Positions 1-64,000 of a DNA stretch of 64,000 bases are shown here, in pieces. Location of the stretch: NCBI RefSeq assembly GCF_014696355.1, contig NZ_JACJQA010000046.1, positions 1 to 64,000 on the forward strand, read 5' to 3'. The notes under the pieces are model-generated. The model worked only from the letters and a program-made list of their open reading frames with translations, was not told the DNA's origin and ran no database searches. The position numbers were made by a program, and so were the translations under genes. Every line of letters starts with the position of its first letter. The stretch's first letter is position 1. The stretch is from Pseudanabaena sp. FACHB-1998. GTDB taxonomy: Bacteria; Cyanobacteriota; Cyanobacteriia; Pseudanabaenales; Pseudanabaenaceae.

Positions 1-62
1 CCTGCGTTATACTCTGACCAGTTGCGGATCTGATATTGCTCTTTCATTGGCTGTTTTGCCAT
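1..62 (-). CDS. IS-type transposase, N-terminal fragment (runs off left edge)
   Basis: An ATG at 62-60 on the minus strand is preceded by an AAGG ribosome-binding site and opens a frame that stays open to the window edge. The 20 visible residues contain NWSEYN after a short basic start. This resembles the N-terminus of IS5-type DDE transposases, which often begin with an NWxEYN motif. Only the start is visible, so family and integrity cannot be judged. The left terminal inverted repeat of the element should lie between about 63 and 120, but I could not define it. Confidence 0.55.
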   Translation of the reverse strand, partial: MAKQPMKEQYQIRNWSEYNA

Positions 63-153
63 CCTTATTTATATTTAATCTACCCTTCCATCCCTCTTTT
101 ATGCAACAACGCCTAAAAATATCGTCATTTTAGTTAAATATCCATTTTCAGAT

Positions 154-429
154 TTGTCTAATGCGAAGGTTCGTCCTGCTGTTATTATCAATGCACCACA
201 TAGCTCTCAAGACATTCTAATTGTGCCATTAACCAGCAAAACAGGCTCTTTGCTTGATGGAGAGTTTGTCCTTGCTGACTGGGCGGCAGCAGGACTTAAC
301 GTTGTTACAGCAGTTAAACGTGGTATCTATACTGTAAATAGAAGTTTAGTTATTAAGACTATTGGGAAGTTGGCTGATGTTGATATTAGGAGGCTTGAGC
401 AATCTTTGAGAATTTGGCTAGGTTTATAA
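154..429 (+). CDS. MazF/PemK-like toxin, N-terminus apparently lost
   Basis: The frame carries the features of a MazF/PemK-type endoribonuclease toxin: KVRPAVII near the start, a DILIVPLTS strand, and a C-terminal half ending in a helix. Members of this family usually begin with a GDIVLVxFPF strand. That strand is readable here in the same frame (IVILVKYPFSD, from position 121) but has no ATG or GTG before it. The ATG at 101 is out of frame, and the only in-frame initiator is TTG at 154, which would cut off the first strand. Either a rare start is used or the IS element just upstream (1-62) has removed or shifted the real start. No antitoxin gene is visible before it. Possibly a pseudogene. 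Confidence 0.55.
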   Translation: MSNAKVRPAVIINAPHSSQDILIVPLTSKTGSLLDGEFVLADWAAAGLNVVTAVKRGIYTVNRSLVIKTIGKLADVDIRRLEQSLRIWLGL

Positions 430-435
430 TTACAA

Positions 436-530
436 CCCGATCGCCTAAATCTCTACATCAAACAGCGATCGCCCCTTCAACACCCACAAAACCTGATCGC
501 CTAAATCTCAACATCAAATAGCAATTATAT
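436..530. repeat. HIP1-containing tandem repeat array A (~1.5 units)
   Basis: About one and a half units of a ~55-bp direct repeat. Each unit has the plan CGATCGCCTAAATC, CAACATCAAACAG, CGATCGCCCCTCA, CACCCACAAAACC and carries two GATCGC sites. The same unit returns at 1047-1195, 1825-2005 and 2530-2715, always between toxin-antitoxin genes. Confidence 0.8.
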
Positions 531-580
531 TGACGGCTAAGTTAAAATTAGTTAAACCCAAGTAGTAGATCCTTAGTGCT

Positions 581-790
581 ATGCAGATAAAAGAACTCAC
601 TACCGAACAGTTTCGTTTACTAGTTCGTGAAGTTGTAATTGAAGTGCTAGAAGAATATATCGATCTAGATGAAGGTAAGAAGTTAAAAAAATCGGTTGTG
701 GAACGTTTATTACGACAACAACATCAACCAACTGTTATTCCTGCGGCTCAAGCTATGCAATCATTGGGGCTGAATTGGGATGAGTTATAG
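581..790 (+). CDS. antitoxin of RelE/ParE cassette, copy 1
   Basis: A 69-residue acidic, helical protein (a VVIEVLEEYIDLDEGKK segment in the middle) that ends by overlapping the toxin gene: its GATGAGTTATAG end contains the toxin ATG. Position, size and overlap mark it as the cognate antitoxin, expected to bind the toxin and repress the shared promoter. I do not recognise a named antitoxin family. A second copy at 2066-2275 differs by a single residue (K to A near position 37), so the cassette was duplicated recently. Confidence 0.7.
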   Translation: MQIKELTTEQFRLLVREVVIEVLEEYIDLDEGKKLKKSVVERLLRQQHQPTVIPAAQAMQSLGLNWDEL

Positions 791-1040
791 TATTGACTTT
801 ACTTCTGAGGCGATCGCGGATCTTGCGATAATTGATCGCACTAATCAAATACGGATAGCTCGTAAAATCAAGTGGTTAGGCGAGAATTTTGAACAAATTA
901 CACCTCTATCGCTTTCTGGTAATTTATCAAGCTTTTTTAAGCTGCGTGTTGGAGATTATCGAGTTATTTATGCGATCGCCCAATCACAAAAAAGTGTCAT
1001 TATCCATCAGGTCGGGCATCGTAGAGAAATTTATGATTAG
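780..1040 (+). CDS. RelE/ParE family toxin, copy 1
   Basis: An 86-residue protein with the RelE/ParE fold signature: a YSIDFTSEAIADL start, a helical middle, then LSGNLSSFFKLRVGDYRVIY and a C-terminal VGHRREIYD. RelE members cleave mRNA on the ribosome and ParE members poison gyrase; the sequence alone does not decide which. It overlaps the antitoxin gene by 11 bases, which implies translational coupling. The copy at 2265-2525 differs at only a few residues. Confidence 0.85.
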   Translation: MSYSIDFTSEAIADLAIIDRTNQIRIARKIKWLGENFEQITPLSLSGNLSSFFKLRVGDYRVIYAIAQSQKSVIIHQVGHRREIYD

Positions 1041-1046
1041 ATGAAT

Positions 1047-1195
1047 GATCGCCTAAATCTCAACATCAAACAGCGATCGCCCCTCAACCCCACAAACCCG
1101 ATCGCCAATCCCCTCAAATCAAACAGCGATCGCCCCTCACCACCCACAAACCCGATCACCTAAATCTTAAAATTAAACAGCTAGCGCCTAAATAG
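1047..1195. repeat. HIP1-containing tandem repeat array B (~2.5 units)
   Basis: Two and a half units of the ~55-bp repeat described at 436-530. The units differ by small indels in the CTAAATCTCAACATC part, while the GATCGC sites and the CACCCACAAACC tail are kept. The last unit is degenerate (GATCACC, AGCTAGCGCC). Confidence 0.8.
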
Positions 1196-1219
1196 TCAAG
1201 TCTTACTTTAAAGTTGGTT

Positions 1220-1225
1220 TATAAT
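1220..1225 (+). promoter_or_regulatory. possible -10 box for the DUF433/DUF5615 pair
   Basis: A perfect TATAAT lies 42 bases before the ATG of the DUF433 gene, in the only non-repetitive stretch after array B. No convincing -35 hexamer is seen at the right distance, so the assignment is tentative. Confidence 0.35.
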
Positions 1226-1266
1226 CGAGTTGTTAGGTATATTTTTACTTTGCAGAGGTGTAGTAT

Positions 1267-1488
1267 ATGAGGCATTGGGAAAGTCTAGATGCTATAGAAA
1301 GAGAACCTTATAAAGTGAGTGGTGCTTGGGTATTTCGGAAGACGCGAGTTCCAGTTTCGGCTTTGTTTGAGAATTTGCGCGACGGTGCAACAGTAGAAGA
1401 TTTTTTGGAGTGGTTTCCGCCTGTACAAAGATCGCAGGTTGAGGCTGTACTGAACTATGAGCTTGATATGCTAGCTGAGGCGGCTTAG
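1267..1488 (+). CDS. DUF433 antitoxin (VapB-like), pair 1
   Basis: A 73-residue DUF433 protein: a GAWVFRKTRVPVSALFENL segment, then DGATVEDFLEWFP, then a helix ending QVEAVLNYE. DUF433 proteins are short helix-turn-helix proteins found beside PIN-like toxins. The stop is followed after 3 bases by the DUF5615 start, a typical toxin-antitoxin operon order. A second DUF433/DUF5615 pair sits at 62806-63407 on the other strand and is clearly divergent in sequence. Confidence 0.85.
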   Translation: MRHWESLDAIEREPYKVSGAWVFRKTRVPVSALFENLRDGATVEDFLEWFPPVQRSQVEAVLNYELDMLAEAA

Positions 1489-1491
1489 ATT

Positions 1492-1809
1492 ATGAGGATT
1501 CTTTTCGATCAGGGAACTCCTGTACCTTTGCGTCAATATTTGACAGAACATTCTGTGACAACTGCCTATGAAGAAGGTTGGTCTAACCTGTCGAATGGAG
1601 ACTTGCTCAAATCTGCTGAAGATAAGGGATATCAAATATTTGTGACAACGGATCGGAATTTACGCTACCAACAAAATTTGAGCGATCGCCAGATTGCTAT
1701 TGTTGTTTTGCTTTCTACCTCATGGCCAAAGATTCGGACACAGACTGAAAAAGTTTGTGATGTCATCAATGCAATTAAACTTGGCGATTACGTTGAGGTT
1801 CCTATCTAA
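1492..1809 (+). CDS. DUF5615 PIN-like toxin, pair 1
   Basis: A 105-residue protein of the DUF5615 (Mut7-C/PIN-like) family. Acidic residues sit where a PIN nuclease needs them: an early D in MRILFDQG and a TTDRN motif in the middle (VTTDRNLRYQQNL). A role as an RNase partner of the upstream DUF433 antitoxin is inferred from family and from the 3-base gap. The gene is followed directly by repeat array C. Confidence 0.8.
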   Translation: MRILFDQGTPVPLRQYLTEHSVTTAYEEGWSNLSNGDLLKSAEDKGYQIFVTTDRNLRYQQNLSDRQIAIVVLLSTSWPKIRTQTEKVCDVINAIKLGDYVEVPI

Positions 1810-1824
1810 TTTGCATTGTAATAA

Positions 1825-2005
1825 CAGCGATTGTCCCACAACACCCACAAACCCGATCGCCTTTTCCCCCAAATCAAACAGCGATCGCACCCTTCATCAC
1901 CCATAAAACCCGATCGCCTAAATCTCAACATCAAACAGCGATCGCCTCTCTCCACCCATAAAACCCGATCGCCTATTTCCCCACATCAAACAGCGATCGC
2001 CTTGC
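1825..2005. repeat. HIP1-containing tandem repeat array C (~3.5 units)
   Basis: Three and a half units of the ~55-bp repeat described at 436-530. It contains at least three complete GCGATCGC octamers. Unit boundaries are again at CCCATAAAACC or CCCACAAACC. The array ends just before the promoter region of the second RelE/ParE cassette. Confidence 0.8.
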
Positions 2006-2065
2006 TAATTTATATTGACGATTACGTTAGAATTAATGCAAAACAAGTAGTAGAGCCGTAATGTT

Positions 2066-2275
2066 ATGCAAATAAAAGAACTCACTACCGAACAGTTTCG
2101 TTTACTAGTTCGTGAAGTTGTAATTGAAGTGCTAGAAGAATATATCGATCTAGATGAAGGTAAGAAGTTAAAAGCATCGGTTGTGGAACGCTTATTACGA
2201 CAACAACATCAACCAACTGTTATTCCTGCGGCTCAAGCTATGCAATCATTGGGGCTTAATTGGGATGAGTTATAG
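2066..2275 (+). CDS. antitoxin of RelE/ParE cassette, copy 2
   Basis: A 69-residue antitoxin identical to the protein at 581-790 except for one residue (KKLKASVV instead of KKLKKSVV). The DNA similarity extends upstream to about 2010 (a shared TATATTGACG start and an AAGTAGTAGA block), so promoter and both genes were duplicated together. It overlaps its toxin by 11 bases. Confidence 0.7.
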   Translation: MQIKELTTEQFRLLVREVVIEVLEEYIDLDEGKKLKASVVERLLRQQHQPTVIPAAQAMQSLGLNWDEL

Positions 2276-2525
2276 TATTGATTTTACTTCTGAGGCGATC
2301 GCTGATCTTGCGAAAATTGATCGCACTAATCAAATACGGATAGCTCGTAAAATTAAGTGGTTAGGCGAGAATTTTGAACAAATTACGCCTCTATCGCTTT
2401 CTGGTAATTTATCAAGCTTTTTTAAGCTGCGTGTTGGAGATTATCGGGTTATTTATGCGATCGCGCAATCACAAAAAGGTCTCATTATTCATCAAATTGG
2501 ACATCGCAGGGAAATTTACGATTAG
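2265..2525 (+). CDS. RelE/ParE family toxin, copy 2
   Basis: An 86-residue RelE/ParE-type toxin nearly identical to that at 780-1040; differences include AKIDRT for AIIDRT and KGLIIHQIGH for KSVIIHQVGH. The start is the ATG inside the end of the antitoxin gene, as in copy 1. A longer frame reaching back to 2181 exists but only reads the antitoxin gene out of frame. Confidence 0.85.
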   Translation: MSYSIDFTSEAIADLAKIDRTNQIRIARKIKWLGENFEQITPLSLSGNLSSFFKLRVGDYRVIYAIAQSQKGLIIHQIGHRREIYD

Positions 2526-2529
2526 ATAA

Positions 2530-2715
2530 ATGATCGCCTAAATCCCCACATCAAACAACGATCGCCCCTCACCACCCACAAACCTGATCGCCTATTCCCC
2601 AAATCAAACAGAGATCGCCTCTCACCACCCACAAACCCGATCGCCTATTTCTCCACATCAAATAGCGATCGCCCCTCAATACCCATAAAACCCGATCACC
2701 AAAATCCTCAAGTTA
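2530..2715. repeat. HIP1-containing tandem repeat array D (~3.5 units)
   Basis: Three and a half units of the same ~55-bp repeat. The array ends 30 bases before the stop of rnc on the other strand, and marks the right boundary of the toxin-antitoxin patch. Confidence 0.8.
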
Positions 2716-2748
2716 ATCAAAACACCAATTGTTTTTGGAATTGAGTAT

Positions 2749-3432
2749 TTAAAGCAATCCCCGCTTTTTCAGTTTTGCCAGAGCATCAGCAGCAGCTTCT
2801 TTTTCAGCATCTTTCTTGTTGCGACCTTTGCCTTCACCATAGATTTTTCCACTAACGTAGACTTTGGACAAGAATTCGGGAGCATGAGACATTCCGCCAA
2901 CCTGCTCAGTTTCGTACTTTGGAGGAGTTGTTGCTCCATTTGCCTGCACAAATTCTTGAAGTTTATTTTTGGAATCTATACTGGAGCGAATAACCATGAC
3001 ATCTTTTGGGACAGAGTCAAATAGTTGCGCTATTAAAGGACGAAGTACATCGATATTACGCTTATTATCTAAGTAATAAGCGCCAACAACCGCTTCAAAT
3101 GTACTGCTCAGAATATTAGGATTGGTATAACCACCTTCTCTTTTTGCGCCTTCTCCCAAACGGATTCTAAAATCTAGTCCAACTTCAGTCGCAAATCGAG
3201 CAAGTTGCTTTTCATCCACAAGTGCAGAACGTCTGCGAGTCATTTCATCTTCTGCCATTTCAGGACTTTTCTCATATAGATATTCTCCACTAATAAAATT
3301 AAGAATGGCATCTCCAAGAAATTCTAGTCTTTCATTATGTTCAGATTCATCTAAGTTTTCATTTACAAAAGAGCGATGAGTAAGCGCACGACGAAGTAAT
3401 TTTTCGTCATTGAAAATCAAAAGTTTATGCAT
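2749..3432 (-). CDS. rnc: ribonuclease III
   Basis: RNase III, a 227-residue double-stranded-RNA endonuclease that processes rRNA precursors and structured mRNAs. The signature NERLEFLGD is at residues 33-41, with catalytic acidic residues there and in the STFEAVVGAYY helix. The C-terminal ~70 residues form a double-stranded RNA-binding domain (KNKLQEFVQ to KKDAEKEAAADAL). Length is normal for the family. It is the second gene after the HNH gene on the same strand, with a hairpin between them. The downstream end faces repeat array D. Confidence 0.95.
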   Translation of the reverse strand: MHKLLIFNDEKLLRRALTHRSFVNENLDESEHNERLEFLGDAILNFISGEYLYEKSPEMAEDEMTRRRSALVDEKQLARFATEVGLDFRIRLGEGAKREGGYTNPNILSSTFEAVVGAYYLDNKRNIDVLRPLIAQLFDSVPKDVMVIRSSIDSKNKLQEFVQANGATTPPKYETEQVGGMSHAPEFLSKVYVSGKIYGEGKGRNKKDAEKEAAADALAKLKKRGLL

Positions 3433-3473
3433 TTTTATCGAATTTATTTGTTAGAAATATAGTTGTTTAAATC

Positions 3474-3508
3474 AACTAAAACCTAAATATAAAATTTAGG
3501 TTTTAGTT
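3474..3508. terminator. 15-bp hairpin between the HNH gene and rnc
   Basis: A perfect 15-bp inverted repeat (AACTAAAACCTAAAT and its complement) around an ATAAA loop, 10 bases past the HNH stop. It is AT-rich, so it may be a weak terminator for the HNH gene. Confidence 0.5.
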
Positions 3509-3517
3509 ATACAAAAG

Positions 3518-3826
3518 CTATTTGCCAGAGCTGTTCAAGGATGAACTTCTATGCTTTTGTGGAGCAGGGAAAGAACTATGACCTTGAGGAAAACTAGATG
3601 GCTTCTTAAGTGGTGGTGGTACGGGATTGTTACCGCGAGCTTGATTACATGGTTTACAAGCAATTTTCAAATTGTCGTTGCGGTTAGAGCCGCCTAAACT
3701 TTTAGGCACAAAATAATGCTCAATAGTGCGATCAAGTGGTGATAAAAAACGACCACAGTAGCAACAATAAGAACCATCGCGAAGGGCAATTTGTTCTCTC
3801 TTACGACGCGCTTTTTTGCTGTTCAT
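3518..3826 (-). CDS. HNH endonuclease domain protein
   Basis: A 102-residue protein. A basic N-terminus (KKARRKR) is followed by an HNH zinc-finger fold: C21 and C24, IEH at 35-37, N52, and C57-x-x-C60 followed by N61 and R64. This arrangement is typical of small cyanobacterial HNH nucleases. The C-terminal 35 residues are proline-, serine- and lysine-rich and probably disordered. The cellular target is not evident; a free-standing protein of this size could be a repair nuclease or a remnant of an intron or mobile nuclease. Confidence 0.8.
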
Positions 3827-3938
3827 AACATGTTGATCCTCTCAACTTATAGGGTTGGATTAGCAACAAAATATCAGTTAAATTAAATACAAACCTATTC
3901 CTACAAAGGGTAGAATTAGAAATTATATTTGCTGGTAA

Positions 3939-4099
3939 ACGTCTTAAGTAATCTACGCGCTCCTCTCGATCTAATGCATATTTTATGCATTGAACTAATA
4001 TCGCTTTAAGAATAGTAAACTACTCATCTCTCAGAAATGCTAGTTCAAGATATAAACTATCCATTAAATCGAGAAAAGTGCGTAGATTACTTAAGACGT
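3939..4099. repeat. 161-bp long inverted repeat (hairpin element)
   Basis: The ends form a perfect 20-bp inverted repeat (ACGTCTTAAGTAATCTACGC at 3939-3958 and its complement at 4080-4099). Pairing continues with mismatches inwards (CTCGATCTAATG against CTCGATTTAATG, TTGAACTA against TTGAACTA), so almost the whole 161 bp can fold into one long stem. It lies in the ~420-bp gap between the HNH gene and the broken antitoxin and contains no frame. It may be a MITE-like relic or an expressed structured RNA. Confidence 0.75.
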
Positions 4100-4244
4100 G
4101 CACCCAAGCTACTGAATATTTCGCTTGCATAATTCAAATAAAACATGATCAAACTTATTTGTCAATAGTTTATAAGAAGAAATTTAATGAGTTGTTATTT
4201 TAATTGTGACAAACAAGTTTACAGATTTTTAATATGTTGGGCGA

Positions 4245-4557
4245 TCACTGCATCAGTTTTTTACCTTCCCAAATAATTACCATATTTTTAAATAATCTTC
4301 CATCGCAATACTGGAAATTAAACTCTAATTTCATGACTTCCAGACTAACCGTTTGACCTAAATCTGCTTGTCGGATACCTTCTCGCAAATCTGACATAAA
4401 CTCGCGATCGCTTAAAATTTCCATTATTTCCATCAAAGAAGCAAACTGCTGCATACTCAGAGCAACAATTACAGGCTTACCATCTTGCGTGATAATCGCT
4501 GGACTTGGAGGCTCTTAGATAGCGTTGGAATTGTTCCTGCGCCTCAGTAACAGTCAA
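4245..4557 (-). pseudogene. broken Phd/YefM (RelB)-type antitoxin
   Basis: The intact part (4245-4454) reads MQQFASLMEIMEILSD and DLREGIRQADLG, the second half of a Phd/YefM-type antitoxin. In-frame upstream sequence SPAIITQDGKPVIVALS extends the homology but meets a TAA. The expected N-terminus LTVTEAQEQFQRYL is found in another frame at about 4512-4557. So a frameshift near 4505-4512 splits the gene, and no ATG is left at the front. The C-terminal 33 residues do not look like the family either. No toxin gene follows. Confidence 0.7.
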
Positions 4558-4662
4558 ATAATTAACCTAGTCTTTTACCTAGAGTTATTAAGATTGCACG
4601 ATATCCAGTCAAGCGATCGCCATAAAATACGGTAGGCTAATGACCAAGACAAGATGTTTATT

Positions 4663-6102
4663 TTACTTATTCAAGCTTCTAGAGATAGCCACAGGAATTG
4701 TCTCTGGGTTAGCAATACTGCGAACTTCTTGAGGTAAAGACTTCACAGAATTACGGGTACGTTGAGCGATCGCATCTAAATCATCCAAAGACTTCAACAG
4801 TTCACCATCGTGCATGATTAGTTCTAGTAAAGATTGCTCATTGGGTTGAGGAATCTCGGAAATATGGGTGAGGCGATCGCCCTTCACAATTCCATTCTCA
4901 AAACTGCGCCAGATTTGCTTGCGACCAGCGATCGATTGCTTACCGCTTGATTTTTTGGAAACAGGAATATTATCAATTTCTACTAGTTTATAGACTCCAT
5001 TTACGGGTGCACCTGTGACCAATTTTGTGCCGATGCCATACCCATCAATGGGCGCTCCTAATGCTTTGAGGCGAATAATCTCAGCTTCGTCAATATCGCC
5101 ACTGGCAAAGATCGCAGCATCAGGTAGAAGGGCTTTTACTTCTTTAGAAACTGTTGCCATATCTCCTGAATCAATGCGAACTCCTTTTACTTGCATCTCG
5201 CCAGATTTGACTTTTTCGGCAAGATTACGAGCAGCAGCGATCGTATCGAAGGTGTCGATTAAGAGCGAACTATTAGGAAAAACTTGATGAAAAGCGCTAA
5301 AAGCTTGGGCTTCACTTCCTTCGGTGGCATTCAATGCCATGACCAACGCATGAGCCATCGTACCGCTTGGTTGTCTACCTAGTTTCAGTGCTGCTAACAC
5401 ATTGGAAGTAGCATCCATTCCTGCGGCGAGTGCTGCTCTTGCCGCCCAGAGTGAGGCTTGAGGACTGAAGGCTCGTCTAGTGCCAAATTCTAAGAGAGTA
5501 ATGCGATCGCCTGCAACATCACGTATTCTGGCGGCTCTAGTAGCAATCAGAGTTTGATAGTTGATTGTATTTAAGAGATAAGTCTCAACTAGTTGAGCTT
5601 GCCAGAGTGGAGCTTCGATTCTTAGGAAAGGTTCATTGGCAAACATCGCTGTTCCTTCGGCAACTGCCCACAAATCTCCCTCAAAGCGGAAGTTTTCCAA
5701 TAATTCCCAAAAGCGGCGATCGGCATTAGCGAAGATTCCTGTTGCTTGTAAAGCGGCGATTTGCTCAGAGGTGAAATGAAGATTTTGCAAGTATTCCACC
5801 GCTTGAGCGATACCCATCGCAATTAGGTAGCCAAATCCTTCGGGAAGGCGACGCACGAATAATTCAAAACTTGCTCGCTGGCGATCGCAGCCTTCGCGCA
5901 CATAGCAAGCACCCATCGTCAGTTGATAAAGATCGGTGAGCAGTCCATATTCATCCGTCGCAATATTTAGCGTATTGGATTTCAGTCTGACAGCAGGATT
6001 GGCAGTTATAGCGCTCATGACTTTGGTGGGGGTAGAGGCTGGTATATTTCTATTATAGTGGTTTTCACCAAAATTGCAAGCGTATTTCTGGTTTAACAGC
6101 AT
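4663..6102 (-). CDS. pncB: nicotinate phosphoribosyltransferase
   Basis: NAPRT converts nicotinate, PRPP and ATP to nicotinate mononucleotide, the entry step of the NAD salvage route. Visible signatures are LLTDLYQLTMGACY near the start, the EFGTRRAFSPQ substrate-binding motif, and VRIDSGDMA and GIGTKLVTG phosphate-binding segments. It is 479 residues from the ATG at 6102, which has an AGGA box 5 bases upstream. An alternative ATG at 6018 (MSAITANPAV) gives 451 residues, nearer the start of the conserved domain but without a good ribosome-binding site. NAD kinase, which acts later in the same cofactor pathway, lies far away at 58252. Confidence 0.93.
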   Translation of the reverse strand: MLLNQKYACNFGENHYNRNIPASTPTKVMSAITANPAVRLKSNTLNIATDEYGLLTDLYQLTMGACYVREGCDRQRASFELFVRRLPEGFGYLIAMGIAQAVEYLQNLHFTSEQIAALQATGIFANADRRFWELLENFRFEGDLWAVAEGTAMFANEPFLRIEAPLWQAQLVETYLLNTINYQTLIATRAARIRDVAGDRITLLEFGTRRAFSPQASLWAARAALAAGMDATSNVLAALKLGRQPSGTMAHALVMALNATEGSEAQAFSAFHQVFPNSSLLIDTFDTIAAARNLAEKVKSGEMQVKGVRIDSGDMATVSKEVKALLPDAAIFASGDIDEAEIIRLKALGAPIDGYGIGTKLVTGAPVNGVYKLVEIDNIPVSKKSSGKQSIAGRKQIWRSFENGIVKGDRLTHISEIPQPNEQSLLELIMHDGELLKSLDDLDAIAQRTRNSVKSLPQEVRSIANPETIPVAISRSLNK

Positions 6103-6761
6103 CTAAATCCTGCTTGTCAAAATTATTTTTATCCATGAGGTTATTTTTTATGGCAATCCTCAAAAATTTGGCAACACTTTTGTGAATTGCTATATAGGAT
6201 TAATCCAGCAAGGTTTTCTTAAAGCCAAAAATGGCTGCGCCATTTTTGGCTTTGGTATTAAAAATAGTTAATGACAAGAAAAAAATGGGTATTTGAAATC
6301 TACAATAATTATAGTAATTTTAAACTTAAATATTGAGCGTTTTTTTTGCAAGAATATTGAATAAATGCCACCGTTACAAGCTTTGCCTATTCAGGATTTC
6401 TCAATCCTTCAGAAGCTAAAGTAAGAAAACGCTGCACGGTGCAAAGTTCTATTTTTCATTTCTTCAGCTAAGTTATCAATTAGAAGCGATCACGCCATAG
6501 TCCGAAACCCAAGGAGCGAATTGAAATTCTTTCGCTAAGAACTTAATAAAGCAGCTTATTTTAGCGGGATAGAATCGACTGCGACGATGCAATCCATCGC
6601 TTATTCTAAAATGACGTATATCATATTCTATTTTGCCTAATCCGTTATTCACTGGAAAGGAAATCTGCCATAAGATTGAAAAACTGCTATAGGATAATTA
6701 GATACTGACATAGATAACCCTACAGACGGCTGTAATTTGACGTTATTCTTGGATTCTCAAA
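6103..6761. other. intergenic region with one palindrome
   Basis: A ~660-bp gap between divergent genes. It contains one perfect 15-bp hairpin (AAAGCCAAAAATGGC and its complement, loop TGC, 6221-6253). An 18-codon frame starts at about 6365 but has no ribosome-binding site, so I do not call it. I saw no RNA gene. Confidence 0.6.
6221..6253. repeat. palindrome, 15-bp arms
   Basis: Perfect 15-bp arms around a TGC loop. It belongs to the AT-rich ATGGC-NNN-GCCAT class of palindromes seen again at 44556, 47608 and 59428. Confidence 0.8.
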
Positions 6762-7541
6762 ATGGAACTAGACGACTTTTTTGCTTTAATACACCCTGCG
6801 ATCGCCGTAATTGTCGTTTTTCCTTTAATTGGCATTGTGACCCATCGAGCTTGGCAAGTTCGGCAACGCCGCCTACAAGTTATTAGTGGCGAAAAAAGCA
6901 AGGTTCCCCCAATTGTGGGATCTGAGCATGTGGAGATCGGCAACTGGTTGAGTATGGCTGTCGTAAGTGTTGCGCTCTTGGGTATGGCTTATCCGATTAT
7001 TTCCAGATTCCTCAAAAACGATATTTTCTCTAAAGAACCTACACGCGCATTTTTAGTAATAGCTATTTTTATCGCCACTATTTCAACCTTTACATTTTTA
7101 TTTAAAACGAAGGTAAAAATATGGCGTAATATTTTTGCGATCGCCACTTCAATGGGATTGATTGTGTTAGGAGCGCAGCCAGAAGTATTTAGGAGAGATA
7201 ATGAATGGTTCTTTTCTCATTATTACTATGGAATTGCCGCCGCAATAATCATGATCTTTTCAGTGACTATCACTCAAGATATCTATAAAGACAAGCAAAA
7301 TCGCTGGCGGTATATCCATGTCATTCTCAATTGCTTCGCTTTGATTCTATTTATGGGTCAAGGAATGACTGGTGCTAGAGATTTACTATCAATTCCTTAC
7401 AGTTGGCAAAAGGAATTTCTCCGCCAATGTGATTCCAAAACTAAAACCTGTCCAAAATCGACAGCATTTTTAAGAAACGAACCAAGCTATACATTGTCTA
7501 TCCTTAAGGCTCCTGCTCTTCACGTTTCGCGCGATCGCTAG
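6762..7541 (+). CDS. DUF4079 membrane protein
   Basis: A 259-residue integral membrane protein with about six hydrophobic segments. Motifs typical of cyanobacterial DUF4079 proteins are HPAIAVIVVFPLIGI, EHVEIGNWLS, VLGAQPEVFRRDNEWFFSHYYYG and FMGQGMTGARDLL. The HPA and SHYY histidines could be haem or metal ligands, but that is inference. The last ~35 residues are polar and poorly conserved in appearance. The stop is 16 bases before the DMT transporter gene, so the two may be cotranscribed. Confidence 0.8.
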   Translation: MELDDFFALIHPAIAVIVVFPLIGIVTHRAWQVRQRRLQVISGEKSKVPPIVGSEHVEIGNWLSMAVVSVALLGMAYPIISRFLKNDIFSKEPTRAFLVIAIFIATISTFTFLFKTKVKIWRNIFAIATSMGLIVLGAQPEVFRRDNEWFFSHYYYGIAAAIIMIFSVTITQDIYKDKQNRWRYIHVILNCFALILFMGQGMTGARDLLSIPYSWQKEFLRQCDSKTKTCPKSTAFLRNEPSYTLSILKAPALHVSRDR

Positions 7542-7557
7542 ATTCTAATTAAAGTTA

Positions 7558-8601
7558 ATGAAAATTAGTAATATTCCAAAAATCTTAAACCAAACTCCCA
7601 GCTATTTCTACCTTGCAATTGCGGTCTTAATCTTTGCTTCTTCCAACTCGATTACTCGCAAAATTGTTGAAGTTGGGAATCATAATCTGATCGATGGCAG
7701 AAATCCAGTTTCCCTATGTAATGTTCTATTTGTCGGGAATATTTGTGCGCTTGGATTAATGATCCTGATTTTTCATAAACACTGGAATCGAGCGAATCTC
7801 AAGGCTCTAACTCGTAAGGACTGGATTAGCTTAACCATGACAGGAATTTTGTCAGGGGCGATCGCTCCTGCATTTGTTTTTACAGCCTTGGGAATAACGA
7901 ACATCACCAATATTGTTTTAATTGGTCGAATTGAGCCAATTTTAACTTTAATATTAAGCGTTTGGCTTCTATCTACTCCCCTTAATTCTTGGATAATTTC
8001 TGGTTCAATTGTTTCCTTTTTGGGTATTGCCACAACGGCTCTCCTAACTTCTTCTGCCCAAAAGATCGCAATGGGGGGATTGCAGTTTGGAACAGGGGAG
8101 ATCTTAGTCGCTTTAGCCGCAGTTATCACTTCCATTTCTACAATCCTCAACAAATTGCAATTGCGATCTATCCCACTCGGTATTTTCATGATTTACCGCA
8201 ATATTGTTGGCAGCGTTATCTTTTTTTTATTAGCAAATATTCTCTACGGTGCTGTTCATTTTATGGATATTTTTTCTCCTTTACTTTGGCAATTAATGGT
8301 GGTCTATGCTTTGCTAATCGTTGTTTTTGGTCAGCTTTGTTGGCTAACAGGTTTAAGAAAAGCGTCTGTCACCGAACTTAATTTAGCAAGTTTATGTAAT
8401 CCAATTATTGCAATTATGATGGCTTACTTGATTTTAGGAGAAGTACCGACTCAAGCTCAATATATAGGAGGAAGTTTACTATTAGTGGGATTTGTTTTCA
8501 GCTTTATTGGCAATTTCCGACAAGCTAAAATTCATCAAGATTTATTAAATCCTAATCTTAGTAAGGCGATGGAAACGGTTGTAGGTTTTAAAGGAGTTTA
8601 G
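7558..8601 (+). CDS. EamA/DMT-superfamily transporter
   Basis: A 347-residue protein with about ten hydrophobic helices in two repeated EamA halves. The first half includes LSGAIAPAFVFTALGITNITNIVLIGRIEPILTLI-like elements; the second ends with AYLILGEVPTQAQYIGGSLLLVG, the usual last two helices. Members export metabolites or amino acids across the plasma membrane; the substrate cannot be told. It follows the DUF4079 gene by 16 bases. Confidence 0.85.
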   Translation: MKISNIPKILNQTPSYFYLAIAVLIFASSNSITRKIVEVGNHNLIDGRNPVSLCNVLFVGNICALGLMILIFHKHWNRANLKALTRKDWISLTMTGILSGAIAPAFVFTALGITNITNIVLIGRIEPILTLILSVWLLSTPLNSWIISGSIVSFLGIATTALLTSSAQKIAMGGLQFGTGEILVALAAVITSISTILNKLQLRSIPLGIFMIYRNIVGSVIFFLLANILYGAVHFMDIFSPLLWQLMVVYALLIVVFGQLCWLTGLRKASVTELNLASLCNPIIAIMMAYLILGEVPTQAQYIGGSLLLVGFVFSFIGNFRQAKIHQDLLNPNLSKAMETVVGFKGV

Positions 8602-8870
8602 AAAGCAAGGTCTGTTTGTTATCAATGGGCTTAAAGAATAAAGGCGATCGCTTTTGCCATCAGTTCATAGGTTGCGCGATCGCCCAGATTCTCATCTAAA
8701 AATTTGTCCATCAGGGAATTCATGCTCAGCAATACGAGAGTTTACACTCAATTTAGCAATGATTTGATATTTCAGCTAACCGTTTCTTGCTAGGTTGATA
8801 ACCGATTATTTGTTCTGTTACTCATGACTTATCTTATCTGACAAATATTTTATCTTCTTCAATCTATAAG

Positions 8871-9785
8871 CTACATATCTTTAGGAATGGGAGCGGTAGG
8901 ATCATAACGAGATATCCAAACACACTGCTCTGTTCCTTTATCCCATGCTAAAGCAATAGAAAAAACTTCATCACCTTGATAAAAGTTGATAAATTTTGGA
9001 CGAAAAACATGGGTTTTCTGAAAAGCAGCTAAATCTGAAGGAGTACCTGCGACCATAAGCTTTAATTCTATTCCTCCAAGATTAATTGTAATTCCACTAA
9101 CTAAATTATTTTTCGTTATTAACCCAAAAGAAGCTTCAGCGATGGTACTCATTTTAAATTGGAATTGCTCATCTGAAGTAAATTTAGCGGGTAAGTAAAG
9201 TCCATAAGGAGGATTGAATGAAGTATCAAAAAAATATTTTAAATAACAGGGTAATGTGTAATTATCTGGGTTAATGTTGGTGATTCTTGAACGATATGTT
9301 GCAAATAAAGCTTTAAGGAGCCAACGCTCAATATCAAATCCTGCAAAAAAATATAGGCTTTGAGAAGATTGTATTGAGCCATTCAAAATCTTCTCTATTA
9401 AACTTATAGTTTTAAAAAGGCGGCTAGCTTCTGTATCAATTGGACTAAAAGCTGAATTGTGTCGTTTACAAAGACACTTAGTTTTTAGAGAATCACTTTG
9501 AATTGAGTGTGTTCTGGAGAAATTAGAGCCATTAATAGAGATTTTATCATTTGAGATATTTCTTAGTACTGATGCAGAGAGGATATGTTCACCAGACATA
9601 TTTCCTCCACAGTCATTCTGATCCGACAAGAAGCACTTTTTTAAAGATAAACCTGTTCTAGGGGGCTTAGGAATAATGTTTTTGTGGGATAAGCGAATAT
9701 GCCCATTTTGAAGACAGCATTCTCCAAAAGCTCTACCACTTCCACATCCACAAGGAGACTCTGGAGGAACAACTAGCGTAAACAT
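8871..9785 (-). CDS. SEC-C zinc-motif protein with HNH-like cysteines
   Basis: A 304-residue protein beginning with a SEC-C type metal-binding motif (CGCGSGRAFGECC, residues 12-24). A second Cys/His cluster follows: CFLSDQNDC, then GEHILS, then CLCKRHNSAFSPIDTEA. This order resembles a degenerate HNH or zinc-finger nuclease core. The C-terminal half is a mixed alpha/beta region without a motif I recognise. It stands alone between glnT and the transporter. SEC-C motifs are known from SecA tails and from many proteins of unknown function, so no activity is assigned. Confidence 0.6.
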   Translation of the reverse strand: MFTLVVPPESPCGCGSGRAFGECCLQNGHIRLSHKNIIPKPPRTGLSLKKCFLSDQNDCGGNMSGEHILSASVLRNISNDKISINGSNFSRTHSIQSDSLKTKCLCKRHNSAFSPIDTEASRLFKTISLIEKILNGSIQSSQSLYFFAGFDIERWLLKALFATYRSRITNINPDNYTLPCYLKYFFDTSFNPPYGLYLPAKFTSDEQFQFKMSTIAEASFGLITKNNLVSGITINLGGIELKLMVAGTPSDLAAFQKTHVFRPKFINFYQGDEVFSIALAWDKGTEQCVWISRYDPTAPIPKDM

Positions 9786-9994
9786 CTAAGTATCATTCTT
9801 ACGTGCATTAATATTTAACAAAGATAGCTGATAATGACAGACTAATGAAATTTACAAATATGTTTCTTTGTTGTTCATTAAAAAGTCAGTTCTTTAATAC
9901 TTATTTTGGTACAAGTTTCAAAAAGAGGCGATCTAAGTTGGTTTGATATCTAAGCGATGTAAAATCGCCACAACTTGTGCGTTGCCCATCATAA

Positions 9995-11302
9995 TTAGCA
10001 ATCTAAAGTATGTTCTAACTCCCAAGGACTAATGCGAGTACTATAATCATTCCATTCGCGTTGCTTTAACTTGATGTAGGATTGCACGAATTCTGAACCT
10101 AAAGCATCGGGCAGAATTGTATTTGCTTGCAAACATCGCAGCGCATCTAAAAGATTAGCTGGCAACTGTTTCACTGTGCCGAAGGGAAGCGGATCGGTGT
10201 AGGAATTATTGTCATGGCGTTGACCTGCTTCGCGTTGATGTTTGATGCCATCGAGACCACTGGCGATGAGGGCAGCAGGGAGGAGATAGGGATTAGCGGC
10301 TCCATCGGCGAGACGGAACTCAAAGCGACCTGCTTCGGGAATGCGGATCATGTGGGTGCGATTGTTGCCTGTGTAGCTGATTGTGTTCGGAGACCATGTT
10401 GCGCCAGAGTTGGTGACGGGGGCATTAATCCGCTTATAGGAATTGACGGTGGGATTAGTAAAGGCGCAGACGGATTCGGCGGAATGCAATACGCCGCCGA
10501 TAAACTGATAGGCGAGGCTGGATAGACCGAGTTCTCCTTTTGCGTCATCAAAGAGATTCGTACTTCCCTCTAAATCCCAAATGGAGAGATGGGTATGGCA
10601 GCCGTTGCCCGTTAAGTGAGGAAATGGTTTGGGCATGAAGGTGGCGCGGAAGCCGTGTTTTTCCGCGATCGCTTTGACCATATATTTAAAAAAGGCATGG
10701 CGATCGGCTGTGACTAAAGCATCAGCGTAAGTCCAGTTCATCTCGAACTGACCATTCGCATCTTCATGATCGTTTTGATAGGCTCCCCAACCCATCGCTA
10801 ACATCGCATCGCAGATTTCGGCAATGATATCGAAGCGGCGCATCAGGGCTTGTTGGTCGTAGCAGGGCTTGCTTGCGCGATCGCTTAAATCGGAGATATT
10901 TGTACCATCAGCAGAGAGCAGGAAATATTCGCATTCCACACCTGTTTTAACGCGATAACCGAGGGCTTCAGCTTGGCGCAGGGCTTGCTTGAGAACATAG
11001 CGTGGGGCTTGTTTGACGGGTTCGCCATTCATGTAGAGATCGGCGGGCATCCAGCCAATTTCGGGTTGCCAAGGTAAGGGGAAGAGACTAGTGCGATCGG
11101 GAATGGCAAAGAGGTCAGGATCGGCGGGTGTCATGTCGAGCCATGTGGCGAAACCTGCAAATCCTGCGCCATTGGCTTCCATCGAGTCAATCGCTGCGGT
11201 TGGCACTAATTTAGCGCGTTGCACGCCAAACAGGTCTGTGAAGGAAATGAGAAAGTAGCGAATTCCTTTGTCTTGAGCAATTTCAGATAAAGCCTTAGTC
11301 AT
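9995..11302 (-). CDS. glnT: type III glutamine synthetase-like ligase (GlnT group)
   Basis: A 435-residue enzyme of the glutamine synthetase superfamily that joins an amine to the gamma-carboxyl of glutamate at the cost of ATP. Domain order is a short beta-grasp (YFLISFTDLFGVQRAK), then the catalytic barrel with VECEYFLL, NDHEDANGQFEMNW, GNGCHTHLS, NSYKR and RFEFRLADGAANPYL. These fit the metal and ATP sites. Length and motifs match the so-called type III glutamate-ammonia ligase group, which also holds gamma-glutamylmethylamide synthetases, so ammonia may not be the true amine. It is transcribed alone. Confidence 0.88.
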   Translation of the reverse strand: MTKALSEIAQDKGIRYFLISFTDLFGVQRAKLVPTAAIDSMEANGAGFAGFATWLDMTPADPDLFAIPDRTSLFPLPWQPEIGWMPADLYMNGEPVKQAPRYVLKQALRQAEALGYRVKTGVECEYFLLSADGTNISDLSDRASKPCYDQQALMRRFDIIAEICDAMLAMGWGAYQNDHEDANGQFEMNWTYADALVTADRHAFFKYMVKAIAEKHGFRATFMPKPFPHLTGNGCHTHLSIWDLEGSTNLFDDAKGELGLSSLAYQFIGGVLHSAESVCAFTNPTVNSYKRINAPVTNSGATWSPNTISYTGNNRTHMIRIPEAGRFEFRLADGAANPYLLPAALIASGLDGIKHQREAGQRHDNNSYTDPLPFGTVKQLPANLLDALRCLQANTILPDALGSEFVQSYIKLKQREWNDYSTRISPWELEHTLDC

Positions 11303-11488
11303 AGTATGTATCTCTCAGCAAAGGAGATTATTACTCAAATCAAAATGCAGTCTCGTATCAATCTTGTCAATAATATTTCAATGAACCTTTCTTGCGGCGA
11401 ATTTGTTTTTTGCAACCGATTTTTTCTGATCGGTGTGGCTAGCGTAAACTGTAAATAGCGATCGCTGGATGAGTAAAGTTTAGGAGAT

Positions 11489-12145
11489 ATGCAGATGACC
11501 ACACTATTACGAATCTCACAGATTGAAACCTTAGCAGGGCAAAGTACAGTCCTCCATGATATTGACTGGAAACAATTTGAATCTATCCTCCAAGACCTTG
11601 GCGACAAGCGCAGATCAAGAATTGCTTATTTAAACGGTGTATTAGAAATTGTCATGCCCTTACCTGAACATGAAAAAATTAAAGTTTTGATTGGAGATTT
11701 TGTAAAAGCACTTCTTGAGACAAGGGAGATCGATTTTGAAGGGTTTGGCTCCACGACCTTCAAGCGCATTGACAAACTCGCAGGACTAGAACCTGATGAT
11801 TGCTTCTATATTCAAAACAATGTCACGATGCGTGGTATCCGCAAACTAGACATGACCATCGATCCTCCACCTGATCTCGCGATCGAGGTAGATGTAACTT
11901 CCAAAACCAAGTTTGATGTTTACCGTACCCTTGGTGTACCTGAACTCTGGCTATACGATCAGACATTAAAAATTTATATATTGCATGATGGCGAGTATGT
12001 CGAATCAGAATTAAGCCCTATTTTTGGGACTATCCCGATCCGCGATGTCATACCACAGTTTTTAGAAATTAGCTTTCAACAAGGACGCAGCGCAGCTATG
12101 AAGGCTTTTCGAGTATGGATGCAAGAAAATTTATCCAATTCATGA
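11489..12145 (+). CDS. Uma2 family endonuclease-fold protein
   Basis: A 218-residue member of the Uma2 (DUF820) family, restriction-like PD-(D/E)XK proteins very abundant in cyanobacteria. Motifs are LNGVLEIVMPLPEHE, DCFYIQNN, then the core DPPPDLAIEVDVTSKT, where D, E and K form the presumed metal site, and GVPELWLYD. An AGGAG box precedes the ATG. Function in cells is unknown. Two other Uma2 genes are present at 32417 and 61480 and are only distantly similar. Confidence 0.85.
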   Translation: MQMTTLLRISQIETLAGQSTVLHDIDWKQFESILQDLGDKRRSRIAYLNGVLEIVMPLPEHEKIKVLIGDFVKALLETREIDFEGFGSTTFKRIDKLAGLEPDDCFYIQNNVTMRGIRKLDMTIDPPPDLAIEVDVTSKTKFDVYRTLGVPELWLYDQTLKIYILHDGEYVESELSPIFGTIPIRDVIPQFLEISFQQGRSAAMKAFRVWMQENLSNS

Positions 12146-12158
12146 CTAGTAGAAACGC

Positions 12159-13163
12159 TTACCTGCTTAGCAATTCCCAAACTGCTTGACGGATAAATTC
12201 GGCATCTTCATGATTTTGGTAGGGATTGCCAGCACGATGTCCCCAGATTGAAGGAATGGAAAGGTATGAACTATTAGGAATGAGTGCTGCCTCGCGATCG
12301 CAATCTTTGGGAGTGAAATATAAATCTGTAGTACTAGGCATAACTAGAGTTTTCGCTTGAATCGATCGCAAGGCAAGCTCATAATCTTTTTGATAAATAG
12401 GATTATCACTGACATCACACCTGAGCCAAGTATCAAGCATTGCCATCAAATTTCGCGGATCGCGCTTGCGATAGCCAGATTCCCAACCACGCAGGAGATA
12501 ATCTTCAAGAGATTCATAACCAAACTGGTAATACAAACCTTCGCGATAAAAGGCTTGGGAGGCAGCCCAACTTGCGTAAATTCTGGCAAAGGTGCGAAAG
12601 CCGCGATCGGGAATACCATCAAAACCAGTTCCATTCCAAGTCGGATCGGCTGTGAGGGAATATCGCAAACTCTCTAAGAAAATGCGATTGTGATCGGTGG
12701 TTTTCGCCGTGCCGCAAATTGCCGCTATGCGTTCAACGCGATCGCTATGTAATGCACCCCAATAATAGGCTTGCTGAGCGCCCATCGACCAGCCGTAAAC
12801 TAGGGCTAAGCGCTCGATCCCAAAGACTTCACGCAGCAATTGCTCTTGAGCCGTGACATTATCTAGATGGGTAAACCAAAAAACCTGCTCGGCTAAGCCA
12901 CATTCTGCACAGTTACTAGGCGAACTCGATAGCCCATTCCCAAACATATTGATGATGATTACGAACCATTTTGTCGGATCGAGAATGCCATCGGGTCGCA
13001 CTAGCCATTCAATATCTGGGTGTTGCGCTCCGTAGGAGGTGGGATAGAGAATTACATTGGTGCGATCGCTATTTAATTCGCCATAGGTTTGATAAACCAG
13101 TTGTGCTTGCGGTAAGGTTGCCCCGCACTGAAGCTGAAAGTTCTTAATCGTAAAAGTATTCAT
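12159..13163 (-). CDS. MetX-like alpha/beta hydrolase
   Basis: A 334-residue alpha/beta-fold protein of the homoserine O-acetyltransferase group. The nucleophile elbow is GWSMGAQQ, the acid is in the segment STTDLYFTP, and the catalytic His is in IWGHRAG. Homology to MetX also shows in VLYPTSYGAQHPDIEWL. It is a little shorter than true MetX, so it could instead be a hydrolase of that superfamily. Its ATG overlaps the TGA of the desaturase gene (ATGA at 13160-13163), which means coupled translation and probably linked function. Confidence 0.75.
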   Translation of the reverse strand: MNTFTIKNFQLQCGATLPQAQLVYQTYGELNSDRTNVILYPTSYGAQHPDIEWLVRPDGILDPTKWFVIIINMFGNGLSSSPSNCAECGLAEQVFWFTHLDNVTAQEQLLREVFGIERLALVYGWSMGAQQAYYWGALHSDRVERIAAICGTAKTTDHNRIFLESLRYSLTADPTWNGTGFDGIPDRGFRTFARIYASWAASQAFYREGLYYQFGYESLEDYLLRGWESGYRKRDPRNLMAMLDTWLRCDVSDNPIYQKDYELALRSIQAKTLVMPSTTDLYFTPKDCDREAALIPNSSYLSIPSIWGHRAGNPYQNHEDAEFIRQAVWELLSR

Positions 13164-14188
13164 GCTACTGAATTCTCAGTCTTCGCGTCAAAATTAGCGA
13201 TGATTTGACGATGGACGTTGATGTAGCCATTTTCGACACATTCAAAATGGAAACTTAATTTCGCGTGGGCTGCGCCTAATTGATGGAAGGGAATAGAAGC
13301 ATAGAGATGATGTTCGGCATGGTAGGAGATATTCCAAATTAGGAATCGAAAGGGCGCTAAGGTAAGCGTGGTACGGGTATTAGTGAGCATATTGTCGGTA
13401 TTAGGGCGATCAGTATGCTCGGCTAGTAGTAATAATCTTAAAATCGGCTGACCGACTGCGAGAGGAAGCATCCAGTAGGTAATGAACCAAGGCTGTTGGA
13501 AATATACAGAAATGGCGATCGCCACCGCATAAACCAATAACTGTAAACGAGTCGAGCGAATGACTTCTGCACGGGAGCTTTCAGGAATAAATGGACAATT
13601 GTCTAAGTTGCCGATCGCTGTGAGGAAATGTCTCCGAAACTTGCCGATCCACCAATTAATCCCGCTAATTTCGATGATATATTCCCTAAGATTAGTAGGT
13701 TTGAGATCGCTTAATTCAGGATCTTTATCAGGGATTTGCGTATAGCGATGATGCCACTTATGATAAAGCCGATAGAAAGTACCGTTATAAAGAGATAAAA
13801 GCCCTGCGAACCAACAAAGAATATCATTGGCGCGATTATTTGTAAAAACGGTGCGATGGGATGCTTCATGTAATGGCGCAAACATGATTGCAAAGCTAAA
13901 GCCATAAAGCACTAATGCAGGTAAAGCAATGTACCAGCGATCGCTAAGATTGACCATATTTGTACCCCAGAGATAGCCGCTACCCGCCATTACTGCTAAA
14001 TGGGCTACTAGCTGCAAGGTTCCTTTTAAATTCGACTTCGTATTTAAAACATTTAATTCTTGAGGCGAAAGAGTTTGGCTATATCTAATATTTGATGAGA
14101 TAGACTTTTTGGTATCAACGCTTTGATTAGTAGATAGAGAAGAAAAATCTATGGGAGAATCTATTGATTGAGGATCATGGGAAAACAT
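13160..14188 (-). CDS. fatty acid desaturase superfamily membrane oxygenase
   Basis: A 342-residue membrane di-iron enzyme. The three histidine boxes are HEASH, HKWHHRY and HAEHH, with an additional AEHTD. Four hydrophobic segments flank them. The family includes acyl-lipid desaturases and carotenoid hydroxylases and ketolases. The N-terminal 45 residues are Ser- and Thr-rich and look disordered. The partner MetX-like hydrolase is translated from an overlapping start, so the pair may work on the same substrate; the substrate is not known. Confidence 0.8.
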   Translation of the reverse strand: MFSHDPQSIDSPIDFSSLSTNQSVDTKKSISSNIRYSQTLSPQELNVLNTKSNLKGTLQLVAHLAVMAGSGYLWGTNMVNLSDRWYIALPALVLYGFSFAIMFAPLHEASHRTVFTNNRANDILCWFAGLLSLYNGTFYRLYHKWHHRYTQIPDKDPELSDLKPTNLREYIIEISGINWWIGKFRRHFLTAIGNLDNCPFIPESSRAEVIRSTRLQLLVYAVAIAISVYFQQPWFITYWMLPLAVGQPILRLLLLAEHTDRPNTDNMLTNTRTTLTLAPFRFLIWNISYHAEHHLYASIPFHQLGAAHAKLSFHFECVENGYINVHRQIIANFDAKTENSVA

Positions 14189-14368
14189 AACGACAAAAAC
14201 ACCTTGTAATTGTTAAAAGAGTGAATATAAAGTATTGTCAGCAGCTATTTTTAATCAAATCTCCAAAGGAGGAAGAGGGGAGGGAAAGTTTCCCATAATA
14301 TTTAGTCACTAATCAGTATCTTGTAAAAGTTATTCTAAATAAGTCAAAGTTAATACTAAATGCCAGAC

Positions 14369-14484
14369 TATAGCAAAGTAAGTTTTGCTTAGGACATAAA
14401 ACCTAAAAAGCAAGTTGCGGCGCGAAGCGCCGCAACTTGCTTTTTGGGTTTTGATTTATACTGGCGAACTCTTACTTTGCTGTA
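14369..14484. mobile_element. MITE-like element, end-type I, copy 1
   Basis: Terminal inverted repeat TATAGCAAAGTAAG (14369-14382) and CTTACTTTGCTGTA (14471-14484), one mismatch. Inside is a 26-bp-arm palindrome with a GAA loop (14398-14452) containing the core TTGCGGCGC-GAA-GCGCCGCAA. The left inner flank TTTTGCTTAGGACATAAAAC and right inner flank TTGATTTATACTGGCGAACT recur in the copies at 20248, 47500 and 50754. No coding capacity. The ~430-bp gap around it otherwise shows nothing but the probable promoter of the phytochrome gene. Confidence 0.85.
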
Positions 14485-14613
14485 AAACCATAGCTTTTAG
14501 GGTTTTATACTTAGTTGCGATAGCTACTTATAGAGAAAGTTTAACTATAGTGGAGACAGTGATTTATCTGGGAAAATATTAAAGTATAGTGAGATGAAAA
14601 GCCCATAGCTGCA

Positions 14614-16917
14614 ATGAATTTAGGAATCAATAATCTAGTTACCGAGTTAGAACCAGTTAGTCTTACTAATTGCGATCGCGAGCCTATACATATACCGCGA
14701 TCGATTCAGCCTCATGGAGTCCTGATGGTTCTGACTGAAGACGAGCTAAAAATTGCCCAAGTAAGTGTCAATAGCTTTGATGTTTTAGGAATTATTCCCG
14801 AAAATTTACTCGATCGCCCCTTAGCAGATTTTATAAATAGCGATCGCCTCGACTCTATTCGCGATTGCCTAGCTCAGAATTTTGAAAATATCAATCCACT
14901 AGATATCAGCTTTGATATCCCCGCATCGGAGCCACTTAAATTCAATGGTATTGTCCATCGTTCTCTTAATGGCAAAATAGTTCTGGAGTTGGAGCCACTT
15001 ATGGCTAACACAGAAAGTAATTTCTTTCAGTTCTATCACCAAATCAAAAACACTCTCACCAAAATCCAAACAGCCCCAAACTTAACAGAACTCTGTAATC
15101 TAATCGTTCAGGAAATTAGAGTCATTACAGGATTCGATCGCGTGATGATCTATCGCTTTAACGAGCAAGGTGATGGTACGGTCATTTCTGAGTCTAAGCA
15201 AAAGGAGCTAGAACCCTTTCTAGGAATGCACTATCCCGATACAGATATTCCCAAACAAGCGAAGCATCTCTACACCCTTAACTGGCTCCGCCTAATTCCT
15301 GATATTGGCTATGAACCGAGTAATCTAGTGGGCGATCGCGATAATTCTATTCCACTGGACATGAGCTATTGCAATCTTCGCTCCGTATCGCCAATCCACA
15401 TTGAATATCTCAAAAATATGGAAGTAGCTGCTTCCATGTCAGTTTCCTTAATTCAAAAGCAAAATTTATGGGGTTTGATCGCTTGTCATCACAATACACC
15501 CAAGTTTATTCCCTATGAAATTCGCACAATTTGTGAATTCTTAGGACAACTCATGTCTACGGAATTAGCCAACAAAGAAGCTAATGAAAATCTTGATTAC
15601 AAGCTGCACCTTAAAAATATTCAAGGTCAATTTGTGGAACGCCTCAGCAAAGCTAATAACTTTGTAAGAGAACTTATGAGCGATCCCGAAGCCTTATTAG
15701 CCTTGACGGGGGCTACAGGCGCGGCGATATGTGAAGAAGGAGAAATCACTTTATTGGGGCAAACTCCTCAACTCGACCAGATAAATTCTCTCTTAACTTG
15801 GCTTCCCAAGCAATTGAAACAAGATATTTTTGTTGCCAATGCTCTATCCTTTTTATACCCTGAATCGGAGGAATATAAAGCCGTCGCTAGTGGACTCTTA
15901 GCAATGGCAATTTCCAAGATTCAACATCGCTATATATTGTGGTTCCGTCCTGAACTCTTGCAAATGGTGACTTGGGCGGGAAATCCAGAAAAACCTAAAC
16001 GATTAGAAGAAGATGGCTCGATAACGATCTTTCCGCGTCAGTCTTTTGAAGCTTGGCAAGAAACGGTAAGTGGTTCCTCTCAGCCTTGGATGGACTGCGA
16101 AGTGGCGGGGGCGATTGAGTTACGACAAGCGATCGTAGACATCGTGCTACGCCAAGCGGAAGATCTAGCCCATATCAATGTGGAATTGGAGCGTAGTAAT
16201 AGTGAGCTAGATTCCTTTGCTTATATAGCTTCCCATGATTTAAAGGAGCCTCTGCGCGGTATTCATAACTATGCTACTTTCTTATTAGAGGATTATGGCG
16301 AAATCCTGAAAGATGATGGAGCGGATAAACTCCATACCTTAGTGCGTTTAACTAAAAGAATGGAATCTTTAATCGATTCTTTGCTGAAGTTTTCTCGTCT
16401 GGGCAGACAGGAATTGCAGATGTCGCCGATCGCCCTCGATCAACTGCTAGGAAATGTGAAAGAGTTATTTGACATGAATCCTCAATGGCAAAATTGTCAA
16501 ATTCGCATTCCCCGATCGCTGCCAACGGTCTTAGGCGATCGAGTTTTACTTGAAGAAATCTTTACTAATCTCATCTCTAACGCCTTTAAATATAACGATC
16601 AAGCTGAAAAATGGGCAGAAATTAGCTGGCAATATCACGTTACCCCTAATCTCCCAGAAGTCGGTGATGAATCCATAACAGAATCAAAATTTGTCACTAT
16701 TTTCATCCGTGATAATGGTATTGGCATCCGTGAGAAGCACCTTGATGCTGTTTTCCGCATTTTTAAGCGACTGCACGCCGCTAATAAATACGGTGGCGGC
16801 ACTGGGGCAGGGCTAACCATTGTCAAAAAAATTATCGAACGTCACGGAGGAAGTATTCAAGTACAATCTACTTACGGGAATGGGACTGTGTTTTTCTTTA
16901 CTTTGCCTATTCAATAA
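14614..16917 (+). CDS. bacteriophytochrome-type histidine kinase
   Basis: A 767-residue red/far-red photoreceptor kinase. Order: PAS (about 15-125), GAF (140-320), PHY (335-510), HisKA (about 525-595) and HATPase (600-765). Cys20 in the TNCDREPIHI segment is the biliverdin attachment site of bacteriophytochromes. The GAF cysteine used by Cph1 types is replaced by Ile (SPIHIEYL), so it should bind biliverdin rather than phycocyanobilin. DIP of the GAF domain and the PRQSF tongue motif are present. The phosphoacceptor is His541 (SHDLKEPLRG). The response regulator starts 5 bases after the stop. Confidence 0.92.
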   Translation: MNLGINNLVTELEPVSLTNCDREPIHIPRSIQPHGVLMVLTEDELKIAQVSVNSFDVLGIIPENLLDRPLADFINSDRLDSIRDCLAQNFENINPLDISFDIPASEPLKFNGIVHRSLNGKIVLELEPLMANTESNFFQFYHQIKNTLTKIQTAPNLTELCNLIVQEIRVITGFDRVMIYRFNEQGDGTVISESKQKELEPFLGMHYPDTDIPKQAKHLYTLNWLRLIPDIGYEPSNLVGDRDNSIPLDMSYCNLRSVSPIHIEYLKNMEVAASMSVSLIQKQNLWGLIACHHNTPKFIPYEIRTICEFLGQLMSTELANKEANENLDYKLHLKNIQGQFVERLSKANNFVRELMSDPEALLALTGATGAAICEEGEITLLGQTPQLDQINSLLTWLPKQLKQDIFVANALSFLYPESEEYKAVASGLLAMAISKIQHRYILWFRPELLQMVTWAGNPEKPKRLEEDGSITIFPRQSFEAWQETVSGSSQPWMDCEVAGAIELRQAIVDIVLRQAEDLAHINVELERSNSELDSFAYIASHDLKEPLRGIHNYATFLLEDYGEILKDDGADKLHTLVRLTKRMESLIDSLLKFSRLGRQELQMSPIALDQLLGNVKELFDMNPQWQNCQIRIPRSLPTVLGDRVLLEEIFTNLISNAFKYNDQAEKWAEISWQYHVTPNLPEVGDESITESKFVTIFIRDNGIGIREKHLDAVFRIFKRLHAANKYGGGTGAGLTIVKKIIERHGGSIQVQSTYGNGTVFFFTLPIQ

Positions 16918-16922
16918 ATTAA

Positions 16923-17426
16923 ATGCTTTTGGATTCTCCTTGGGACGATCAGATTCATCCAGTAATTGCCATTGTCGAAGATAGTGACGAAGATTTTTAT
17001 AGTTTTTTACGTGCTACCCAAAAGCTGAATTTACAAGAGCGATCGCCATACAACCTTGTAAGGCTTCATGATGGGGATGACGCTCTAGATTACCTATTTC
17101 GTCAGGGGGAATACGAAGGGTTAACGGCTCCCCCACCTGTCGCCATTTTGTTAGATCTCAATCTCCCCAATACTGATGGTCGCGAAGTTATCTATCAAGT
17201 CAAGCTAAATCCTGATTTACGCACGATCCCCATTATTGTGCTGACTACTTCTAATAGTCTTCAGGATATTCAAACCTGTTATCAGTGCGGCACTAATAGT
17301 TACATGCTAAAGCCTATAGGGATTTCAGAAATGCAACAAACTGTTCAAATTCTCTTTCAACATTGGTTCCAGTTAGCCGTCCTACCCACTTACAGCGCTT
17401 TTCGCTCAAGCCCGAACCAAGAATAA
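16923..17426 (+). CDS. Rcp1-like response regulator
   Basis: A 167-residue single-domain receiver. Acidic residues are in IVEDSDEDF, the phosphoacceptor is D78 (LLDLNLPNTDG), the switch Thr is in VLTTSN, and K is in MLKPI. It is of the Rcp type that pairs with cyanobacterial phytochromes; the 5-base gap to the kinase supports this. The last residues (after about 155) are encoded by the left arm of a large palindrome at 17399-17485 and so were probably added when that element arrived. Confidence 0.92.
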   Translation: MLLDSPWDDQIHPVIAIVEDSDEDFYSFLRATQKLNLQERSPYNLVRLHDGDDALDYLFRQGEYEGLTAPPPVAILLDLNLPNTDGREVIYQVKLNPDLRTIPIIVLTTSNSLQDIQTCYQCGTNSYMLKPIGISEMQQTVQILFQHWFQLAVLPTYSAFRSSPNQE

Positions 17427-17485
17427 ATTTGCAAGCGTTGCGAAGCAACGCTTGCAAATTTATTCTTGGTTCGTTTGAGCGAAAA
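17399..17485. repeat. palindrome overlapping the 3' end of the response regulator gene
   Basis: Arms of about 42 bp around a GAA loop. The inner part is GCAAGCGTTGC-GAA-GCAACGCTTGC, flanked by CGAACCAAGAATAAATTT and its complement, and further out by TTTTCGCTCAA and TTGAGCGAAAA with a 2-3 base bulge. The TAA of the response regulator gene (17424-17426) is inside the left arm. Confidence 0.85.
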
Positions 17486-17566
17486 TGGCTGTATGAACTA
17501 TTTACTTTCCAGATAAATCAAGCTAGATGGGACGTGAAATGTCGCTATTTCCTTTAAAAAACGCAA

Positions 17567-17607
17567 TATAGCAGTGTAAGAGATAGAAATTAGGACAAAT
17601 CAAAACT
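17567..17607. mobile_element. half of a type I MITE-like element
   Basis: TATAGCAGTGTAAGAGATAG followed by AATTAGGACAAATCAAAAC matches the left half of the element at 20248 (TAGCAACGTAAGAGATAGC and ACAAATCAAAAC). No palindrome or second end follows, so this is a solo end. Confidence 0.55.
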
Positions 17608-17696
17608 TTTTTCCTGTAGATAATGATTTCTTGATAAATATAGTATGATTATAAAGTAAACAATGTTTATATAAATATTAACAACTCCTATTCCTA

Positions 17697-20258
17697 GTGT
17701 CTACCAGTATACTGATTTTAGAAGACTCTGAAACAGACCGCTTCACTTACATCCGCTACTTAGAGGCAGACGCAGAAGCGTCTTACCGTATCCTCACCGC
17801 CGAAACCTTTGAGGAAGGTTTAAGTCTGTACCGATCGCAAAAACCAGATATTATTTTAGTGGACTTTTCTCTGCCCGATGGGAATGGGCTAGATTTTTTA
17901 GAAGCGATTAGTCCAGATGTGTTAGGAAGCAATTTATCGGCAATCATGCTGACAGGGCAGGGGGATGAACGTACCGCAGTTAAAGCTCTAAAACTGGGAG
18001 CCTCAGATTATTTACTCAAAGGCGATGTGACCGCAGTTTCGCTATTAACTTGTGTGCATCAGGTACGCGATCGCCTCGCACTTATTAATCAACTTCAGCA
18101 ATCTCAACAACAGCAAGCCGTGATCGCGGCGATGACCCTTCGCATTCGTCAATACATTAATTTAGAGGACATCTCCAATGCGATCGTCAAAGAATTGCGA
18201 AATTTTTTAGCCGCCGATCGCGTCCTTATCTATCGGTTTAATCCTGACATGAGTGGCATGGTGGTTGCCGAAGCGATCGTCCCACCTTGGAAGCCCTGCA
18301 TCAATATTCAAATTCACGATAATTGTTTTCAAGGAAACCTTGGTGAAGCCTATCGAGAAGGGGATTTTTTTATCGCAGCCGATATCTATGACGCGAACCT
18401 GAGCGAAAGCCAGCAGCAGATTCTAGAGAGATTTCAGGTACGTGCTAGCCTCGTCATGCCGATTCTCTTAACCAATGATGATCAGGCTCGGCTGTGGGGA
18501 TTATTAATTGTGCATCAATGCTCGACTCCCCGCCAATGGGCTGCAACCGACATCCAGTTACTACAGCAGTTATCTGTCCATTTGGCGATCGCCCTGCAAC
18601 AAGCCGAGCTTTACGATAGCCTTCAAAATCTCAATATATCCTTAGAGCAGAAAATTGCTGACCGTACTCAAGAACTCCAATTTCAAAATCAAGTTCTAGA
18701 AAAAATCCATGATGGCGTAGTTTCCACTGATCTCACTGGCAAAATCCTCAGTTGGAACCAAGGCATTGAAAAACTCTTTGGTTACACAGCCGCAGAAATG
18801 ATCGGGCAGAATATCGAAATATTCTATGAAAGCAAAGCCTATTTCCACGAAAAAGTAATTCAGCCCTTATTAGCTCACGGCACTAATGAGATTGAGCATA
18901 TTTTCAAAACAAGATCAGGCAAACAAATTTATATCAGTTTACGCCTGTCCGTAGTGCGCGATCAGGAAGGGAATATTATTAGCCTCATGGGTTGTTCTAA
19001 TGACATTAGCGATCGCAAAGAAGCCGAAACCAAACTTCATCGAACTAATGAAGAACTCATCCGAGCCACACGCCTCAAAGATGAATTTCTTGCCAATATG
19101 AGCCATGAACTTCGCACTCCCCTCAATGCCATCTTGGGAATGTCTGAAGCTCTACTCGAGCAGATCATGGGAACTCTCAACCCCAAGCAAATTCAATCCA
19201 TCAACTTAATCGAAAAAAGCGGACAGCATCTCCTCGAACTGATCAACGACATTCTCGATCTCTCCAAAATTGCCTCTGGCACAATGGAGCTAAATCTCGA
19301 AGCCACTTCCGTAGAAAAACTTTGCCAGTCTAGTTTAGCCTTCATCCGCCAGCAATCCTTCCAAAAAAATATTCAAATCCATAGTCAAATCGCTCCCAAT
19401 ATTAAGGACATCATTGTTGATGAACGCAGAATCAAACAGTCACTCATCAACCTCCTCAGTAATGCCGTAAAATTTACCCCTCCCAATGGCAAAATTAGCC
19501 TTCTCGTATCAATTAGCTCCGACCCTAACTGGCAAACCAATCCAAACGCCCCTTCTCCCCAATCAATGATCCTATTTCAGGTCAAAGATACAGGAATTGG
19601 CATTGCCCCACAAGATTTATCCCGCCTCTTCCAACCCTTCAGCCAGCTAGACAGTAGCCTCAATCGTCAGTATGAAGGCACTGGCTTAGGGCTAGCAATG
19701 GTCAAACAAATTACTAACCTGCATGGCGGCACTGTAGATGTCCAGAGTCAACTGGGGCAAGGTAGTTGTTTTACAGTCGCCTTGCCCTATAGCGCTTACC
19801 CCGCGATCGCTGCCCAACCCACTGACCCTAAACCCTCATCCCCATCGCTAGCGATCGCCACTGAGGCGATCAATTCTTCGGCGATCGCCCCCCTCGTCCT
19901 CCTCGCCGAAGATAATGAATCTAACATCACCACCGTTACTGCCTACCTCTCCGCATGCAACTATCGCCTGATCCAAGCGAAAAACGGACAAGAAGCCATT
20001 AAACTCGCCCAAATCCATAACCCCGACATTATCCTCATGGATATTCAAATGCCCATGATGGACGGGCTAGAAGCCACTCGCCTAATTCGTGCCAATCCCC
20101 AAATAGCCCATATCCCCATCATTGCCCTGACCGCCCTCGCCATGGAAAACGACAAAGCCAATTGTTTAGCCTCAGGAGCCAATGACTACATGGCTAAACC
20201 AATCAAGCTCAAACAACTCCATCAAAAAATCCAGCAAATGCTAAATATAGCAACGTAA
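17697..20258 (+). CDS. hybrid sensor histidine kinase (REC-GAF-PAS-HisKA-HATPase-REC)
   Basis: An 853-residue soluble hybrid kinase from a GTG start. Domains: receiver 1 (3-125, phosphoacceptor Asp near 58 in LVDFSLPDGNG), GAF (about 145-305), a coiled linker, PAS with PAC (about 330-450), HisKA with His near 469 (MSHELRTPLNAILG), HATPase (575-695) and receiver 2 (735-850, Asp near 782 in LMDIQMPMMDG). There is no transmembrane segment. The GAF lacks an obvious bilin Cys motif. The last residues and the TAA stop come from the end of a type I element (20248-20359), so the natural C-terminus may have been slightly changed. Confidence 0.92.
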   Translation: MSTSILILEDSETDRFTYIRYLEADAEASYRILTAETFEEGLSLYRSQKPDIILVDFSLPDGNGLDFLEAISPDVLGSNLSAIMLTGQGDERTAVKALKLGASDYLLKGDVTAVSLLTCVHQVRDRLALINQLQQSQQQQAVIAAMTLRIRQYINLEDISNAIVKELRNFLAADRVLIYRFNPDMSGMVVAEAIVPPWKPCINIQIHDNCFQGNLGEAYREGDFFIAADIYDANLSESQQQILERFQVRASLVMPILLTNDDQARLWGLLIVHQCSTPRQWAATDIQLLQQLSVHLAIALQQAELYDSLQNLNISLEQKIADRTQELQFQNQVLEKIHDGVVSTDLTGKILSWNQGIEKLFGYTAAEMIGQNIEIFYESKAYFHEKVIQPLLAHGTNEIEHIFKTRSGKQIYISLRLSVVRDQEGNIISLMGCSNDISDRKEAETKLHRTNEELIRATRLKDEFLANMSHELRTPLNAILGMSEALLEQIMGTLNPKQIQSINLIEKSGQHLLELINDILDLSKIASGTMELNLEATSVEKLCQSSLAFIRQQSFQKNIQIHSQIAPNIKDIIVDERRIKQSLINLLSNAVKFTPPNGKISLLVSISSDPNWQTNPNAPSPQSMILFQVKDTGIGIAPQDLSRLFQPFSQLDSSLNRQYEGTGLGLAMVKQITNLHGGTVDVQSQLGQGSCFTVALPYSAYPAIAAQPTDPKPSSPSLAIATEAINSSAIAPLVLLAEDNESNITTVTAYLSACNYRLIQAKNGQEAIKLAQIHNPDIILMDIQMPMMDGLEATRLIRANPQIAHIPIIALTALAMENDKANCLASGANDYMAKPIKLKQLHQKIQQMLNIAT

Positions 20259-20359
20259 GAGATAGCTAGAACAAATCAAAACCCAGAAGATGAGTAGCAG
20301 CGCGAAGCGCTGCTACTCATCTTCTGGGTTTTATGTCCTAAGCAAAACTTACGTTGCTA
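20248..20359. mobile_element. MITE-like element, end-type I, copy 2
   Basis: Perfect 12-bp terminal inverted repeat TAGCAACGTAAG and CTTACGTTGCTA. The central palindrome (20276-20337) has arms ACCCAGAAGATGAGTAGCAG plus CGC around a GAA loop. Flanks match copy 1 in reverse orientation (TTTATGTCCTAAGCAAAACT on the right). Its first 11 bases supply the final codons and stop of the hybrid kinase gene. Confidence 0.88.
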
Positions 20360-21161
20360 CAACTTGCCACAAATTACCTAAGTAGCGGGGCATATCGTGT
20401 TTTACATGCCCCCCAGCCATTCCGAAAATTTATACTTGCTATATCCCCCTAAACCTGTTATAAGTTTTAGCGTTCTGAGCTAAACAAAAATTTCGCCCAT
20501 TTCAACATTGATAGAAAGTTTATTCTGTTAAATCGTTGTAATTTTTGTAGCGTAGAATACTTTGCAGACATTTAATCAATATTAATAGAATTATACCGAG
20601 CAATCAGGGCTAATTTTATTCTCAAAAATAGCTAGACAACTCCATGTTACGTTGCTAATGTTTTGCGACAATTTAGTACAAATGACTTCGAGAGTATATC
20701 TATTTAAGCCAATCTAAATGTTGATATCATATCCTCCGATTATCATCATTTAGGCTCACATAGACACTCTTAATGTGAACGAGTTTAGTTGTGTGAATTC
20801 GTTATTTGGTAACAAATTCGCACAATTATTAAAAACTTGTTAAGTATTAAAAGGATATCTTCATAGGTTAATACTTAGCCTAAGTAGTTCATCCCTATAT
20901 ATGACAAGGCGTTGTCCACTAAAAGTCGTATTTTGTCGCATTTGAAAAATTTAACAAGTTTGTCTATCTTTTTTCCCTGTTATCGGTTAAAGTTTGCGGG
21001 TAAACAATTTGTCAATACTGTTTTAAACAGAATTGATGACCCAAGATATCTAGACAAAGCAATTTTTTGCTTTATTAGATTGCACTCCTCATCTAGTCTA
21101 GAAATATAATGTTTCGGTTTCCAAGCCCAAACTGAGGAGCAAACACTAGGAGTTAATTACG
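20360..21161. other. long upstream region of sepF, no gene seen
   Basis: About 800 bp, clearly AT-rich. I find no supported gene: the single frame of 65 codons (20912-21109) has no ribosome-binding site and no recognisable motif. An AGGAG box sits 9 bases before the sepF ATG. The length suggests a promoter region or an RNA that I cannot identify by eye. Confidence 0.5.
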
Positions 21162-21746
21162 ATGGGAATTTTTACAAAGCTCAAGGATTTTGTTGGTTTA
21201 AATGAAGCTCAAGAGTACGAATATGAGTACGATGAAGCCTCAGCCCGTGAATACCAAGACATCTATCAAGAAGACAATGGCGCGATCGCTCCAGAACCAG
21301 AAGAGCCTCAAACTCGTCGTACCCGCGAACGCCCCACAGCCCTAAGAGCAACTTCTGAAGGTATGAGCAACGTAATTGGTATGCCAGGCGCTGCAAATGG
21401 TTTGTCCCAAGTAATGGTGATGGAACCTCGCAGTTTTGAAGAAATGCCTCAAGCAATTCAAGCATTGCGTGAACGCAAGTCCGTCGTTCTTAACCTCACC
21501 ATGATGGACCCCGATCAAGCTCAACGCGCTGTTGACTTCGTTGCAGGCGGAACCTATGCTCTCGATGGTCATCAAGAACGTATTGGCGACAGCATTTTCT
21601 TGTTTGCACCTTCCTGCGTACAAGTCACCTCCCAATCGACTGTATTAAATGACGTGCCGATGACCCAGCCTCGCGTTGTCCGTCCCACCGCAGCACCAGC
21701 TCCAGCATGGGCCGCCGAAGCACCTGTAAGCCGTTTTGCACAATAA
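21162..21746 (+). CDS. sepF: cell division protein SepF (Cdv2)
   Basis: A 194-residue FtsZ partner that anchors and bundles the division ring. The N-terminal amphipathic helix is [13 protein letters not shown], followed by an acidic, Tyr-rich linker of about 60 residues. The conserved SepF core starts at [12 protein letters not shown] and includes [27 protein letters not shown]-like segments, [10 protein letters not shown] at the end. A C-terminal Pro/Ala-rich tail follows. The order sepF then proC on one strand is common in cyanobacteria. Confidence 0.95.
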
Positions 21747-21817
21747 TTCTTGCGAAATAATCCTTAGCAAAAATCCTGCTAGTTATAGCAATCGCCCTTA
21801 TGATTAAAAACGATCAA

Positions 21818-21868
21818 AAACCCAGAAGGTAGAGGCGGCGCTTTGCGCCCCATCTACCTTCTGGGTTT
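21818..21868. repeat. palindrome between sepF and proC
   Basis: Arms AAACCCAGAAGGTAGA and its complement are perfect; the centre (GGCGGCGCTTTGCGCCCCA) is slightly asymmetric. A TATAGCAAT end-like motif stands 30 bases to the left. It may terminate sepF transcription. Confidence 0.75.
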
Positions 21869-21894
21869 GTAGTTAGTTAATTATTGGTGAATTC

Positions 21895-22689
21895 TTGAAA
21901 GTGCAACTCGGTATTGTCGGTGGTGGTGTAATGGGAGAGGCAATCTTGTCTCGACTTATTGCTAGCAATATTTACCAACCATCCGATGTCTGTGTTAGTG
22001 ATCCGATGCCAGAGCGTCGCGAAACCCTAGCAAAAAAATATGGTGTGCAAGTTACACCTAATAACTTGGTAGCTGCGGAAGCTGAAATCATGCTTTTAGC
22101 AGTTAAACCTCAGTCGCTTAATGTGGCTGCAATTGGTCTAGCAAATGCTCCTGCACCTTGTGTTGTTTCAATTTTAGCTGGTGTGACATTGGCTCAGTTG
22201 GAAACGATGTTTCCTGACAAAGCAATTATCCGAGCAATGCCAAATACACCAGCGCAAGTCGGTGCAGGAGTAACTGCAATTTCACCTAACTCATTAGTTA
22301 CGCCCGACTATTTAGAGGCGGTAAAAAGAATTTTTGGCGCGATCGGCACAGTGGTAGAAGTTGCCGAATCATTGATGAATGCTGTCACAGGGCTATCGGG
22401 TTCTGGTCCCGCCTATGTGGCATTGGTGGTAGAGGCGATGGCGGATGGTGGTGTTGCCGCAGGTTTGCCCAGAGCGATCGCTATGCAATTAGCCACCCAA
22501 ACAGTTTTAGGCACAGCGCAATTATTAACCGAAACGAAGCTTCATCCTGCTCAACTCAAGGATCAAGTAACCAGTCCTGCGGGAACAACGATTGCGGCGA
22601 TCGCGCAGCTAGAAAAAGCAGGATTACGTTCTGCGATGATCGAAGCCGTACTGGCGGCAACTCGTCGAGCCGATGAGTTAGGCAAATAG
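21895..22689 (+). CDS. proC: pyrroline-5-carboxylate reductase
   Basis: Catalyses the last step of proline synthesis, NAD(P)H-dependent reduction of pyrroline-5-carboxylate. A Rossmann motif GIVGGGVMGEAI lies at the N-terminus. Family signatures are AVKPQ, RAMPNTPAQVGAG and the C-terminal dimer motif VTSPAGTT. It is 264 residues from a TTG start; a GTG two codons later is equally possible. No ATG is available at the right place. Confidence 0.93.
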   Translation: MKVQLGIVGGGVMGEAILSRLIASNIYQPSDVCVSDPMPERRETLAKKYGVQVTPNNLVAAEAEIMLLAVKPQSLNVAAIGLANAPAPCVVSILAGVTLAQLETMFPDKAIIRAMPNTPAQVGAGVTAISPNSLVTPDYLEAVKRIFGAIGTVVEVAESLMNAVTGLSGSGPAYVALVVEAMADGGVAAGLPRAIAMQLATQTVLGTAQLLTETKLHPAQLKDQVTSPAGTTIAAIAQLEKAGLRSAMIEAVLAATRRADELGK

Positions 22690-22694
22690 TATTT

Positions 22695-22739
22695 CCCAGA
22701 AATGAGTTGCCGCGCATTGCGCCGCCATTCATTTCTGGG
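22695..22739. repeat. palindrome after proC
   Basis: Outer arms CCCAGAAATGA and TCATTTCTGGG are perfect; the inner core GTTGCCGCGC versus GCGCCGCCAT has drifted. It starts 5 bases after the proC stop and may act as terminator. Confidence 0.7.
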
Positions 22740-22781
22740 GTTTATGTCCTAAACCAGATTTATAGCTGTGGTTACTTAAAC

Positions 22782-22828
22782 TCAAAAAGCGAGTTGCGGC
22801 GCTTCGCGCCGCAACTCGTCTTCTGGTT
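22782..22828. repeat. palindrome before purM
   Basis: Core CGAGTTGCGGCGC-TTC-GCGCCGCAACTCG, 13 bp perfect (22790-22818), with weaker outer pairing. The flank GGTTTTGTGTCCT resembles the type I inner flank GGTTTTATGTCCT, so this is a degenerate member. Confidence 0.75.
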
Positions 22829-22932
22829 TTGTGTCCTCACAAGAATGGCAACAGCTATACATTGCTATAGTAGTTCTCTGAAGCTTTGCGTTGCTGAGCT
22901 TTAGAAAATCATGAAAATGGGAGTTAGAGGTT

Positions 22933-23964
22933 TTGGATTATCGTCAGGCGGGTGTAGATATCGAAGCAGGTCGCACCTTCGTGGAAAAAATTCGTGACTC
23001 AGTGGCGAGAACCCATCGTGCTGGAGTATTAGGCGATCTTGGTGGTTTTGGAGGCTGTTTTGAAATCCCTGCTGGCTATCGGCAACCCGTTCTGGTTTCA
23101 GGTACGGACGGTGTTGGCACAAAGCTCAAAATTGCTCAAGCCGCCAATAAACACGACACGATTGGCATTGACCTTGTTGCCATGTGTGTTAACGATGTGT
23201 TGACCTCTGGAGCCGAGCCATTATTTTTCTTGGATTATCTAGCCACAGGCAAGCTGGAACCCGATCAACTCGCCGAGGTCGTGAAGGGGATCGCCGATGG
23301 TTGCCAAATGGCAGGCTGTGCCTTACTTGGTGGTGAAACTGCGGAGATGCCCGGATTTTATGGCGTTGGCGAGTATGATGCGGCAGGCTTTTGTGTGGCG
23401 ATCGCTGAAAAGTCAGAAATGCTCAATGGTACACAGGTAAACATCGGTGATGTGGTCATCGGTCTCGCTAGTTCAGGTATCCATAGCAACGGTTACAGCC
23501 TTGTCCGCAAGATCATCGAAACCAAGGGCTATAGTTGGGGCGCGAAATTAGCTATTTCTCCTGAAACCGAAGATTTAGCCCTAGCCGAAGTATTTCTCAC
23601 GCCCACCCAGATTTACGTCAAGCCTGTGTTGGCGGCTCTCAAAGCCGATCTAGGTATTCATGGTTTGGCGCACATCACAGGTGGCGGCTTGCCCGAAAAC
23701 TTGCCCCGTTGTCTCGGCGAAGGTCAAGCTGTCAATATTTTCCGCCATAGTTGGGAAATTCCTGCCCTATTTCAATGGCTCCAAGCTCAAGGGGAAGTAC
23801 CTGAACTGGATATGTTTAATACTTTTAATATGGGTATTGGTATGGCGGCAGTCGTTGATCCCCAGAAAGTAGATCAGGCGATCGCCTATTTCCAAACCCA
23901 AGGCTTTACCACCAATCGCATCGGTGAAGTTGTCGCAGGTACGCGATCGCTTAATTTTGTCTAG
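22933..23964 (+). CDS. purM: phosphoribosylformylglycinamidine cyclo-ligase
   Basis: AIR synthetase, which closes the imidazole ring in purine synthesis using ATP. Visible family motifs: [63 protein letters not shown] and [16 protein letters not shown]. It is 343 residues from a TTG start, full length for the family. No ATG lies upstream in frame. The following perfect 27-bp hairpin is a good terminator. Confidence 0.95.
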
Positions 23965-23986
23965 TTTTTTGAGAGAGTGCATTCTC

Positions 23987-24043
23987 AGCTATAAGCCATA
24001 AAAAAAGCGGTGCTTTGCACCGCTTTTTTTATGGCTTATAGCT
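23987..24043. terminator. purM terminator hairpin
   Basis: Perfect 27-bp arms (AGCTATAAGCCATAAAAAAA then GCGGTGC, and complement) with a TTT loop. The inner T-tract after the GC core on the top strand makes this work as an intrinsic terminator for purM. Confidence 0.75.
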
Positions 24044-24063
24044 TTAGTCACTTGCATTAGGAC

Positions 24064-24128
24064 AAGCCAGAAACCAAGAAGCGAGTTGCGGCGCGAAGCG
24101 CCGCAACTCGCTTCTTGGTTTCTGGCTT
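24064..24128. repeat. palindrome with 31-bp perfect arms
   Basis: Perfect arms of 31 bp around a GAA loop: AAGCCAGAAACCAAGAAGCG, then AGTTGCGGCGC, then the complement. It ends exactly one base before the stop of the small minus-strand gene at 24129-24224, so it can act as that gene's terminator. Confidence 0.9.
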
Positions 24129-24224
24129 CTAAGAGAAAGTGGAGATTACATTGACGAGTACTAAAACAGCGATGGAAGTAGCGTAAAACTTGAAGATGAA
24201 TCTACCAAAATGAAATACAGACAT
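24129..24224 (-). CDS. 31-residue single-span membrane peptide
   Basis: ATG at 24224, TAG at 24129, 31 residues. A strong Shine-Dalgarno (GAGAGGAG) ends 7-8 bases before the ATG. The peptide has a basic aromatic N-terminus (SVFHFGRFIFKFYA) and a hydrophobic stretch TSIAVLVLVNVISTF that can span a membrane. The size and plan fit the small subunits of photosynthetic complexes, but it does not match the photosystem or cytochrome b6f peptides I know (PsbI, PsbT, PsbX, PetL, PetN, PsaM). It is followed at once by a 31-bp hairpin. The remainder of the ~430-bp gap after purM holds only the two hairpins. Confidence 0.6.
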   Translation of the reverse strand: MSVFHFGRFIFKFYATSIAVLVLVNVISTFS

Positions 24225-24392
24225 TAACTTGCTCCTCTCTCTTAGCCTTAACTTTTGCTCTATGTTTATTAGTATCCAGCTTTTTTTTTAGTTAAGAAGT
24301 GACCAGAACAGGAGGATTTACCTAATTGCGATCGCTAAAAATATGTGATCGCGATCGCTAAGCCAAAAGAGGTGCTTTGCGCCGCCTTTGTC

Positions 24393-24995
24393 TTAAGGCA
24401 ATACGCTGTATCTTTCCTCCGCAAAAGGTTCTCCCCGATGGTGATAGCCATTACGCTCCCAGAAGCCTAGTTCCATTTTGTCGAGGAACTCCAACCCATT
24501 AATCCATTTTGCACTTTTCCACGCATAGAGATGGGGAACTACTAATCGCATTGGACCACCATTATCTATCGGTAATGGCTCATCAAAGAGAGTATGGGCA
24601 AAAAAGTTTTCTTCTCTCGCAAAATCTTCCATCGCGATATTAGTGGTGTAGCCGCCATAGCAATGCTCCATGAGATGTACCGCTTGGGGATCGACTTCGA
24701 TATATTTTAAAAAATCCATAACTTTAACGCCTTTCCATTTCACATCGAGCTTTGACCATGTGGTGACGCAATGGAAGTCTATGGTAAATTCACTTTGAGG
24801 CATTGCCATGAAATCATCCCAAGTAAAGGTTTTCTCGGTAGTCAGTCCCCATACTCGAAATTGCCAATCTTTGCGTTTAATATTGGGAGTATTGCCATAG
24901 GTCATAATGGGAAACCCATTAGTAAGCCGTTGCCCTTTAGGAACGCGCCCTTGATTAGGCGATCGCGACTGAAATAAGCCTTCAAACATAACCAA
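24393..24995 (-). CDS. sulfite oxidase-like molybdopterin oxidoreductase
   Basis: A 200-residue, single-domain member of the SUOX/MsrP-type molybdenum enzymes. The Mo-ligand cysteine is in FHCVTTWSKLDVKWKG. A second typical block is HCYGGYTTNIAMEDF, then NGGPMRLVVPHLYAWKSAKW. There is no signal peptide, no haem domain and no dimerisation domain, so it belongs to the small cytoplasmic group of unknown substrate. It is transcribed alone and stops just before a GC-rich GGTGCTTTGCGCC half-palindrome. Confidence 0.88.
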   Translation of the reverse strand: MVMFEGLFQSRSPNQGRVPKGQRLTNGFPIMTYGNTPNIKRKDWQFRVWGLTTEKTFTWDDFMAMPQSEFTIDFHCVTTWSKLDVKWKGVKVMDFLKYIEVDPQAVHLMEHCYGGYTTNIAMEDFAREENFFAHTLFDEPLPIDNGGPMRLVVPHLYAWKSAKWINGLEFLDKMELGFWERNGYHHRGEPFAEERYSVLP

Positions 24996-25006
24996 TCCTC
25001 AAGAAA

Positions 25007-25131
25007 CTATATTTGTCGATAATACTCCTTTCCCACTCAAGAAAGAGCTAGGCGCGGCGAAGCCGCGCCTAGCTCTTTCTTGTTTTTATATGCATATTTC
25101 TTCGGTGGGAAGGGTGTATCGACAAATATAG
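25007..25131. mobile_element. MITE-like element, end-type II, copy 1
   Basis: Perfect 15-bp terminal inverted repeat CTATATTTGTCGATA and TATCGACAAATATAG, with matched inner blocks CTCCTTTCCCAC and GTGGGAAGGGTG. The central palindrome has arms AAGAAAGAGCTAGGCGCGGC around a CGA-type loop. The CCCTTCCCA block is shared with the element at 56494-56589, but the outermost ends differ. It lies just upstream of the oxidoreductase start and may carry its promoter. Confidence 0.82.
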
Positions 25132-25133
25132 CT

Positions 25134-25177
25134 CCAAAAACTATGGCGGCACGCGCACCGTGCGCCATAGTTTTTGG
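25134..25177. repeat. palindrome, 15-bp arms
   Basis: Arms CCAAAAACTATGGCG and complement around GCACGCGCACCGTG, which can extend the stem by partial pairing. Close to the type II element (3 bases). Confidence 0.75.
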
Positions 25178-25189
25178 TTTTTACCTCTG

Positions 25190-25228
25190 AAGATGGAGTT
25201 GCGGCGCTTCGCGCCGCAACTCCATCTT
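25190..25228. repeat. palindrome, 18-bp arms
   Basis: Perfect arms AAGATGGAGTTGCGGCGC with a TTC loop. The right flank GGGTTTTATGTCCT matches the type I inner flank, and TAGCTACAGCTATA follows. It lies in the leader of the DUF721 gene. Confidence 0.8.
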
Positions 25229-25304
25229 GGGTTTTATGTCCTGACTTAGATAGCTACAGCTATAATGTTGAAACTGAAGCAAAAAATAAGTTTGGTTTAC
25301 AACC

Positions 25305-25916
25305 ATGTCCCTCACAGGATTACCAAATATTTTGCATGACATCCAGTCACGCACCAGTTGGCAACAGCGCTGTCAATATCTGCTGATTGTCGAAAAATGG
25401 GCAGAGATCGTCGGTGACTCGGTCGCTAAGCAAACCAGTCCCATTGGTGTGTATCAAAAAACTCTCCAAGTAGCCGTATCTAGTGCCGTTTGGTCACAGG
25501 CTTTAACCTTTGAGAGGGTGAGGATTTTGGCAAAAGTTAATGCTTTAGTGGGTAGCTCTAGCAATCTCGCGATTACCGATATTCATTTCTCCACCGCTAA
25601 ATGGGCTACCCATCAGCAAGCCCTAGCCCAACGTCAGGTAATTAGTGAGGAGCATCCGAGCTATTTACCAGCGATCGCTAATTCTGTGAAAGGCTTAAAC
25701 AAAAAAAGTAGTAATTCCCCAAGTTCAGAGCTACGGAGCGATCGCCAAAAGCCTCCCGAAACTGCAAGTGAAGCATTTCAACGCTGGCAATCGGTGATGA
25801 AGTTAAGAGCGCCGCAGATGCCGAAATGCCCAAAATGCGATCGCCCTGCCCTCACGGGCGAACTATCTCGATGGCAAATGTGCCGAGTTTGTGCGATCGA
25901 GTATTTATTCAACTAA
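25305..25916 (+). CDS. DUF721 (DciA-like) protein with C-terminal zinc ribbon
   Basis: A 203-residue protein. The N-terminal ~100 residues form a DUF721 domain (VEKWAEIVGDSVAKQTSPIGV, then LQVAVSSAVWSQAL), the fold of DciA, the replicative helicase loader of many bacteria. A linker of about 70 residues follows. The C-terminus has a four-cysteine ribbon (CPKCDRPA and CRVCAIEYLF). Cyanobacteria commonly have this extended form. A helicase-loading role is inferred from the family. Confidence 0.8.
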   Translation: MSLTGLPNILHDIQSRTSWQQRCQYLLIVEKWAEIVGDSVAKQTSPIGVYQKTLQVAVSSAVWSQALTFERVRILAKVNALVGSSSNLAITDIHFSTAKWATHQQALAQRQVISEEHPSYLPAIANSVKGLNKKSSNSPSSELRSDRQKPPETASEAFQRWQSVMKLRAPQMPKCPKCDRPALTGELSRWQMCRVCAIEYLFN

Positions 25917-25997
25917 TTAATGAGGCGCAAGTATTGCACCTCACTAATTAGTTGTTTTAGAAGTTATTTTTGAAGTTGTTTTTCTCTCTTTTTAGCT

Positions 25998-27254
25998 ATG
26001 CCTGTTATAGAATCTCTCGTCGCTTGTAATCCTAGTTATTCTATCTGTTTAAATAAAGAGGAATATTACTATATAGATTTAGCAGCGATAAGAGGAGAAG
26101 ATATAGTCAAAAAGCTACGGCGGACGATCGCCTTGTCTTCTAATAAACCCACCTATCAACTCATATCAGGGCATATTGGTAGCGGCAAAACTACGGAATT
26201 ATTTAAATTAAAAGCGAGTTTAGAACAGCAAGGCTTTGCGGTGATTTATTGTGCTGCCGATGAATATCTTCAAATTAATGATGTCGGCTTAACTGAATTA
26301 TGGCTAATGATTTTAAGCATTATTTTGCAACAGGTGGAAAAGAAAGGGGAATCGCTATCTTTAGCCTATTTGCCTAATGCGATCGCCGAGATTGAGCAGT
26401 GGTTACGCATGTCTCCGCCCATAGGCATCTCGACCTATCTACCTCGGCTACAACGTATTTTGCAGGCGTTACAAGCCAATGAACAGCAGCGTCGCCAATT
26501 ACGTCATCATCTCGAATCTCGCCTCAAAAATTCTCTACTAGCGGCGGGTGAAGAAGTAACGGCTGTAGAAGTGGATCGCCTAAAGCAAATGGGCAAGAAA
26601 GGGCTAGTGATTTTAGTAGATAATCTCGATCGCCTAAATCTGGAGCAAGTGGATAACCTTTTTGGAGAAGGTGGTAAATATTTGCGGCAGTTTCAATGTC
26701 ATGCCATCTATACCTTGCCCCTGTTAGCCATGCCCGACGAAAGCGAAAGCAACTATTTTCAACAACGGTTTAAGGGAACTGCGCCAATTTTGCTGCCTAA
26801 TTTGACCATAGGCGATCGGCATGGCGTGGTTAATTCCGAAAGTTTAAATCTGCTGCGACAGTTGGTGATGGCTCGCCTACTGCCCAGTACTGCCAAGGAG
26901 AAGTTGTTAGATCGGGTTCATGAAATTTTTGATCAACTCGCCACGCTGGATCGGCTAATTATGGCTAGCCAAGGGCATCTACCCTATTTGCTATCCCTTC
27001 TATACGGTTGCTTACAAATGCAAGATCCCCCGATTCACTTGGAAGTGCTGAATCAAGTTTTGGAAACCGATCGCGAAATGCGTTTGTCTACCCTTAATAA
27101 GCGCGATCGACAGATGATTGAGCAATGCGTTGCTGGGAATGACGCACTCAAAGTCGATAGAGCAGACGCGATCAATTTATGTCGCCGCCTGCTTCTGTTT
27201 GAGCATCGTGATTCTCAAGGCTATTGGTATAGCAGTCCTCTTCAAAATCCCTAA
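25998..27254 (+). CDS. AAA/P-loop NTPase of unknown role
   Basis: A 418-residue ATPase with Walker A GHIGSGKT at residues 58-65 and Walker B GLVILVDNLDRL near 215. The region between includes basic helical segments (QRRQLRHHLESRLK). A CNPSYSICLNKEEYYYIDLA start and the KLRRTI block are typical of a group of cyanobacterial ATPases often found next to signalling genes. It ends abruptly in SSPLQNP just before palindromic sequence, so the C-terminus may have been trimmed. It follows the DUF721 gene by 80 bases. Confidence 0.75.
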   Translation: MPVIESLVACNPSYSICLNKEEYYYIDLAAIRGEDIVKKLRRTIALSSNKPTYQLISGHIGSGKTTELFKLKASLEQQGFAVIYCAADEYLQINDVGLTELWLMILSIILQQVEKKGESLSLAYLPNAIAEIEQWLRMSPPIGISTYLPRLQRILQALQANEQQRRQLRHHLESRLKNSLLAAGEEVTAVEVDRLKQMGKKGLVILVDNLDRLNLEQVDNLFGEGGKYLRQFQCHAIYTLPLLAMPDESESNYFQQRFKGTAPILLPNLTIGDRHGVVNSESLNLLRQLVMARLLPSTAKEKLLDRVHEIFDQLATLDRLIMASQGHLPYLLSLLYGCLQMQDPPIHLEVLNQVLETDREMRLSTLNKRDRQMIEQCVAGNDALKVDRADAINLCRRLLLFEHRDSQGYWYSSPLQNP

Positions 27255-27291
27255 ACAAAGAATAGCGGCGCTATTCTGCAAAACTACAAGA

Positions 27292-27328
27292 TTTTTTGAA
27301 AGTGTTGCTTTGCAACACTTTCAAAAAA
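27292..27328. repeat. palindrome, 17-bp arms
   Basis: Perfect arms TTTTTTGAAAGTGTTGC with a TTT loop. CTAAACAAAG (27251) and CTTGGTTTAG (27332) form an outer imperfect pair. It also contains a nested AATAGCGGCGCTATT at 27261-27275. Confidence 0.75.
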
Positions 27329-27389
27329 TATCTTGGTTTAGGTTTAAGCGCAAAGCGCTGTAATACCAATTCCCGAAAATTTCATATAA

Positions 27390-27424
27390 AGATAAGTAGC
27401 GGCGCGAAGCGCCGCTACTTATCT
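27390..27424. terminator. prk terminator palindrome
   Basis: Perfect 16-bp arms AGATAAGTAGCGGCGC around GAA. The first two bases of the right arm's end overlap the prk stop codon (27423-27425, minus strand). Confidence 0.75.
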
Positions 27425-28427
27425 ATGCTGCAACTAGATGCTCCGATACCTTTTTGCTAAGACGCTCGAAAGTAGCACGCATCTTCAAGCCCACAATCAC
27501 CTGCAATAAACCAGTGCCATTATTAGAACCCGGGTAATCAGGATGCTTCCGCAAGAGTTCGGTTAATTCACCGTAATACTTGGTATTGAGACTGCTGAGA
27601 TGGTTTTCGATATAGACCAATTCTTCAAGATGATCGAATTGTCCATCAATTTCTAAAACACTCGCAGGATGTCCGAGCCAGCCATCGGGCCCCGAGAAAA
27701 GCTTAATTCCCGGATAGGAACAGGTGAGCTTTGTGCCACAGGGAATCCAAGAAATCGTGGAACCTTCATCAAAGAGATAAGCTGGTTGTAAACCTTCCAC
27801 ATCACTCCTTTGAATTAGACGTACCCGCAACACTTTGCGATCGCGATCGTCGGCAATTAGATTAGTCGGCAAAATTTGAACGACCACATCCGCATGAGCC
27901 TTTTGCGGATCAATATAAGCTTCAAAATCGGGTCTACGCGCATCAATCGCTTGCATGACATCCGCTAAGGTATGACCACGTTCAGCAATATCCCGTTGAA
28001 TCTTCCAAGCTGCTTTCACTTCATCACTAAGATCGAGATAAATGCTGAAATCTAGCAATTTCCTGACTCTCGGATCATAGATAGGATGCAAACCTTCAAT
28101 TACCACGATCTTATTGGGGTGAATCAATTCGGGTGGGTCAATTTTGCCTGTCTCGTGATTGTAGATTGGCTTCCAGACTGATTTCCCTTCCTTGAGAGAC
28201 TTAACTTGTTCGTACATCAAGTCAAAGTTATTCGCACGAGGATCGAGGGCGGTGATTCCTGTTTCTTTGCGTTGCTTGCGATCGAGGCTGTGGTAGTCAT
28301 CCAGACAAATCACAGTCATAAGTTCTTCACCAAAAAGATCGGTCAGTCGGCGCAAAAACGTAGACTTTCCGCAGCCAGAGTCACCTGCGACTCCAATGAC
28401 TACAACACGGTTGGGCTGATTGCTCAT
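27423..28427 (-). CDS. prk: phosphoribulokinase
   Basis: Calvin-cycle kinase that makes ribulose 1,5-bisphosphate from ribulose 5-phosphate and ATP. The P-loop GDSGCGKST is at residues 15-23. Cys19 and Cys41 form the redox pair that thioredoxin and CP12 use in oxygenic phototrophs, and a second pair is present in PCGTKLTC. Other blocks are DDYHSLDRK, NFDLMYEQ and VIEGLHPIYD. It is 334 residues, full length. This gene places the window in an oxygenic autotroph. Confidence 0.97.
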   Translation of the reverse strand: MSNQPNRVVVIGVAGDSGCGKSTFLRRLTDLFGEELMTVICLDDYHSLDRKQRKETGITALDPRANNFDLMYEQVKSLKEGKSVWKPIYNHETGKIDPPELIHPNKIVVIEGLHPIYDPRVRKLLDFSIYLDLSDEVKAAWKIQRDIAERGHTLADVMQAIDARRPDFEAYIDPQKAHADVVVQILPTNLIADDRDRKVLRVRLIQRSDVEGLQPAYLFDEGSTISWIPCGTKLTCSYPGIKLFSGPDGWLGHPASVLEIDGQFDHLEELVYIENHLSSLNTKYYGELTELLRKHPDYPGSNNGTGLLQVIVGLKMRATFERLSKKVSEHLVAA

Positions 28428-28478
28428 AGTTTTAACCCATTTCCTTAATAAATATAAAATTACTAAAAATGAAGTATG

Positions 28479-28513
28479 GATTAGATGTCCCGCCGAAGGC
28501 GGGACATCTAATC
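28479..28513. repeat. palindrome cluster member 1 (GTCCCGCC class)
   Basis: Perfect 16-bp arms GATTAGATGTCCCGCC around GAA. It is the first of three hairpins in 140 bp upstream of prk. Confidence 0.85.
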
Positions 28514-28528
28514 TCTCTCAAGTATGGA

Positions 28529-28559
28529 TTTATAGTCCTGTCTTCGACAGGACTATAAA
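28529..28559. repeat. palindrome cluster member 2 (GTCCTGTC class)
   Basis: Perfect 14-bp arms TTTATAGTCCTGTC around TTC. The core GTCCTG is related to the GTCCCGCC of its neighbours. Confidence 0.85.
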
Positions 28560-28582
28560 CCTCTGGCTCTCGCTTGAATGGA

Positions 28583-28617
28583 GATTTACTGTCCCGCCTT
28601 TGGCAGGACAGTAAATC
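28583..28617. repeat. palindrome cluster member 3 (GTCCCGCC class)
   Basis: 16-bp arms GATTTACTGTCCCGCC around TTT, one mismatch in the core. Confidence 0.82.
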
Positions 28618-28789
28618 TTTGGATTTCGTTTGCTTGAAAAACGCGGTAATCTAAAAAATGTATTTATTGTTACTTATTATTAAAACTAAATCTAGCAAAA
28701 CAGGGATATCCACACAAGTTAAAATGCCAAATAAGCAGTATATTTCTTAGTATTTATAAATTTATTGCGATAAGTAGCTGAGCATAAGT

Positions 28790-28836
28790 AAAAGCCAAAA
28801 CAAGACGACACTTTGCGTCGTCTTGTTTTGGCTTTT
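28790..28836. repeat. palindrome, 20-bp arms
   Basis: Perfect arms AAAAGCCAAAACAAGACGAC with centre ACTTTGC. Left flank TAAGTAGCTGAGCAT equals the end of the type III element at 47015-47118; right flank TATAGCTTGTCGCCAA matches TTTGTCGCCAAG next to that element. Confidence 0.82.
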
Positions 28837-28853
28837 ATAGCTTGTCGCCAATT

Positions 28854-28914
28854 GTCTAATTTTATATAGAGAAAGGCGGCGCTTTGCGCCGCCTTTCTCT
28901 ATATAAAATTAGAC
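28854..28914. terminator. 29-bp-arm palindrome holding a stop codon
   Basis: Perfect arms of 29 bp (GTCTAATTTTATATAGAGAA then AGGCGGCGC, and complement) around TTT. The stop of the minus-strand gene at 28909 is inside the right arm, so the hairpin probably terminates that gene. Confidence 0.85.
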
Positions 28915-29472
28915 TTTGCTGCTTAAAATATCGCGATTTAAGGCTAGCTGAAAATCATCTAAATGGGACTTGTGCATTGGTAACCATGTATCCCCAGTTT
29001 CCGAGTTGATCGGTGGCAAGACATCATAAATCGGTTCTTGCAGAAAATATGTCTCTTTTAACTGCACTAGCCAAGCGGATTGCTGGCGATCTTTTACCCT
29101 TGATTGCAGATCGGTCAAACTCGTTGGGGCGATATCAATATTAATCCATTCCTCTAGCTCAAAGTTTGTGAGATCGCAAGGACTGATAGAGGCGATCGTC
29201 GCTAAACCCTGTAAAGCATAGGCAGGAAAAGTCTCAGTATCAAAGCCAAACTCATCCATGAGTTGCTTACATATTTGGGCGGATTCGGGATTGTCGGGAT
29301 AGCCTAGGGAATGAATTAACACTCTAGTGCCAATGGAAGTTTTGAGAAACTCAGGCGGATCGAAAACGATCAGCGTGGAGTAAACCCTTGCTAAGTAGCA
29401 AACTGCCTCTTCAGGACTTAGAGAAATAGCTACTGTTATCGCTGCTCGATCAAGCATGATGCCAAAATGCAA
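28909..29472 (-). CDS. hypothetical protein
   Basis: A 187-residue soluble protein I do not recognise. It starts LDRAAITVAISLSPEEAVCYLARVY after a possible internal start at residue 6. It has no transmembrane segment or catalytic motif that I can name; the C-terminal half has KETYFLQEPIYDVLPPI. The composition matches the surrounding chromosome. The final codons SSKV and the TAA are encoded within a perfect palindrome. It may be lineage-specific. Confidence 0.6.
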   Translation of the reverse strand: MHFGIMLDRAAITVAISLSPEEAVCYLARVYSTLIVFDPPEFLKTSIGTRVLIHSLGYPDNPESAQICKQLMDEFGFDTETFPAYALQGLATIASISPCDLTNFELEEWINIDIAPTSLTDLQSRVKDRQQSAWLVQLKETYFLQEPIYDVLPPINSETGDTWLPMHKSHLDDFQLALNRDILSSKV

Positions 29473-29610
29473 GTACTTTTGATAAGTTTAAGGTGATAAG
29501 CATACAATGTTTCATGTTTTTATGCGTTGCTGCAAATGACTTAATCTTGTGTATACAAGTTGCCACAAATGGCGGTTGCTTTGTAAAATATTCGGCTTTG
29601 CGATCTTCAG

Positions 29611-29645
29611 AATAAAAAAGCGACACAAAGTGTCGCTTTTTTATT
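29611..29645. terminator. hairpin with T-tract
   Basis: Perfect 15-bp arms AATAAAAAAGCGACA with loop CAAAG. A T-run follows the GC stem on both strands, so it can stop transcription from either side. Confidence 0.75.
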
Positions 29646-29653
29646 GCTAAGAA

Positions 29654-29684
29654 AAGGACAAAATCGCTACGCGATTTTGTCCTT
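29654..29684. terminator. thiC terminator hairpin
   Basis: Perfect 14-bp arms AAGGACAAAATCGC around TAC, 5 bases after the thiC stop on the minus strand. Confidence 0.75.
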
Positions 29685-29689
29685 GGGGA

Positions 29690-31175
<1,486 letters not shown>

Positions 31176-31525
31176 TTGAGATCATAGCACTTGCAAGCTA
31201 AGGACTAGAGATTGAGATCTAGCTTCTTAATGATCGTCTGGACAAGAAATCTAGATAATATTGAGAAATATGATTAGTTTAAGTGTTTGTTTTTTATTAA
31301 AGGAGTATTAAGCGGCAAAAAGTATTTATTTTGGCGAAATTTAGGATATTTGCCTTTTATAAATCACAATAAATCTGAAATCAGATCTAAGCTAAATAGC
31401 TTAATCGTCATTAATTAGTAACTTTTATGTAACTTTTAGATAACTTTTTTATAACTATTGTGCTTGTTTTCCTATTAAAAACAGGAATAATAATGAAATC
31501 AGCTTAGTTTCAGGAACTTGTAACT
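31176..31525. other. divergent promoter region, no gene seen
   Basis: About 350 bp of AT-rich sequence between the riboswitch and the exported protein gene. It should hold the promoters of both; I cannot fix them. No palindrome of the common class lies here. Confidence 0.45.
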
Positions 31526-32275
31526 ATGAACACATTACAAAAGTTTTCAGTCTCAAATATTGTCAAAAAGCTCTCTTTCGCTACTGCTGGTGCTGCCTGC
31601 CTCACCCTCGGCGGAGTCAGCGCATCTCATGCTGCTAGTATCATTGATACTAATCCCTCTTGGAATGGTAGCAGCTTTATTTTCCCTTTTGGTGAACCAA
31701 ATACTGCTACCTACGGACAAACCTTTACCGTGACAGGTAGCGAAAATATTCTCGAAAGTTTTTCTTTCAAAGTTCAGACTACTAGCGCTACACCTTCCAA
31801 ATTTGCAGCCTATGTCGCAGGATGGGATGGCTCTAAAGCCACTAGTATCCTTTATCAAAGCAGTCTGCAAACCAATTCTAACAATTCAGCTTTTAATGAT
31901 TTTACCTTTAATACAGGTGGTCTTGCTTTGACTTCGGCTCAGCAATATGTTGCATTTATCAGTGCTTCAAACTTTTTTGATGGTCAGCCTGATAGGTCAG
32001 TACTAGGTTTTATTAACAGTGACGTTTATTCTGGTGGACAATTTGTATTCCTAAACAACGGCTCTAACTTTAGTGCGCTCACACAAACAAATTGGTCTCG
32101 ATCTGAACAGTTCAGCAGATCGAGTGATGTATTTGGAGATCTTGCTTTTAAGGCTACCTTTGCCGCGCCTACACCTGTTCCAGTTCCGGGCGCTGTGTTT
32201 GGCGTAATTGTTGCTGGTGGTGCATTGGTCGCTAGACAACGCAAGAATGCTAAAGCCAAGCAAACCGTTGCTTAA
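31526..32275 (+). CDS. exported protein with PEP-CTERM-like C-terminal sorting tail
   Basis: A 249-residue protein with a signal peptide (about 1-37, ending SASHAAS). The middle ~180 residues are Ser-, Asn-, Thr- and Phe-rich, with beta-sandwich character (GQTFTVTG, SFSFKVQTT). The C-terminus has a short Pro motif (TPVPVPGAVFG), a hydrophobic span (VIVAGGALVA) and a basic end (RQRKNAKAK). This tripartite tail is the layout of PEP-CTERM proteins, with VPG in place of PEP. Such proteins are anchored or released at the cell surface. The role is unknown. A strong terminator follows. Confidence 0.75.
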   Translation: MNTLQKFSVSNIVKKLSFATAGAACLTLGGVSASHAASIIDTNPSWNGSSFIFPFGEPNTATYGQTFTVTGSENILESFSFKVQTTSATPSKFAAYVAGWDGSKATSILYQSSLQTNSNNSAFNDFTFNTGGLALTSAQQYVAFISASNFFDGQPDRSVLGFINSDVYSGGQFVFLNNGSNFSALTQTNWSRSEQFSRSSDVFGDLAFKATFAAPTPVPVPGAVFGVIVAGGALVARQRKNAKAKQTVA

Positions 32276-32316
32276 TGTTTGATAGGTAGGTCATCACAAG
32301 TAACCTATAAACGTAC

Positions 32317-32381
32317 AGATCCCCGACTTTTTCTAAGCAAGCAAAGATCGTTTGCAAGTTTATAAAAAAAGTCGGGGATCT
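32317..32381 (+). terminator. intrinsic terminator after the exported protein gene
   Basis: Perfect 16-bp arms AGATCCCCGACTTTTT and complement around a 33-base loop that has a small stem of its own (GCAAGCAAA against TTTGCAAG-like). A T-rich stretch (TTTATCTG) follows. Confidence 0.75.
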
Positions 32382-32416
32382 TTATCTGTGTTTTTCATAG
32401 CACTCTGCGATCGCAA

Positions 32417-32992
32417 TTATTCAAAATCAATATTGTCGTAAAGATCGGCTATTTGGATTTGTAAATCCGCAAACTTTAAAGAAATTGTTACGGTCGGATC
32501 ATCGTATTCCGAGAATAGCCATTGATTGACCGCAGTTTTGACGTGATGCTCGACATGGACATGGTATTGATCAATTAAAAGATATTCCTCAAAAGTATTA
32601 ATAGTGCGATAAGCCGCAAATTTTTCACTGCGATCATAATTTTGCGTAGATTTAGATAGCACTTCCGCAATAAAACAAGGATTGGTAATCGTATCTTTAC
32701 GCCCATCCTGCATTTCTAAAAGCTTAGGCGCAACGGTTACATCAGGGTAAGTATGAATCTTGACATTGGGAATCCAAAGCCTTTGATCGACATGAAATAC
32801 GCGAAAAGGCTTGCTGCGTAAAGAAGTTTTGATAATTGATAATAAATTTCCAGAGATGTCATTGTGATTTGGTGTGCCACCAGTCATTGGTAGAATTTCT
32901 CCATTACGATATTCGTTGCGAATATCCGACGCTATTTCTAATTCTAGATATTCATCAACCGTGTAAGTCTTCGTAGCGAGTTGAGGAACCAT
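32417..32992 (-). CDS. Uma2 family endonuclease-fold protein
   Basis: A 191-residue Uma2 (DUF820) protein starting at MVPQLATKTYTVDEYLELE. Motifs: YRNGEILPMTGGTPNHNDI, then YPDVTVAP, then CFIAEVLSKSTQNYDRSEKF, where E and K belong to the presumed PD-(D/E)XK site. A longer frame to 33109 exists but would overlap the end of the upstream gene, so I place the start at the internal ATG, 7 bases after that gene. Confidence 0.82.
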   Translation of the reverse strand: MVPQLATKTYTVDEYLELEIASDIRNEYRNGEILPMTGGTPNHNDISGNLLSIIKTSLRSKPFRVFHVDQRLWIPNVKIHTYPDVTVAPKLLEMQDGRKDTITNPCFIAEVLSKSTQNYDRSEKFAAYRTINTFEEYLLIDQYHVHVEHHVKTAVNQWLFSEYDDPTVTISLKFADLQIQIADLYDNIDFE

Positions 32993-32999
32993 GATGTTT

Positions 33000-33494
33000 T
33001 TACCTGCGATCGCGTCCTGATGTAATTTGCTTAAAGTAGGGCTGATTGGAATTGAGACATTCTTGCAATTCGGGAGTCGTGTCTGTCGCCGCAACACCAT
33101 CACGGACATAGACCAAACCTTCTCTCACAGAGCGTTTGACTAACTTACCGAACGTGATTTTGTTAGGACTGAAGCCATATTGCAAAATCGCTAGATTTTG
33201 GCGATCGCTCTTTTTCGATGATTCCAATAGATAAACTTCATAATCGATTCCTGTTTCATAGCGAGGAATCGCTAACTTTAGGGAAGTAATGGTCGAGCCG
33301 TTGGGTGAAAAGCCATGATAACAGATACGCTCTTGCCGATCGCTGGATGCTTCTTGCTTAGCAATGCGAATGTAACGGGAACCACCTCCCCAATAAAGTC
33401 CTTCTTCGAGAGCTTCGGCAGATTTGACAGAGATAAAAGTGCAGCTAATGGCGCTAAAAGCGATCGCGGCAATGCTGGAAAAAACTTGTTTCAT
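33000..33494 (-). CDS. small exported protein, unknown function
   Basis: A 164-residue protein with a signal peptide (MKQVFSSIAAIAFSAISC to about residue 28, EA/LEEG cleavage). The mature part is basic and has two cysteines (RICYHGFS and LQECLNS) that may form a disulfide. An internal near-repeat YHGFSPNGSTIT and QYGFSPNKITFG is visible. I do not recognise the family. It lies 34 bases after the ABC ATPase gene and 7 bases before the Uma2 gene on the same strand. Confidence 0.65.
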   Translation of the reverse strand: MKQVFSSIAAIAFSAISCTFISVKSAEALEEGLYWGGGSRYIRIAKQEASSDRQERICYHGFSPNGSTITSLKLAIPRYETGIDYEVYLLESSKKSDRQNLAILQYGFSPNKITFGKLVKRSVREGLVYVRDGVAATDTTPELQECLNSNQPYFKQITSGRDRR

Positions 33495-33528
33495 AAATCA
33501 ACTCCATTTAAAACTGCAAATCTATTTT

Positions 33529-35331
33529 TTACTTAAAGGCTAACACTTTAGGAATCGCACTAATTAGCTTTTGGGTATAAGGCTGTTGCGGGTTGTTGTA
33601 GATAGATTCAGCATTGTCTAATTCTACAATTTCGCCTTTGTTCATGACCATAATGCGATCGCTCATAAATTTGACCACACCAAGATCGTGGGAAATAAAG
33701 ATATAGGTCAATCCAAATTCCGCTTGCAGTTCTTTTAATAAATTGAGGACTTGAGCCTGAACAGATACATCCAGAGCCGACACAGGCTCATCGGCAATGA
33801 TTAATTTAGGATTGAGCGCCAAGGCTTTGGCGATGCAAATACGTTGGCGCTGACCACCTGAAAACTCATGGGGATAGCGACGCATGGCGCTTTTGGTTAA
33901 GCCCACCCGCTCTAGTAGATAGGCGACTCTCTCTTTTCGTGCGTCCGCTTTGCGATAACGATGGAAGCGTTCTTGGTGGCTGTGAATTAATAATGGCTCA
34001 GCGATCGCATCGCCTACGGACATTCTGGGATTGAGCGAACCATAGGGATCTTGGAAAATCACCTGTAAGTCGCAACGCAACTGCTGAAATGCATTTCCCT
34101 TTAACCTCGATATTTCTTTCCCTTCAAACTTTACCGAACCCATCACTGAATTGGTTAAGCCCAAAATTGCGCGACCTGTGGTGGTTTTGCCACAACCAGA
34201 TTCACCGACTAAGCCAAGGGTTTCGCCACGATAGACATCGAAGCTAATGTTATTTACGGCTACGAAATAGCGTTTTGTTAATCCCAAAATGCTCCGAATT
34301 GGGAATTCAATCCGTAAGTTTTTAACCGATAGAATCGGTTCCTGCTGTTGAAGTTCGCTCAAACGAGCCGCTAGTTCCTCTGAAGATACTACTTCCAAAT
34401 ACCGTGAATCCGAAGGTTCTTTCTCAACTATTTGTCCATTCTGGATTTCCATAAAATCGCTTACGGTGGGCAAGAGGCGAAGTTGGCGATCGGGCTGAGG
34501 ACGACAAGCGATTAAGCCTTTGGTGTATGGATGTTTAGGTGATTGAAAAATATCTTGCGTATTCTCTGACTCAACGACTTCGCCTTGGTTCATGACGATG
34601 ACGCGATCGGCAATTTTTGCCACAATCCCTAAATCATGGGTGATAAAAATCATCGACATCTGGCGCGATCGCTGAATTTCTTTAAGCAAATCGAGAATTG
34701 CCGCTTGCACCGTCACATCTAAAGCCGTCGTCGGCTCATCCGCAATAATTAACTGCGGATTGCAAGAAATCGCCATCGCAATCATCACCCGTTGCAATTG
34801 TCCGCCTGAGAGTTCGTGGGGATAACGCTCAATTAATTGTTCGGGATTGGGTAATTGCACCTCATTAAATAATTGAATAGTTCTAAGTTCGGCTTCTGCT
34901 GCCGATACTTTTTGATGGAGGCGAATCGCTTCGATAACTTGATAGCCGCAGGTAAAGAGAGGATTGAGCGAAGTCATTGGCTCCTGAAAAATCATCGCTA
35001 TGCGATCGCCCCGATATTGCAGCATCTTTTTTGCCGATACCTTCACCAAATCAAGCTGAGGCGCTCCCGTCGGTTGAAATAGGACTTCGCCATTAGCAAT
35101 TTTGCCCGACTCCCCCAGCAATCCCATAATCGCTAAAGCCGTTACCGATTTGCCAGAGCCAGATTCACCGACAATGCCCAAGGTTTGCCCTTGAGCTAGA
35201 TCAAAAGAAATATTTTTAACTGCATGGACTAGTCCTTCATCACTGCCAAAGGTAACTTGCAGGTTACGCACCGAAAGTAATAAATCTTCAGATGTGGTCT
35301 GAGTCTGGTCAAAATCTGAGGGTTGAGTCAT
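33529..35331 (-). CDS. fused peptide-type ABC transporter ATPase (DppD-DppF like)
   Basis: A 600-residue tandem ATPase. First domain: Walker A GESGSGKS at 55-62, signature LSGGQLQR, Walker B LIIADEPTTALD. Second domain: GESGCGKT, FSGGQRQR and LIIADEPVSALD. Each domain ends with the oligopeptide-transporter extension (HPYTKGLIACRP and QPYTQKLISAIP). Such two-in-one ATPases drive import of peptides, nickel or glutathione. Permease and binding protein genes are not in the neighbourhood. Confidence 0.9.
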   Translation of the reverse strand: MTQPSDFDQTQTTSEDLLLSVRNLQVTFGSDEGLVHAVKNISFDLAQGQTLGIVGESGSGKSVTALAIMGLLGESGKIANGEVLFQPTGAPQLDLVKVSAKKMLQYRGDRIAMIFQEPMTSLNPLFTCGYQVIEAIRLHQKVSAAEAELRTIQLFNEVQLPNPEQLIERYPHELSGGQLQRVMIAMAISCNPQLIIADEPTTALDVTVQAAILDLLKEIQRSRQMSMIFITHDLGIVAKIADRVIVMNQGEVVESENTQDIFQSPKHPYTKGLIACRPQPDRQLRLLPTVSDFMEIQNGQIVEKEPSDSRYLEVVSSEELAARLSELQQQEPILSVKNLRIEFPIRSILGLTKRYFVAVNNISFDVYRGETLGLVGESGCGKTTTGRAILGLTNSVMGSVKFEGKEISRLKGNAFQQLRCDLQVIFQDPYGSLNPRMSVGDAIAEPLLIHSHQERFHRYRKADARKERVAYLLERVGLTKSAMRRYPHEFSGGQRQRICIAKALALNPKLIIADEPVSALDVSVQAQVLNLLKELQAEFGLTYIFISHDLGVVKFMSDRIMVMNKGEIVELDNAESIYNNPQQPYTQKLISAIPKVLAFK

Positions 35332-35382
35332 AAAGGCTTAATTGACGGCAGGATTAGTTCTTATTATATATAGCTGCCCTAT

Positions 35383-35435
35383 AAAACCCAATAGAGAGTT
35401 GCGGCGCGAAGCGCCGCAACTCTCTATTGGGTTTT
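35383..35435. repeat. palindrome with 25-bp perfect arms
   Basis: Arms AAAACCCAATAGAGAGTTGC plus GGCGC around GAA. It sits between the divergent ABC ATPase and carbonic anhydrase-like genes. The AAAACCC and GGGTTTT borders are those of the type I elements, but no matched ends are seen. Confidence 0.85.
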
Positions 35436-35494
35436 GTTTTTGTCCAAATATTATTGGTTAGAGCTATAAAATAGTTTGAAAAACAAATATTTTT

Positions 35495-35995
35495 ATGCAG
35501 ATTCCCTACTCCCAACTTCCCATCCCCGATCTTAGTAAAGCCGCCTTTATTGCCAGTGATGCGGTGGTAGTGGGCGATGTGCATCTTAGCGATCGCGTAA
35601 ATATTTGGTACAAAGTGGTTATTCGAGCCGATGTAAATCGTATGGAAATAGGCTACTGCACCAATATTCAGGATGGTGCAATTTTACATGGCGATCCCCA
35701 TAAAACATTAATAATCGGAGAATATGTGACCATCGGGCATCGAGCCGTGATTCATGGGGTTGAAATTGGACGCGGTAGTTTGATCGGCATGGGAGCAATC
35801 ATTTTAGAAGGGGTCAGAATTGGTGCAGGAAGTGTAGTTGGGGCGGGGGCAGTAGTCACAAAAGATGTACCTGCGGGGGTGGTAGTGGCTGGTGTGCCAG
35901 CAAAGGTAATGCGCCAACTTTCCGAAGCCGAACAACAGGAGTCGATCGCCCATGCCGAAAATTATTATCAGCTTTCGCTATTACACCAAAACTAA
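35495..35995 (+). CDS. gamma-carbonic anhydrase family protein
   Basis: A 166-residue left-handed beta-helix protein (hexapeptide repeats) of the gamma-CA/YrdA group. The zinc ligands fit His in GAILHGDP, and the pair in [11 protein letters not shown]. Motifs [19 protein letters not shown] and [10 protein letters not shown] are typical. Members without the CcmM extension may hydrate CO2, assist complex I assembly, or be inactive; no choice can be made here. There is no RbcS-like repeat, so this is not CcmM. Confidence 0.88.
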
Positions 35996-36019
35996 AAATG
36001 GCTACACCATTTTCACCAA

Positions 36020-36050
36020 GCAAAAGGCGGCGCATCGCGCCGCCTTTTGC
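36020..36050. terminator. bidirectional terminator between convergent genes
   Basis: Perfect 14-bp arms GCAAAAGGCGGCGC around ATC, 2 bases before the lpxD stop. A smaller AAAATGG-CTACA-CCATTTT hairpin lies just left of it (about 35995-36013). Confidence 0.78.
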
Positions 36051-36051
36051 T

Positions 36052-37110
36052 TTAGGGAAGCTTTGCTTCTAATTCGGCAATTCTCTTTTCTAATTTGCGA
36101 ACTGTATGCAGCAAATCAGGAAGCTGTCGCTCAGAGATCACAATTCGCTTCCAATCCTTTTCAGGAACCACAGGATAGCCCATCATCGTCACCCCTGCGG
36201 GAACATCACTCGGAATGCCAGACTTAGCACCAATAATTGCGCCATCACCAATGTGAATATGATTAGCCGCACCGACCTGTCCCGCCATCACTACATGATG
36301 CCCCAGAGTAACACCACCCGCTAAGCCCACCTGCGAAGCCAAAACCGAATGTGCTCCCACTTCCACTCCATGCCCAATCTGCACAAAATTATCCAGCTTT
36401 GAACCTTTACGAATGACCGTAACTCCCACCGCAGGACGGTCAACAGCACAGGAACATCCCAGTTCCACATGATCTTCAATAATCACATGTCCAATTTGCG
36501 GAACTTTGTACCATGTGCCGTTGGGCGATATCTCAAAGCCAAAGCCGTCTCCACCAAGCACCGTACTGGGATGGAATAAACAATTAGCGCCGATCTGGGT
36601 GCGATCACTAATTACACAATTGGCATGAATCGTGGTATTTGCACCGATTTCCACATCGTTATAAATGGTGACATGGGGATAAATCGTGACATTATCACCA
36701 ATTTTGACGCGATCGCTAATGACGACATAGGGGGCGATCGCGACATTTGCGCCGAGTTGTACGCCTTCGCCCAAAATTGCGGTGGGATGGATGCCCACGG
36801 GCGGCGTGGGTGGTTGATAAAACTTTTCGAGAACCTTAGCAAACAGAATCCGAGGATGGGAGGTACGGATGCAGGGCAAAGGCGATGGCGTTTTCTGATC
36901 GAGAATTACGGCACTAGCTTGGGTATCTTTGAGACGCGCTACAAACTTTGATGAAGACACAAAGGTAATTTCTCCAGATTGTGCCTTATCGATCGCCGCT
37001 ACTCCTGAAATTACAGGATCATCTCCATTGGATTCAAATCGACAATCGGGAAGTGTAGCGGCAAATTCTTCAGCGAGTTCGGAGAGTTTGAAAGAAATTG
37101 TTTGGGTCAT
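36052..37110 (-). CDS. lpxD: UDP-3-O-acylglucosamine N-acyltransferase LpxD
   Basis: Adds the second hydroxyacyl chain in lipid A synthesis. The N-terminal ~95 residues form the uridine-binding domain (ISGVAAIDKAQSGEITFV). Then come hexapeptide repeats from about 105 to 310, with HANCVISDRTQIG, FHPSTVLGGDGFGF and QIGHGVEVGAH; the catalytic His is in the QIGH segment. The C-terminal helix is coiled (RKLEKRIAELEAKL). It is 352 residues, normal size. The usual lpxA/lpxB/fabZ neighbours are absent here. Confidence 0.93.
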   Translation of the reverse strand: MTQTISFKLSELAEEFAATLPDCRFESNGDDPVISGVAAIDKAQSGEITFVSSSKFVARLKDTQASAVILDQKTPSPLPCIRTSHPRILFAKVLEKFYQPPTPPVGIHPTAILGEGVQLGANVAIAPYVVISDRVKIGDNVTIYPHVTIYNDVEIGANTTIHANCVISDRTQIGANCLFHPSTVLGGDGFGFEISPNGTWYKVPQIGHVIIEDHVELGCSCAVDRPAVGVTVIRKGSKLDNFVQIGHGVEVGAHSVLASQVGLAGGVTLGHHVVMAGQVGAANHIHIGDGAIIGAKSGIPSDVPAGVTMMGYPVVPEKDWKRIVISERQLPDLLHTVRKLEKRIAELEAKLP

Positions 37111-37395
37111 TGCTCTATCAGTTCAAGAAGGCGCGATTACCATAATACTTAATTGAAGTTTCTTTAGGTGAAGAAAGTAAATCTCATATACAAATTTTAC
37201 CTAAGAGATGGCTATTACAACCATTTCGAGATTATAGCAGTTTTCATTTTGCTGTAGGTGAAATGAAAACTCAAAATTCATACTAGAATCAATATTTTAT
37301 TTACAAATAAGTACACATTTATTTAAAAAATGTTATGGTTATGCTATCCGTAGATCAGTGTTTTTATAAAGTTTATTAATATCTATAAAAAACTT

Positions 37396-38097
37396 ATGAA
37401 TATAAATGATTTAAAGGTTCTTCTTCCTTCATATATTAAACATAGATATCGTACGAAGCTTTCTTCTTATTACAAGGGATTAACAAACTTCTCAACAAAT
37501 TCTAAGATTATTGTAGGCAAATTAAAAAGACAATTTATTCGACCTTCTTTTCCAGATTTAGATGGAGTATACAATTTGCACATTGGATGTGGAAATATTA
37601 AACACAACAAATTTGTTAATATTGATGGATTGCCTGATTCACACATTCACTATGTTAGAAATATTGATGATTTATCATTTTTGCCAGAGAACAAAGTTGA
37701 TTTAATTTATGCCTCTCACTGCTTGGAACATTTTTCACATCTTAGAGTTGAACAGGTCTTAGCTGAGTGGTTTAGGGTTTTAAAAAAAGAAGGTATTCTC
37801 CGTCTTTCAGTACCAGACTTTGATCTTCTACTAGGTGTTTATAAGGACAATGAGAATAGCGTCAACTCAGTTATTAGTCCATTAATGGGAGGACAAGACT
37901 ATAAATATAATTTTCACATGACAATATTTAATCATTCTAGCTTGACTGAACTATTACTTAAGGCGGGTTTTTCTCAAGTAAGAGCGTGGACACCAGGATC
38001 AGAGGAACTAACTACTTTTGATGATTATTCGGTATGCAAGATTTTAGTAAATGGTAAGTACTATCCTGTAAGTCTTAATCTTGAAGCTATTAAGTAA
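37396..38097 (+). CDS. SAM-dependent methyltransferase, AT-rich
   Basis: A 233-residue methyltransferase. The SAM motif is LHIGCGNIKHNKFVNID, the acidic motif IDDLSFLPENKVDLIYASHCLEHF, and the post-motif EWFRVLKKEGILRLSVPD. This is the group often found in polysaccharide and O-antigen clusters. The N-terminal 50 residues are Lys-rich. The gene is visibly more AT-rich than its neighbours and lacks HIP1 sites, and so is its 280-bp leader, which suggests transfer. It stands alone between lpxD and pheT. Confidence 0.82.
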   Translation: MNINDLKVLLPSYIKHRYRTKLSSYYKGLTNFSTNSKIIVGKLKRQFIRPSFPDLDGVYNLHIGCGNIKHNKFVNIDGLPDSHIHYVRNIDDLSFLPENKVDLIYASHCLEHFSHLRVEQVLAEWFRVLKKEGILRLSVPDFDLLLGVYKDNENSVNSVISPLMGGQDYKYNFHMTIFNHSSLTELLLKAGFSQVRAWTPGSEELTTFDDYSVCKILVNGKYYPVSLNLEAIK

Positions 38098-38340
38098 AGG
38101 TAGTAGCCTTTAAAATAGTGATCCACCTACTCCGTCGGATTGTTAGAGCGCTACTGTAATTTGAATCGATCGCGAAGTAGCTATCTCTGGCGTTGATATA
38201 TCCAGTGGAGACAAGTTGTATTGGTAGGATTTCAGAACCTTGGGCTATAGCGAGAAATATAGTTAGTAAGTTTGCAGTGCGGATTTTGCTAAACTACTAT
38301 AACCTGAATATTTCTTAACACTTTTCCTTAGAAACTTCCA

Positions 38341-40752
38341 ATGCGTATCTCTTTGAATTGGCTCCGCGAACTTGTTGACTGCGATCTCTCGCCCCAAGAG
38401 CTAGAAGAAAAACTAACGATGGCAGGCTTTGAAGTGGAGTCCATCGAAGACCGCAGAACATGGGCTGAGGGCGTAGTCGTTGGTCATATCCTCACCGCCG
38501 ATCGCCACCCTAATGCCGATAAATTACAGGTATGTAAAGTTGATATTGGCGCACCTGAACCCTTGCAAATCGTCTGTGGTGCGGCAAATGCTAGACAGGG
38601 CTTATTTGTGCCTGTAGCCACAGTTGGGACTTATTTACCCACCATTGACTTAAAATTGCGCCCCACCAAGCTGCGGGGTGAGCGTTCTGAAGGGATGATC
38701 TGCTCCCTCGCTGAAATTGGCTTAGCCAAAGAATCAAGCGGCATCCATGAATTTCCTGAGGGCTTAACCGTGGGTGCAGATGTGCGCCCATTACTGGGGC
38801 TGGATGATGCCATCCTTGATGTGACCTCGACCGCCAACCGTGCCGATGCTCTGAGTATGGTGGGAATTGCCCGTGAAGTAGCGGCGCTAATTGGCAAAGA
38901 GGTGCGTTTACCCCTAGCCACTCAAGATTTTCAGCCCAAAACAGCAAGCTGGGTGATCGTCGAAGATCCAAAATCCTGTCCCGCCTATATCGGTACTTTA
39001 ATCAAAGGCGTAAAGGTTGCAACCTCTCCTGAATGGCTCAAGCGTCGTGTGGAAGCCGCAGGAATGCGATCTATTAACAATATTGTTGATATTACTAATT
39101 ACATCCTCTTGGAATGGGGACAGCCGCTCCATGCCTTTGATGCAGATACTTTAGACAAGGATCTTAAGATCGGGGTGCGATTTGCTAAGGCTGGCGAAAA
39201 AATCAAAACCCTTGACGATACCGATCGCAGTCTCACCAGTCAAAACTTCTTGATTACGTCGGGCGACAAACCGATCGCGATCGCAGGGGTGATGGGTGGC
39301 GCAGAAACCGAAGTTTCCGAAAAAACAATCAATATTGTTTTAGAAGCGGCTCTATTTACACAAGTCACTACAAGGCGATCGGCTCGCGCTCAAGGCTTAC
39401 GCACTGAGGCTTCAGCACGCTATGAACGGGGTGTGAATCAGGCGGCGATCGAGTCGGCTACCGCCAAGGCAATCCAAATGATTGTGGAACTTGCGGGTGG
39501 AGAAGTGATTGAGCAAAGTATTGCTGATGCACGTTCTCAGGAAGTGCGGGGGATTGAGTTGCGCTTGACCAAAGTTTGGCAAGTCCTTGGTGAAGTCGAT
39601 CGCGAAGATGAAGGCGTATTGCCTCTCCTTTCAGAAGTAGAAGTTGAGCAAACCCTCAAGGTCTTGTCCTTTGAACTGGAAAAGCAACCAATCGAAGAAG
39701 GTAGCTATGCCACTTGGAAAGTAACCGTTCCTCCCTATCGCTATGCGGACATTGAGCGGGAAATTGATCTCGTCGAAGAGATTGCGCGGATCTATGGCTA
39801 TGACAAATTTGTAGAAACTCTTCCTGCCAGAACCGAGTTTGGATTCCTCTCTGCTGATCAAGAGGGTGGTCGGATGATTCGGGCAGCATTTCGTGCGGTG
39901 GGCTTAACGGAAGTGATGCATATGTCTTTATGTAGTCCCACTGAATCGCATCAAGTAAAAATCAATAATCCCGTTGCGATCGAGTATGGAGCTTTGCGCG
40001 GTGATTTGCTCACCAATTTGATTGATGCTTGCGCCTTTAATATCAATCAAGGTAATGGTATCTTGAATGGCTTTGAGATTGGGCGCGTGTTCTGGCTCGA
40101 TGAAGCAGGTAGCGATGAAACCGATCGCATTGCAGGTATTTTTGGCGGCGATCCGACTGTGGGCGCATGGCAGCATGATTCCAAACCTCTGAATTTCTAT
40201 GAAGCGAAGGGACTGCTAGATTCCGTTTTCCACAGTCTCTCGGTAACTGTGGAATATCAACCCGATCAGAAGGATGAACGCTTACACCCCGGACGCACCG
40301 CTTCCCTGTGGATTTCAGGTGAACGCCTCGGTACATTTGGTCAACTCCATCCACAACTACGGGCGGAGAAAGAACTTCCTGATGAGATTTATGTGTTTGA
40401 GTTAGATTTCTACACCTTGCTCGATGCGATGATGAAGAAGTCGATTCCTACTTTTCAGTCATTCTCGACCTATCCCAGTAGCGATCGCGATATTGCCTTT
40501 TTCGCACCCTTGAAGTTCACAGTTGCCGATATTCAGCGATCGATTACTCATGTGGGCGGCGAGTTGCTCGATTCGGTCACGCTCTTCGATCAATACATCG
40601 GTAAAGGTGTTCCCGAAGGTTCGCGCAGTCTTGCTTTCAGACTTGTTTATCGAGCCAGCGATCGCACGCTCACTGATGCCGACATTAACCCCGTTCATCA
40701 GAAAGTACGCGATTTACTGGAAGAGAAGTTCCAAGCAACCTTGAGAAGTTAA
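38341..40752 (+). CDS. pheT: phenylalanyl-tRNA synthetase beta subunit
   Basis: An 803-residue subunit that pairs with PheS to charge tRNA-Phe. N-terminal tRNA-binding OB fold (B2: [20 protein letters not shown]), B3/B4 editing domain ([29 protein letters not shown]), B5 ([23 protein letters not shown]), the catalytic-like core and a C-terminal anticodon-binding fold ([12 protein letters not shown] to [14 protein letters not shown]). Length is standard. PheS is not in the window. Confidence 0.97.
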
Positions 40753-40760
40753 GCTGAGAG

Positions 40761-40799
40761 ATCCCCTAACAGTGTTGTGTCGCAACACTGTTAGGGGAT
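40761..40799 (+). terminator. pheT terminator hairpin
   Basis: Perfect 17-bp arms ATCCCCTAACAGTGTTG around TGTCG, starting 8 bases after the pheT stop. It may also serve the convergent acetyltransferase gene. Confidence 0.8.
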
Positions 40800-40817
40800 T
40801 TGTAGCGTGGGAGCAAA

Positions 40818-41441
40818 TTAAGTGCTAGTCTGTAAAGCTTCAATGTCAGCGCTGACAATTCGATCTAGATTTCTGGTGATTTTTTCAACATCCCAGTTCC
40901 ACCATGCAATTTCGAGTAACTGCGCGATCGCGCGATCGTCAAATCGCTGGCGAATAACTGTAGTAGGATTACCACCGACAATGGCATAGGGCGGCACATC
41001 TTTAGTAACTACAGATTTAGCAGCAATAATCGCGCCATCACCAATCTTCACTCCAGCCATAATCACCGCTTCGTAGCCAATCCACACATCATTCCCCACG
41101 ACCGTATCACCTTTATAGGGAAATTCCAGATTTTGTGGTTGCCAGTCTCGCCAAAAAATTTGAAATGGATAAGTAGAAATACCAGCCATACTATGATTTG
41201 CACCATTCATGATAAATTTCACACCCCTTGCGATCGCGCAAAATTTACCGATAATCAACTTGTCGCCGATGAAAGGAAAGTGATATAGAACGTTACGTTC
41301 AAAATTCTCAGAATCCTCTGGATCGTCGTAATAGGTGTAATCACCAATGATGATATTGGGATTGGAAATCGTGTTTTGAATAAAACAAACTTGAGCAAAT
41401 CCTTCCATCGGATGGGGATTCTGTGGGTCGGGATAATTCAT
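40818..41441 (-). CDS. Vat-like xenobiotic acetyltransferase family protein
   Basis: A 207-residue hexapeptide-repeat acetyltransferase of the Vat/CatB (XAT) group. Family features: [11 protein letters not shown] near the start, [25 protein letters not shown] with the catalytic His, then [44 protein letters not shown]. Vat proteins acetylate streptogramin A, but most environmental homologues have unknown acceptors, so resistance should not be assumed. Confidence 0.87.
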
Positions 41442-41475
41442 AACAATTTATAGAAATAGAGATAGAAATCGCAAT

Positions 41476-41850
41476 CTAGTCACTCTCGCTGTCTATGTTT
41501 GACTGCATAACTGTTAAATATGCGTCTAACTCTTCGGCATTGGCAAATACTTCCGAAATTGGTACAGCCTTAACAATATCAAATACTTTTTTTACTTGAG
41601 GAGTGAGGTTAGTAAAGAACACCTTGCCCTCTCTAGCTTTGAGGGTTTTACGAGCCTTAGCAAATATCCGCAGTCCTGCGCTCGAAACAAAACTCAAGCT
41701 TTGAAGATTAAAAATTAGAGTTTGAATATTAGCATTTAAGCTACTTTGAATAGATTGATCCAAATCATTAGCTGTGGATGTATCCAGTTGTCCATCCAAT
41801 GTCAAGGTCAAAGAGTTAGTTGTGTTTTCAATAAAAATTTGTAAAGGCAT
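41476..41850 (-). CDS. STAS domain anti-sigma factor antagonist (RsbV-like)
   Basis: A 124-residue single STAS domain. The region LQSLSFVSSAGLRIFAKA holds the Ser that partner kinases phosphorylate in RsbV/SpoIIAA proteins (SSAG). Its neighbour 270 bases upstream on the same strand encodes an RsbU-type phosphatase fused to an RsbW-like kinase domain, the natural enzymes for this substrate. Together they form a partner-switch module. Confidence 0.88.
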   Translation of the reverse strand: MPLQIFIENTTNSLTLTLDGQLDTSTANDLDQSIQSSLNANIQTLIFNLQSLSFVSSAGLRIFAKARKTLKAREGKVFFTNLTPQVKKVFDIVKAVPISEVFANAEELDAYLTVMQSNIDSESD

Positions 41851-41948
41851 ATATTTATCACTTACTTAGGACTCACAACAGATTAAAACAAATTTCCATG
41901 GTGGTATGGCAGTTCTAAAGTATTTGTTAATTTTTGGTATAAGTCCGA

Positions 41949-41983
41949 AGAATAATTGGGGCGCTTCGCGCCCCAATTATTCT
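41949..41983. repeat. palindrome upstream of the STAS gene
   Basis: Perfect 16-bp arms AGAATAATTGGGGCGC around TTC. Confidence 0.82.
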
Positions 41984-42022
41984 CATAAGGTTTAATAAAG
42001 CCTGTTTAGGCTTTGTATAGTA

Positions 42023-42073
42023 CTGATAAATGATAAAAAAGCTTGCTTCGCAAGCTTTTTTATCATTTATCAG
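42023..42073. terminator. 24-bp-arm palindrome between phosphatase and STAS genes
   Basis: Perfect arms CTGATAAATGATAAAAAAGC plus TTGC around TTC. The right flank CAGGGTTTT, then ACCTAAGCAAAAATTGCTATA resembles the right half of a type I element, so this is probably a degenerate copy. It can end transcription of the phosphatase gene. Confidence 0.8.
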
Positions 42074-42122
42074 GGTTTTCAGAAATCATCAAGCGCTTTA
42101 CCTAAGCAAAAATTGCTATAGG

Positions 42123-44495
42123 TTAGCGCAAGTTTGTTAATACAGACAGAACGTTATGCTCATCACGATAAGCGTAGTCCACTTGATCAGATAATTCTTG
42201 CACTAGATAAAAGCCAAATCCTCCTAGCGATCGTTCATCATCGTCTTTGTCTAAATCAGGTGGAACAAGTTCTAAGGGATTAAAAGGTTTTCCACTATCC
42301 GTAAAAGTCATTTTTAAAGCCTCTTTATCGACCTCAATTCTCAGATCAACATGACCATCATTACGATGATCATATCCATACTCAATGATATTAACTAAAA
42401 CTTCTTCGGCAATTAACTGAGCATCTTCAATTAATTCCACAGATATCTCGGACTCTTGGAGAATATTGCCAAGATTTTGTTTTACCTCTGCTAGAGCCGT
42501 TAATTCACTATTAATTGTTAAATTCCATTGCATAACATTTGCTACCTGCAAAAAAGGGTTAGATGGTAGATATTGCAAGGCTAAAAGAGTCATATCATCC
42601 GACTGCGGGGCATCGGCAACAAATTGCTGACAAAAGTGTTGAACTGTTCGCACAGCTTTGGCAGGATTTGATGGAGGATAGGAAGCCATCATTTCTAGTA
42701 AACGAGTATCTGTAAAAAATTCCCCCTCCGCATTCATCGCTTCCGTAATGCCATCGGTATAAAGTAGCAGTAAATCATTGGGGAGCAACGTAAATTTATG
42801 CTCCTCGAAGATGATGTCATCATAAAGACCCAGAGGCGGCATCGTCTCTAGTTCTAGATAATGCACATGCTCATTTCTGACCAAAATAGGTGCATCATGC
42901 CCTCCACTAGTATAGGTCAATTGACCGCTATTCAGTTCCAGAATGCCACAAAAGACAGTTACAAATAAACATTCTTCATTGTCTGCACATAGCTCTTGAT
43001 TAACATTACTGAGAATCTCTTGAGGGGTGCTACATTCCCTCGCTAGAGTCCGAATCAACGTAATCGTCCTTGCCATTTGTAAAGCCGAAGGAAAGCCTTT
43101 ATCGGCAACATCTCCAATAATCAGGCATAGGCGATCGCTTCCCAACAAAAAGAAATCATATAGGTCACCACCTACGATCCGCGCTGGTTTGAGAATTGCG
43201 GAAATGTCATAGGATGAATTCGGTTTGCTAACTCCACTGATGCGTGGAAGCATCGTACGCTGAATTTGGGCGGCGATAGAGAGTTCGCTTTCTAACTTCT
43301 GTTTAGCCGCCGAAGTCTCTTGTAAGTTTTTAATATGCAGTTGCAAAGAATCCCGCATACGTCGAAATGATTGAGTGAGTCTTCCCACTTCATCCTCAGA
43401 AGTTACTTCGGGTAAATCCGCCAAGAGATTCCCCTTAGCCATTTCTTCTGTACTATTATTCAAGGCTCGCAGCGTTCTAGTCGTTAACTGGGAAATGAAG
43501 GTAATCACCACACACATTAGCAACATATCCTTGGACATGGAGAGGATCATTAACCAAATATATTTTTGTTGATATTCCTCTAATTTAGAAGCAGGAAAAG
43601 CTATGCCAATCAGCCCGACGATATCTACAGATTTGGTAATGAGGATGCCTTGAGTATCGATTTTGGTATTAACTAATTCTCTATTTGCGGAGTTGGTATT
43701 TGCATTCTGAGTAAGTCTTAATTGGATTTGCTCAGGATTATTCGGTTTGAGTAGCCATGGCTGATTGGAGTCTGGAGATTCAAGCATTATAAAGGGACTC
43801 CCCAATGCGAGATAATGAGTCTCCTCCGAATTAGCGAACTGTTGATAGAGGAGCGTTGGCATCCAATCCAAATTTACATCGATCGCTAAATAACTTTGAT
43901 TGTTTTTTTGTTCTTGACGAGGATTTTGGAGGGAATCGGGTTCTTTATTAGTTAAAGGAATACAGTAAGTCAGCCCTGTTAGCTCTCCATTACTACTGTA
44001 TGGCTTTGACCAAAAAGGCTCTTGCCGATCGCCTTGACAGCGATTTTGCCAAATATTCTGATCACTAACTAAAGTGCTGAACTGACTTTGTCTGTCATAA
44101 ATCCAACCACTCACTGAGTTTGCCTTTGGACTTGTAGCATTTACTAAAGCAATGGCTCTTACCTGTGGCTGTTTTTCGAGTAACTGTTTGAGGGAAGTGT
44201 TTAGGCGATCGTTAGTCACCACAGCGCTAATCCTAGGTTCCTCTTGAGTCAGAGATTGCCTTACTAAAATCGCTCTCCGTTCGATTTCCAGCAATTTCTC
44301 TGAGATTTCATGAGAAGCATTGTCAATTCGGGACTGGGCAAGATCGATTAACCAACTTCCTACAGTTTTTTGAATGATTTGACGACCTTGCCAATAGGAG
44401 AATCCATAAATAGCGATCGCTGCGACCACGCAGCCAAAGATTAACCGATGCGTAATACTTTTGAACTGAAATCTAGGCATAGAAATACTTTTCAT
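42123..44495 (-). CDS. membrane RsbU-type PP2C phosphatase fused to an RsbW-like kinase domain
   Basis: A 790-residue protein. TM1 is about 18-32 (FGCVVAAIAIYGF), an extracytoplasmic sensor region follows to about 310, TM2 is about 315-340, then HAMP (RALNNSTEEMAKGN). The SpoIIE/PP2C phosphatase (about 410-640) has the metal-site motifs RIVGGDLYDFF and IIGDVADKG, plus DDMTLLALQY. The C-terminal ~130 residues are a HATPase of the RsbW type (EEVLVNIIEYGYDH, DSGKPFNP, GGFGFYLV). One polypeptide thus holds the opposing phosphatase and kinase. The STAS gene downstream encodes the likely substrate. Confidence 0.9.
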   Translation of the reverse strand: MKSISMPRFQFKSITHRLIFGCVVAAIAIYGFSYWQGRQIIQKTVGSWLIDLAQSRIDNASHEISEKLLEIERRAILVRQSLTQEEPRISAVVTNDRLNTSLKQLLEKQPQVRAIALVNATSPKANSVSGWIYDRQSQFSTLVSDQNIWQNRCQGDRQEPFWSKPYSSNGELTGLTYCIPLTNKEPDSLQNPRQEQKNNQSYLAIDVNLDWMPTLLYQQFANSEETHYLALGSPFIMLESPDSNQPWLLKPNNPEQIQLRLTQNANTNSANRELVNTKIDTQGILITKSVDIVGLIGIAFPASKLEEYQQKYIWLMILSMSKDMLLMCVVITFISQLTTRTLRALNNSTEEMAKGNLLADLPEVTSEDEVGRLTQSFRRMRDSLQLHIKNLQETSAAKQKLESELSIAAQIQRTMLPRISGVSKPNSSYDISAILKPARIVGGDLYDFFLLGSDRLCLIIGDVADKGFPSALQMARTITLIRTLARECSTPQEILSNVNQELCADNEECLFVTVFCGILELNSGQLTYTSGGHDAPILVRNEHVHYLELETMPPLGLYDDIIFEEHKFTLLPNDLLLLYTDGITEAMNAEGEFFTDTRLLEMMASYPPSNPAKAVRTVQHFCQQFVADAPQSDDMTLLALQYLPSNPFLQVANVMQWNLTINSELTALAEVKQNLGNILQESEISVELIEDAQLIAEEVLVNIIEYGYDHRNDGHVDLRIEVDKEALKMTFTDSGKPFNPLELVPPDLDKDDDERSLGGFGFYLVQELSDQVDYAYRDEHNVLSVLTNLR

Positions 44496-44555
44496 ATTTA
44501 TCTAGCTAGCCCTCTGTAATTTAGCAATAATTTAAGCACATCAGCATATTTCCCG

Positions 44556-44612
44556 CCCAGTTATGCCAAATGAAGAAATGGCGTAGCCATTTCTTCATTT
44601 GGCATAACTGGG
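44556..44612. repeat. palindrome with 27-bp perfect arms
   Basis: Arms CCCAGTTATGCCAAATGAAG plus AAATGGC around GTA. First of four palindromes in the ~310-bp gap between the phosphatase gene and sbcD. Confidence 0.85.
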
Positions 44613-44622
44613 TTTGTTTTTT

Positions 44623-44656
44623 AAATCACAAAAGTGTTGCCACACTTTCGTGATTT
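44623..44656. repeat. palindrome, 15-bp arms
   Basis: Arms AAATCACAAAAGTGT and complement around TGCC, one mismatch. A close relative is at 47433-47472 (TTCGCAAAAGTGT). Confidence 0.75.
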
Positions 44657-44693
44657 GGTATCATGCCAAATTATAGTGATCGTCACTTCCCCC

Positions 44694-44736
44694 CCAAAAG
44701 CGAGTTGCGGCGCGAAGCGCCGCAACTCGCTTCTGG
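44694..44736. repeat. palindrome with conserved core
   Basis: Arms AAGCGAGTTGCGGCGC around GAA (44698-44732) with outer CCAA and CTGG. The left flank CACTTCCCCCCC recalls the type II block CTTCCCACC. Confidence 0.82.
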
Positions 44737-44765
44737 TATTAAGATAACTGTTAGCCGAAAAATAA

Positions 44766-44802
44766 CATATTGAAATAATTGCTTTGCAATTATTTCAATA
44801 TG
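44766..44802. terminator. sbcD terminator hairpin
   Basis: Perfect 17-bp arms CATATTGAAATAATTGC around TTT, one base beyond the sbcD stop on the minus strand. Confidence 0.78.
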
Positions 44803-44803
44803 C

Positions 44804-45970
44804 TTAATTGGGTACTTCGCTAAACTCTATATACAACTCTTTAAAAGCAGTAATTACTTCAGGAGTCAAGTTTTTTTCTCGATCGCTATAAAACTTTTGA
44901 AACTCAGCGATCGGATCAAAGCGATCATAATCCTTCGGATCAAGAACCTGTGCGGATTCATTGATGATTAGCTTTGGCTCGACCATTACTGCTTGCGGAC
45001 AAACTTTTCGCACCCGATCCGCGAGTCCGATGGGCGGCGTATCCACAGCGATCGCAAATTTCAAATAGCCTTCATAATCTCGATGAGCTTCTAGATGCTC
45101 ATCTAGTTGATCTAAATGACATTCCACGCGCTTGAGTGGTTTATGGCAGGTGAGTGGCTGAAATTGTACTTTTGCAGGTCGCCCAGTTTCCACTTCAATT
45201 AAGTTAAATCCTTTCTCTTCGCCCACTTCCCCAAAATCCACTTGAATTAGAGAGCCAGCATAATAGGTCGGCGCAGCATTAGGAATTTGCTGTGGTCGAT
45301 GGATATGTCCTAAGCCGACATATTGGCATTCCGAAGGAATCGATTGTCCTGACAAGCTGTAAACATCACCACTATAAAAAGCAGCCTCAGAACCTGTAAA
45401 CTTCGCTCCCTCAATAGTCATGTGCGCCATCATCACATTTACTGCATCGGTTTTAAAAGCTTTAGCAAGATCTTGAAGAACAAAGGTGACTAGGCTTTTA
45501 TAATCACTTCGCTGTTCTAAAGCATCTTTATTCCAGACATCCTCGGCTGCTAATAACTTGCGTTCGGAGGCAAAGGGCATCGCGCCGATGCAAAGTTTAC
45601 CGCTCGCAGTTTCCAGATTGACAACACCCCCTTCTTCCGCAATTCTGGGACGACCTAAAGCCCTCACTCCTGCAAGGGATAGCAAATGGGCAAGACTATC
45701 AATGCGATTAGCAGAATCATGGTTTCCTGCGATCGCTACTGAGGGAATGCTTAACTGATTGAGCTTATAGAAAAAATCATAGGCAACCCGTTCTGCATCC
45801 GTTGTAGGGTTTGGTACATCAAAGATATCGCCTGATATGAGGACTGCATCCACTTCATATTCTTTTGCATATTTAAGAATTTCGTCTAGGGCTAAGGCAA
45901 TTTCAGGAGTGCGATCGACTCCTTTTAACTTTCTACCCAAATGCCAATCGGAAGTATGTAATAAACGCAT
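44804..45970 (-). CDS. sbcD: exonuclease SbcCD subunit D
   Basis: A 388-residue Mn-dependent calcineurin-like nuclease subunit that, with SbcC, cleaves DNA hairpins and cruciforms. Motifs: LHTSDWHLGRKL, LISGDIFDVPNP, AIAGNHDSANRI, MMAHMTIEGA and GLGHIHRPQ. I start at MRLLHTSDWHLG; a frame extending to 46024 only reads the palindrome upstream. SbcC is not in the window. In a genome so full of perfect palindromes this nuclease is of particular note. Confidence 0.93.
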   Translation of the reverse strand: MRLLHTSDWHLGRKLKGVDRTPEIALALDEILKYAKEYEVDAVLISGDIFDVPNPTTDAERVAYDFFYKLNQLSIPSVAIAGNHDSANRIDSLAHLLSLAGVRALGRPRIAEEGGVVNLETASGKLCIGAMPFASERKLLAAEDVWNKDALEQRSDYKSLVTFVLQDLAKAFKTDAVNVMMAHMTIEGAKFTGSEAAFYSGDVYSLSGQSIPSECQYVGLGHIHRPQQIPNAAPTYYAGSLIQVDFGEVGEEKGFNLIEVETGRPAKVQFQPLTCHKPLKRVECHLDQLDEHLEAHRDYEGYLKFAIAVDTPPIGLADRVRKVCPQAVMVEPKLIINESAQVLDPKDYDRFDPIAEFQKFYSDREKNLTPEVITAFKELYIEFSEVPN

Positions 45971-45992
45971 TACTCTAGAGTGATTGATTAGG

Positions 45993-46025
45993 AATGAAGT
46001 ATCGTGCGAAGCACGATACTTCATT
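45993..46025. terminator. palindrome between hydrolase and sbcD genes
   Basis: Perfect 15-bp arms AATGAAGTATCGTGC around GAA. It touches the stop codon of the upstream hydrolase gene (46026-46028) and lies in the sbcD leader. Confidence 0.78.
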
Positions 46026-46955
46026 TTACAACTTAAAAAAGCTCCGAATGGAGTTTAAATATAGCGGCTCATTGGTGGAAGCATTATTATTATGTCCACC
46101 ATTGGGAATAAGCACAATTTGCTTCCTCGTAGGAGTTGCTTCATATAATCTCTGACCCATCGTAGGTGGAATTAACTCATCTGCTGTGCCGTGAATATAG
46201 AGAACAGGAACTTTTATCGATCGCACTTTACTAAGAGAATCAAAGCGCTGATGGATCAGAGCATCAATCGGAAAAACGCGATATTTAGGATCAAGGGATG
46301 CCATCTCACTCATCGAAGTAAAAGAGGCATCAACAATCATTCCCATCGCATCAGGATGCTTATTAGCGAGATCGATCGCGATCGCCCCACCGAGGGAATG
46401 TCCATAAATTAAGATTTGATTTGGTTTAAATCCCTTTTGAATCAAATAGTCCCAAGCCGTTTGAGCATCTACATATACAGAGGATTCTGTCGGAAAACCA
46501 CCTTCACTTCGACCATAACCACGGTAATCAATCACTAATACCGAGAAACCCATTCGCATTAGTCGATTTGCGTGCTTAGCATTGGCACTAATATTTTTGC
46601 CCTTACCATGCAGATATAAAATTACCCTGCGATCGCCTAGATTGCCAGCCTCTTCTTGCTTCGCGTTCGGCAACCACCAGCCATGAATATTTTCGCTTGT
46701 GCCATCAGCTTTGCTCACGGGGATTAACACATCCTCATACTTAGCGTTAAATTTGGCAGGAGTAGTTGTAATTTCTGGCTCTGGCGAAAAAATTAATCTT
46801 GTTTGTCCAAACCATAACCCTGCACATACCGAGCCGTAAAAACTGGCGAGCGCAATTCCAGCGATCGCCAAAGGTTTGACCCAAGGTTTAGAGAGGCGAT
46901 TTTGGTTGGTCTGCTCCTGTGTATTTAGCTTTTCTTCTAGAGATGTTTCAGACAT
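46026..46955 (-). CDS. membrane-anchored alpha/beta hydrolase
   Basis: A 309-residue protein with one N-terminal membrane span (about 31-50, LAIAGIALASFYGSVCAGLWF), then an alpha/beta hydrolase domain. The nucleophile elbow is GHSLGGAIA, the oxyanion region LYLHGKGKNIS, the acid is in HGTADELIPP and the His in PNGGHNN. It resembles the ABHD13/Bem46 group of lipases and thioesterases. The active site should face outside or the periplasm if the positive-inside rule holds for the short N-terminus. It precedes sbcD by only a hairpin. Confidence 0.88.
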   Translation of the reverse strand: MSETSLEEKLNTQEQTNQNRLSKPWVKPLAIAGIALASFYGSVCAGLWFGQTRLIFSPEPEITTTPAKFNAKYEDVLIPVSKADGTSENIHGWWLPNAKQEEAGNLGDRRVILYLHGKGKNISANAKHANRLMRMGFSVLVIDYRGYGRSEGGFPTESSVYVDAQTAWDYLIQKGFKPNQILIYGHSLGGAIAIDLANKHPDAMGMIVDASFTSMSEMASLDPKYRVFPIDALIHQRFDSLSKVRSIKVPVLYIHGTADELIPPTMGQRLYEATPTRKQIVLIPNGGHNNNASTNEPLYLNSIRSFFKL

Positions 46956-47014
46956 TGGGGCTTAAACTCCTGTCAGTAAGTTTTTAGAACCACAAGAGAT
47001 ATTACTGATATCTT

Positions 47015-47118
47015 TAAGTAGCTAAGCGCAATTAAATATAAAACCCTAAACTCTGTGGCGCACGCGCAGCGTGCGCCACAGAGTTTAGCCTTGTTTTTTA
47101 ATCATGCTCAGCTACTTA
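47015..47118. mobile_element. MITE-like element, end-type III
   Basis: Ends TAAGTAGCTAAGCGCAAT and ATCATGCTCAGCTACTTA pair with few mismatches. The central palindrome has arms CTAAACTCTGTGGCGCACGC around GCA. The same end, TAAGTAGCTGAGCAT, stands next to the palindrome at 28790. Adjacent on the right is TATAGCAATTTGTCGCCAAG, another recurring block (28842, and in reverse at 59468). The ~350-bp gap also holds the tRNA promoter. Confidence 0.72.
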
Positions 47119-47250
47119 TATAGCAATTTGTCGCCAAGTGTATCAGGACATCGTCTCAAAAGAGAGTAGCGAGCGATCCTCTCAACACTAAGACAGCAGA
47201 GCGACGTTTCGTGTTGCCAACTTATCTGGGTGTTGAGATTAGAAAACATC

Positions 47251-47278
47251 TTGCGTATTTGCGTCATTGCTGTAATAT
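47251..47278 (+). promoter_or_regulatory. probable promoter of tRNA-Leu
   Basis: TTGCGT (47251-47256) and TAATAT (47273-47278) with 16 bases between, ending 23 bases before the tRNA. Confidence 0.5.
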
Positions 47279-47301
47279 AGTAAAGCACTTAAAAAGTGAT
47301 A

Positions 47302-47382
47302 GCGGTCATGGTGGAATGGTAGACACGCCATCTTGAGGTGGTGGTGGCGAAAGCTGTGAGAGTTCGAGTCTCTCTGACCGCA
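47302..47382 (+). tRNA. tRNA-Leu (anticodon GAG)
   Basis: Perfect 7-bp acceptor stem GCGGTCA with TGACCGC (47375-47381), discriminator A. D-arm contains GGTAGAC; the anticodon loop TTGAGGT has GAG at 47335-47337; a long variable arm follows, then the T-arm GAGAGTTCGAGTCTCTC. The long variable arm and anticodon fit tRNA-Leu reading CUC and CUU. CCA is not encoded. Confidence 0.95.
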
Positions 47383-47394
47383 TTAAAACGCATT

Positions 47395-47427
47395 AATAAA
47401 AAAGGACGCTTCGCGTCCTTTTTTATT
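47395..47427 (+). terminator. tRNA-Leu terminator
   Basis: Perfect 15-bp arms AATAAAAAAGGACGC around TTC; the T-run after the GC part makes it a good intrinsic terminator. Confidence 0.85.
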
Positions 47428-47432
47428 GGTCT

Positions 47433-47472
47433 TTAATTCGCAAAAGTGTTGTCACATTTTTGCGAATTAAAA
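47433..47472. repeat. palindrome, 16-17-bp arms
   Basis: Arms TTAATTCGCAAAAGTGT and complement around TGTC, with a mismatch. Related to 44623-44656. Confidence 0.72.
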
Positions 47473-47499
47473 ATCAAATTCCGCAAGGTTTTTCAAAGC

Positions 47500-47608
47500 T
47501 ATAGCAATGTAAGTTTTGCTTAAAACCCCAAAAGCAAGTGGCGGCACTTAGCGCCGCCACTTGCTTTTAGGGTTTTGGTTTGTACTGGCTAACTCTTGCT
47601 TTGCTATA
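47500..47608. mobile_element. MITE-like element, end-type I, copy 3
   Basis: Ends TATAGCAATGTAAG and CTTGCTTTGCTATA pair with two mismatches. The palindrome (about 47522-47576) has arms AAAACCCCAAAAGCAAGTGG plus CGGC around ACTTAGC. Inner flanks TTTTGCTTAAAAC and GGTTTGTACTGGCTAACT match copies 1 and 4. A small ATGGC-GCA-GCCAT hairpin follows directly. Confidence 0.85.
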
Positions 47609-47689
47609 AAAATGGCGCAGCCATTTTTATCTTTAGTATTATTTTTGTAGTAGCCTTGAATCTGATCCCATCGCATATCTACAAAGTTC

Positions 47690-47866
47690 ATGTCCCGCCA
47701 AGTCAATTGCAAGGAAGAATGCACAAACGGCTGTATTCTTGGGGATCAATGTCCCCATTTAGAATATCTGGCTAAGACTAGAAAGTTTTTAGCAGAAAAC
47801 TCCCTTGAGAAATTTATCGAAATATCAGATTCGCGGTTTTTACCACCAGACCCGCCTGCTAAATAA
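47690..47866 (+). CDS. 58-residue cysteine-rich protein
   Basis: ATG at 47690, TAA at 47864-47866. The peptide begins SRQVNCKEECTNGCILGDQC, with four cysteines (7, 11, 15, 21) and then PHLEYLAKTRKFL and an acidic helix. The Cys spacing suggests metal binding. This looks like a small conserved cyanobacterial protein rather than chance, because Cys pattern, helix and codon use are coherent; no clear ribosome-binding site is seen. Its last codons and stop come from the left end of the palindrome at 47861-47905. Function unknown. Confidence 0.6.
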   Translation: MSRQVNCKEECTNGCILGDQCPHLEYLAKTRKFLAENSLEKFIEISDSRFLPPDPPAK

Positions 47867-47905
47867 ATGCAAAGGAACTGCAAAGCAGTTCCCTTGCATT
47901 TATTT
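47861..47905. terminator. palindrome carrying the stop codons of two convergent genes
   Basis: 21-bp arms (AAATAAATGCAAAGGAACTG plus C and complement, one mismatch) around AAA. The outer AAATAA gives Lys-stop to the 58-residue gene on the plus strand and, in the other arm, Lys-stop to mazG on the minus strand. Confidence 0.85.
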
Positions 47906-48712
47906 AGCTAGTTTTTCTTTAGCCATCTTCCAAAGCTGATCTAACTCCTCAGTTGTAAAGCTGCTAATTGGGCGATCGCTTAAAGTCTCAATCGTTTCTA
48001 AGCGCTGAATAAACTTGCGATTAGTAGACTGCAACGCCTTTGAAGGATCGAGATCGTACCAACGCGCCACATTAATTAAAGTAAATAGCAAATCCCCTAG
48101 CTCAGCCTGTTGATTTTCCTTCGGCTCATGCTCTAGGGCATGGCGCAACTCATCTAGCTCCTCATGAAATTTCGCCCAAACTCCATCCGCGTCCTCCCAT
48201 TCAAATCCTTGAGCGGCAGCTTTTTGAGAAATTTTCATGCCAGCCATTAATGGCGGTAGCGATCGCGCATAGCGTTTGAGCTTATAGCTTAGTTTTTGAG
48301 TTTCTGCTAAATCCTCACCCTTTTCTTCAGCCTTGATTCTTTCCCAATTTTGATGGATTTCCTCCATATTTTCAGCTTTCACCTCACCAAAAACATGGGG
48401 ATGACGACGGATTAACTTTTGGGCGATGCCCTCCGCCACCTCAGCGATCGAAAAATGATTACCCTCGCTGGCTATTTGGGACTGCAAAACTACTTGCATC
48501 AATAAATCGCCTAGCTCCTCCGCGATCGCCTGACGATCGCCACTTTGAATTGCATCAACAACCTCATAGGCTTCTTCAATCACATAGGGAATCAAGCTTT
48601 CAGGAGTTTGTTCTAAATCCCAAGGACATCCATCATCAGGCGATCGTAACTTCGCCACCACCTCGATCAAATGTTGGAGCGCTGCTAAGTTCGCCGCAGA
48701 ATTAAAACTCAT
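47900..48712 (-). CDS. mazG: nucleoside triphosphate pyrophosphohydrolase MazG
   Basis: A 270-residue enzyme that hydrolyses NTPs to NMP and pyrophosphate, a house-cleaning activity. Two MazG repeats are visible: LRSPDDGCPWDLEQTPESLIPYVIEEAYEVVDAI with EELGDLLMQVVLQ, and a second with HEELDELRHALE and AELGDLLFTLINVARW. The EExxE and ExxD metal ligands are intact in both. Its stop lies in a palindrome shared with the convergent small gene. No toxin-antitoxin partner is nearby. Confidence 0.94.
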   Translation of the reverse strand: MSFNSAANLAALQHLIEVVAKLRSPDDGCPWDLEQTPESLIPYVIEEAYEVVDAIQSGDRQAIAEELGDLLMQVVLQSQIASEGNHFSIAEVAEGIAQKLIRRHPHVFGEVKAENMEEIHQNWERIKAEEKGEDLAETQKLSYKLKRYARSLPPLMAGMKISQKAAAQGFEWEDADGVWAKFHEELDELRHALEHEPKENQQAELGDLLFTLINVARWYDLDPSKALQSTNRKFIQRLETIETLSDRPISSFTTEELDQLWKMAKEKLAK

Positions 48713-48825
48713 AAGATTTGTTTAATGTTAAGAAAAGTAACAAAATGCTATAGTACTCTGTATAAAAACAACTGCATTTAACAAACTATACATAGCGCTG
48801 ATATTGCTGCTTACGATTTACCCCC

Positions 48826-49143
48826 ATGAGTAATACTGCCAGTCCTGATCCTGAAATGCTCAGACAGCTTCTAGAGCCACTGCTAGAAGACTTTAACTAT
48901 TGGTTTGGACGCTCCAAGAAACTGCTTTCCAGCGAACGAATCGATTTCTTGACCGAGACTGAACAGCATGGCTTACTCGAACGAGTGGAAAATGCTCTGA
49001 AAGAGGTAAGTGTATCAACCTCATTATTTCAGGCGACAGGTCATCAAGTGGGTGTAGATATGGCAACGATGAAACCTTGGCATACACTACTTATGGAATG
49101 CCAAGCCGTAGGAATGCGCTACTATCGTAATCAAGCACCTTAA
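48826..49143 (+). CDS. DUF2605 protein
   Basis: A 105-residue protein of the cyanobacterial DUF2605 family: LRQLLEPLLEDFNYWFGRSKKLL, then FLTETEQHGLLERV, and WHTLLMECQAVGMRYYR at the end. Soluble and mainly helical. It is followed by DUF2973 and DUF1636 genes on the same strand; DUF2605 and DUF2973 genes are neighbours in many cyanobacteria, as far as I know. No function is established. Confidence 0.82.
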   Translation: MSNTASPDPEMLRQLLEPLLEDFNYWFGRSKKLLSSERIDFLTETEQHGLLERVENALKEVSVSTSLFQATGHQVGVDMATMKPWHTLLMECQAVGMRYYRNQAP

Positions 49144-49262
49144 AAGTACTAGTCTTAACTCGTTTGTTGAGATGTACTTACTACAATCTCCAATTTTTAT
49201 AAAAATTCTATTTAAGCCTTCCTCCGTCCACTATAGTTTATATATTTTTTAGGAAAGCAGAC

Positions 49263-49541
49263 ATGGTACAGATCCTCTACATACTCGCTTTTACCATCCT
49301 CTCGATCTTTGCGATTAGCAATCTTATTCGTAGCATGATTTCTCTTTCACAAAATGAGGCACGTAGTTATCAAGATAATCGCACTCGCCGCGTAGCGCCA
49401 CAGTTTGCCCATCCTGAGCTATGGGACAAGGATGGCAAATATATTGACGAACCTTTGATGGTTATTAAGTCTATTAATGTAGATGATGCCCGATCAAGAC
49501 TTGATGCTTTATATAATTCTTCGCCTAGTAATGATAAATAA
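49263..49541 (+). CDS. DUF2973 protein
   Basis: A 92-residue protein with an N-terminal membrane span (ILYILAFTILSIFAISNLI), then a polar cytoplasmic part with the conserved block HPELWDKDGKYIDEPLMVIKS. This fits DUF2973, a cyanobacterial family. It has an AGGAAAG box before the ATG. It stops 9 bases before the DUF1636 gene. Confidence 0.82.
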   Translation: MVQILYILAFTILSIFAISNLIRSMISLSQNEARSYQDNRTRRVAPQFAHPELWDKDGKYIDEPLMVIKSINVDDARSRLDALYNSSPSNDK

Positions 49542-49550
49542 AAGGTAAGA

Positions 49551-49934
49551 ATGACCCATAGTCTTTTAGTCTGTACCTCCTGTGCTAGCACTTGGCAAAA
49601 TGGCAAAAAGGTGGGAGTTAGTGGCGGCGAAATTTTGCTCCGAGAGCTATCTCAATTGCATCAAGATTGGGACAAGCGATCGCAATTTGAAATTCGGGCA
49701 GTTTCTTGCATGAGTGCTTGTAGTCATGCTTGCGTGGTTACTTTTGCCTCGGAGGGCAAATACTCCTATTTGTTTGGAGATTTGCCGAGTGATCGCGAAA
49801 ATATGGCTAACACGGCTTCGGCGATCTTGTCTTGTGCCGAAACCTACGGCGATCGCCCCGATGGTCTACTTGCATGGAAAGAACGTCCTGAACCTTTAAA
49901 AAGTGGCGTGATTGCCCGTATCCCACCTCTATAG
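49551..49934 (+). CDS. DUF1636 metal-binding protein
   Basis: A 127-residue protein with a thioredoxin-like ferredoxin layout: CTSCAS at the N-terminus and CMSACSHAC in the middle, the four Cys of a probable [2Fe-2S] or metal site. It ends GLLAWKERPEPLKSGVIARIPPL, the usual DUF1636 end. Such proteins are sometimes linked with cobalamin or metal genes; nothing here supports that. A palindrome follows after 7 bases. Confidence 0.83.
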   Translation: MTHSLLVCTSCASTWQNGKKVGVSGGEILLRELSQLHQDWDKRSQFEIRAVSCMSACSHACVVTFASEGKYSYLFGDLPSDRENMANTASAILSCAETYGDRPDGLLAWKERPEPLKSGVIARIPPL

Positions 49935-49941
49935 CTACATC

Positions 49942-49990
49942 ACCAAATAAGAGAATAGAGGCGTTTTGCGCCTCCATTCTCTTATTTGGT
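49942..49990. terminator. palindrome after the DUF1636 gene
   Basis: 22-bp arms ACCAAATAAGAGAATAGAGG plus CG and complement around TTTTG, one mismatch. Confidence 0.76.
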
Positions 49991-50141
49991 TTAAATTGGG
50001 CGATCGCTAAATAAGCCGTAGGATAGATATTTAGATATTTGGCAGATTTAGCAATCCGCGATACTGACAACCTAAATAATTAATGTATTATTAAGATTAA
50101 GCAACAAAACTTAGCTAATCTTTAATATTTTCTACGAGAAA

Positions 50142-50714
50142 ATGCAAAAATCTATGAATTTCTTGATCAAATCTGCTAGCGTTGCGATCGCAACAACAAC
50201 CCTTCTAATCAGCCAACCTGTTTTAGCTAATGACCATCACTCGACAACTCCAAGTACTTCCAAAACTACTAAAGTTGTAGCAACAACCAAAGACAACATC
50301 GTTCAAGTTGCTGTTGCTAATGGCTCATTTAAAACCCTTGTTGCTGCTGTTAAGGCTGCTGGGCTAGTAGATACTCTCTCAAGTAAAGGTCCTTTCACAG
50401 TATTTGCTCCTACGGATGCCGCATTTGCCAAGCTACCCCCTGGAACTGTAGAAAATCTCCTCAAGCCAGAAAACAAAGCTGCTTTAGTTAAGTTTTTGAC
50501 CTACCACGTAGTTGGAGGCAAGGCTATTGCTGCAAAGAGTATTAAAGCGGGATCTACTCTAGTTAAAACCGTTGATGGTGGTTCAGTTAAAGTCACCAAG
50601 ACCAGCAAAGGTGTTGTAATTGACAACTCCAAAGTTATTACTGCTGATGTACCCGCTAGCAATGGGGTTATTCATGTAATTGATTCTGTATTGCTACCCC
50701 CAGACTTGCAATAA
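50142..50714 (+). CDS. secreted fasciclin (FAS1) domain protein
   Basis: A 190-residue protein with a signal peptide (about 1-29, ending SQPVLA), a Thr/Ser-rich linker and one FAS1 domain (about 55-188). The H1 box is [17 protein letters not shown], the YH motif LTYHVVGGK, and the H2 box [16 protein letters not shown]1 domains mediate adhesion at the cell surface. Single-domain secreted forms are common in cyanobacteria. Confidence 0.93.
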
Positions 50715-50753
50715 GTAAAAATTTTCAGATTGGTAACGGTCTATTTGAGTATC

Positions 50754-50869
50754 TCTAGCAAAGCAAGAGTTAGTCAGTACAAACCAAAACCCAAAAATCG
50801 AGTTGCAGCGCGAAGCGCTGCAATTCGATTTTTGGGTTTTATGCTTTAAGCAAAACTTACATTGCTATA
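50754..50869. mobile_element. MITE-like element, end-type I, copy 4
   Basis: Ends TAGCAAAGCAAG (50756-50767) and CTTACATTGCTA pair with mismatches. The palindrome has arms ACCCAAAAATCGAGTTGCAG plus CGC around GAA, one compensated mismatch. Inner flanks AGTTAGTCAGTACAAACC and TTTAAGCAAAACTTAC match the reverse of copy 3. The ~475-bp gap after the fasciclin gene holds this and two further palindromes. Confidence 0.85.
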
Positions 50870-50919
50870 AAATAGGGCTTTGGATTGCATTGTAGGCATC
50901 ATCCAAAGCCCTATTTTAT
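50867..50919. repeat. palindrome, 19-bp arms
   Basis: Perfect arms ATAAAATAGGGCTTTGGAT around a 15-base loop; the left arm begins inside the right end of the type I element. Confidence 0.8.
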
Positions 50920-50945
50920 TATCGTTGTTGCCATTACAAAGGAAC

Positions 50946-51044
50946 GTATAGCTGAGTATTCACTTGCATTAAACTCAAGAAGCGAGTGGCGGCGCTTTGC
51001 GCCGCCACTCGCTTCTTGGTTAACAAGACTGGCTATAGCTATAC
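50946..51044. mobile_element. MITE-like element, other end-type
   Basis: Short matched ends GTATAGCT and AGCTATAC enclose a perfect 20-bp-arm palindrome CAAGAAGCGAGTGGCGGCGC around TTT (50976-51018). The left inner flank CACTTGCATT is shared with the palindrome at 24064. Confidence 0.65.
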
Positions 51045-51188
51045 AAAAAGGCGATCGCTATATAATTAGCAAGAGTTTTGCTAAAAAAGCTTTAAAATCA
51101 GGGAGCGCGAAGAAATTCTGATAATGTAAGCAGACCGATCTACATAACCGATCTACATAAAAGACAAAACTCAAATTTGTAATACCTC

Positions 51189-52259
51189 ATGCAAGGCACG
51201 CTCAGAGAAATTGATGTACAGACTATTATTCACCTAATTGAGTTTGGGCAAAGAACTGGTGAATTATTGATTGAGTCCAGTGAAGGTAAATTCTGGTTTT
51301 TGTTTTTTCACAATGGGGAATTGATCTACGCCACTGATACCGACAGTAATTTGACGAGATTGCGTGATTATTTGCATGGTTTAGGGCTAGATCATGCCCT
51401 TGATCAATTAGCTACCTCAAAACTTGGAATCAATGTCCTCGAGTACGGACAGATTTGGGCGTTGCTGGAATCAAAGATTTTAAATCCCTGTCAAGCAAAA
51501 GCAATCCTTGAAAGTACGATTCTGGAAGTCCTCTTTGATGTGCTGGGCTTGTACCAAGGCACATTTGTTTTTGAAATTAGTCCTGCCTTAACCCCCAAGC
51601 TATCCACGCTTAAATTTTCGGAAATCAGCGCCCACCATTTTCGGCAGTTACAACAGTGGAAATATTTTTATCCAATTATTCAATCTATTAATCAATGCCC
51701 GATCCTTTGGTCAAATGATGCTTTGCCCCATTTGAGTAAGTGGATTGATGGCAAGACCAGTATTCGTCAATTGTGTAGGTATTCAGGACAAAGTATATTG
51801 ACGATTGGACAAGCCCTTTATGATGCGATCGCGGCGGGGGAAGTGTCAATTCCACCCCTAACGCTTAAAGTGCCGCAGGAAGTAAAAGTCAAATCTCCGA
51901 AAATTTTGTGTATTGATGACAGTGTGACCATTGGGCGGGCGGTGGAATATATTCTGCATAATCATGGCTATCAAGTTATGTCGATTTCTAGTCCGATCAA
52001 GGCTTTAAGTTTAATTTTTCAGCAAAAGCCCGATCTGGTTTTATGCGACATCGCTATGCCTGAGTTAGATGGCTATGAGCTATGCGCCATGCTTCGTAAA
52101 TCTAGTGTTTTTGCGAAGGTTCCGATTATTATGTTGACGGGCAAGGATGGCTTCATCGATCGCGTAAAAGCTCGGATGGTGGGCGCAACCGAATATTTAA
52201 CTAAACCCTTTGGCGAAAAAGAATTACTAACAACGGTAGAAAAATACAGCAAGCGTTAA
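51189..52259 (+). CDS. PatA-type response regulator (DUF4388/PATAN + REC)
   Basis: A 356-residue regulator. The N-terminal PATAN domain (about 1-150) starts MQGTLREIDVQTIIHLIEFGQRTGEL with FFHNGELIYA. A helical middle follows. The C-terminal receiver (about 235-355) has IDDS, the phosphoacceptor in LVLCDIAMPELDG, MLTGKDG and TKPF. This layout is that of PatA, PilG/PixG and TaxP1, which act in heterocyst patterning or type IV pilus phototaxis. No chemotaxis genes adjoin, so the role is open. Confidence 0.9.
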   Translation: MQGTLREIDVQTIIHLIEFGQRTGELLIESSEGKFWFLFFHNGELIYATDTDSNLTRLRDYLHGLGLDHALDQLATSKLGINVLEYGQIWALLESKILNPCQAKAILESTILEVLFDVLGLYQGTFVFEISPALTPKLSTLKFSEISAHHFRQLQQWKYFYPIIQSINQCPILWSNDALPHLSKWIDGKTSIRQLCRYSGQSILTIGQALYDAIAAGEVSIPPLTLKVPQEVKVKSPKILCIDDSVTIGRAVEYILHNHGYQVMSISSPIKALSLIFQQKPDLVLCDIAMPELDGYELCAMLRKSSVFAKVPIIMLTGKDGFIDRVKARMVGATEYLTKPFGEKELLTTVEKYSKR

Positions 52260-52411
52260 GGGCTAAGGAGATCGCTTTTAATCAGATAAGAATTACGGTG
52301 TGTTATTTTTCAGTATTGCCTTTTTAATATCTATGCAAGTAGAGGGCGATCGTAACCATCTCACTCAAGCAAACTGATAAAAATCTTGTTAGTAGATTTA
52401 TTGACTATAAA

Positions 52412-53542
52412 ATGACTAATCAGGATAGTCCGATTTTACCTAGATTTCGTATTTATGGGGGGAGTGCAGAGTTTGAAACTGAACGACATCTTGAATGGTT
52501 CTTTTGGTATACGGTTCTTCCCAAAATCGGACTAAAACCACTAAAAAGTCAACACACTTGCAGAGAGGGAATTTGTGACATATTGGCGAAAGGAAATCAG
52601 AATCAACTCGTCATTGTAGAGTTGAAAAATGTCGAAGATTCTCATGTTATTGAACAAATTACTGCATATTTCGATGCCCTTATCGAAGAGAAGCCCTTTA
52701 GTGAACAAATTGACTACACTAAATCTATTGAGCTATACACTGTTTGTCCAACCTATAGGAATCGCACCGTAACAACATTAAAACACCACAAACTTAAATT
52801 TACCCTCTTTTCCTATGCAGTAAAAAGTAGCAATCAAGGCTTTATATTTACATTGTATGAATGGCTCACAAATATAGAAATAGCCAAAATAGACATCCCA
52901 ATAGCTGTTGAAATTGCACCTACACTTAATTTGCCTGATCCTCCAAAAGCTTTTGTTAATCTTTTAGGGAATTGTTCAGAATGTGAAAAAATATGGGCTA
53001 TTGAAATTCGTGATCAGATTTATCAATTTGCTCAATCTTTAAACTATAAAATTTATGAGAAGCCATATGGTAAATGGGTTCGGTTTGAAAGAAACAAACA
53101 AAATCCTATCGCTGAGATAGGTTGGGAAAACAAGAGAGAAAGTCTTGTGGTTTATTTATGGCTTCCCTTTATGACTGTTAATGGGCAATGTAATATGAGG
53201 AGAGATAGCTACAAAAGAACTGCCATGATGAGACTTTGGATAGATGATGGCATTGTTCGATATGTTGGCTATATAGAAAATCAGAGAAAAAGTTGGCTGG
53301 TTGTTACAGATGAAGAAATCCAAAAAGGCAAATTTACTAAACCTGTAAAATTACAGAGAAAAGGTCTGAGTGCTTACTGGAAAGGTCTAGCAATGCCCAC
53401 AGATATTTATCTTGATCTAATGGGATTTACTCCTCGTTCTCATTCTCTAAATTCTTTTGTAGAGTTATCACTTGAACATTCGTTGCAAAGGCTAACTAAA
53501 AGTCGCCAGAAGACTATTATTGAGGTAGAACCTGATTTTTAG
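52412..53542 (+). CDS. NucS/RecB-like PD-(D/E)XK nuclease-domain protein
   Basis: A 376-residue protein. The N-terminal ~150 residues look like the NucS/DUF91 nuclease fold: FETERHLEWFFWY supplies an acidic helix, and EGICDILAKGNQNQLVIVELKN supplies D56, E70 and K72. A conserved-looking helix HVIEQITAYFDAL follows. The C-terminal ~200 residues (CSECEKIWAIEIRDQIYQFA, then KPYGKWVRFERN) resemble a protein-wide DUF I cannot name. The gene is AT-richer than its surroundings and stands alone; a role in repair or defence is possible. Confidence 0.65.
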   Translation: MTNQDSPILPRFRIYGGSAEFETERHLEWFFWYTVLPKIGLKPLKSQHTCREGICDILAKGNQNQLVIVELKNVEDSHVIEQITAYFDALIEEKPFSEQIDYTKSIELYTVCPTYRNRTVTTLKHHKLKFTLFSYAVKSSNQGFIFTLYEWLTNIEIAKIDIPIAVEIAPTLNLPDPPKAFVNLLGNCSECEKIWAIEIRDQIYQFAQSLNYKIYEKPYGKWVRFERNKQNPIAEIGWENKRESLVVYLWLPFMTVNGQCNMRRDSYKRTAMMRLWIDDGIVRYVGYIENQRKSWLVVTDEEIQKGKFTKPVKLQRKGLSAYWKGLAMPTDIYLDLMGFTPRSHSLNSFVELSLEHSLQRLTKSRQKTIIEVEPDF

Positions 53543-53655
53543 CGATCGCTTTTACTTAACATATTCAAATTTAGCTAAAATCTCATAAGCCAAGTATTTG
53601 TTTAACACCATCACTAATCCCAGTCTAACCAATGACAGTAAATCCTGTGAGTTAG

Positions 53656-55713
53656 TTAATTGGGAGCTTGGTTGGTTAACCATTTAAACCATTGTTCTAG
53701 AGAACTCCATCCATTCAAATAATGTAATTGTGGCGCATGGGCGGCGACCAAACTATCGACCGATCGCAAAGCGGCGAATTGTAAACCTAAAAAGCTATCG
53801 ACGGCGGCGTAAGAGTTGCCTAAAGTTGCGGCTCCCGATGCATAGACCCGACCCGCACCATTCCGCAGTTCAGTTATTTCAAAATCATTGCTGACATTCA
53901 ATCTGCCTAGTCCATTAACGGGAATGTTATAGCAATCTAGTAAATCGGCAAATAAAGGATTAGTATGCACCTTGGCATCTAAACCCGTTGCATCAATAAT
54001 AAAATCTGCCGTTAATTGCAAAAGCCCTTCCATTTGACGCGGACGAATATAGGTGGCAGTACGCTGATCGCTTAATTGGTCGACCTTTTCCACATCGCCA
54101 AAGGTAATTTGATACCAACCTTCATTTAAGCCAGTTTGGACAATCCGTTTCCAGTCATGGCGATCGGCGGTAGTTGTGCCGCCCCAATCCTTGAGCAAGG
54201 CTTGACGCGTTTCGGGATCAGCTTCTTCGAGAACTTCCCGTAAGTCTCCGCCCCAACAAGCTTTTGGCCAGTTGAAAGGCTGAAATTCATAATGATTTTC
54301 GACGGTGCGGTGGGCGCGTCCGTGGATATTGCCTTGAGATTTAGGCGATCGCATTAAATGTAAGAGACTAATTTTTTGCTGTGGCGATCGCTGGCGCACT
54401 TCGTAAATACGCTGCACAATCCGTGAAGCCACAATGCCGCGCCCCCGAATTAGGACAGTGCCACCATATTTCTCCAAATGCTCATAAATATGTTCATGTT
54501 CCTCATAGCCATTTACGACGCTCTGAAAGTCTTCCGTTTGACTGCGATAGGCTTGCAGATCTGGCAAAAACTGAATGGCAGCATAGCCCATTGCTAAATG
54601 TAGATACTGAGCGATCAAAAAGGCATGATTGCCTTGACCGAGGGAATAGGCGATCGCATAGCGTCCATCGTTAGTTTTGCGAATGGAGCGCACCCTGCCA
54701 TAGCGATAGATTTTGTCCCAACCGATGCGACTTGCTTCGCGATCGATGGAATCAAACACATTTCCCGAGCGCGGGGTGTAGGTCTCCGCAAGATCGGGTT
54801 CTGCAAAAACTTGCCAGATATACTTAAGCGCTGCATCTAGCTTGCCGCGAGTAAAGTCATGCCAAGCTTCGCGCCATGCGTAACTCGGAAATCCCCAAAT
54901 ATTGTCAGGGCAGGAATCGGAATTGGAGCGCAATCTTTCATGTAAGGGAATTTGGGAATTGAGGCAGAGCCGTTTATATCGCGCATAGGGTTGTGGCTCC
55001 AGTCCGAGAGCGACAATCTGCTCAGCAGCTACTCCAAAAATCCGTAGATAGTCCGCCCAAATATAACTCCCTAATCCACCCCCGATCGCGCCATAGGTAG
55101 TTTCATAGACAGGTAATCCTGTGTTGTGGAGAGATTGCACTTCCAAGGTAGGCAATTGAAAAAATTCTGGTGGAAAAGCGATGACATTTTGGGAGACATT
55201 TCCTGCATTGACTGATTGTGAAGGAGGAGGATTTGTATTTGTCTGGGGTAAACCTGTTTCAGAACTAAATAGAATTGTGGGAGTTGAAGCAGGCGGAATA
55301 AACGTATTACTTTGATTGTTTGGATTGTTTTGAGAACCTGTAATAATTGTTTGGCTAGTGGAAGGTAAGTCAAACGAGATGGTGACTTCATAGCGCCCAA
55401 ACGTCAGGCGATCGCCACTTCCTAAAACTTTGTGTAATTCTGCGCTCCGTTCGACTAAAGAGCCATTCACCAGCACCCCGTTGGTACTATTTTGGTCAAT
55501 CACTACCACCTTTCCTTGGTGATACATCAGCAAGGCATGGTATCGGGATACTGAGCGATCGCTTAGCACCAATGGCGATACTTGATTGCTATCTAGACTT
55601 GTTGGCAAGGAGTTTTGATCTTTACCAATGGCGATCGGTAAGCTCAATTGCAAAGACTGAGGTTGATTCGTATTGATTTCCAGCCAGCTTAATTGGACAA
55701 GGCTCTGCATCAT
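53656..55713 (-). CDS. FHA domain fused to an FAD/NAD(P)-binding oxidoreductase-like domain
   Basis: A 685-residue protein. The N-terminal FHA domain (about 5-115) has LSDRSVSRYHALL and NSTNGVLVNG, a phosphothreonine reader. A Pro/Ser/Asn-rich linker to about 190 follows. The C-terminal ~480 residues look like a flavoprotein: a Rossmann motif YGAIGGGLGSYIW, GGTVLIRGRGIVASRIV, DFIIDATGLDAKV, and RVYASGAATLGNSYAAVDSFLGLQ. Start at one of two adjacent ATGs 3-6 bases after GGGAG; the frame before it is palindrome-derived. The next gene upstream also has an FHA domain. Substrate unknown. Confidence 0.78.
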   Translation of the reverse strand: MMQSLVQLSWLEINTNQPQSLQLSLPIAIGKDQNSLPTSLDSNQVSPLVLSDRSVSRYHALLMYHQGKVVVIDQNSTNGVLVNGSLVERSAELHKVLGSGDRLTFGRYEVTISFDLPSTSQTIITGSQNNPNNQSNTFIPPASTPTILFSSETGLPQTNTNPPPSQSVNAGNVSQNVIAFPPEFFQLPTLEVQSLHNTGLPVYETTYGAIGGGLGSYIWADYLRIFGVAAEQIVALGLEPQPYARYKRLCLNSQIPLHERLRSNSDSCPDNIWGFPSYAWREAWHDFTRGKLDAALKYIWQVFAEPDLAETYTPRSGNVFDSIDREASRIGWDKIYRYGRVRSIRKTNDGRYAIAYSLGQGNHAFLIAQYLHLAMGYAAIQFLPDLQAYRSQTEDFQSVVNGYEEHEHIYEHLEKYGGTVLIRGRGIVASRIVQRIYEVRQRSPQQKISLLHLMRSPKSQGNIHGRAHRTVENHYEFQPFNWPKACWGGDLREVLEEADPETRQALLKDWGGTTTADRHDWKRIVQTGLNEGWYQITFGDVEKVDQLSDQRTATYIRPRQMEGLLQLTADFIIDATGLDAKVHTNPLFADLLDCYNIPVNGLGRLNVSNDFEITELRNGAGRVYASGAATLGNSYAAVDSFLGLQFAALRSVDSLVAAHAPQLHYLNGWSSLEQWFKWLTNQAPN

Positions 55714-55721
55714 TTTCTCCC

Positions 55722-55789
55722 GCCGTAAAATTAGCAATGTTGTGCCAAGAACAACGTTGTGCCAAGAACAACATTGCTAATTTTACGGC
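55722..55789. repeat. palindrome with nested 17-bp tandem repeat
   Basis: Perfect 22-bp arms GCCGTAAAATTAGCAATGTT plus GT. The loop is unusual: it consists mainly of GTGCCAAGAACAACGTTGTG, part of two direct copies of TTGTGCCAAGAACAACG-like sequence. Confidence 0.75.
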
Positions 55790-55842
55790 TTATTTAAACC
55801 CAAAAGAGAATCGACGCTTTGCGCCACCCTTCTATTTTGGGA

Positions 55843-55877
55843 AAGAGAGAGGCGACGCTTTGCGTCGCCTCTCTCTT
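55843..55877. terminator. palindrome after the FHA-zinc-ribbon gene
   Basis: Perfect 16-bp arms AAGAGAGAGGCGACGC around TTT, 7 bases past the stop. A degenerate relative (CCCAAAAGAGAATCGACGC to TTCTATTTTGGG) precedes it at about 55799-55842. Confidence 0.78.
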
Positions 55878-55883
55878 GGGGTT

Positions 55884-56369
55884 TTAATGTGGTGGCAAAA
55901 TGCTGCTAGCCGCACCTGCTAGGGAAGTTCCACACCAAGGACATACGAGAGTAATTTTTTCGTAGGACGAAATCTTGGCACATTTGAAATTGGGGCATTG
56001 CAGACCATAGACAGGATTGTTGCCATGAATTGTAATGGGCGGATTGATCTCAATAGGCGAGATCTGTATTTGGGTGACTTGTAGGAGTTGCTGCCCTAAA
56101 GCGATCGCACTATTGTTTTGTAATTCTATTTCTCCTTGCTCCAAGCGATGACCATCGACTATGGGCGGATTGGACTCACGCATATTTCTAATCCAAAAGC
56201 TCTGCTTTTGCGGATCGAAATAAATCACGACATGCAAGCCTGATACGGTGGGATGGGATAAAACTAAATCACATCGAGCGGGATCGCGACCAATTCTGGC
56301 GATCGCTAGCTCAACTTTAGAGCTTTTCTTAACTCCAGATTCCACCCATTCCAGTGTCAATTCTGCCAT
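55884..56369 (-). CDS. FHA domain protein with C-terminal zinc ribbon
   Basis: A 161-residue protein from ATG 56369. FHA domain in the first ~105 residues: IGRDPARCDLVLSHPTVSGLHVVI keeps the Gly-Arg, Ser and His that read phosphothreonine. The C-terminus holds CPNFKC and CPWCG, a four-cysteine ribbon, with a short tail. It lies upstream of the FHA-flavoprotein gene on the same strand with ~150 bases of palindromes between. It may be a partner in the same phospho-signalling step. Confidence 0.82.
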   Translation of the reverse strand: MAELTLEWVESGVKKSSKVELAIARIGRDPARCDLVLSHPTVSGLHVVIYFDPQKQSFWIRNMRESNPPIVDGHRLEQGEIELQNNSAIALGQQLLQVTQIQISPIEINPPITIHGNNPVYGLQCPNFKCAKISSYEKITLVCPWCGTSLAGAASSILPPH

Positions 56370-56493
56370 ATTCGCTCTCAATGCTTAAGCTTAATATATA
56401 GCAGAGATAGCATCTCTTCGAGTGCAAAGCGCGTTAATGTAACGTAATACATTAATCATCAAAATGATGGGCTAAGCGATCGCTAGTCCGTCC

Positions 56494-56589
56494 TACTCCC
56501 TTCCCACCCAAGAATTAGCTATGCGGCGCGAAGCGCCGCATAGCTAATTCTTGGGTTTTAATGTCTCTTTTTAGACTGGGAAGGGAGTA
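56494..56589. mobile_element. MITE-like element, end-type II, copy 2
   Basis: Perfect 13-bp terminal inverted repeat TACTCCCTTCCCA and TGGGAAGGGAGTA. The palindrome has arms CCCAAGAATTAGCTATGCGG plus CGC around GAA. The block CCCTTCCCACYCAAGAA is shared with 25007-25131. The 56370-56623 gap holds nothing else I can name. Confidence 0.85.
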
Positions 56590-56623
56590 AGATTAATTAA
56601 AAATTTACTAATTAACGATCTCC

Positions 56624-57049
56624 ATGACTCCTACATTAATTGGAAGATGGCAAACTCGTCTCTTACTTTTAGGTACATTAGGCGTAATTGTGACCATTCC
56701 CTTTAGTCTCAGTGGAGATAGCTTGTATTTTCAAATCTTGCTATCGGTCGCCTTTTTAGGATGTATTTGGGATATTGGCTATAACTTCTTGCAAACCCTG
56801 CGATGGGATCGAGATTGGTCGGCACTTTTACAATTAGCAGCAGGTATATGGGAAGCAATTTTTATTTATTTTCCCTTTAAGTTTCTAATTAGAGATCTCT
56901 TAAAACTTAACTGGCTGAGTTCAGAAATTCCCCTAGATAAATTTTTATGGCATTACTGCTGCGTGTGGTTAGCAGTATTTATAGCTTCACAAACGATCAT
57001 GCGAGTAATTTTTCCGCGTTGGCGATTTCTAGGAGGTCAATGGTTTTAG
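56624..57049 (+). CDS. hypothetical membrane protein
   Basis: A 141-residue protein with four hydrophobic segments (LLLLGTLGVIVTIPFSL; FQILLSVAFLGCIWDIGY; LLQLAAGIWEAIFIYFPFKFL; WHYCCVWLAVFIASQTIMRVI). Charged loops are few. It ends in a basic RWRFLGGQW. I do not know the family, though the plan is seen in many cyanobacterial proteins. The stop is 2 bases before a palindrome. Confidence 0.7.
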   Translation: MTPTLIGRWQTRLLLLGTLGVIVTIPFSLSGDSLYFQILLSVAFLGCIWDIGYNFLQTLRWDRDWSALLQLAAGIWEAIFIYFPFKFLIRDLLKLNWLSSEIPLDKFLWHYCCVWLAVFIASQTIMRVIFPRWRFLGGQWF

Positions 57050-57051
57050 TT

Positions 57052-57100
57052 TCTGCTTTAGAGAATGGCGACGTTTTGCGCCGACATTCTCTAAAGCAGA
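57052..57100. terminator. palindrome after the membrane protein gene
   Basis: Perfect outer arms TCTGCTTTAGAGAATG; core GCGACGTTTTGCGCCGA is imperfect. Confidence 0.75.
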
Positions 57101-57139
57101 TTTACGTTTCCTTCAAAACCTCTATGGCTAGGGCAATAC

Positions 57140-57180
57140 AAAAGCAGAAAGGGAGTACTTAACACTCCCTTTCTGCTTTT
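57140..57180. terminator. hairpin with T-tract
   Basis: Perfect 17-bp arms AAAAGCAGAAAGGGAGT around ACTTAAC. The remaining ~300 bp up to 57493 show no gene or repeat. Confidence 0.78.
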
Positions 57181-57492
57181 ATAGGCTATTTAGCTGATGT
57201 AAGAATCAGATTTATTTGAGAAGCTACCTATAGCAACATAGATGTTTCGTTAAGCCCATTTAAAGCGAGTTTTGAACTTACAAGTTTGATTCTCGCTATT
57301 TTTGTTGCTTGTTTAGAATTGAAATTATTTCTAATTAAGTTTCAACAAGTTACTACTTCTTCTTGAACTCAAAGAAATATTAATCTCAGAACCCAGTAGT
57401 TTGATTTATTTAGGATAGCTGAACTTTGCTTATTTATAGCAGGTTAGTATAGTACCATAAAATGGAAGATCTGGTCAGAATTTTTTGCTTTT

Positions 57493-58083
57493 ATGGATGC
57501 AACCCTTACTCGTCAACTTGTATGGCTAGACTATCGCTTAGCTCTGCTATTTTTAGTTTTTGTTCCCTTTGGATTGTTATGCTGGGCTTTGCGAACTAAT
57601 GTCGAAGCAATCAAGCGATCGCTACTTTTATATTGGCGAGTTGCAAGTCTGCTATTGATTACTATTTATTTAGCGATTGGTAGTTTAGGCATATCTTTTA
57701 TTTCTGGGATTGTTGCTCAGCTTTTAATTGTTTTGGCACTTTGGTTTTGGCAAGACTTAAATGAAGATATCGAAGCATCTCGCAAAAGTATCCAACCAAT
57801 TTACTTAGGATGGCGTTGGGCAACTACTATTTATTGTGGTTTAAGTATTGCTTTTCGACTTCTATTTGCAAATTGTGCTTTTAAAAGTGCTGAACAACTT
57901 AGCGATGTGTGTCAAATTTGGTTCGAGCCGCCCTTGAGTTTGGCTACGACTTTCCATAATGGAGTACCTGTAGAAACTTTGGCATTTGCAGGTGCGGTTG
58001 GTGGAATTGTATATGTCTTATATTTATTCTTCTTCCTTGCCTTTAGCCTACCGAAAAGCGGTCGCATTGCTTTTCGAGACTGA
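57493..58083 (+). CDS. DUF3177 membrane protein
   Basis: A 196-residue protein with about five hydrophobic helices, of the cyanobacterial DUF3177 family: LVWLDYRLALLFLVFVPFGLL, LLLYWRVASLLLITIYLAIGSL, LWFWQDLNEDIE and WRWATTIYC. The C-terminal helix VGGIVYVLYLFFFLAF ends SLPKSGRIAFRD. The last ~15 codons plus the terminator are repeated in tandem directly downstream (58128-58215), as a non-coding copy. Confidence 0.82.
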   Translation: MDATLTRQLVWLDYRLALLFLVFVPFGLLCWALRTNVEAIKRSLLLYWRVASLLLITIYLAIGSLGISFISGIVAQLLIVLALWFWQDLNEDIEASRKSIQPIYLGWRWATTIYCGLSIAFRLLFANCAFKSAEQLSDVCQIWFEPPLSLATTFHNGVPVETLAFAGAVGGIVYVLYLFFFLAFSLPKSGRIAFRD

Positions 58084-58215
58084 AAACAGAAGAGGCTGTG
58101 CTGCTAGCACAGCCTCTTTGATCAAATCTTGCCTTTAGCCTAGCGAAAAGCGATCGCATTGCTTTCAAGACTAAAAAAAGAAGAGGCAGTGCTAGAAACT
58201 GTCTCCTTGATAAAC
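58036..58215. repeat. tandem duplication (~92 bp) of gene end and terminator
   Basis: Copy 1 (58036-58127) holds the last codons of the DUF3177 gene and a hairpin AGAGGCTGTGC-TGCTA-GCACAGCCTCT. Copy 2 (58128-58215) starts CTTGCCTTTAGCCTAGCGAA and follows it base for base with scattered changes. Copy 2's hairpin has decayed (AGAGGCAGTG, CTGTCTCCTT). Confidence 0.85.
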
Positions 58216-58266
58216 GCCTAGAGTAAAATTGCGGCACGAAGCGCCGCAATTTTACTCTAGGCGTTT
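58212..58266. terminator. palindrome holding the NAD kinase stop codon
   Basis: Perfect 24-bp arms AAACGCCTAGAGTAAAATTG plus CGGC around ACGAAGC. The stop codon of the minus-strand NAD kinase gene (58252-58254) and its last five codons are in the right arm. Confidence 0.85.
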
Positions 58267-59199
58267 GTTTTGGCTTCGATATTGATTGGGATAGCGAACC
58301 CTTGCGCCCGCCCATAGGAGCTTTTGTCTTAGAGCTTGATAATAGGAATAGTCTTCTCGTAAAACAATAAAATGTGCGTGATAATCTGACATTCTGATAT
58401 CGACTCTCTGCCCCGGAAAGATAGAAGTAGCAATCACACCATCTGTCCATAGCTTCAAACTAAAGTCATCGTTTGACAAAGTCCAGATACTAACTGTTAA
58501 TTTCGGGGGGATCACGATCGCCCGACTCGAAAGGCTCAAGGGGCAAATAGGCGTAATGGCGATCGCGTGCATTCCTGAATGCACGATGGGACCATTTGCC
58601 GCTACTGTGTAAGACGTTGAGCCTGTGGGCGTTGCCACAATCAGCCCATCGCCATGATATTGATCGACCACTTCTCCATCAATTTCTAGCTCTAGGGATG
58701 CGGTGACCATGCGATCGGGAGAAGCTGGCTTGACGCACATCTCGTTTAAACAGAAAAAAGGTCCACTGGGTTGCCCTAACCTACTACCTAAGCCTTCATC
58801 AACATTGATCACCTTTGCCTCTAGCATCATTCTTTGCTCGATCGCAAAGTGATCGGATAACAGCCTTTCCCAAATTTCGCGAGTATTTTCACAATCCTCC
58901 ATAGAATGGGTCAGAAAACCTAAATGTCCACCCACATTAATTGCCAAGATTGGTACACCCAATTTGGCTAAATACCTCGCTGCGCCTAGGGTTGCCCCAT
59001 CACCACCCAATACCACAGCAAGATCAATTTCTTGATGCATGGATTCGAGAAATACAGGATAGGGATTGTCACTTGCTCCTGTTGGACCAATTAATACTTT
59101 GACCCCAAGTTCTTCTAACTCGCCGCTACATCGTTCCGCCCAGTTTTTGCCAATTTGGCTACCTGACTTATATGCAATTATGGCTTTACAAATCTTCAC
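58252..59199 (-). CDS. nadK: NAD kinase
   Basis: Phosphorylates NAD to NADP. The GGDG motif is at residues 65-68 (VVLGGDGATLG); the second block is HGDGLIVATPTGSTSYT, and the third GVIATSIFPGQRVDIR near the C-terminus. It is 315 residues, typical for cyanobacteria. The end of the protein (NKRLE and stop) is encoded inside a palindrome, so the natural tail may have been replaced. Confidence 0.95.
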   Translation of the reverse strand: MKICKAIIAYKSGSQIGKNWAERCSGELEELGVKVLIGPTGASDNPYPVFLESMHQEIDLAVVLGGDGATLGAARYLAKLGVPILAINVGGHLGFLTHSMEDCENTREIWERLLSDHFAIEQRMMLEAKVINVDEGLGSRLGQPSGPFFCLNEMCVKPASPDRMVTASLELEIDGEVVDQYHGDGLIVATPTGSTSYTVAANGPIVHSGMHAIAITPICPLSLSSRAIVIPPKLTVSIWTLSNDDFSLKLWTDGVIATSIFPGQRVDIRMSDYHAHFIVLREDYSYYQALRQKLLWAGARVRYPNQYRSQNKRLE

Positions 59200-59640
59200 G
59201 AATGCCTCTTAAGTTGGGGTGTGTGATTAGGGGGGTGCAGGAAACCAAAAAACGATTTATTGTGGCACGGCTTTGTCGAGCCTAAATCTAAATTGCAAAA
59301 TATTTCGTAACCACTGAGCTATAGGCGATAGGTTACATTAACGCATCACCTATAGCCCATAATAAAACCCCATAAAGAGTATCGACGCGATCGCGCCGTA
59401 CTCTCTTCCTCTGAATTAAGGGTTTTAAAAAGACAAAATGGCTACTCCATTTTGTCTTTTGTTATTACACTTGGCGACAACCATAATTCGCGCCTTGCTA
59501 GATTAATTGGCGTAAATAGTCTTTTTTGTTTGCGGTATTGTCAGGAACTTTTCTTAATTCACGAAAATTAATGATACAAAAAACAAATTTTTGAGATAAG
59601 ATTTGACACTAGATAAAATTCTTTGTGTGAAGGGTAAGTC
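59200..59640. other. intergenic region with degenerate palindromes
   Basis: A ~440-bp divergent gap. CTATAGGCGATAGG and CACCTATAG (about 59310-59360) are imperfect partners; AAACCCCATAAAGAGTA and TACTCTCTT (59365-59427) form a decayed palindrome around a GCGATCGC; a perfect 14-bp hairpin AAAAGACAAAATGG around CTACT is at 59428-59460. ACACTTGGCGACAA at 59467 is the reverse of the TTGTCGCCAAGTGT block near 47130. Confidence 0.65.
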
Positions 59641-60702
59641 ATGAGTCAGGCAGGATTTGGCGATTCATCATCACAAGAGAGCATCAATCCATTGATGCCA
59701 GAACCGCAATCCCAGTCCCAGATTGTATCTGCAAATGTTGGAGAATCAAACACTCTGATCAATGCCTTGCCTCGTCAAGTGTTAGAGCAAGAGCTACAGT
59801 TTTGTAACGAACGTAGTCAACAAGCACAGGTCTTATTGCGTCAAGCTCAAGAGCAATTGCAACTTTCGCAATTGGTAATCCAAAGACAAGAGACGCTTAC
59901 CCAAACCTTGCAATCGCGTATCGACCAACTGGAGCGTGAGTTGCAAGATGTGCATACTAATTGTGATGAATTGCGCGATCGCCTCAAGCGCCAACAACAT
60001 CACACTTCTCAACTCAAAGCTGCCCTCGAACGTTGTCTGGACACTTCCACTCCTGCGCCCAAGGATATGGCGCTTTCGGCGTTAGAGTCTTGGTCGATCG
60101 CGAAACTAGCTGATGAAAAAATCGCGCCAGTCGAATCCCTTGGAGATTCGGCTTTACAGAATGTGGTCAAGATTGCCCCCGTACCCCAGCCTATCGAGAT
60201 GCCTGAAGTGCTAGCTGAGATCGAAGAGCCTGTAGAAAAAGTCGATATTCAACCCGAAGCGATCGAAGAGCCGCTTAGTTTAAATATCCCAGCCAAAAAT
60301 CAACCAATTTCCCCTTTGATTGTTAGACCGCATAAGGCTAATCAAGGTTCACCCATTGCTCCAAATTTGCCAAAACTGCAAACAGTTAATTCTGTGGTGG
60401 AGTTTAGTCATGAAAGTCTGACTCATCATGATTCGCTAGCCAAGCCAGAAATTACTGTTAATGAAAATCTAACGATAGATCGTGATTCTTTGCTTGCGTC
60501 TGCCTCCACAAATTCATTGCTAGTTTCTTCCGTGGCTACTCCCAAGTTTATGCAATCTCTGTATGGTGGCACTAATAATGACTCCCCTCAAGAAATTGAC
60601 GACACGGCTCATCTGGCGATCGCTAATTCCAGTGGACGCAAAGTAGTCTCCTCTTTAGCGGCTGTGCAGCTTCCCCAGTTCCCCCCACTGCCGCGCCGAT
60701 GA
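59641..60702 (+). CDS. coiled-coil protein upstream of ruvA
   Basis: A 353-residue protein. A Gln- and Ser-rich start is followed by a strong coiled coil (about 45-135; QVLEQELQFCNERSQQAQ, LERELQDVHTNCDELRDRL). The rest is low-complexity, Pro-, Ser- and Glu-rich, without a known domain. Its TGA overlaps the ATG of ruvA by 4 bases (60699-60702), so translation is coupled. A role connected with RuvA or a scaffold function is inference. Confidence 0.75.
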   Translation: MSQAGFGDSSSQESINPLMPEPQSQSQIVSANVGESNTLINALPRQVLEQELQFCNERSQQAQVLLRQAQEQLQLSQLVIQRQETLTQTLQSRIDQLERELQDVHTNCDELRDRLKRQQHHTSQLKAALERCLDTSTPAPKDMALSALESWSIAKLADEKIAPVESLGDSALQNVVKIAPVPQPIEMPEVLAEIEEPVEKVDIQPEAIEEPLSLNIPAKNQPISPLIVRPHKANQGSPIAPNLPKLQTVNSVVEFSHESLTHHDSLAKPEITVNENLTIDRDSLLASASTNSLLVSSVATPKFMQSLYGGTNNDSPQEIDDTAHLAIANSSGRKVVSSLAAVQLPQFPPLPRR

Positions 60703-61343
60703 TTGGTTTTTTACGTGGTGCGATCGCATCTTGCAAAGCTGCTGACAGTTCTCGAAAAAATACGCCTACCTATTGGCTCACCCTCGATGTGCAGGGTGTT
60801 GGTTACGATATTCAAATTACGGCTAGTGCGGCGGGTAAGTTGCCTCCTGTGGGTGAAGAAACACAGGTATTTACCCATATGCTTGTCCGTGAAGATCAAA
60901 TGGTCTTATTTGGTTTTCCCACTCTCGCCGAGCGTGAACTATTTCGCCAATTAATCAGCGTTTCAGGCATTGGCACGCAAGTGGGCTTAGCTTTATTAAA
61001 TAGTTTAGGAATTCAGGATCTGGTTAAAGCGATCGTTTCGGGCAATACCAGAGTTTTGAGCTTAACCCCCGGGGTGGGGACGAAGACTGCTGAGAGACTA
61101 GCCCTAGAACTAAAAACAAAACTTGCGGATGGTCGCCTCGCTCAAGTTGGCACAACGCGATCGCCAAGTAGTATTTTAAGTGTGGCGCTCCAAGAAGAGT
61201 TAGAAATGACTTTATTAGCTCTAGGCTATACACCGATGGAAATTAGCAATGCCCTCAATGCGATCGCCAGTTTACCGATTCTTGCCAAAACTCAAGATAT
61301 CGAGGCTTGGATTAAAGAGGCGATCGCGTGGCTATCTCGATAA
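60699..61343 (+). CDS. ruvA: Holliday junction helicase subunit RuvA
   Basis: A 214-residue protein that binds Holliday junctions and guides RuvB. The OB-fold starts MIGFLRGAI and includes LDVQGVGYDIQI; the two HhH motifs are SVSGIGTQVGLALLNSLG and LTPGVGTKTAERLALELK; domain III is at the C-terminus (ALLALGYTPMEISNAL). An insertion AIASCKAADSSRKNTPTYW after the first strand lengthens it slightly. RuvB is elsewhere. Confidence 0.95.
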   Translation: MIGFLRGAIASCKAADSSRKNTPTYWLTLDVQGVGYDIQITASAAGKLPPVGEETQVFTHMLVREDQMVLFGFPTLAERELFRQLISVSGIGTQVGLALLNSLGIQDLVKAIVSGNTRVLSLTPGVGTKTAERLALELKTKLADGRLAQVGTTRSPSSILSVALQEELEMTLLALGYTPMEISNALNAIASLPILAKTQDIEAWIKEAIAWLSR

Positions 61344-61349
61344 GAAATA

Positions 61350-61402
61350 AGGAACCAGTATTTTGTGGTGTGGCAAAGCCGCACCACAAAATACTGGTTC
61401 CT
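61350..61402 (+). terminator. ruvA terminator palindrome
   Basis: Perfect 21-bp arms AGGAACCAGTATTTTGTGGT plus G around TGGCAAAGCCG, starting 7 bases after the ruvA stop. Confidence 0.8.
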
Positions 61403-61479
61403 ATTACTCTAAGTACCCTAGGAGCTACTTCGCATTTTTGTTAAAATAACATAGCCAAGCGGTGAGCAGGGATATCATC

Positions 61480-62085
61480 ATGCAAGCAACTGTAATTGAA
61501 ACAGAAATCGAACAAGAAATCGAACCTCAAATACATCTCTGGACGGTCGCTGATTATCACCAAATGATTGAAGCAGGAGTGTTGGATGAGGACGATCGCG
61601 TAGAACTGTTAGAGGGAAAAATTGTTTGTATGAGTCCGCAAAGACCATTTCACGCTGCAAGTGTGCAACGTAGTTCTCATTATCTTTTTGAAATGTTGAG
61701 AAATAGGGCTTCTATTCGCGTACAGTTACCCGTGACCTTAGGAAATGACTCCGAGCCAGAACCCGATATAGCCGTTGTAAGGTTTGATGCTAATGAATAT
61801 TCATTTAGACATCCTGAAGCACCTGATATCTATTTGTTGATAGAAGTTGCTGATTGGACTATCTCAAAAGATCGCAAGCAAAAAGCTCGTATTTATGGCA
61901 AAAATCACGTTTTAGAATATTGGATTCTTGATCTACAAAAGCGGCAAGTGTATATTTTTCGTCAGCCAGAGGAAGGTACTTATCGCGAAGAATTGATTTT
62001 GAATAGTATCGATAGTGTTACTATACAAGCTTTTCCTGATGTAGCGATCGCTTTGGAGGCAATGTTTCCGATCAAACAAAACTAA
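61480..62085 (+). CDS. Uma2 family endonuclease-fold protein
   Basis: A 201-residue Uma2 protein, from ATG 61480 (a GTG at 61462 is an alternative). Features: LWTVADYHQMIEAGVLDEDDRVELLEGKIVCMSPQ, then EPEPDIAVVR and IYLLIEVADWTISKDRKQKARIYG, with D, E and K of the presumed PD-(D/E)XK site, and VLEYWILDL. This is the most canonical of the three Uma2 proteins in the window. Confidence 0.87.
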   Translation: MQATVIETEIEQEIEPQIHLWTVADYHQMIEAGVLDEDDRVELLEGKIVCMSPQRPFHAASVQRSSHYLFEMLRNRASIRVQLPVTLGNDSEPEPDIAVVRFDANEYSFRHPEAPDIYLLIEVADWTISKDRKQKARIYGKNHVLEYWILDLQKRQVYIFRQPEEGTYREELILNSIDSVTIQAFPDVAIALEAMFPIKQN

Positions 62086-62213
62086 ATGCTATTTGCTTTT
62101 TGTAATTTTGCTTAAGCGATCTCTTTTGTTCAAATGCATCAGGATAAGTTGCATCTTGTAAAAGCATTTTACGAGATTGGCGATCACCATAAACCCTCAT
62201 GTACAAGTGCTAG

Positions 62214-62756
62214 TTACGTTGGGATGCTATGAAAGAGTCTTAAATCTCCTTCTGCTGCGATTTTTTCAAACCCGCTATCCAAAGCTATAAATATATTCCA
62301 ATAATCTTGGCGGCACATTTTTGCAACTTTAGTAATCACCTTGTTTTCAAGTTCAGTATTACGTTTTCCTTTCCACAGATTATCAGCGAGTGCTACTACT
62401 AATTCCTCAAAATCACATTCTATATGCTGCCATTGTCCATGAGAACGACAACAACGAGCAATTTTAGGATCAACACCATGTGACAACAACAGCACTTCAC
62501 CTACAACTTCATGTTCATTACCTTTTTTAATTAGTTCTGAAGGATGCAAAATTTTCCCAACATCATGAAAGTCGACACCTAATCGAATCCAATCTGAGTC
62601 AAATGAAATATTAAGTTGTTGAAATTGTAAAATCAGCAACTCTGCGGCTTCACCAACTAATTTGACATGCTGCATTAGGTGCGGCGATGCTCCTAGATTT
62701 TTGAGGAATTTATAGGAATCTTGAACAGATTGAAAAGTTATAGACTGCTGTTCCAT
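62214..62756 (-). CDS. HD domain phosphohydrolase
   Basis: A 180-residue HD-superfamily protein. Metal ligands: H (QHVKLVGEAAELL), HD in DFHDVGKI, H in NEHEVVGEVLL and RSHGQWQH, and D in ALADNLWKGKR. Substrates of this small type are often nucleotides or phosphorylated metabolites; none can be named. It lies by itself, 50 bases from the DUF5615 toxin gene on the same strand. Confidence 0.85.
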   Translation of the reverse strand: MEQQSITFQSVQDSYKFLKNLGASPHLMQHVKLVGEAAELLILQFQQLNISFDSDWIRLGVDFHDVGKILHPSELIKKGNEHEVVGEVLLLSHGVDPKIARCCRSHGQWQHIECDFEELVVALADNLWKGKRNTELENKVITKVAKMCRQDYWNIFIALDSGFEKIAAEGDLRLFHSIPT

Positions 62757-62805
62757 TAATAACTAAACTGATTTATTTCAGGTTGGATTCGCGTATTCAT
62801 TAATT

Positions 62806-63153
62806 TTAGCTTCTACGAATCCGAATTTTTTGTTTTGACGCAATCACAACGGCTCCAGTTTCTAAATCTTGACTCCAACTAGACAATACATCTTGCAATA
62901 GAGATATTCTTTCTGAACGAGGTAAATTCTCCAATCTTAAAACTCCACAATGCTGCCTTGCTTGTAGCCAAATCATTTGCTCAAAATCAGAATCCGTCGT
63001 AATGATAATGCGTCTTTCTCTTACCGCCCAATTCAAAATCTCACTATCACTCATTTTGTGATCAACATCACGCACACAAGCAACATCATGACCAGAATCT
63101 AGCAATAAACTCAATAAAGCTCCACTTGCATTCATATCAAGTAAAAATCTCAT
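62806..63153 (-). CDS. DUF5615 PIN-like toxin, pair 2
   Basis: A 115-residue PIN-like protein: D6 (MRFLLDMNAS), acidic residues in VRDVDHKMSDSEILNWA, TTDSDF in the middle. It follows the DUF433 gene by 2 bases. It belongs to a different branch from the DUF5615 protein at 1492 (little identity outside the motifs). Confidence 0.85.
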   Translation of the reverse strand: MRFLLDMNASGALLSLLLDSGHDVACVRDVDHKMSDSEILNWAVRERRIIITTDSDFEQMIWLQARQHCGVLRLENLPRSERISLLQDVLSSWSQDLETGAVVIASKQKIRIRRS

Positions 63154-63155
63154 GA

Positions 63156-63407
63156 TTACGATGCAACCGCTCTTTCAAAAATCTCCTCATTAGCTACTAA
63201 GCGATAAGCATAGAGCAACGCTGCATAAATATCAGCAATTTCTAAATCTGGATAATCATCTAAAATTTCCTGCATTGCTGCTCCCTTAGACAAAAGCTCT
63301 AAAATCATCGCCACCGAAATTCTCATGCCGCGAATTATTGGCTTACCACCTAAAATATTATGGTCAAAAGTAATTCTTGATAACAAGGATTCATTAGTAA
63401 TTGACAT
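63156..63407 (-). CDS. DUF433 antitoxin (VapB-like), pair 2
   Basis: An 83-residue DUF433 protein with the standard ITFDHNILGGKPIIRGMRISVAMILELL start, then GAAMQEILDDYPDLEIADIYAALLYA. It is the upstream gene of the pair and the likely DNA-binding antitoxin. Confidence 0.9.
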   Translation of the reverse strand: MSITNESLLSRITFDHNILGGKPIIRGMRISVAMILELLSKGAAMQEILDDYPDLEIADIYAALLYAYRLVANEEIFERAVAS

Positions 63408-63443
63408 AAATCTATCCTGTCTTGTCTCTTGCTGTTTTAGATA

Positions 63444-64000
63444 TTATTTAGCTTTTGTAATTGCGCCTAGGCGATCTCCAAAAGGAAAAAATCTAATCGT
63501 TGCTTTCCCGATGACATTTTCTTTTGGCAAAAATCCCCAAATGTGCGAATCATTGCTGTGATTGCGATTGTCACCCATCATCCAGTAATAACCATTGGGA
63601 ACCACCACTTCCCGCATTGCATATTTGGGAGCTTCGGCGATATAGGACTCATTGAGGGGGTGATCGTTGCGATAGACCTTGCCATTTTTAACCGCAATGC
63701 GATCGCCTTCCAATCCAATCAAGCGCTTGATATAAGCCTTGCTGTTATCTTCGATCGCGGGGGATTTGGGAGGATAAAAAATTAAAATATCGCCGCGTTG
63801 GGGGGCTTGCCATTTTTGCGATATCTTATCAACCAAGATGCGATCGCCTACTTGCAAAGTAGGCTCCATTGAGCCAGAGGGAATGAAGCGTGGCTCCACA
63901 ATAAAAGCACGTAGAAAAATAGCGATCGCAAGGGCAACAGCAAAAATCCGAATCGTTTCTCCATGCTGTTGCCACCACGGTTTGACAGTTACTTGCGAAT
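63444..64000 (-). CDS. lepB: signal peptidase I (runs off right edge)
   Basis: The frame is open from the right edge. It reads WWQQHGETIRIFAVALAIAI, a membrane anchor, then FIVEPRFIPSGSMEPTLQVGDRILVDK with the catalytic Ser in SGSM. The catalytic Lys is in YIKRLIGLEGDRI. The box MMGDNRNHSNDSHIWGFLPKENVIGKA is the family's C-terminal signature. It cleaves signal peptides at the outer face of plasma or thylakoid membrane. At least 185 residues are visible; about 10-15 more N-terminal residues are expected beyond 64000. Confidence 0.95.
   Translation of the reverse strand, partial: SQVTVKPWWQQHGETIRIFAVALAIAIFLRAFIVEPRFIPSGSMEPTLQVGDRILVDKISQKWQAPQRGDILIFYPPKSPAIEDNSKAYIKRLIGLEGDRIAVKNGKVYRNDHPLNESYIAEAPKYAMREVVVPNGYYWMMGDNRNHSNDSHIWGFLPKENVIGKATIRFFPFGDRLGAITKAK

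What the first reader, a model, noticed from the sequence alone, without database searches (positions are those of the whole stretch)
53656..56369. FHA-flavoprotein fusion beside an FHA-zinc-ribbon protein
A phosphothreonine reader fused to a Rossmann flavoprotein-like domain of ~480 residues, next to a second FHA protein with a four-Cys ribbon, is an unusual pair. It suggests a redox enzyme recruited or controlled by Ser/Thr phosphorylation. Candidate for an undescribed regulatory module.
Basis: partly seen in the sequence, partly recalled or inferred. Interest (0 to 1): 0.66.

Follow-up and report, generated by a model that had tools for sequence, protein, structure and literature searches.

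The report
Phosphothreonine-reading flavoenzyme with membrane partner
Many cyanobacteria carry a conserved, apparently unstudied gene set: a probable vitamin-B2-type redox enzyme fused to a domain that recognises phosphorylated proteins, a second such reader, and a small membrane protein, suggesting membrane redox chemistry steered by protein phosphorylation.

Summary
Gene A (53656-55713, -) has an FHA domain, a variable linker and a ~490-residue domain without a significant Pfam or NCBIfam match; its AlphaFold model is a two-dinucleotide-binding flavoprotein. Gene B (55884-56369, -) is FHA plus four Cys. B lies upstream of A, same strand, in 78 of 80 cyanobacterial loci (77 within 517 bp).

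In 292 cyanobacterial genomes A occurs in 47 and C in 46, all 46 also carrying A. C lies within 5 kb of the best A copy in 36 of the 46. In Nonomuraea (Actinomycetota) an FHA-less A directly abuts a C homologue. So the core may be flavoenzyme + membrane protein, with FHA domains as a cyanobacterial addition.

Best reading: an NAD(P)H/FAD enzyme of monooxygenase-like fold acting at the membrane with C, coupled by FHA domains to Ser/Thr phosphorylation. Flavin binding, reaction, substrate, A-C contact and phospho-binding are inferred. No kinase is constantly linked. Nine literature searches showed no account of it; the ingredients are known, the combination appears new.

The parts
53656..55713 (-). 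gene A: FHA-flavoprotein fusion, 685 aa
   Evidence: ORF; FHA; fold; relatives
55396..55581 (-). FHA domain of A (residues 45-106)
   Evidence: PF00498 E 2.9e-13; same coordinates
55246..55275 (-). conserved short motif I147-x-F149-x3-T153-x2-P156 in the otherwise variable linker
   Evidence: I147 and F149 invariant, T153 and P156 at least 90% in 45 sequences; weaker in the wider set
53656..55128 (-). catalytic flavoprotein-like domain of A (about residues 196-685)
   Evidence: no significant Pfam/NCBIfam
55066..55083 (-). first dinucleotide motif G211-x-G213-x-G215-S216 (FAD side)
   Evidence: invariant in 24 aligned sequences including Nonomuraea
54427..54444 (-). second dinucleotide motif G424-x-G426-I-V-A429 (NAD(P)H side)
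   Evidence: invariant in the same 24
53983..53994 (-). D574-x-T576-G577 motif
   Evidence: invariant in the same 24
55884..56369 (-). gene B: FHA + zinc-ribbon-like protein, 161 aa
   Evidence: same strand, upstream of A in 78 of 80 loci
56094..56297 (-). FHA domain of B
55932..55997 (-). four-Cys ribbon of B (C125, C130, C143, C146)
   Evidence: alignment A2
56624..57049 (+). gene C: predicted four-helix membrane protein, 141 aa, divergent from B in this window
   Evidence: present in 46 of 292 genomes, never without A; model; no Pfam/NCBIfam match at E <= 0.1

Best explanation
A three-protein module. A's C-terminal domain is an FAD enzyme that uses NAD(P)H, built like single-component monooxygenases (N-hydroxylase/FMO type) rather than a disulfide reductase. 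It works at the membrane with C, its dedicated four-helix partner (anchor, substrate channel or electron/quinone contact). Cyanobacteria added an FHA domain to A and a second FHA protein, B, so that phosphorylation by one of the many Hanks-type kinases encoded elsewhere recruits or switches the enzyme. The conserved Thr motif in A's own linker is a candidate ligand of A's or B's FHA domain. Shown by computation: the gene set, its linkage and co-inheritance, the predicted folds, FHA ligand residues, absence of CxxC, the FHA-less A-C pair in an actinobacterium. Inferred: flavin and NADPH binding, monooxygenase-type chemistry, physical A-C contact, phospho-control, and the order of evolutionary events.
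For: Fold: best Foldseek matches are SidA/PvdA/KtzI/DfoA N-hydroxylases, E from 1.8e-15, TM 0.57-0.69 by target; VIA Z about 19-23 to YpdA, FMO-type enzymes, N-hydroxylases, thioredoxin reductases, FNR. Motifs kept across two phyla, 87 invariant residues in 24 sequences. No CxxC in any of 24, and none of the window protein's four Cys is kept in Nonomuraea, against dithiol catalysis. Arg455 after the second motif is invariant, which fits NADPH. A-C: 46 of 46 C genomes have A; phi 0.99, against 0.72 for A with PF03574 (recalled as the HetR family) in the same 292 genomes. C is adjacent to or overlaps A in several distant lineages (e.g. L106, L108, L114, L115) and in Nonomuraea (C homology E 1e-16). 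A-B: 78 of 80 loci, all one strand. FHA residues kept in 111 of 114. The A profile's best solved FHA matches include GarA (E 7.6e-10) and OdhI (4.1e-9), which regulate enzymes.
Against: Model confidence is moderate (mean pLDDT 72, pTM 0.59) and low (46-56) in the conserved RSxS...PDNxWG segment that may line the active site. Two-dinucleotide folds serve many chemistries, so the reaction is not fixed by fold, and the highest VIA rows are reductases. The acidic residue after beta-2 is not conserved in all sequences. No constantly linked kinase. In B the SRxH Arg is mostly Gly. Only 91 of 114 linkers match my loose motif pattern, some of these spuriously. C was seen in only 40 of the 80 named loci within the fetched DNA (many flanks are cut by contig ends), is often 1-3 kb from A with other genes between, and was not found in G278, which has A (one search had no positive control). 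Seven of 47 A genomes lack a linked B (my reading).
Confidence: 0.45

Rival explanations
1. A is an NAD(P)H dehydrogenase/reductase (FNR, YpdA or NDH-2 like) that feeds electrons into the membrane through C, without inserting oxygen.
For: Highest VIA Z values are reductases: YpdA 23.4; FNR 20.9 and TrxR 20.6 are level with FMO and N-hydroxylases. Membrane partner C with invariant charged and Trp residues; C near A in many lineages.
Against: Foldseek's leading rows are N-hydroxylases; no redox Cys pair; C has one nearly invariant His (H110) and no obvious paired heme or iron-sulfur ligands.
Confidence: 0.27
2. A is catalytically dead: a flavin- or nucleotide-binding scaffold that senses NAD(P)H or redox state and relays it through FHA domains.
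For: No substrate pathway genes are constantly linked in the clustered loci; fused to a signalling domain.
Against: 87 residues invariant in 24 sequences from two phyla, many outside the nucleotide motifs, and an FHA-free form with C.
Confidence: 0.15
3. Linkage and co-occurrence of A, B and C reflect shared ancestry of a clade, not a joint function.
For: Most carriers also have PF03574 (42 of 47), a marker I recall as HetR; one genome, G278, has A without C.
Against: 21 of 63 PF03574 genomes lack A. A and C presence agree in at least seven families that hold carriers and non-carriers, with G278 as the one exception (labels). In five genomes the best A and a C lie over 500 kb apart yet both are kept (two of these five have a second, linked A-C copy). 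The pairing recurs in Actinomycetota.
Confidence: 0.08

Closest known systems
N-hydroxylating flavin monooxygenases (SidA, PvdA, KtzI, DfoA)
   Same: Two-dinucleotide-binding fold over about 345-384 aligned residues, Z about 19-20.6, 11-16% identity; two GxGxx(S/A) motifs and a D-x-T-G segment.
   Different: No match to a Pfam family of this class at E <= 1; FHA domain; membrane partner; conserved RSxS...PDNxWG segment.
Bacillithiol disulfide reductase YpdA, thioredoxin reductases, TrxR-like FNR
   Same: Same overall fold, highest VIA Z 23.4 for YpdA.
   Different: No CxxC; A's domain is roughly 150-170 residues longer than these chains.
GarA / OdhI
   Same: Among the closest solved FHA domains by profile (E 7.6e-10 and 4.1e-9); OdhI and GarA bind and inhibit an enzyme through FHA (PMC10415282, passages). 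Closure on their own phosphothreonine is recalled.
   Different: They are free regulators that bind another enzyme; here FHA and enzyme are one chain. By single sequence the best FHA match is another protein (2n84).
FHA-containing cyanobacterial Ser/Thr kinases (PMC1262709, passages seen)
   Same: Cyanobacterial FHA fusions with GR, SxxH, NG residues.
   Different: Catalytic partner is a flavoprotein, not a kinase.

Membership tests
FHA domain (PF00498) | Profile match over the curated cut-off | tested here: met
   A 50.5 bits, B 51.7 bits, cut-off 20.7; 45 of 45 A and 31 of 31 B members match at the E-values set
FHA domain (PF00498) | Phosphothreonine ligand residues SRxH and NG | tested here: met
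   A: 111 of 114 for each pattern; the narrow pattern allows Thr for Ser and misses one true SRxH, L066. B: Ser and His kept, the Arg mostly Gly, so B is only partly canonical
FHA domain (PF00498) | Binds phosphothreonine | not testable with these tools
   needs a binding assay
Two-dinucleotide-binding-domain flavoproteins | Fold with FAD and NAD(P)H Rossmann domains | tested here: met
   Model only: Z up to 23.4, about 294-384 residues aligned in the rows shown
Two-dinucleotide-binding-domain flavoproteins | Two GxGxx(G/S/A) motifs | tested here: met
   G211-x-G213-x-x-S216 and G424-x-G426-x-x-A429 invariant in 24
Two-dinucleotide-binding-domain flavoproteins | Bound flavin | not testable with these tools
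   needs purified protein
Lys/Orn N-hydroxylases (NMO) | Match to a Pfam model of the family | tested here: not met
   no such family among the 16 listed at E <= 1 for 45 members
Lys/Orn N-hydroxylases (NMO) | N-hydroxylation of a primary amine | not testable with these tools
   membership not claimed; fold resemblance only
Thioredoxin reductase type | Redox-active CxxC | tested here: not met
   no CxxC in any of 24 sequences; none of the window protein's four Cys is kept in Nonomuraea
Zinc ribbon | Four metal-ligand residues in two knuckles | tested here: inconclusive
   C125/C130/C143/C146 conserved; only weak ribbon-type Pfam matches in 1-2 of 31 members; metal not tested
Known anti-phage defence proteins | PADLOC model match at E <= 0.01 | tested here: not met
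   0 families for A, B, C

The most novel reading that the evidence does not exclude
A and C form a previously undescribed class of membrane-tethered NAD(P)H flavoenzyme shared by Cyanobacteria and Actinomycetota. Cyanobacteria placed it under direct phosphothreonine control by fusing an FHA domain to the enzyme; in the boldest form the FHA domain delivers the flavin chemistry to phosphorylated membrane proteins, so that a kinase marks targets for oxidation (a MICAL-like logic, recalled).
Probability: 0.22. Interest if true: 0.8.

Novelty: new variant of a known kind. Interest (0 to 1): 0.57.

Why it matters
Kinase-to-metabolism control in bacteria through FHA proteins is known for free regulators such as OdhI and GarA. 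A redox enzyme carrying its own phosphothreonine reader would make that coupling testable in one polypeptide. Carriers fall in 13 of the sampled cyanobacterial families and include Nostoc and Anabaena species. A's main domain and C have no Pfam family, and A-C is a strong guilt-by-association pair for an unknown membrane protein.

Tried and rejected
Phage or plasmid cargo: no match in phage records; in viral contigs 9 stretches matched a pattern and none was confirmed (two patterns only); one plasmid-collection record, an 11.85 Mb Nonomuraea replicon. Defence system: no PADLOC match. Kinase in the operon: a narrow regular expression gave 5 of 80 loci; a similarity search seeded with those and one more gave 8 of 80, at scattered positions; flanks were at most 8 kb and often cut. 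Disulfide reductase: no CxxC. Filament/heterocyst marker as the explanation of distribution: A overlaps PF03574 in 42 of 47, but 21 of 63 PF03574 genomes lack A. C fold: no Foldseek match at E <= 0.001 and no VIA Z of 5 or more, no PDB sequence match at E <= 1; this does not show the fold is new. A fused A-C frame in one paralogue (G255, L119) was not used as evidence, because A is cut short there and may be decayed. The linker's first Thr (STIxF) as phospho-site was dropped: it is Gln, Ala, Ser or Val in many sequences; T153 is steadier. Linkage to endonuclease V, a GDSL lipase and others was set aside as synteny of some lineages. I used the second structure prediction for C rather than for the catalytic domain alone.

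Notebook entry 1 counts the A-B pair as 76 of 78 and calls C next to A in most loci; the figures in this report (78 of 80; C in 40 of 80 fetched loci) replace it.

Literature: nine searches and passages of three papers (PMC1262709; PMC10415282; PMC6213207); no description of this fusion or module was seen. For the other papers only search listings were seen. Most subscription papers are not held.

Full report
Observation. Gene A runs 55713 to 53656 on the minus strand (685 aa), gene B 56369 to 55884 (161 aa). Pfam finds an FHA domain in each and nothing at E <= 1 in A's C-terminal part for the window protein; 13 of 45 relatives have a sub-threshold FAD_oxidored match (best E 0.012) and 3 a Trp_halogenase match (best 0.011). 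NCBIfam gives only matches in the FHA and adjoining part of A. B ends in four cysteines, three invariant and one at least 90% conserved in 31 aligned sequences.

Fold of the C-terminal domain. An AlphaFold2 model on 45 sequences has mean pLDDT 72 and pTM 0.59. Foldseek's leading PDB rows are ornithine, cadaverine and related N-hydroxylases (E from 1.8e-15), with dihydrolipoamide dehydrogenases among the rows below. VIA alignment of the same candidates gives Z 23.4 for YpdA and about 19-21 for FMO-type enzymes, FNR, thioredoxin reductases and N-hydroxylases. An alignment of 24 sequences, one of them from Nonomuraea, keeps 87 residues invariant, among them G211-x-G213-x-G215-S216, G424-x-G426-I-V-A429, R455 and D574-x-T576-G577. 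There is no CxxC in any of the 24, which speaks against thioredoxin-reductase-type catalysis. I favour monooxygenase-like over reductase on the Foldseek rank and the missing cysteines, without strong conviction; the VIA order leans the other way.

The pair is conserved. A scan of the genome collection confirmed 263 stretches that encode a relative; the best 80 were kept, all with cyanobacterial titles (two of them, L056 and L058, are identical DNA). In those 80 loci B is found in 78, always on A's strand; the gap is at most 517 bp in 77 and 5.1 kb in one, L053. Of the two without B, L026 begins 38 bases before A, so B could not be seen; L008 (Pseudanabaena mucicola) has neither B nor C in its 17.5 kb. 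In the 292-genome phylum sample I read B near A in 40 of 47 A-carrying genomes; the seven without it carry A copies only 50-53% identical to the window's, four of which I inspected (L111, L112, L113, L120).

A third gene. C, the 141-residue protein at 56624-57049, has no Pfam or NCBIfam match at E <= 0.1 and is predicted as four long helices (mean pLDDT 78); no PDB match stood out. In the same 292 genomes C is present in 46 and A in 47; all 46 C genomes have A. The exception, G278, has A but no C by sequence or profile (the profile search had no positive control). The agreement (phi 0.99) is closer than that of A with PF03574, which I recall as the HetR family and ran as a control (phi 0.72; 42 shared, 5 A-only, 21 PF03574-only). 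Presence and absence agree in at least seven families that contain both carriers and non-carriers (f1, f2, f4, f7, f13, f14, f21; G278 in f7 is the exception), including the window's own genus, where G193 and G282 lack A, B and C. C is within 5 kb of the best A copy in 36 of 46 genomes. In the other ten it is over 500 kb away in five, 8.6 kb in one, and on another contig in four, where the true distance is unknown; two of the five (G174, G255) have a second A copy next to a C. So the co-occurrence is not only linkage. In the 80 named loci C lay within the fetched DNA in 40, directly downstream in some and 1-3 kb off with other genes between in many Nostoc-type loci; flanks were at most 8 kb and often cut by contig ends.

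Outside cyanobacteria. A tblastn search of plasmid records found one match, an 11.85 Mb replicon of Nonomuraea gerenzanensis (Actinomycetota): 38.5% identity over 99% of the query. There the domain stands alone, without FHA (505 aa, no Pfam match at E <= 0.5), and a C homologue follows; if it starts at the TTG that the alignment suggests, it overlaps A's stop codon (C against C 34% identity, E 1e-16). This suggests that A-C is the older unit and that FHA and B are later regulatory additions, although one genome cannot exclude the opposite order. The tools did not let me survey Actinomycetota.

Phospho-control. A's FHA has (S/T)RxH and N-G patterns in 111 of 114 sequences each, and among solved structures its profile matches GarA and OdhI among the best; by single sequence other FHA proteins rank first. 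The linker between FHA and enzyme is variable and of low confidence except for I147-x-F149-x3-T153-x2-P156: two invariant and two nearly invariant positions in 45 sequences; in the wider set it weakens (L106 has Val for Phe; 91 of 114 match a loose pattern, some spuriously). T153 is a candidate phospho-site. That GarA and OdhI close on their own phosphothreonine is recalled; the passages seen of PMC10415282 cover FHA binding to the target enzyme. B's FHA keeps Ser and His but mostly has Gly for the SRxH Arg. No kinase is conserved nearby: 8 of 80 loci by similarity. The genome has 13 FHA and 35 Pkinase matches, 33 of the latter over the cut-off, so a kinase in trans is plausible.

Mechanism and standing. 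The best-supported account is a membrane-associated NAD(P)H/FAD enzyme working with C and placed under FHA control in cyanobacteria. Shown: genes, linkage, co-inheritance, predicted folds, motif conservation. Inferred: flavin binding, reaction, contact with C, phospho-dependence. In nine literature searches and passages of three papers I saw no account of it. I rate it a new variant of a known kind: each domain class is familiar, the architecture and the A-C unit are not described in what I could read.

Noticed in passing
window 55714-55880: The gap between B and A holds a 34-nt-arm inverted repeat (55722-55789, 85% complementary) and a perfect 16-nt one (55843-55877); parts of this stretch match other places in the genome, while in two near relatives (L002, L006) B and A are 4 nt apart. 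Looks like repeat elements inserted in a tight operon.
   Followed up: partly
window 56506-56556: Perfect 24-nt inverted repeat with a 3-nt loop between the divergent B and C genes.
   Followed up: no
L067:6064-6729 and its cluster: A gene family upstream of A in 60 of 78 clustered loci; the one member tested is Endonuclease V, PF04493. Not in the Pseudanabaena loci L002-L008 as listed.
   Followed up: partly
L119 (G255): A second A copy lacks its C-terminal part and shares one 735-aa frame with a full-length C match: a natural A-C fusion or a decaying paralogue.
   Followed up: no
L007:7473-9482: A is split into two frames (470 and 180 aa) in Pseudanabaena ULC068bin1; mutation or assembly error.
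   Followed up: no
window 52412-53542: 376-aa protein with a NucS C-terminal-type domain, PF01939 just over the cut-off (26.1 against 24 bits), convergent with A.
   Followed up: no
window 57493-58083: DUF3177 protein (E 7.1e-68) next to C.
   Followed up: no
L111, L112, L113, L118, L120: Divergent A copies (48-52% identical) in unnamed family f7 genomes keep C next door but have no B in the fetched stretch.
   Followed up: partly
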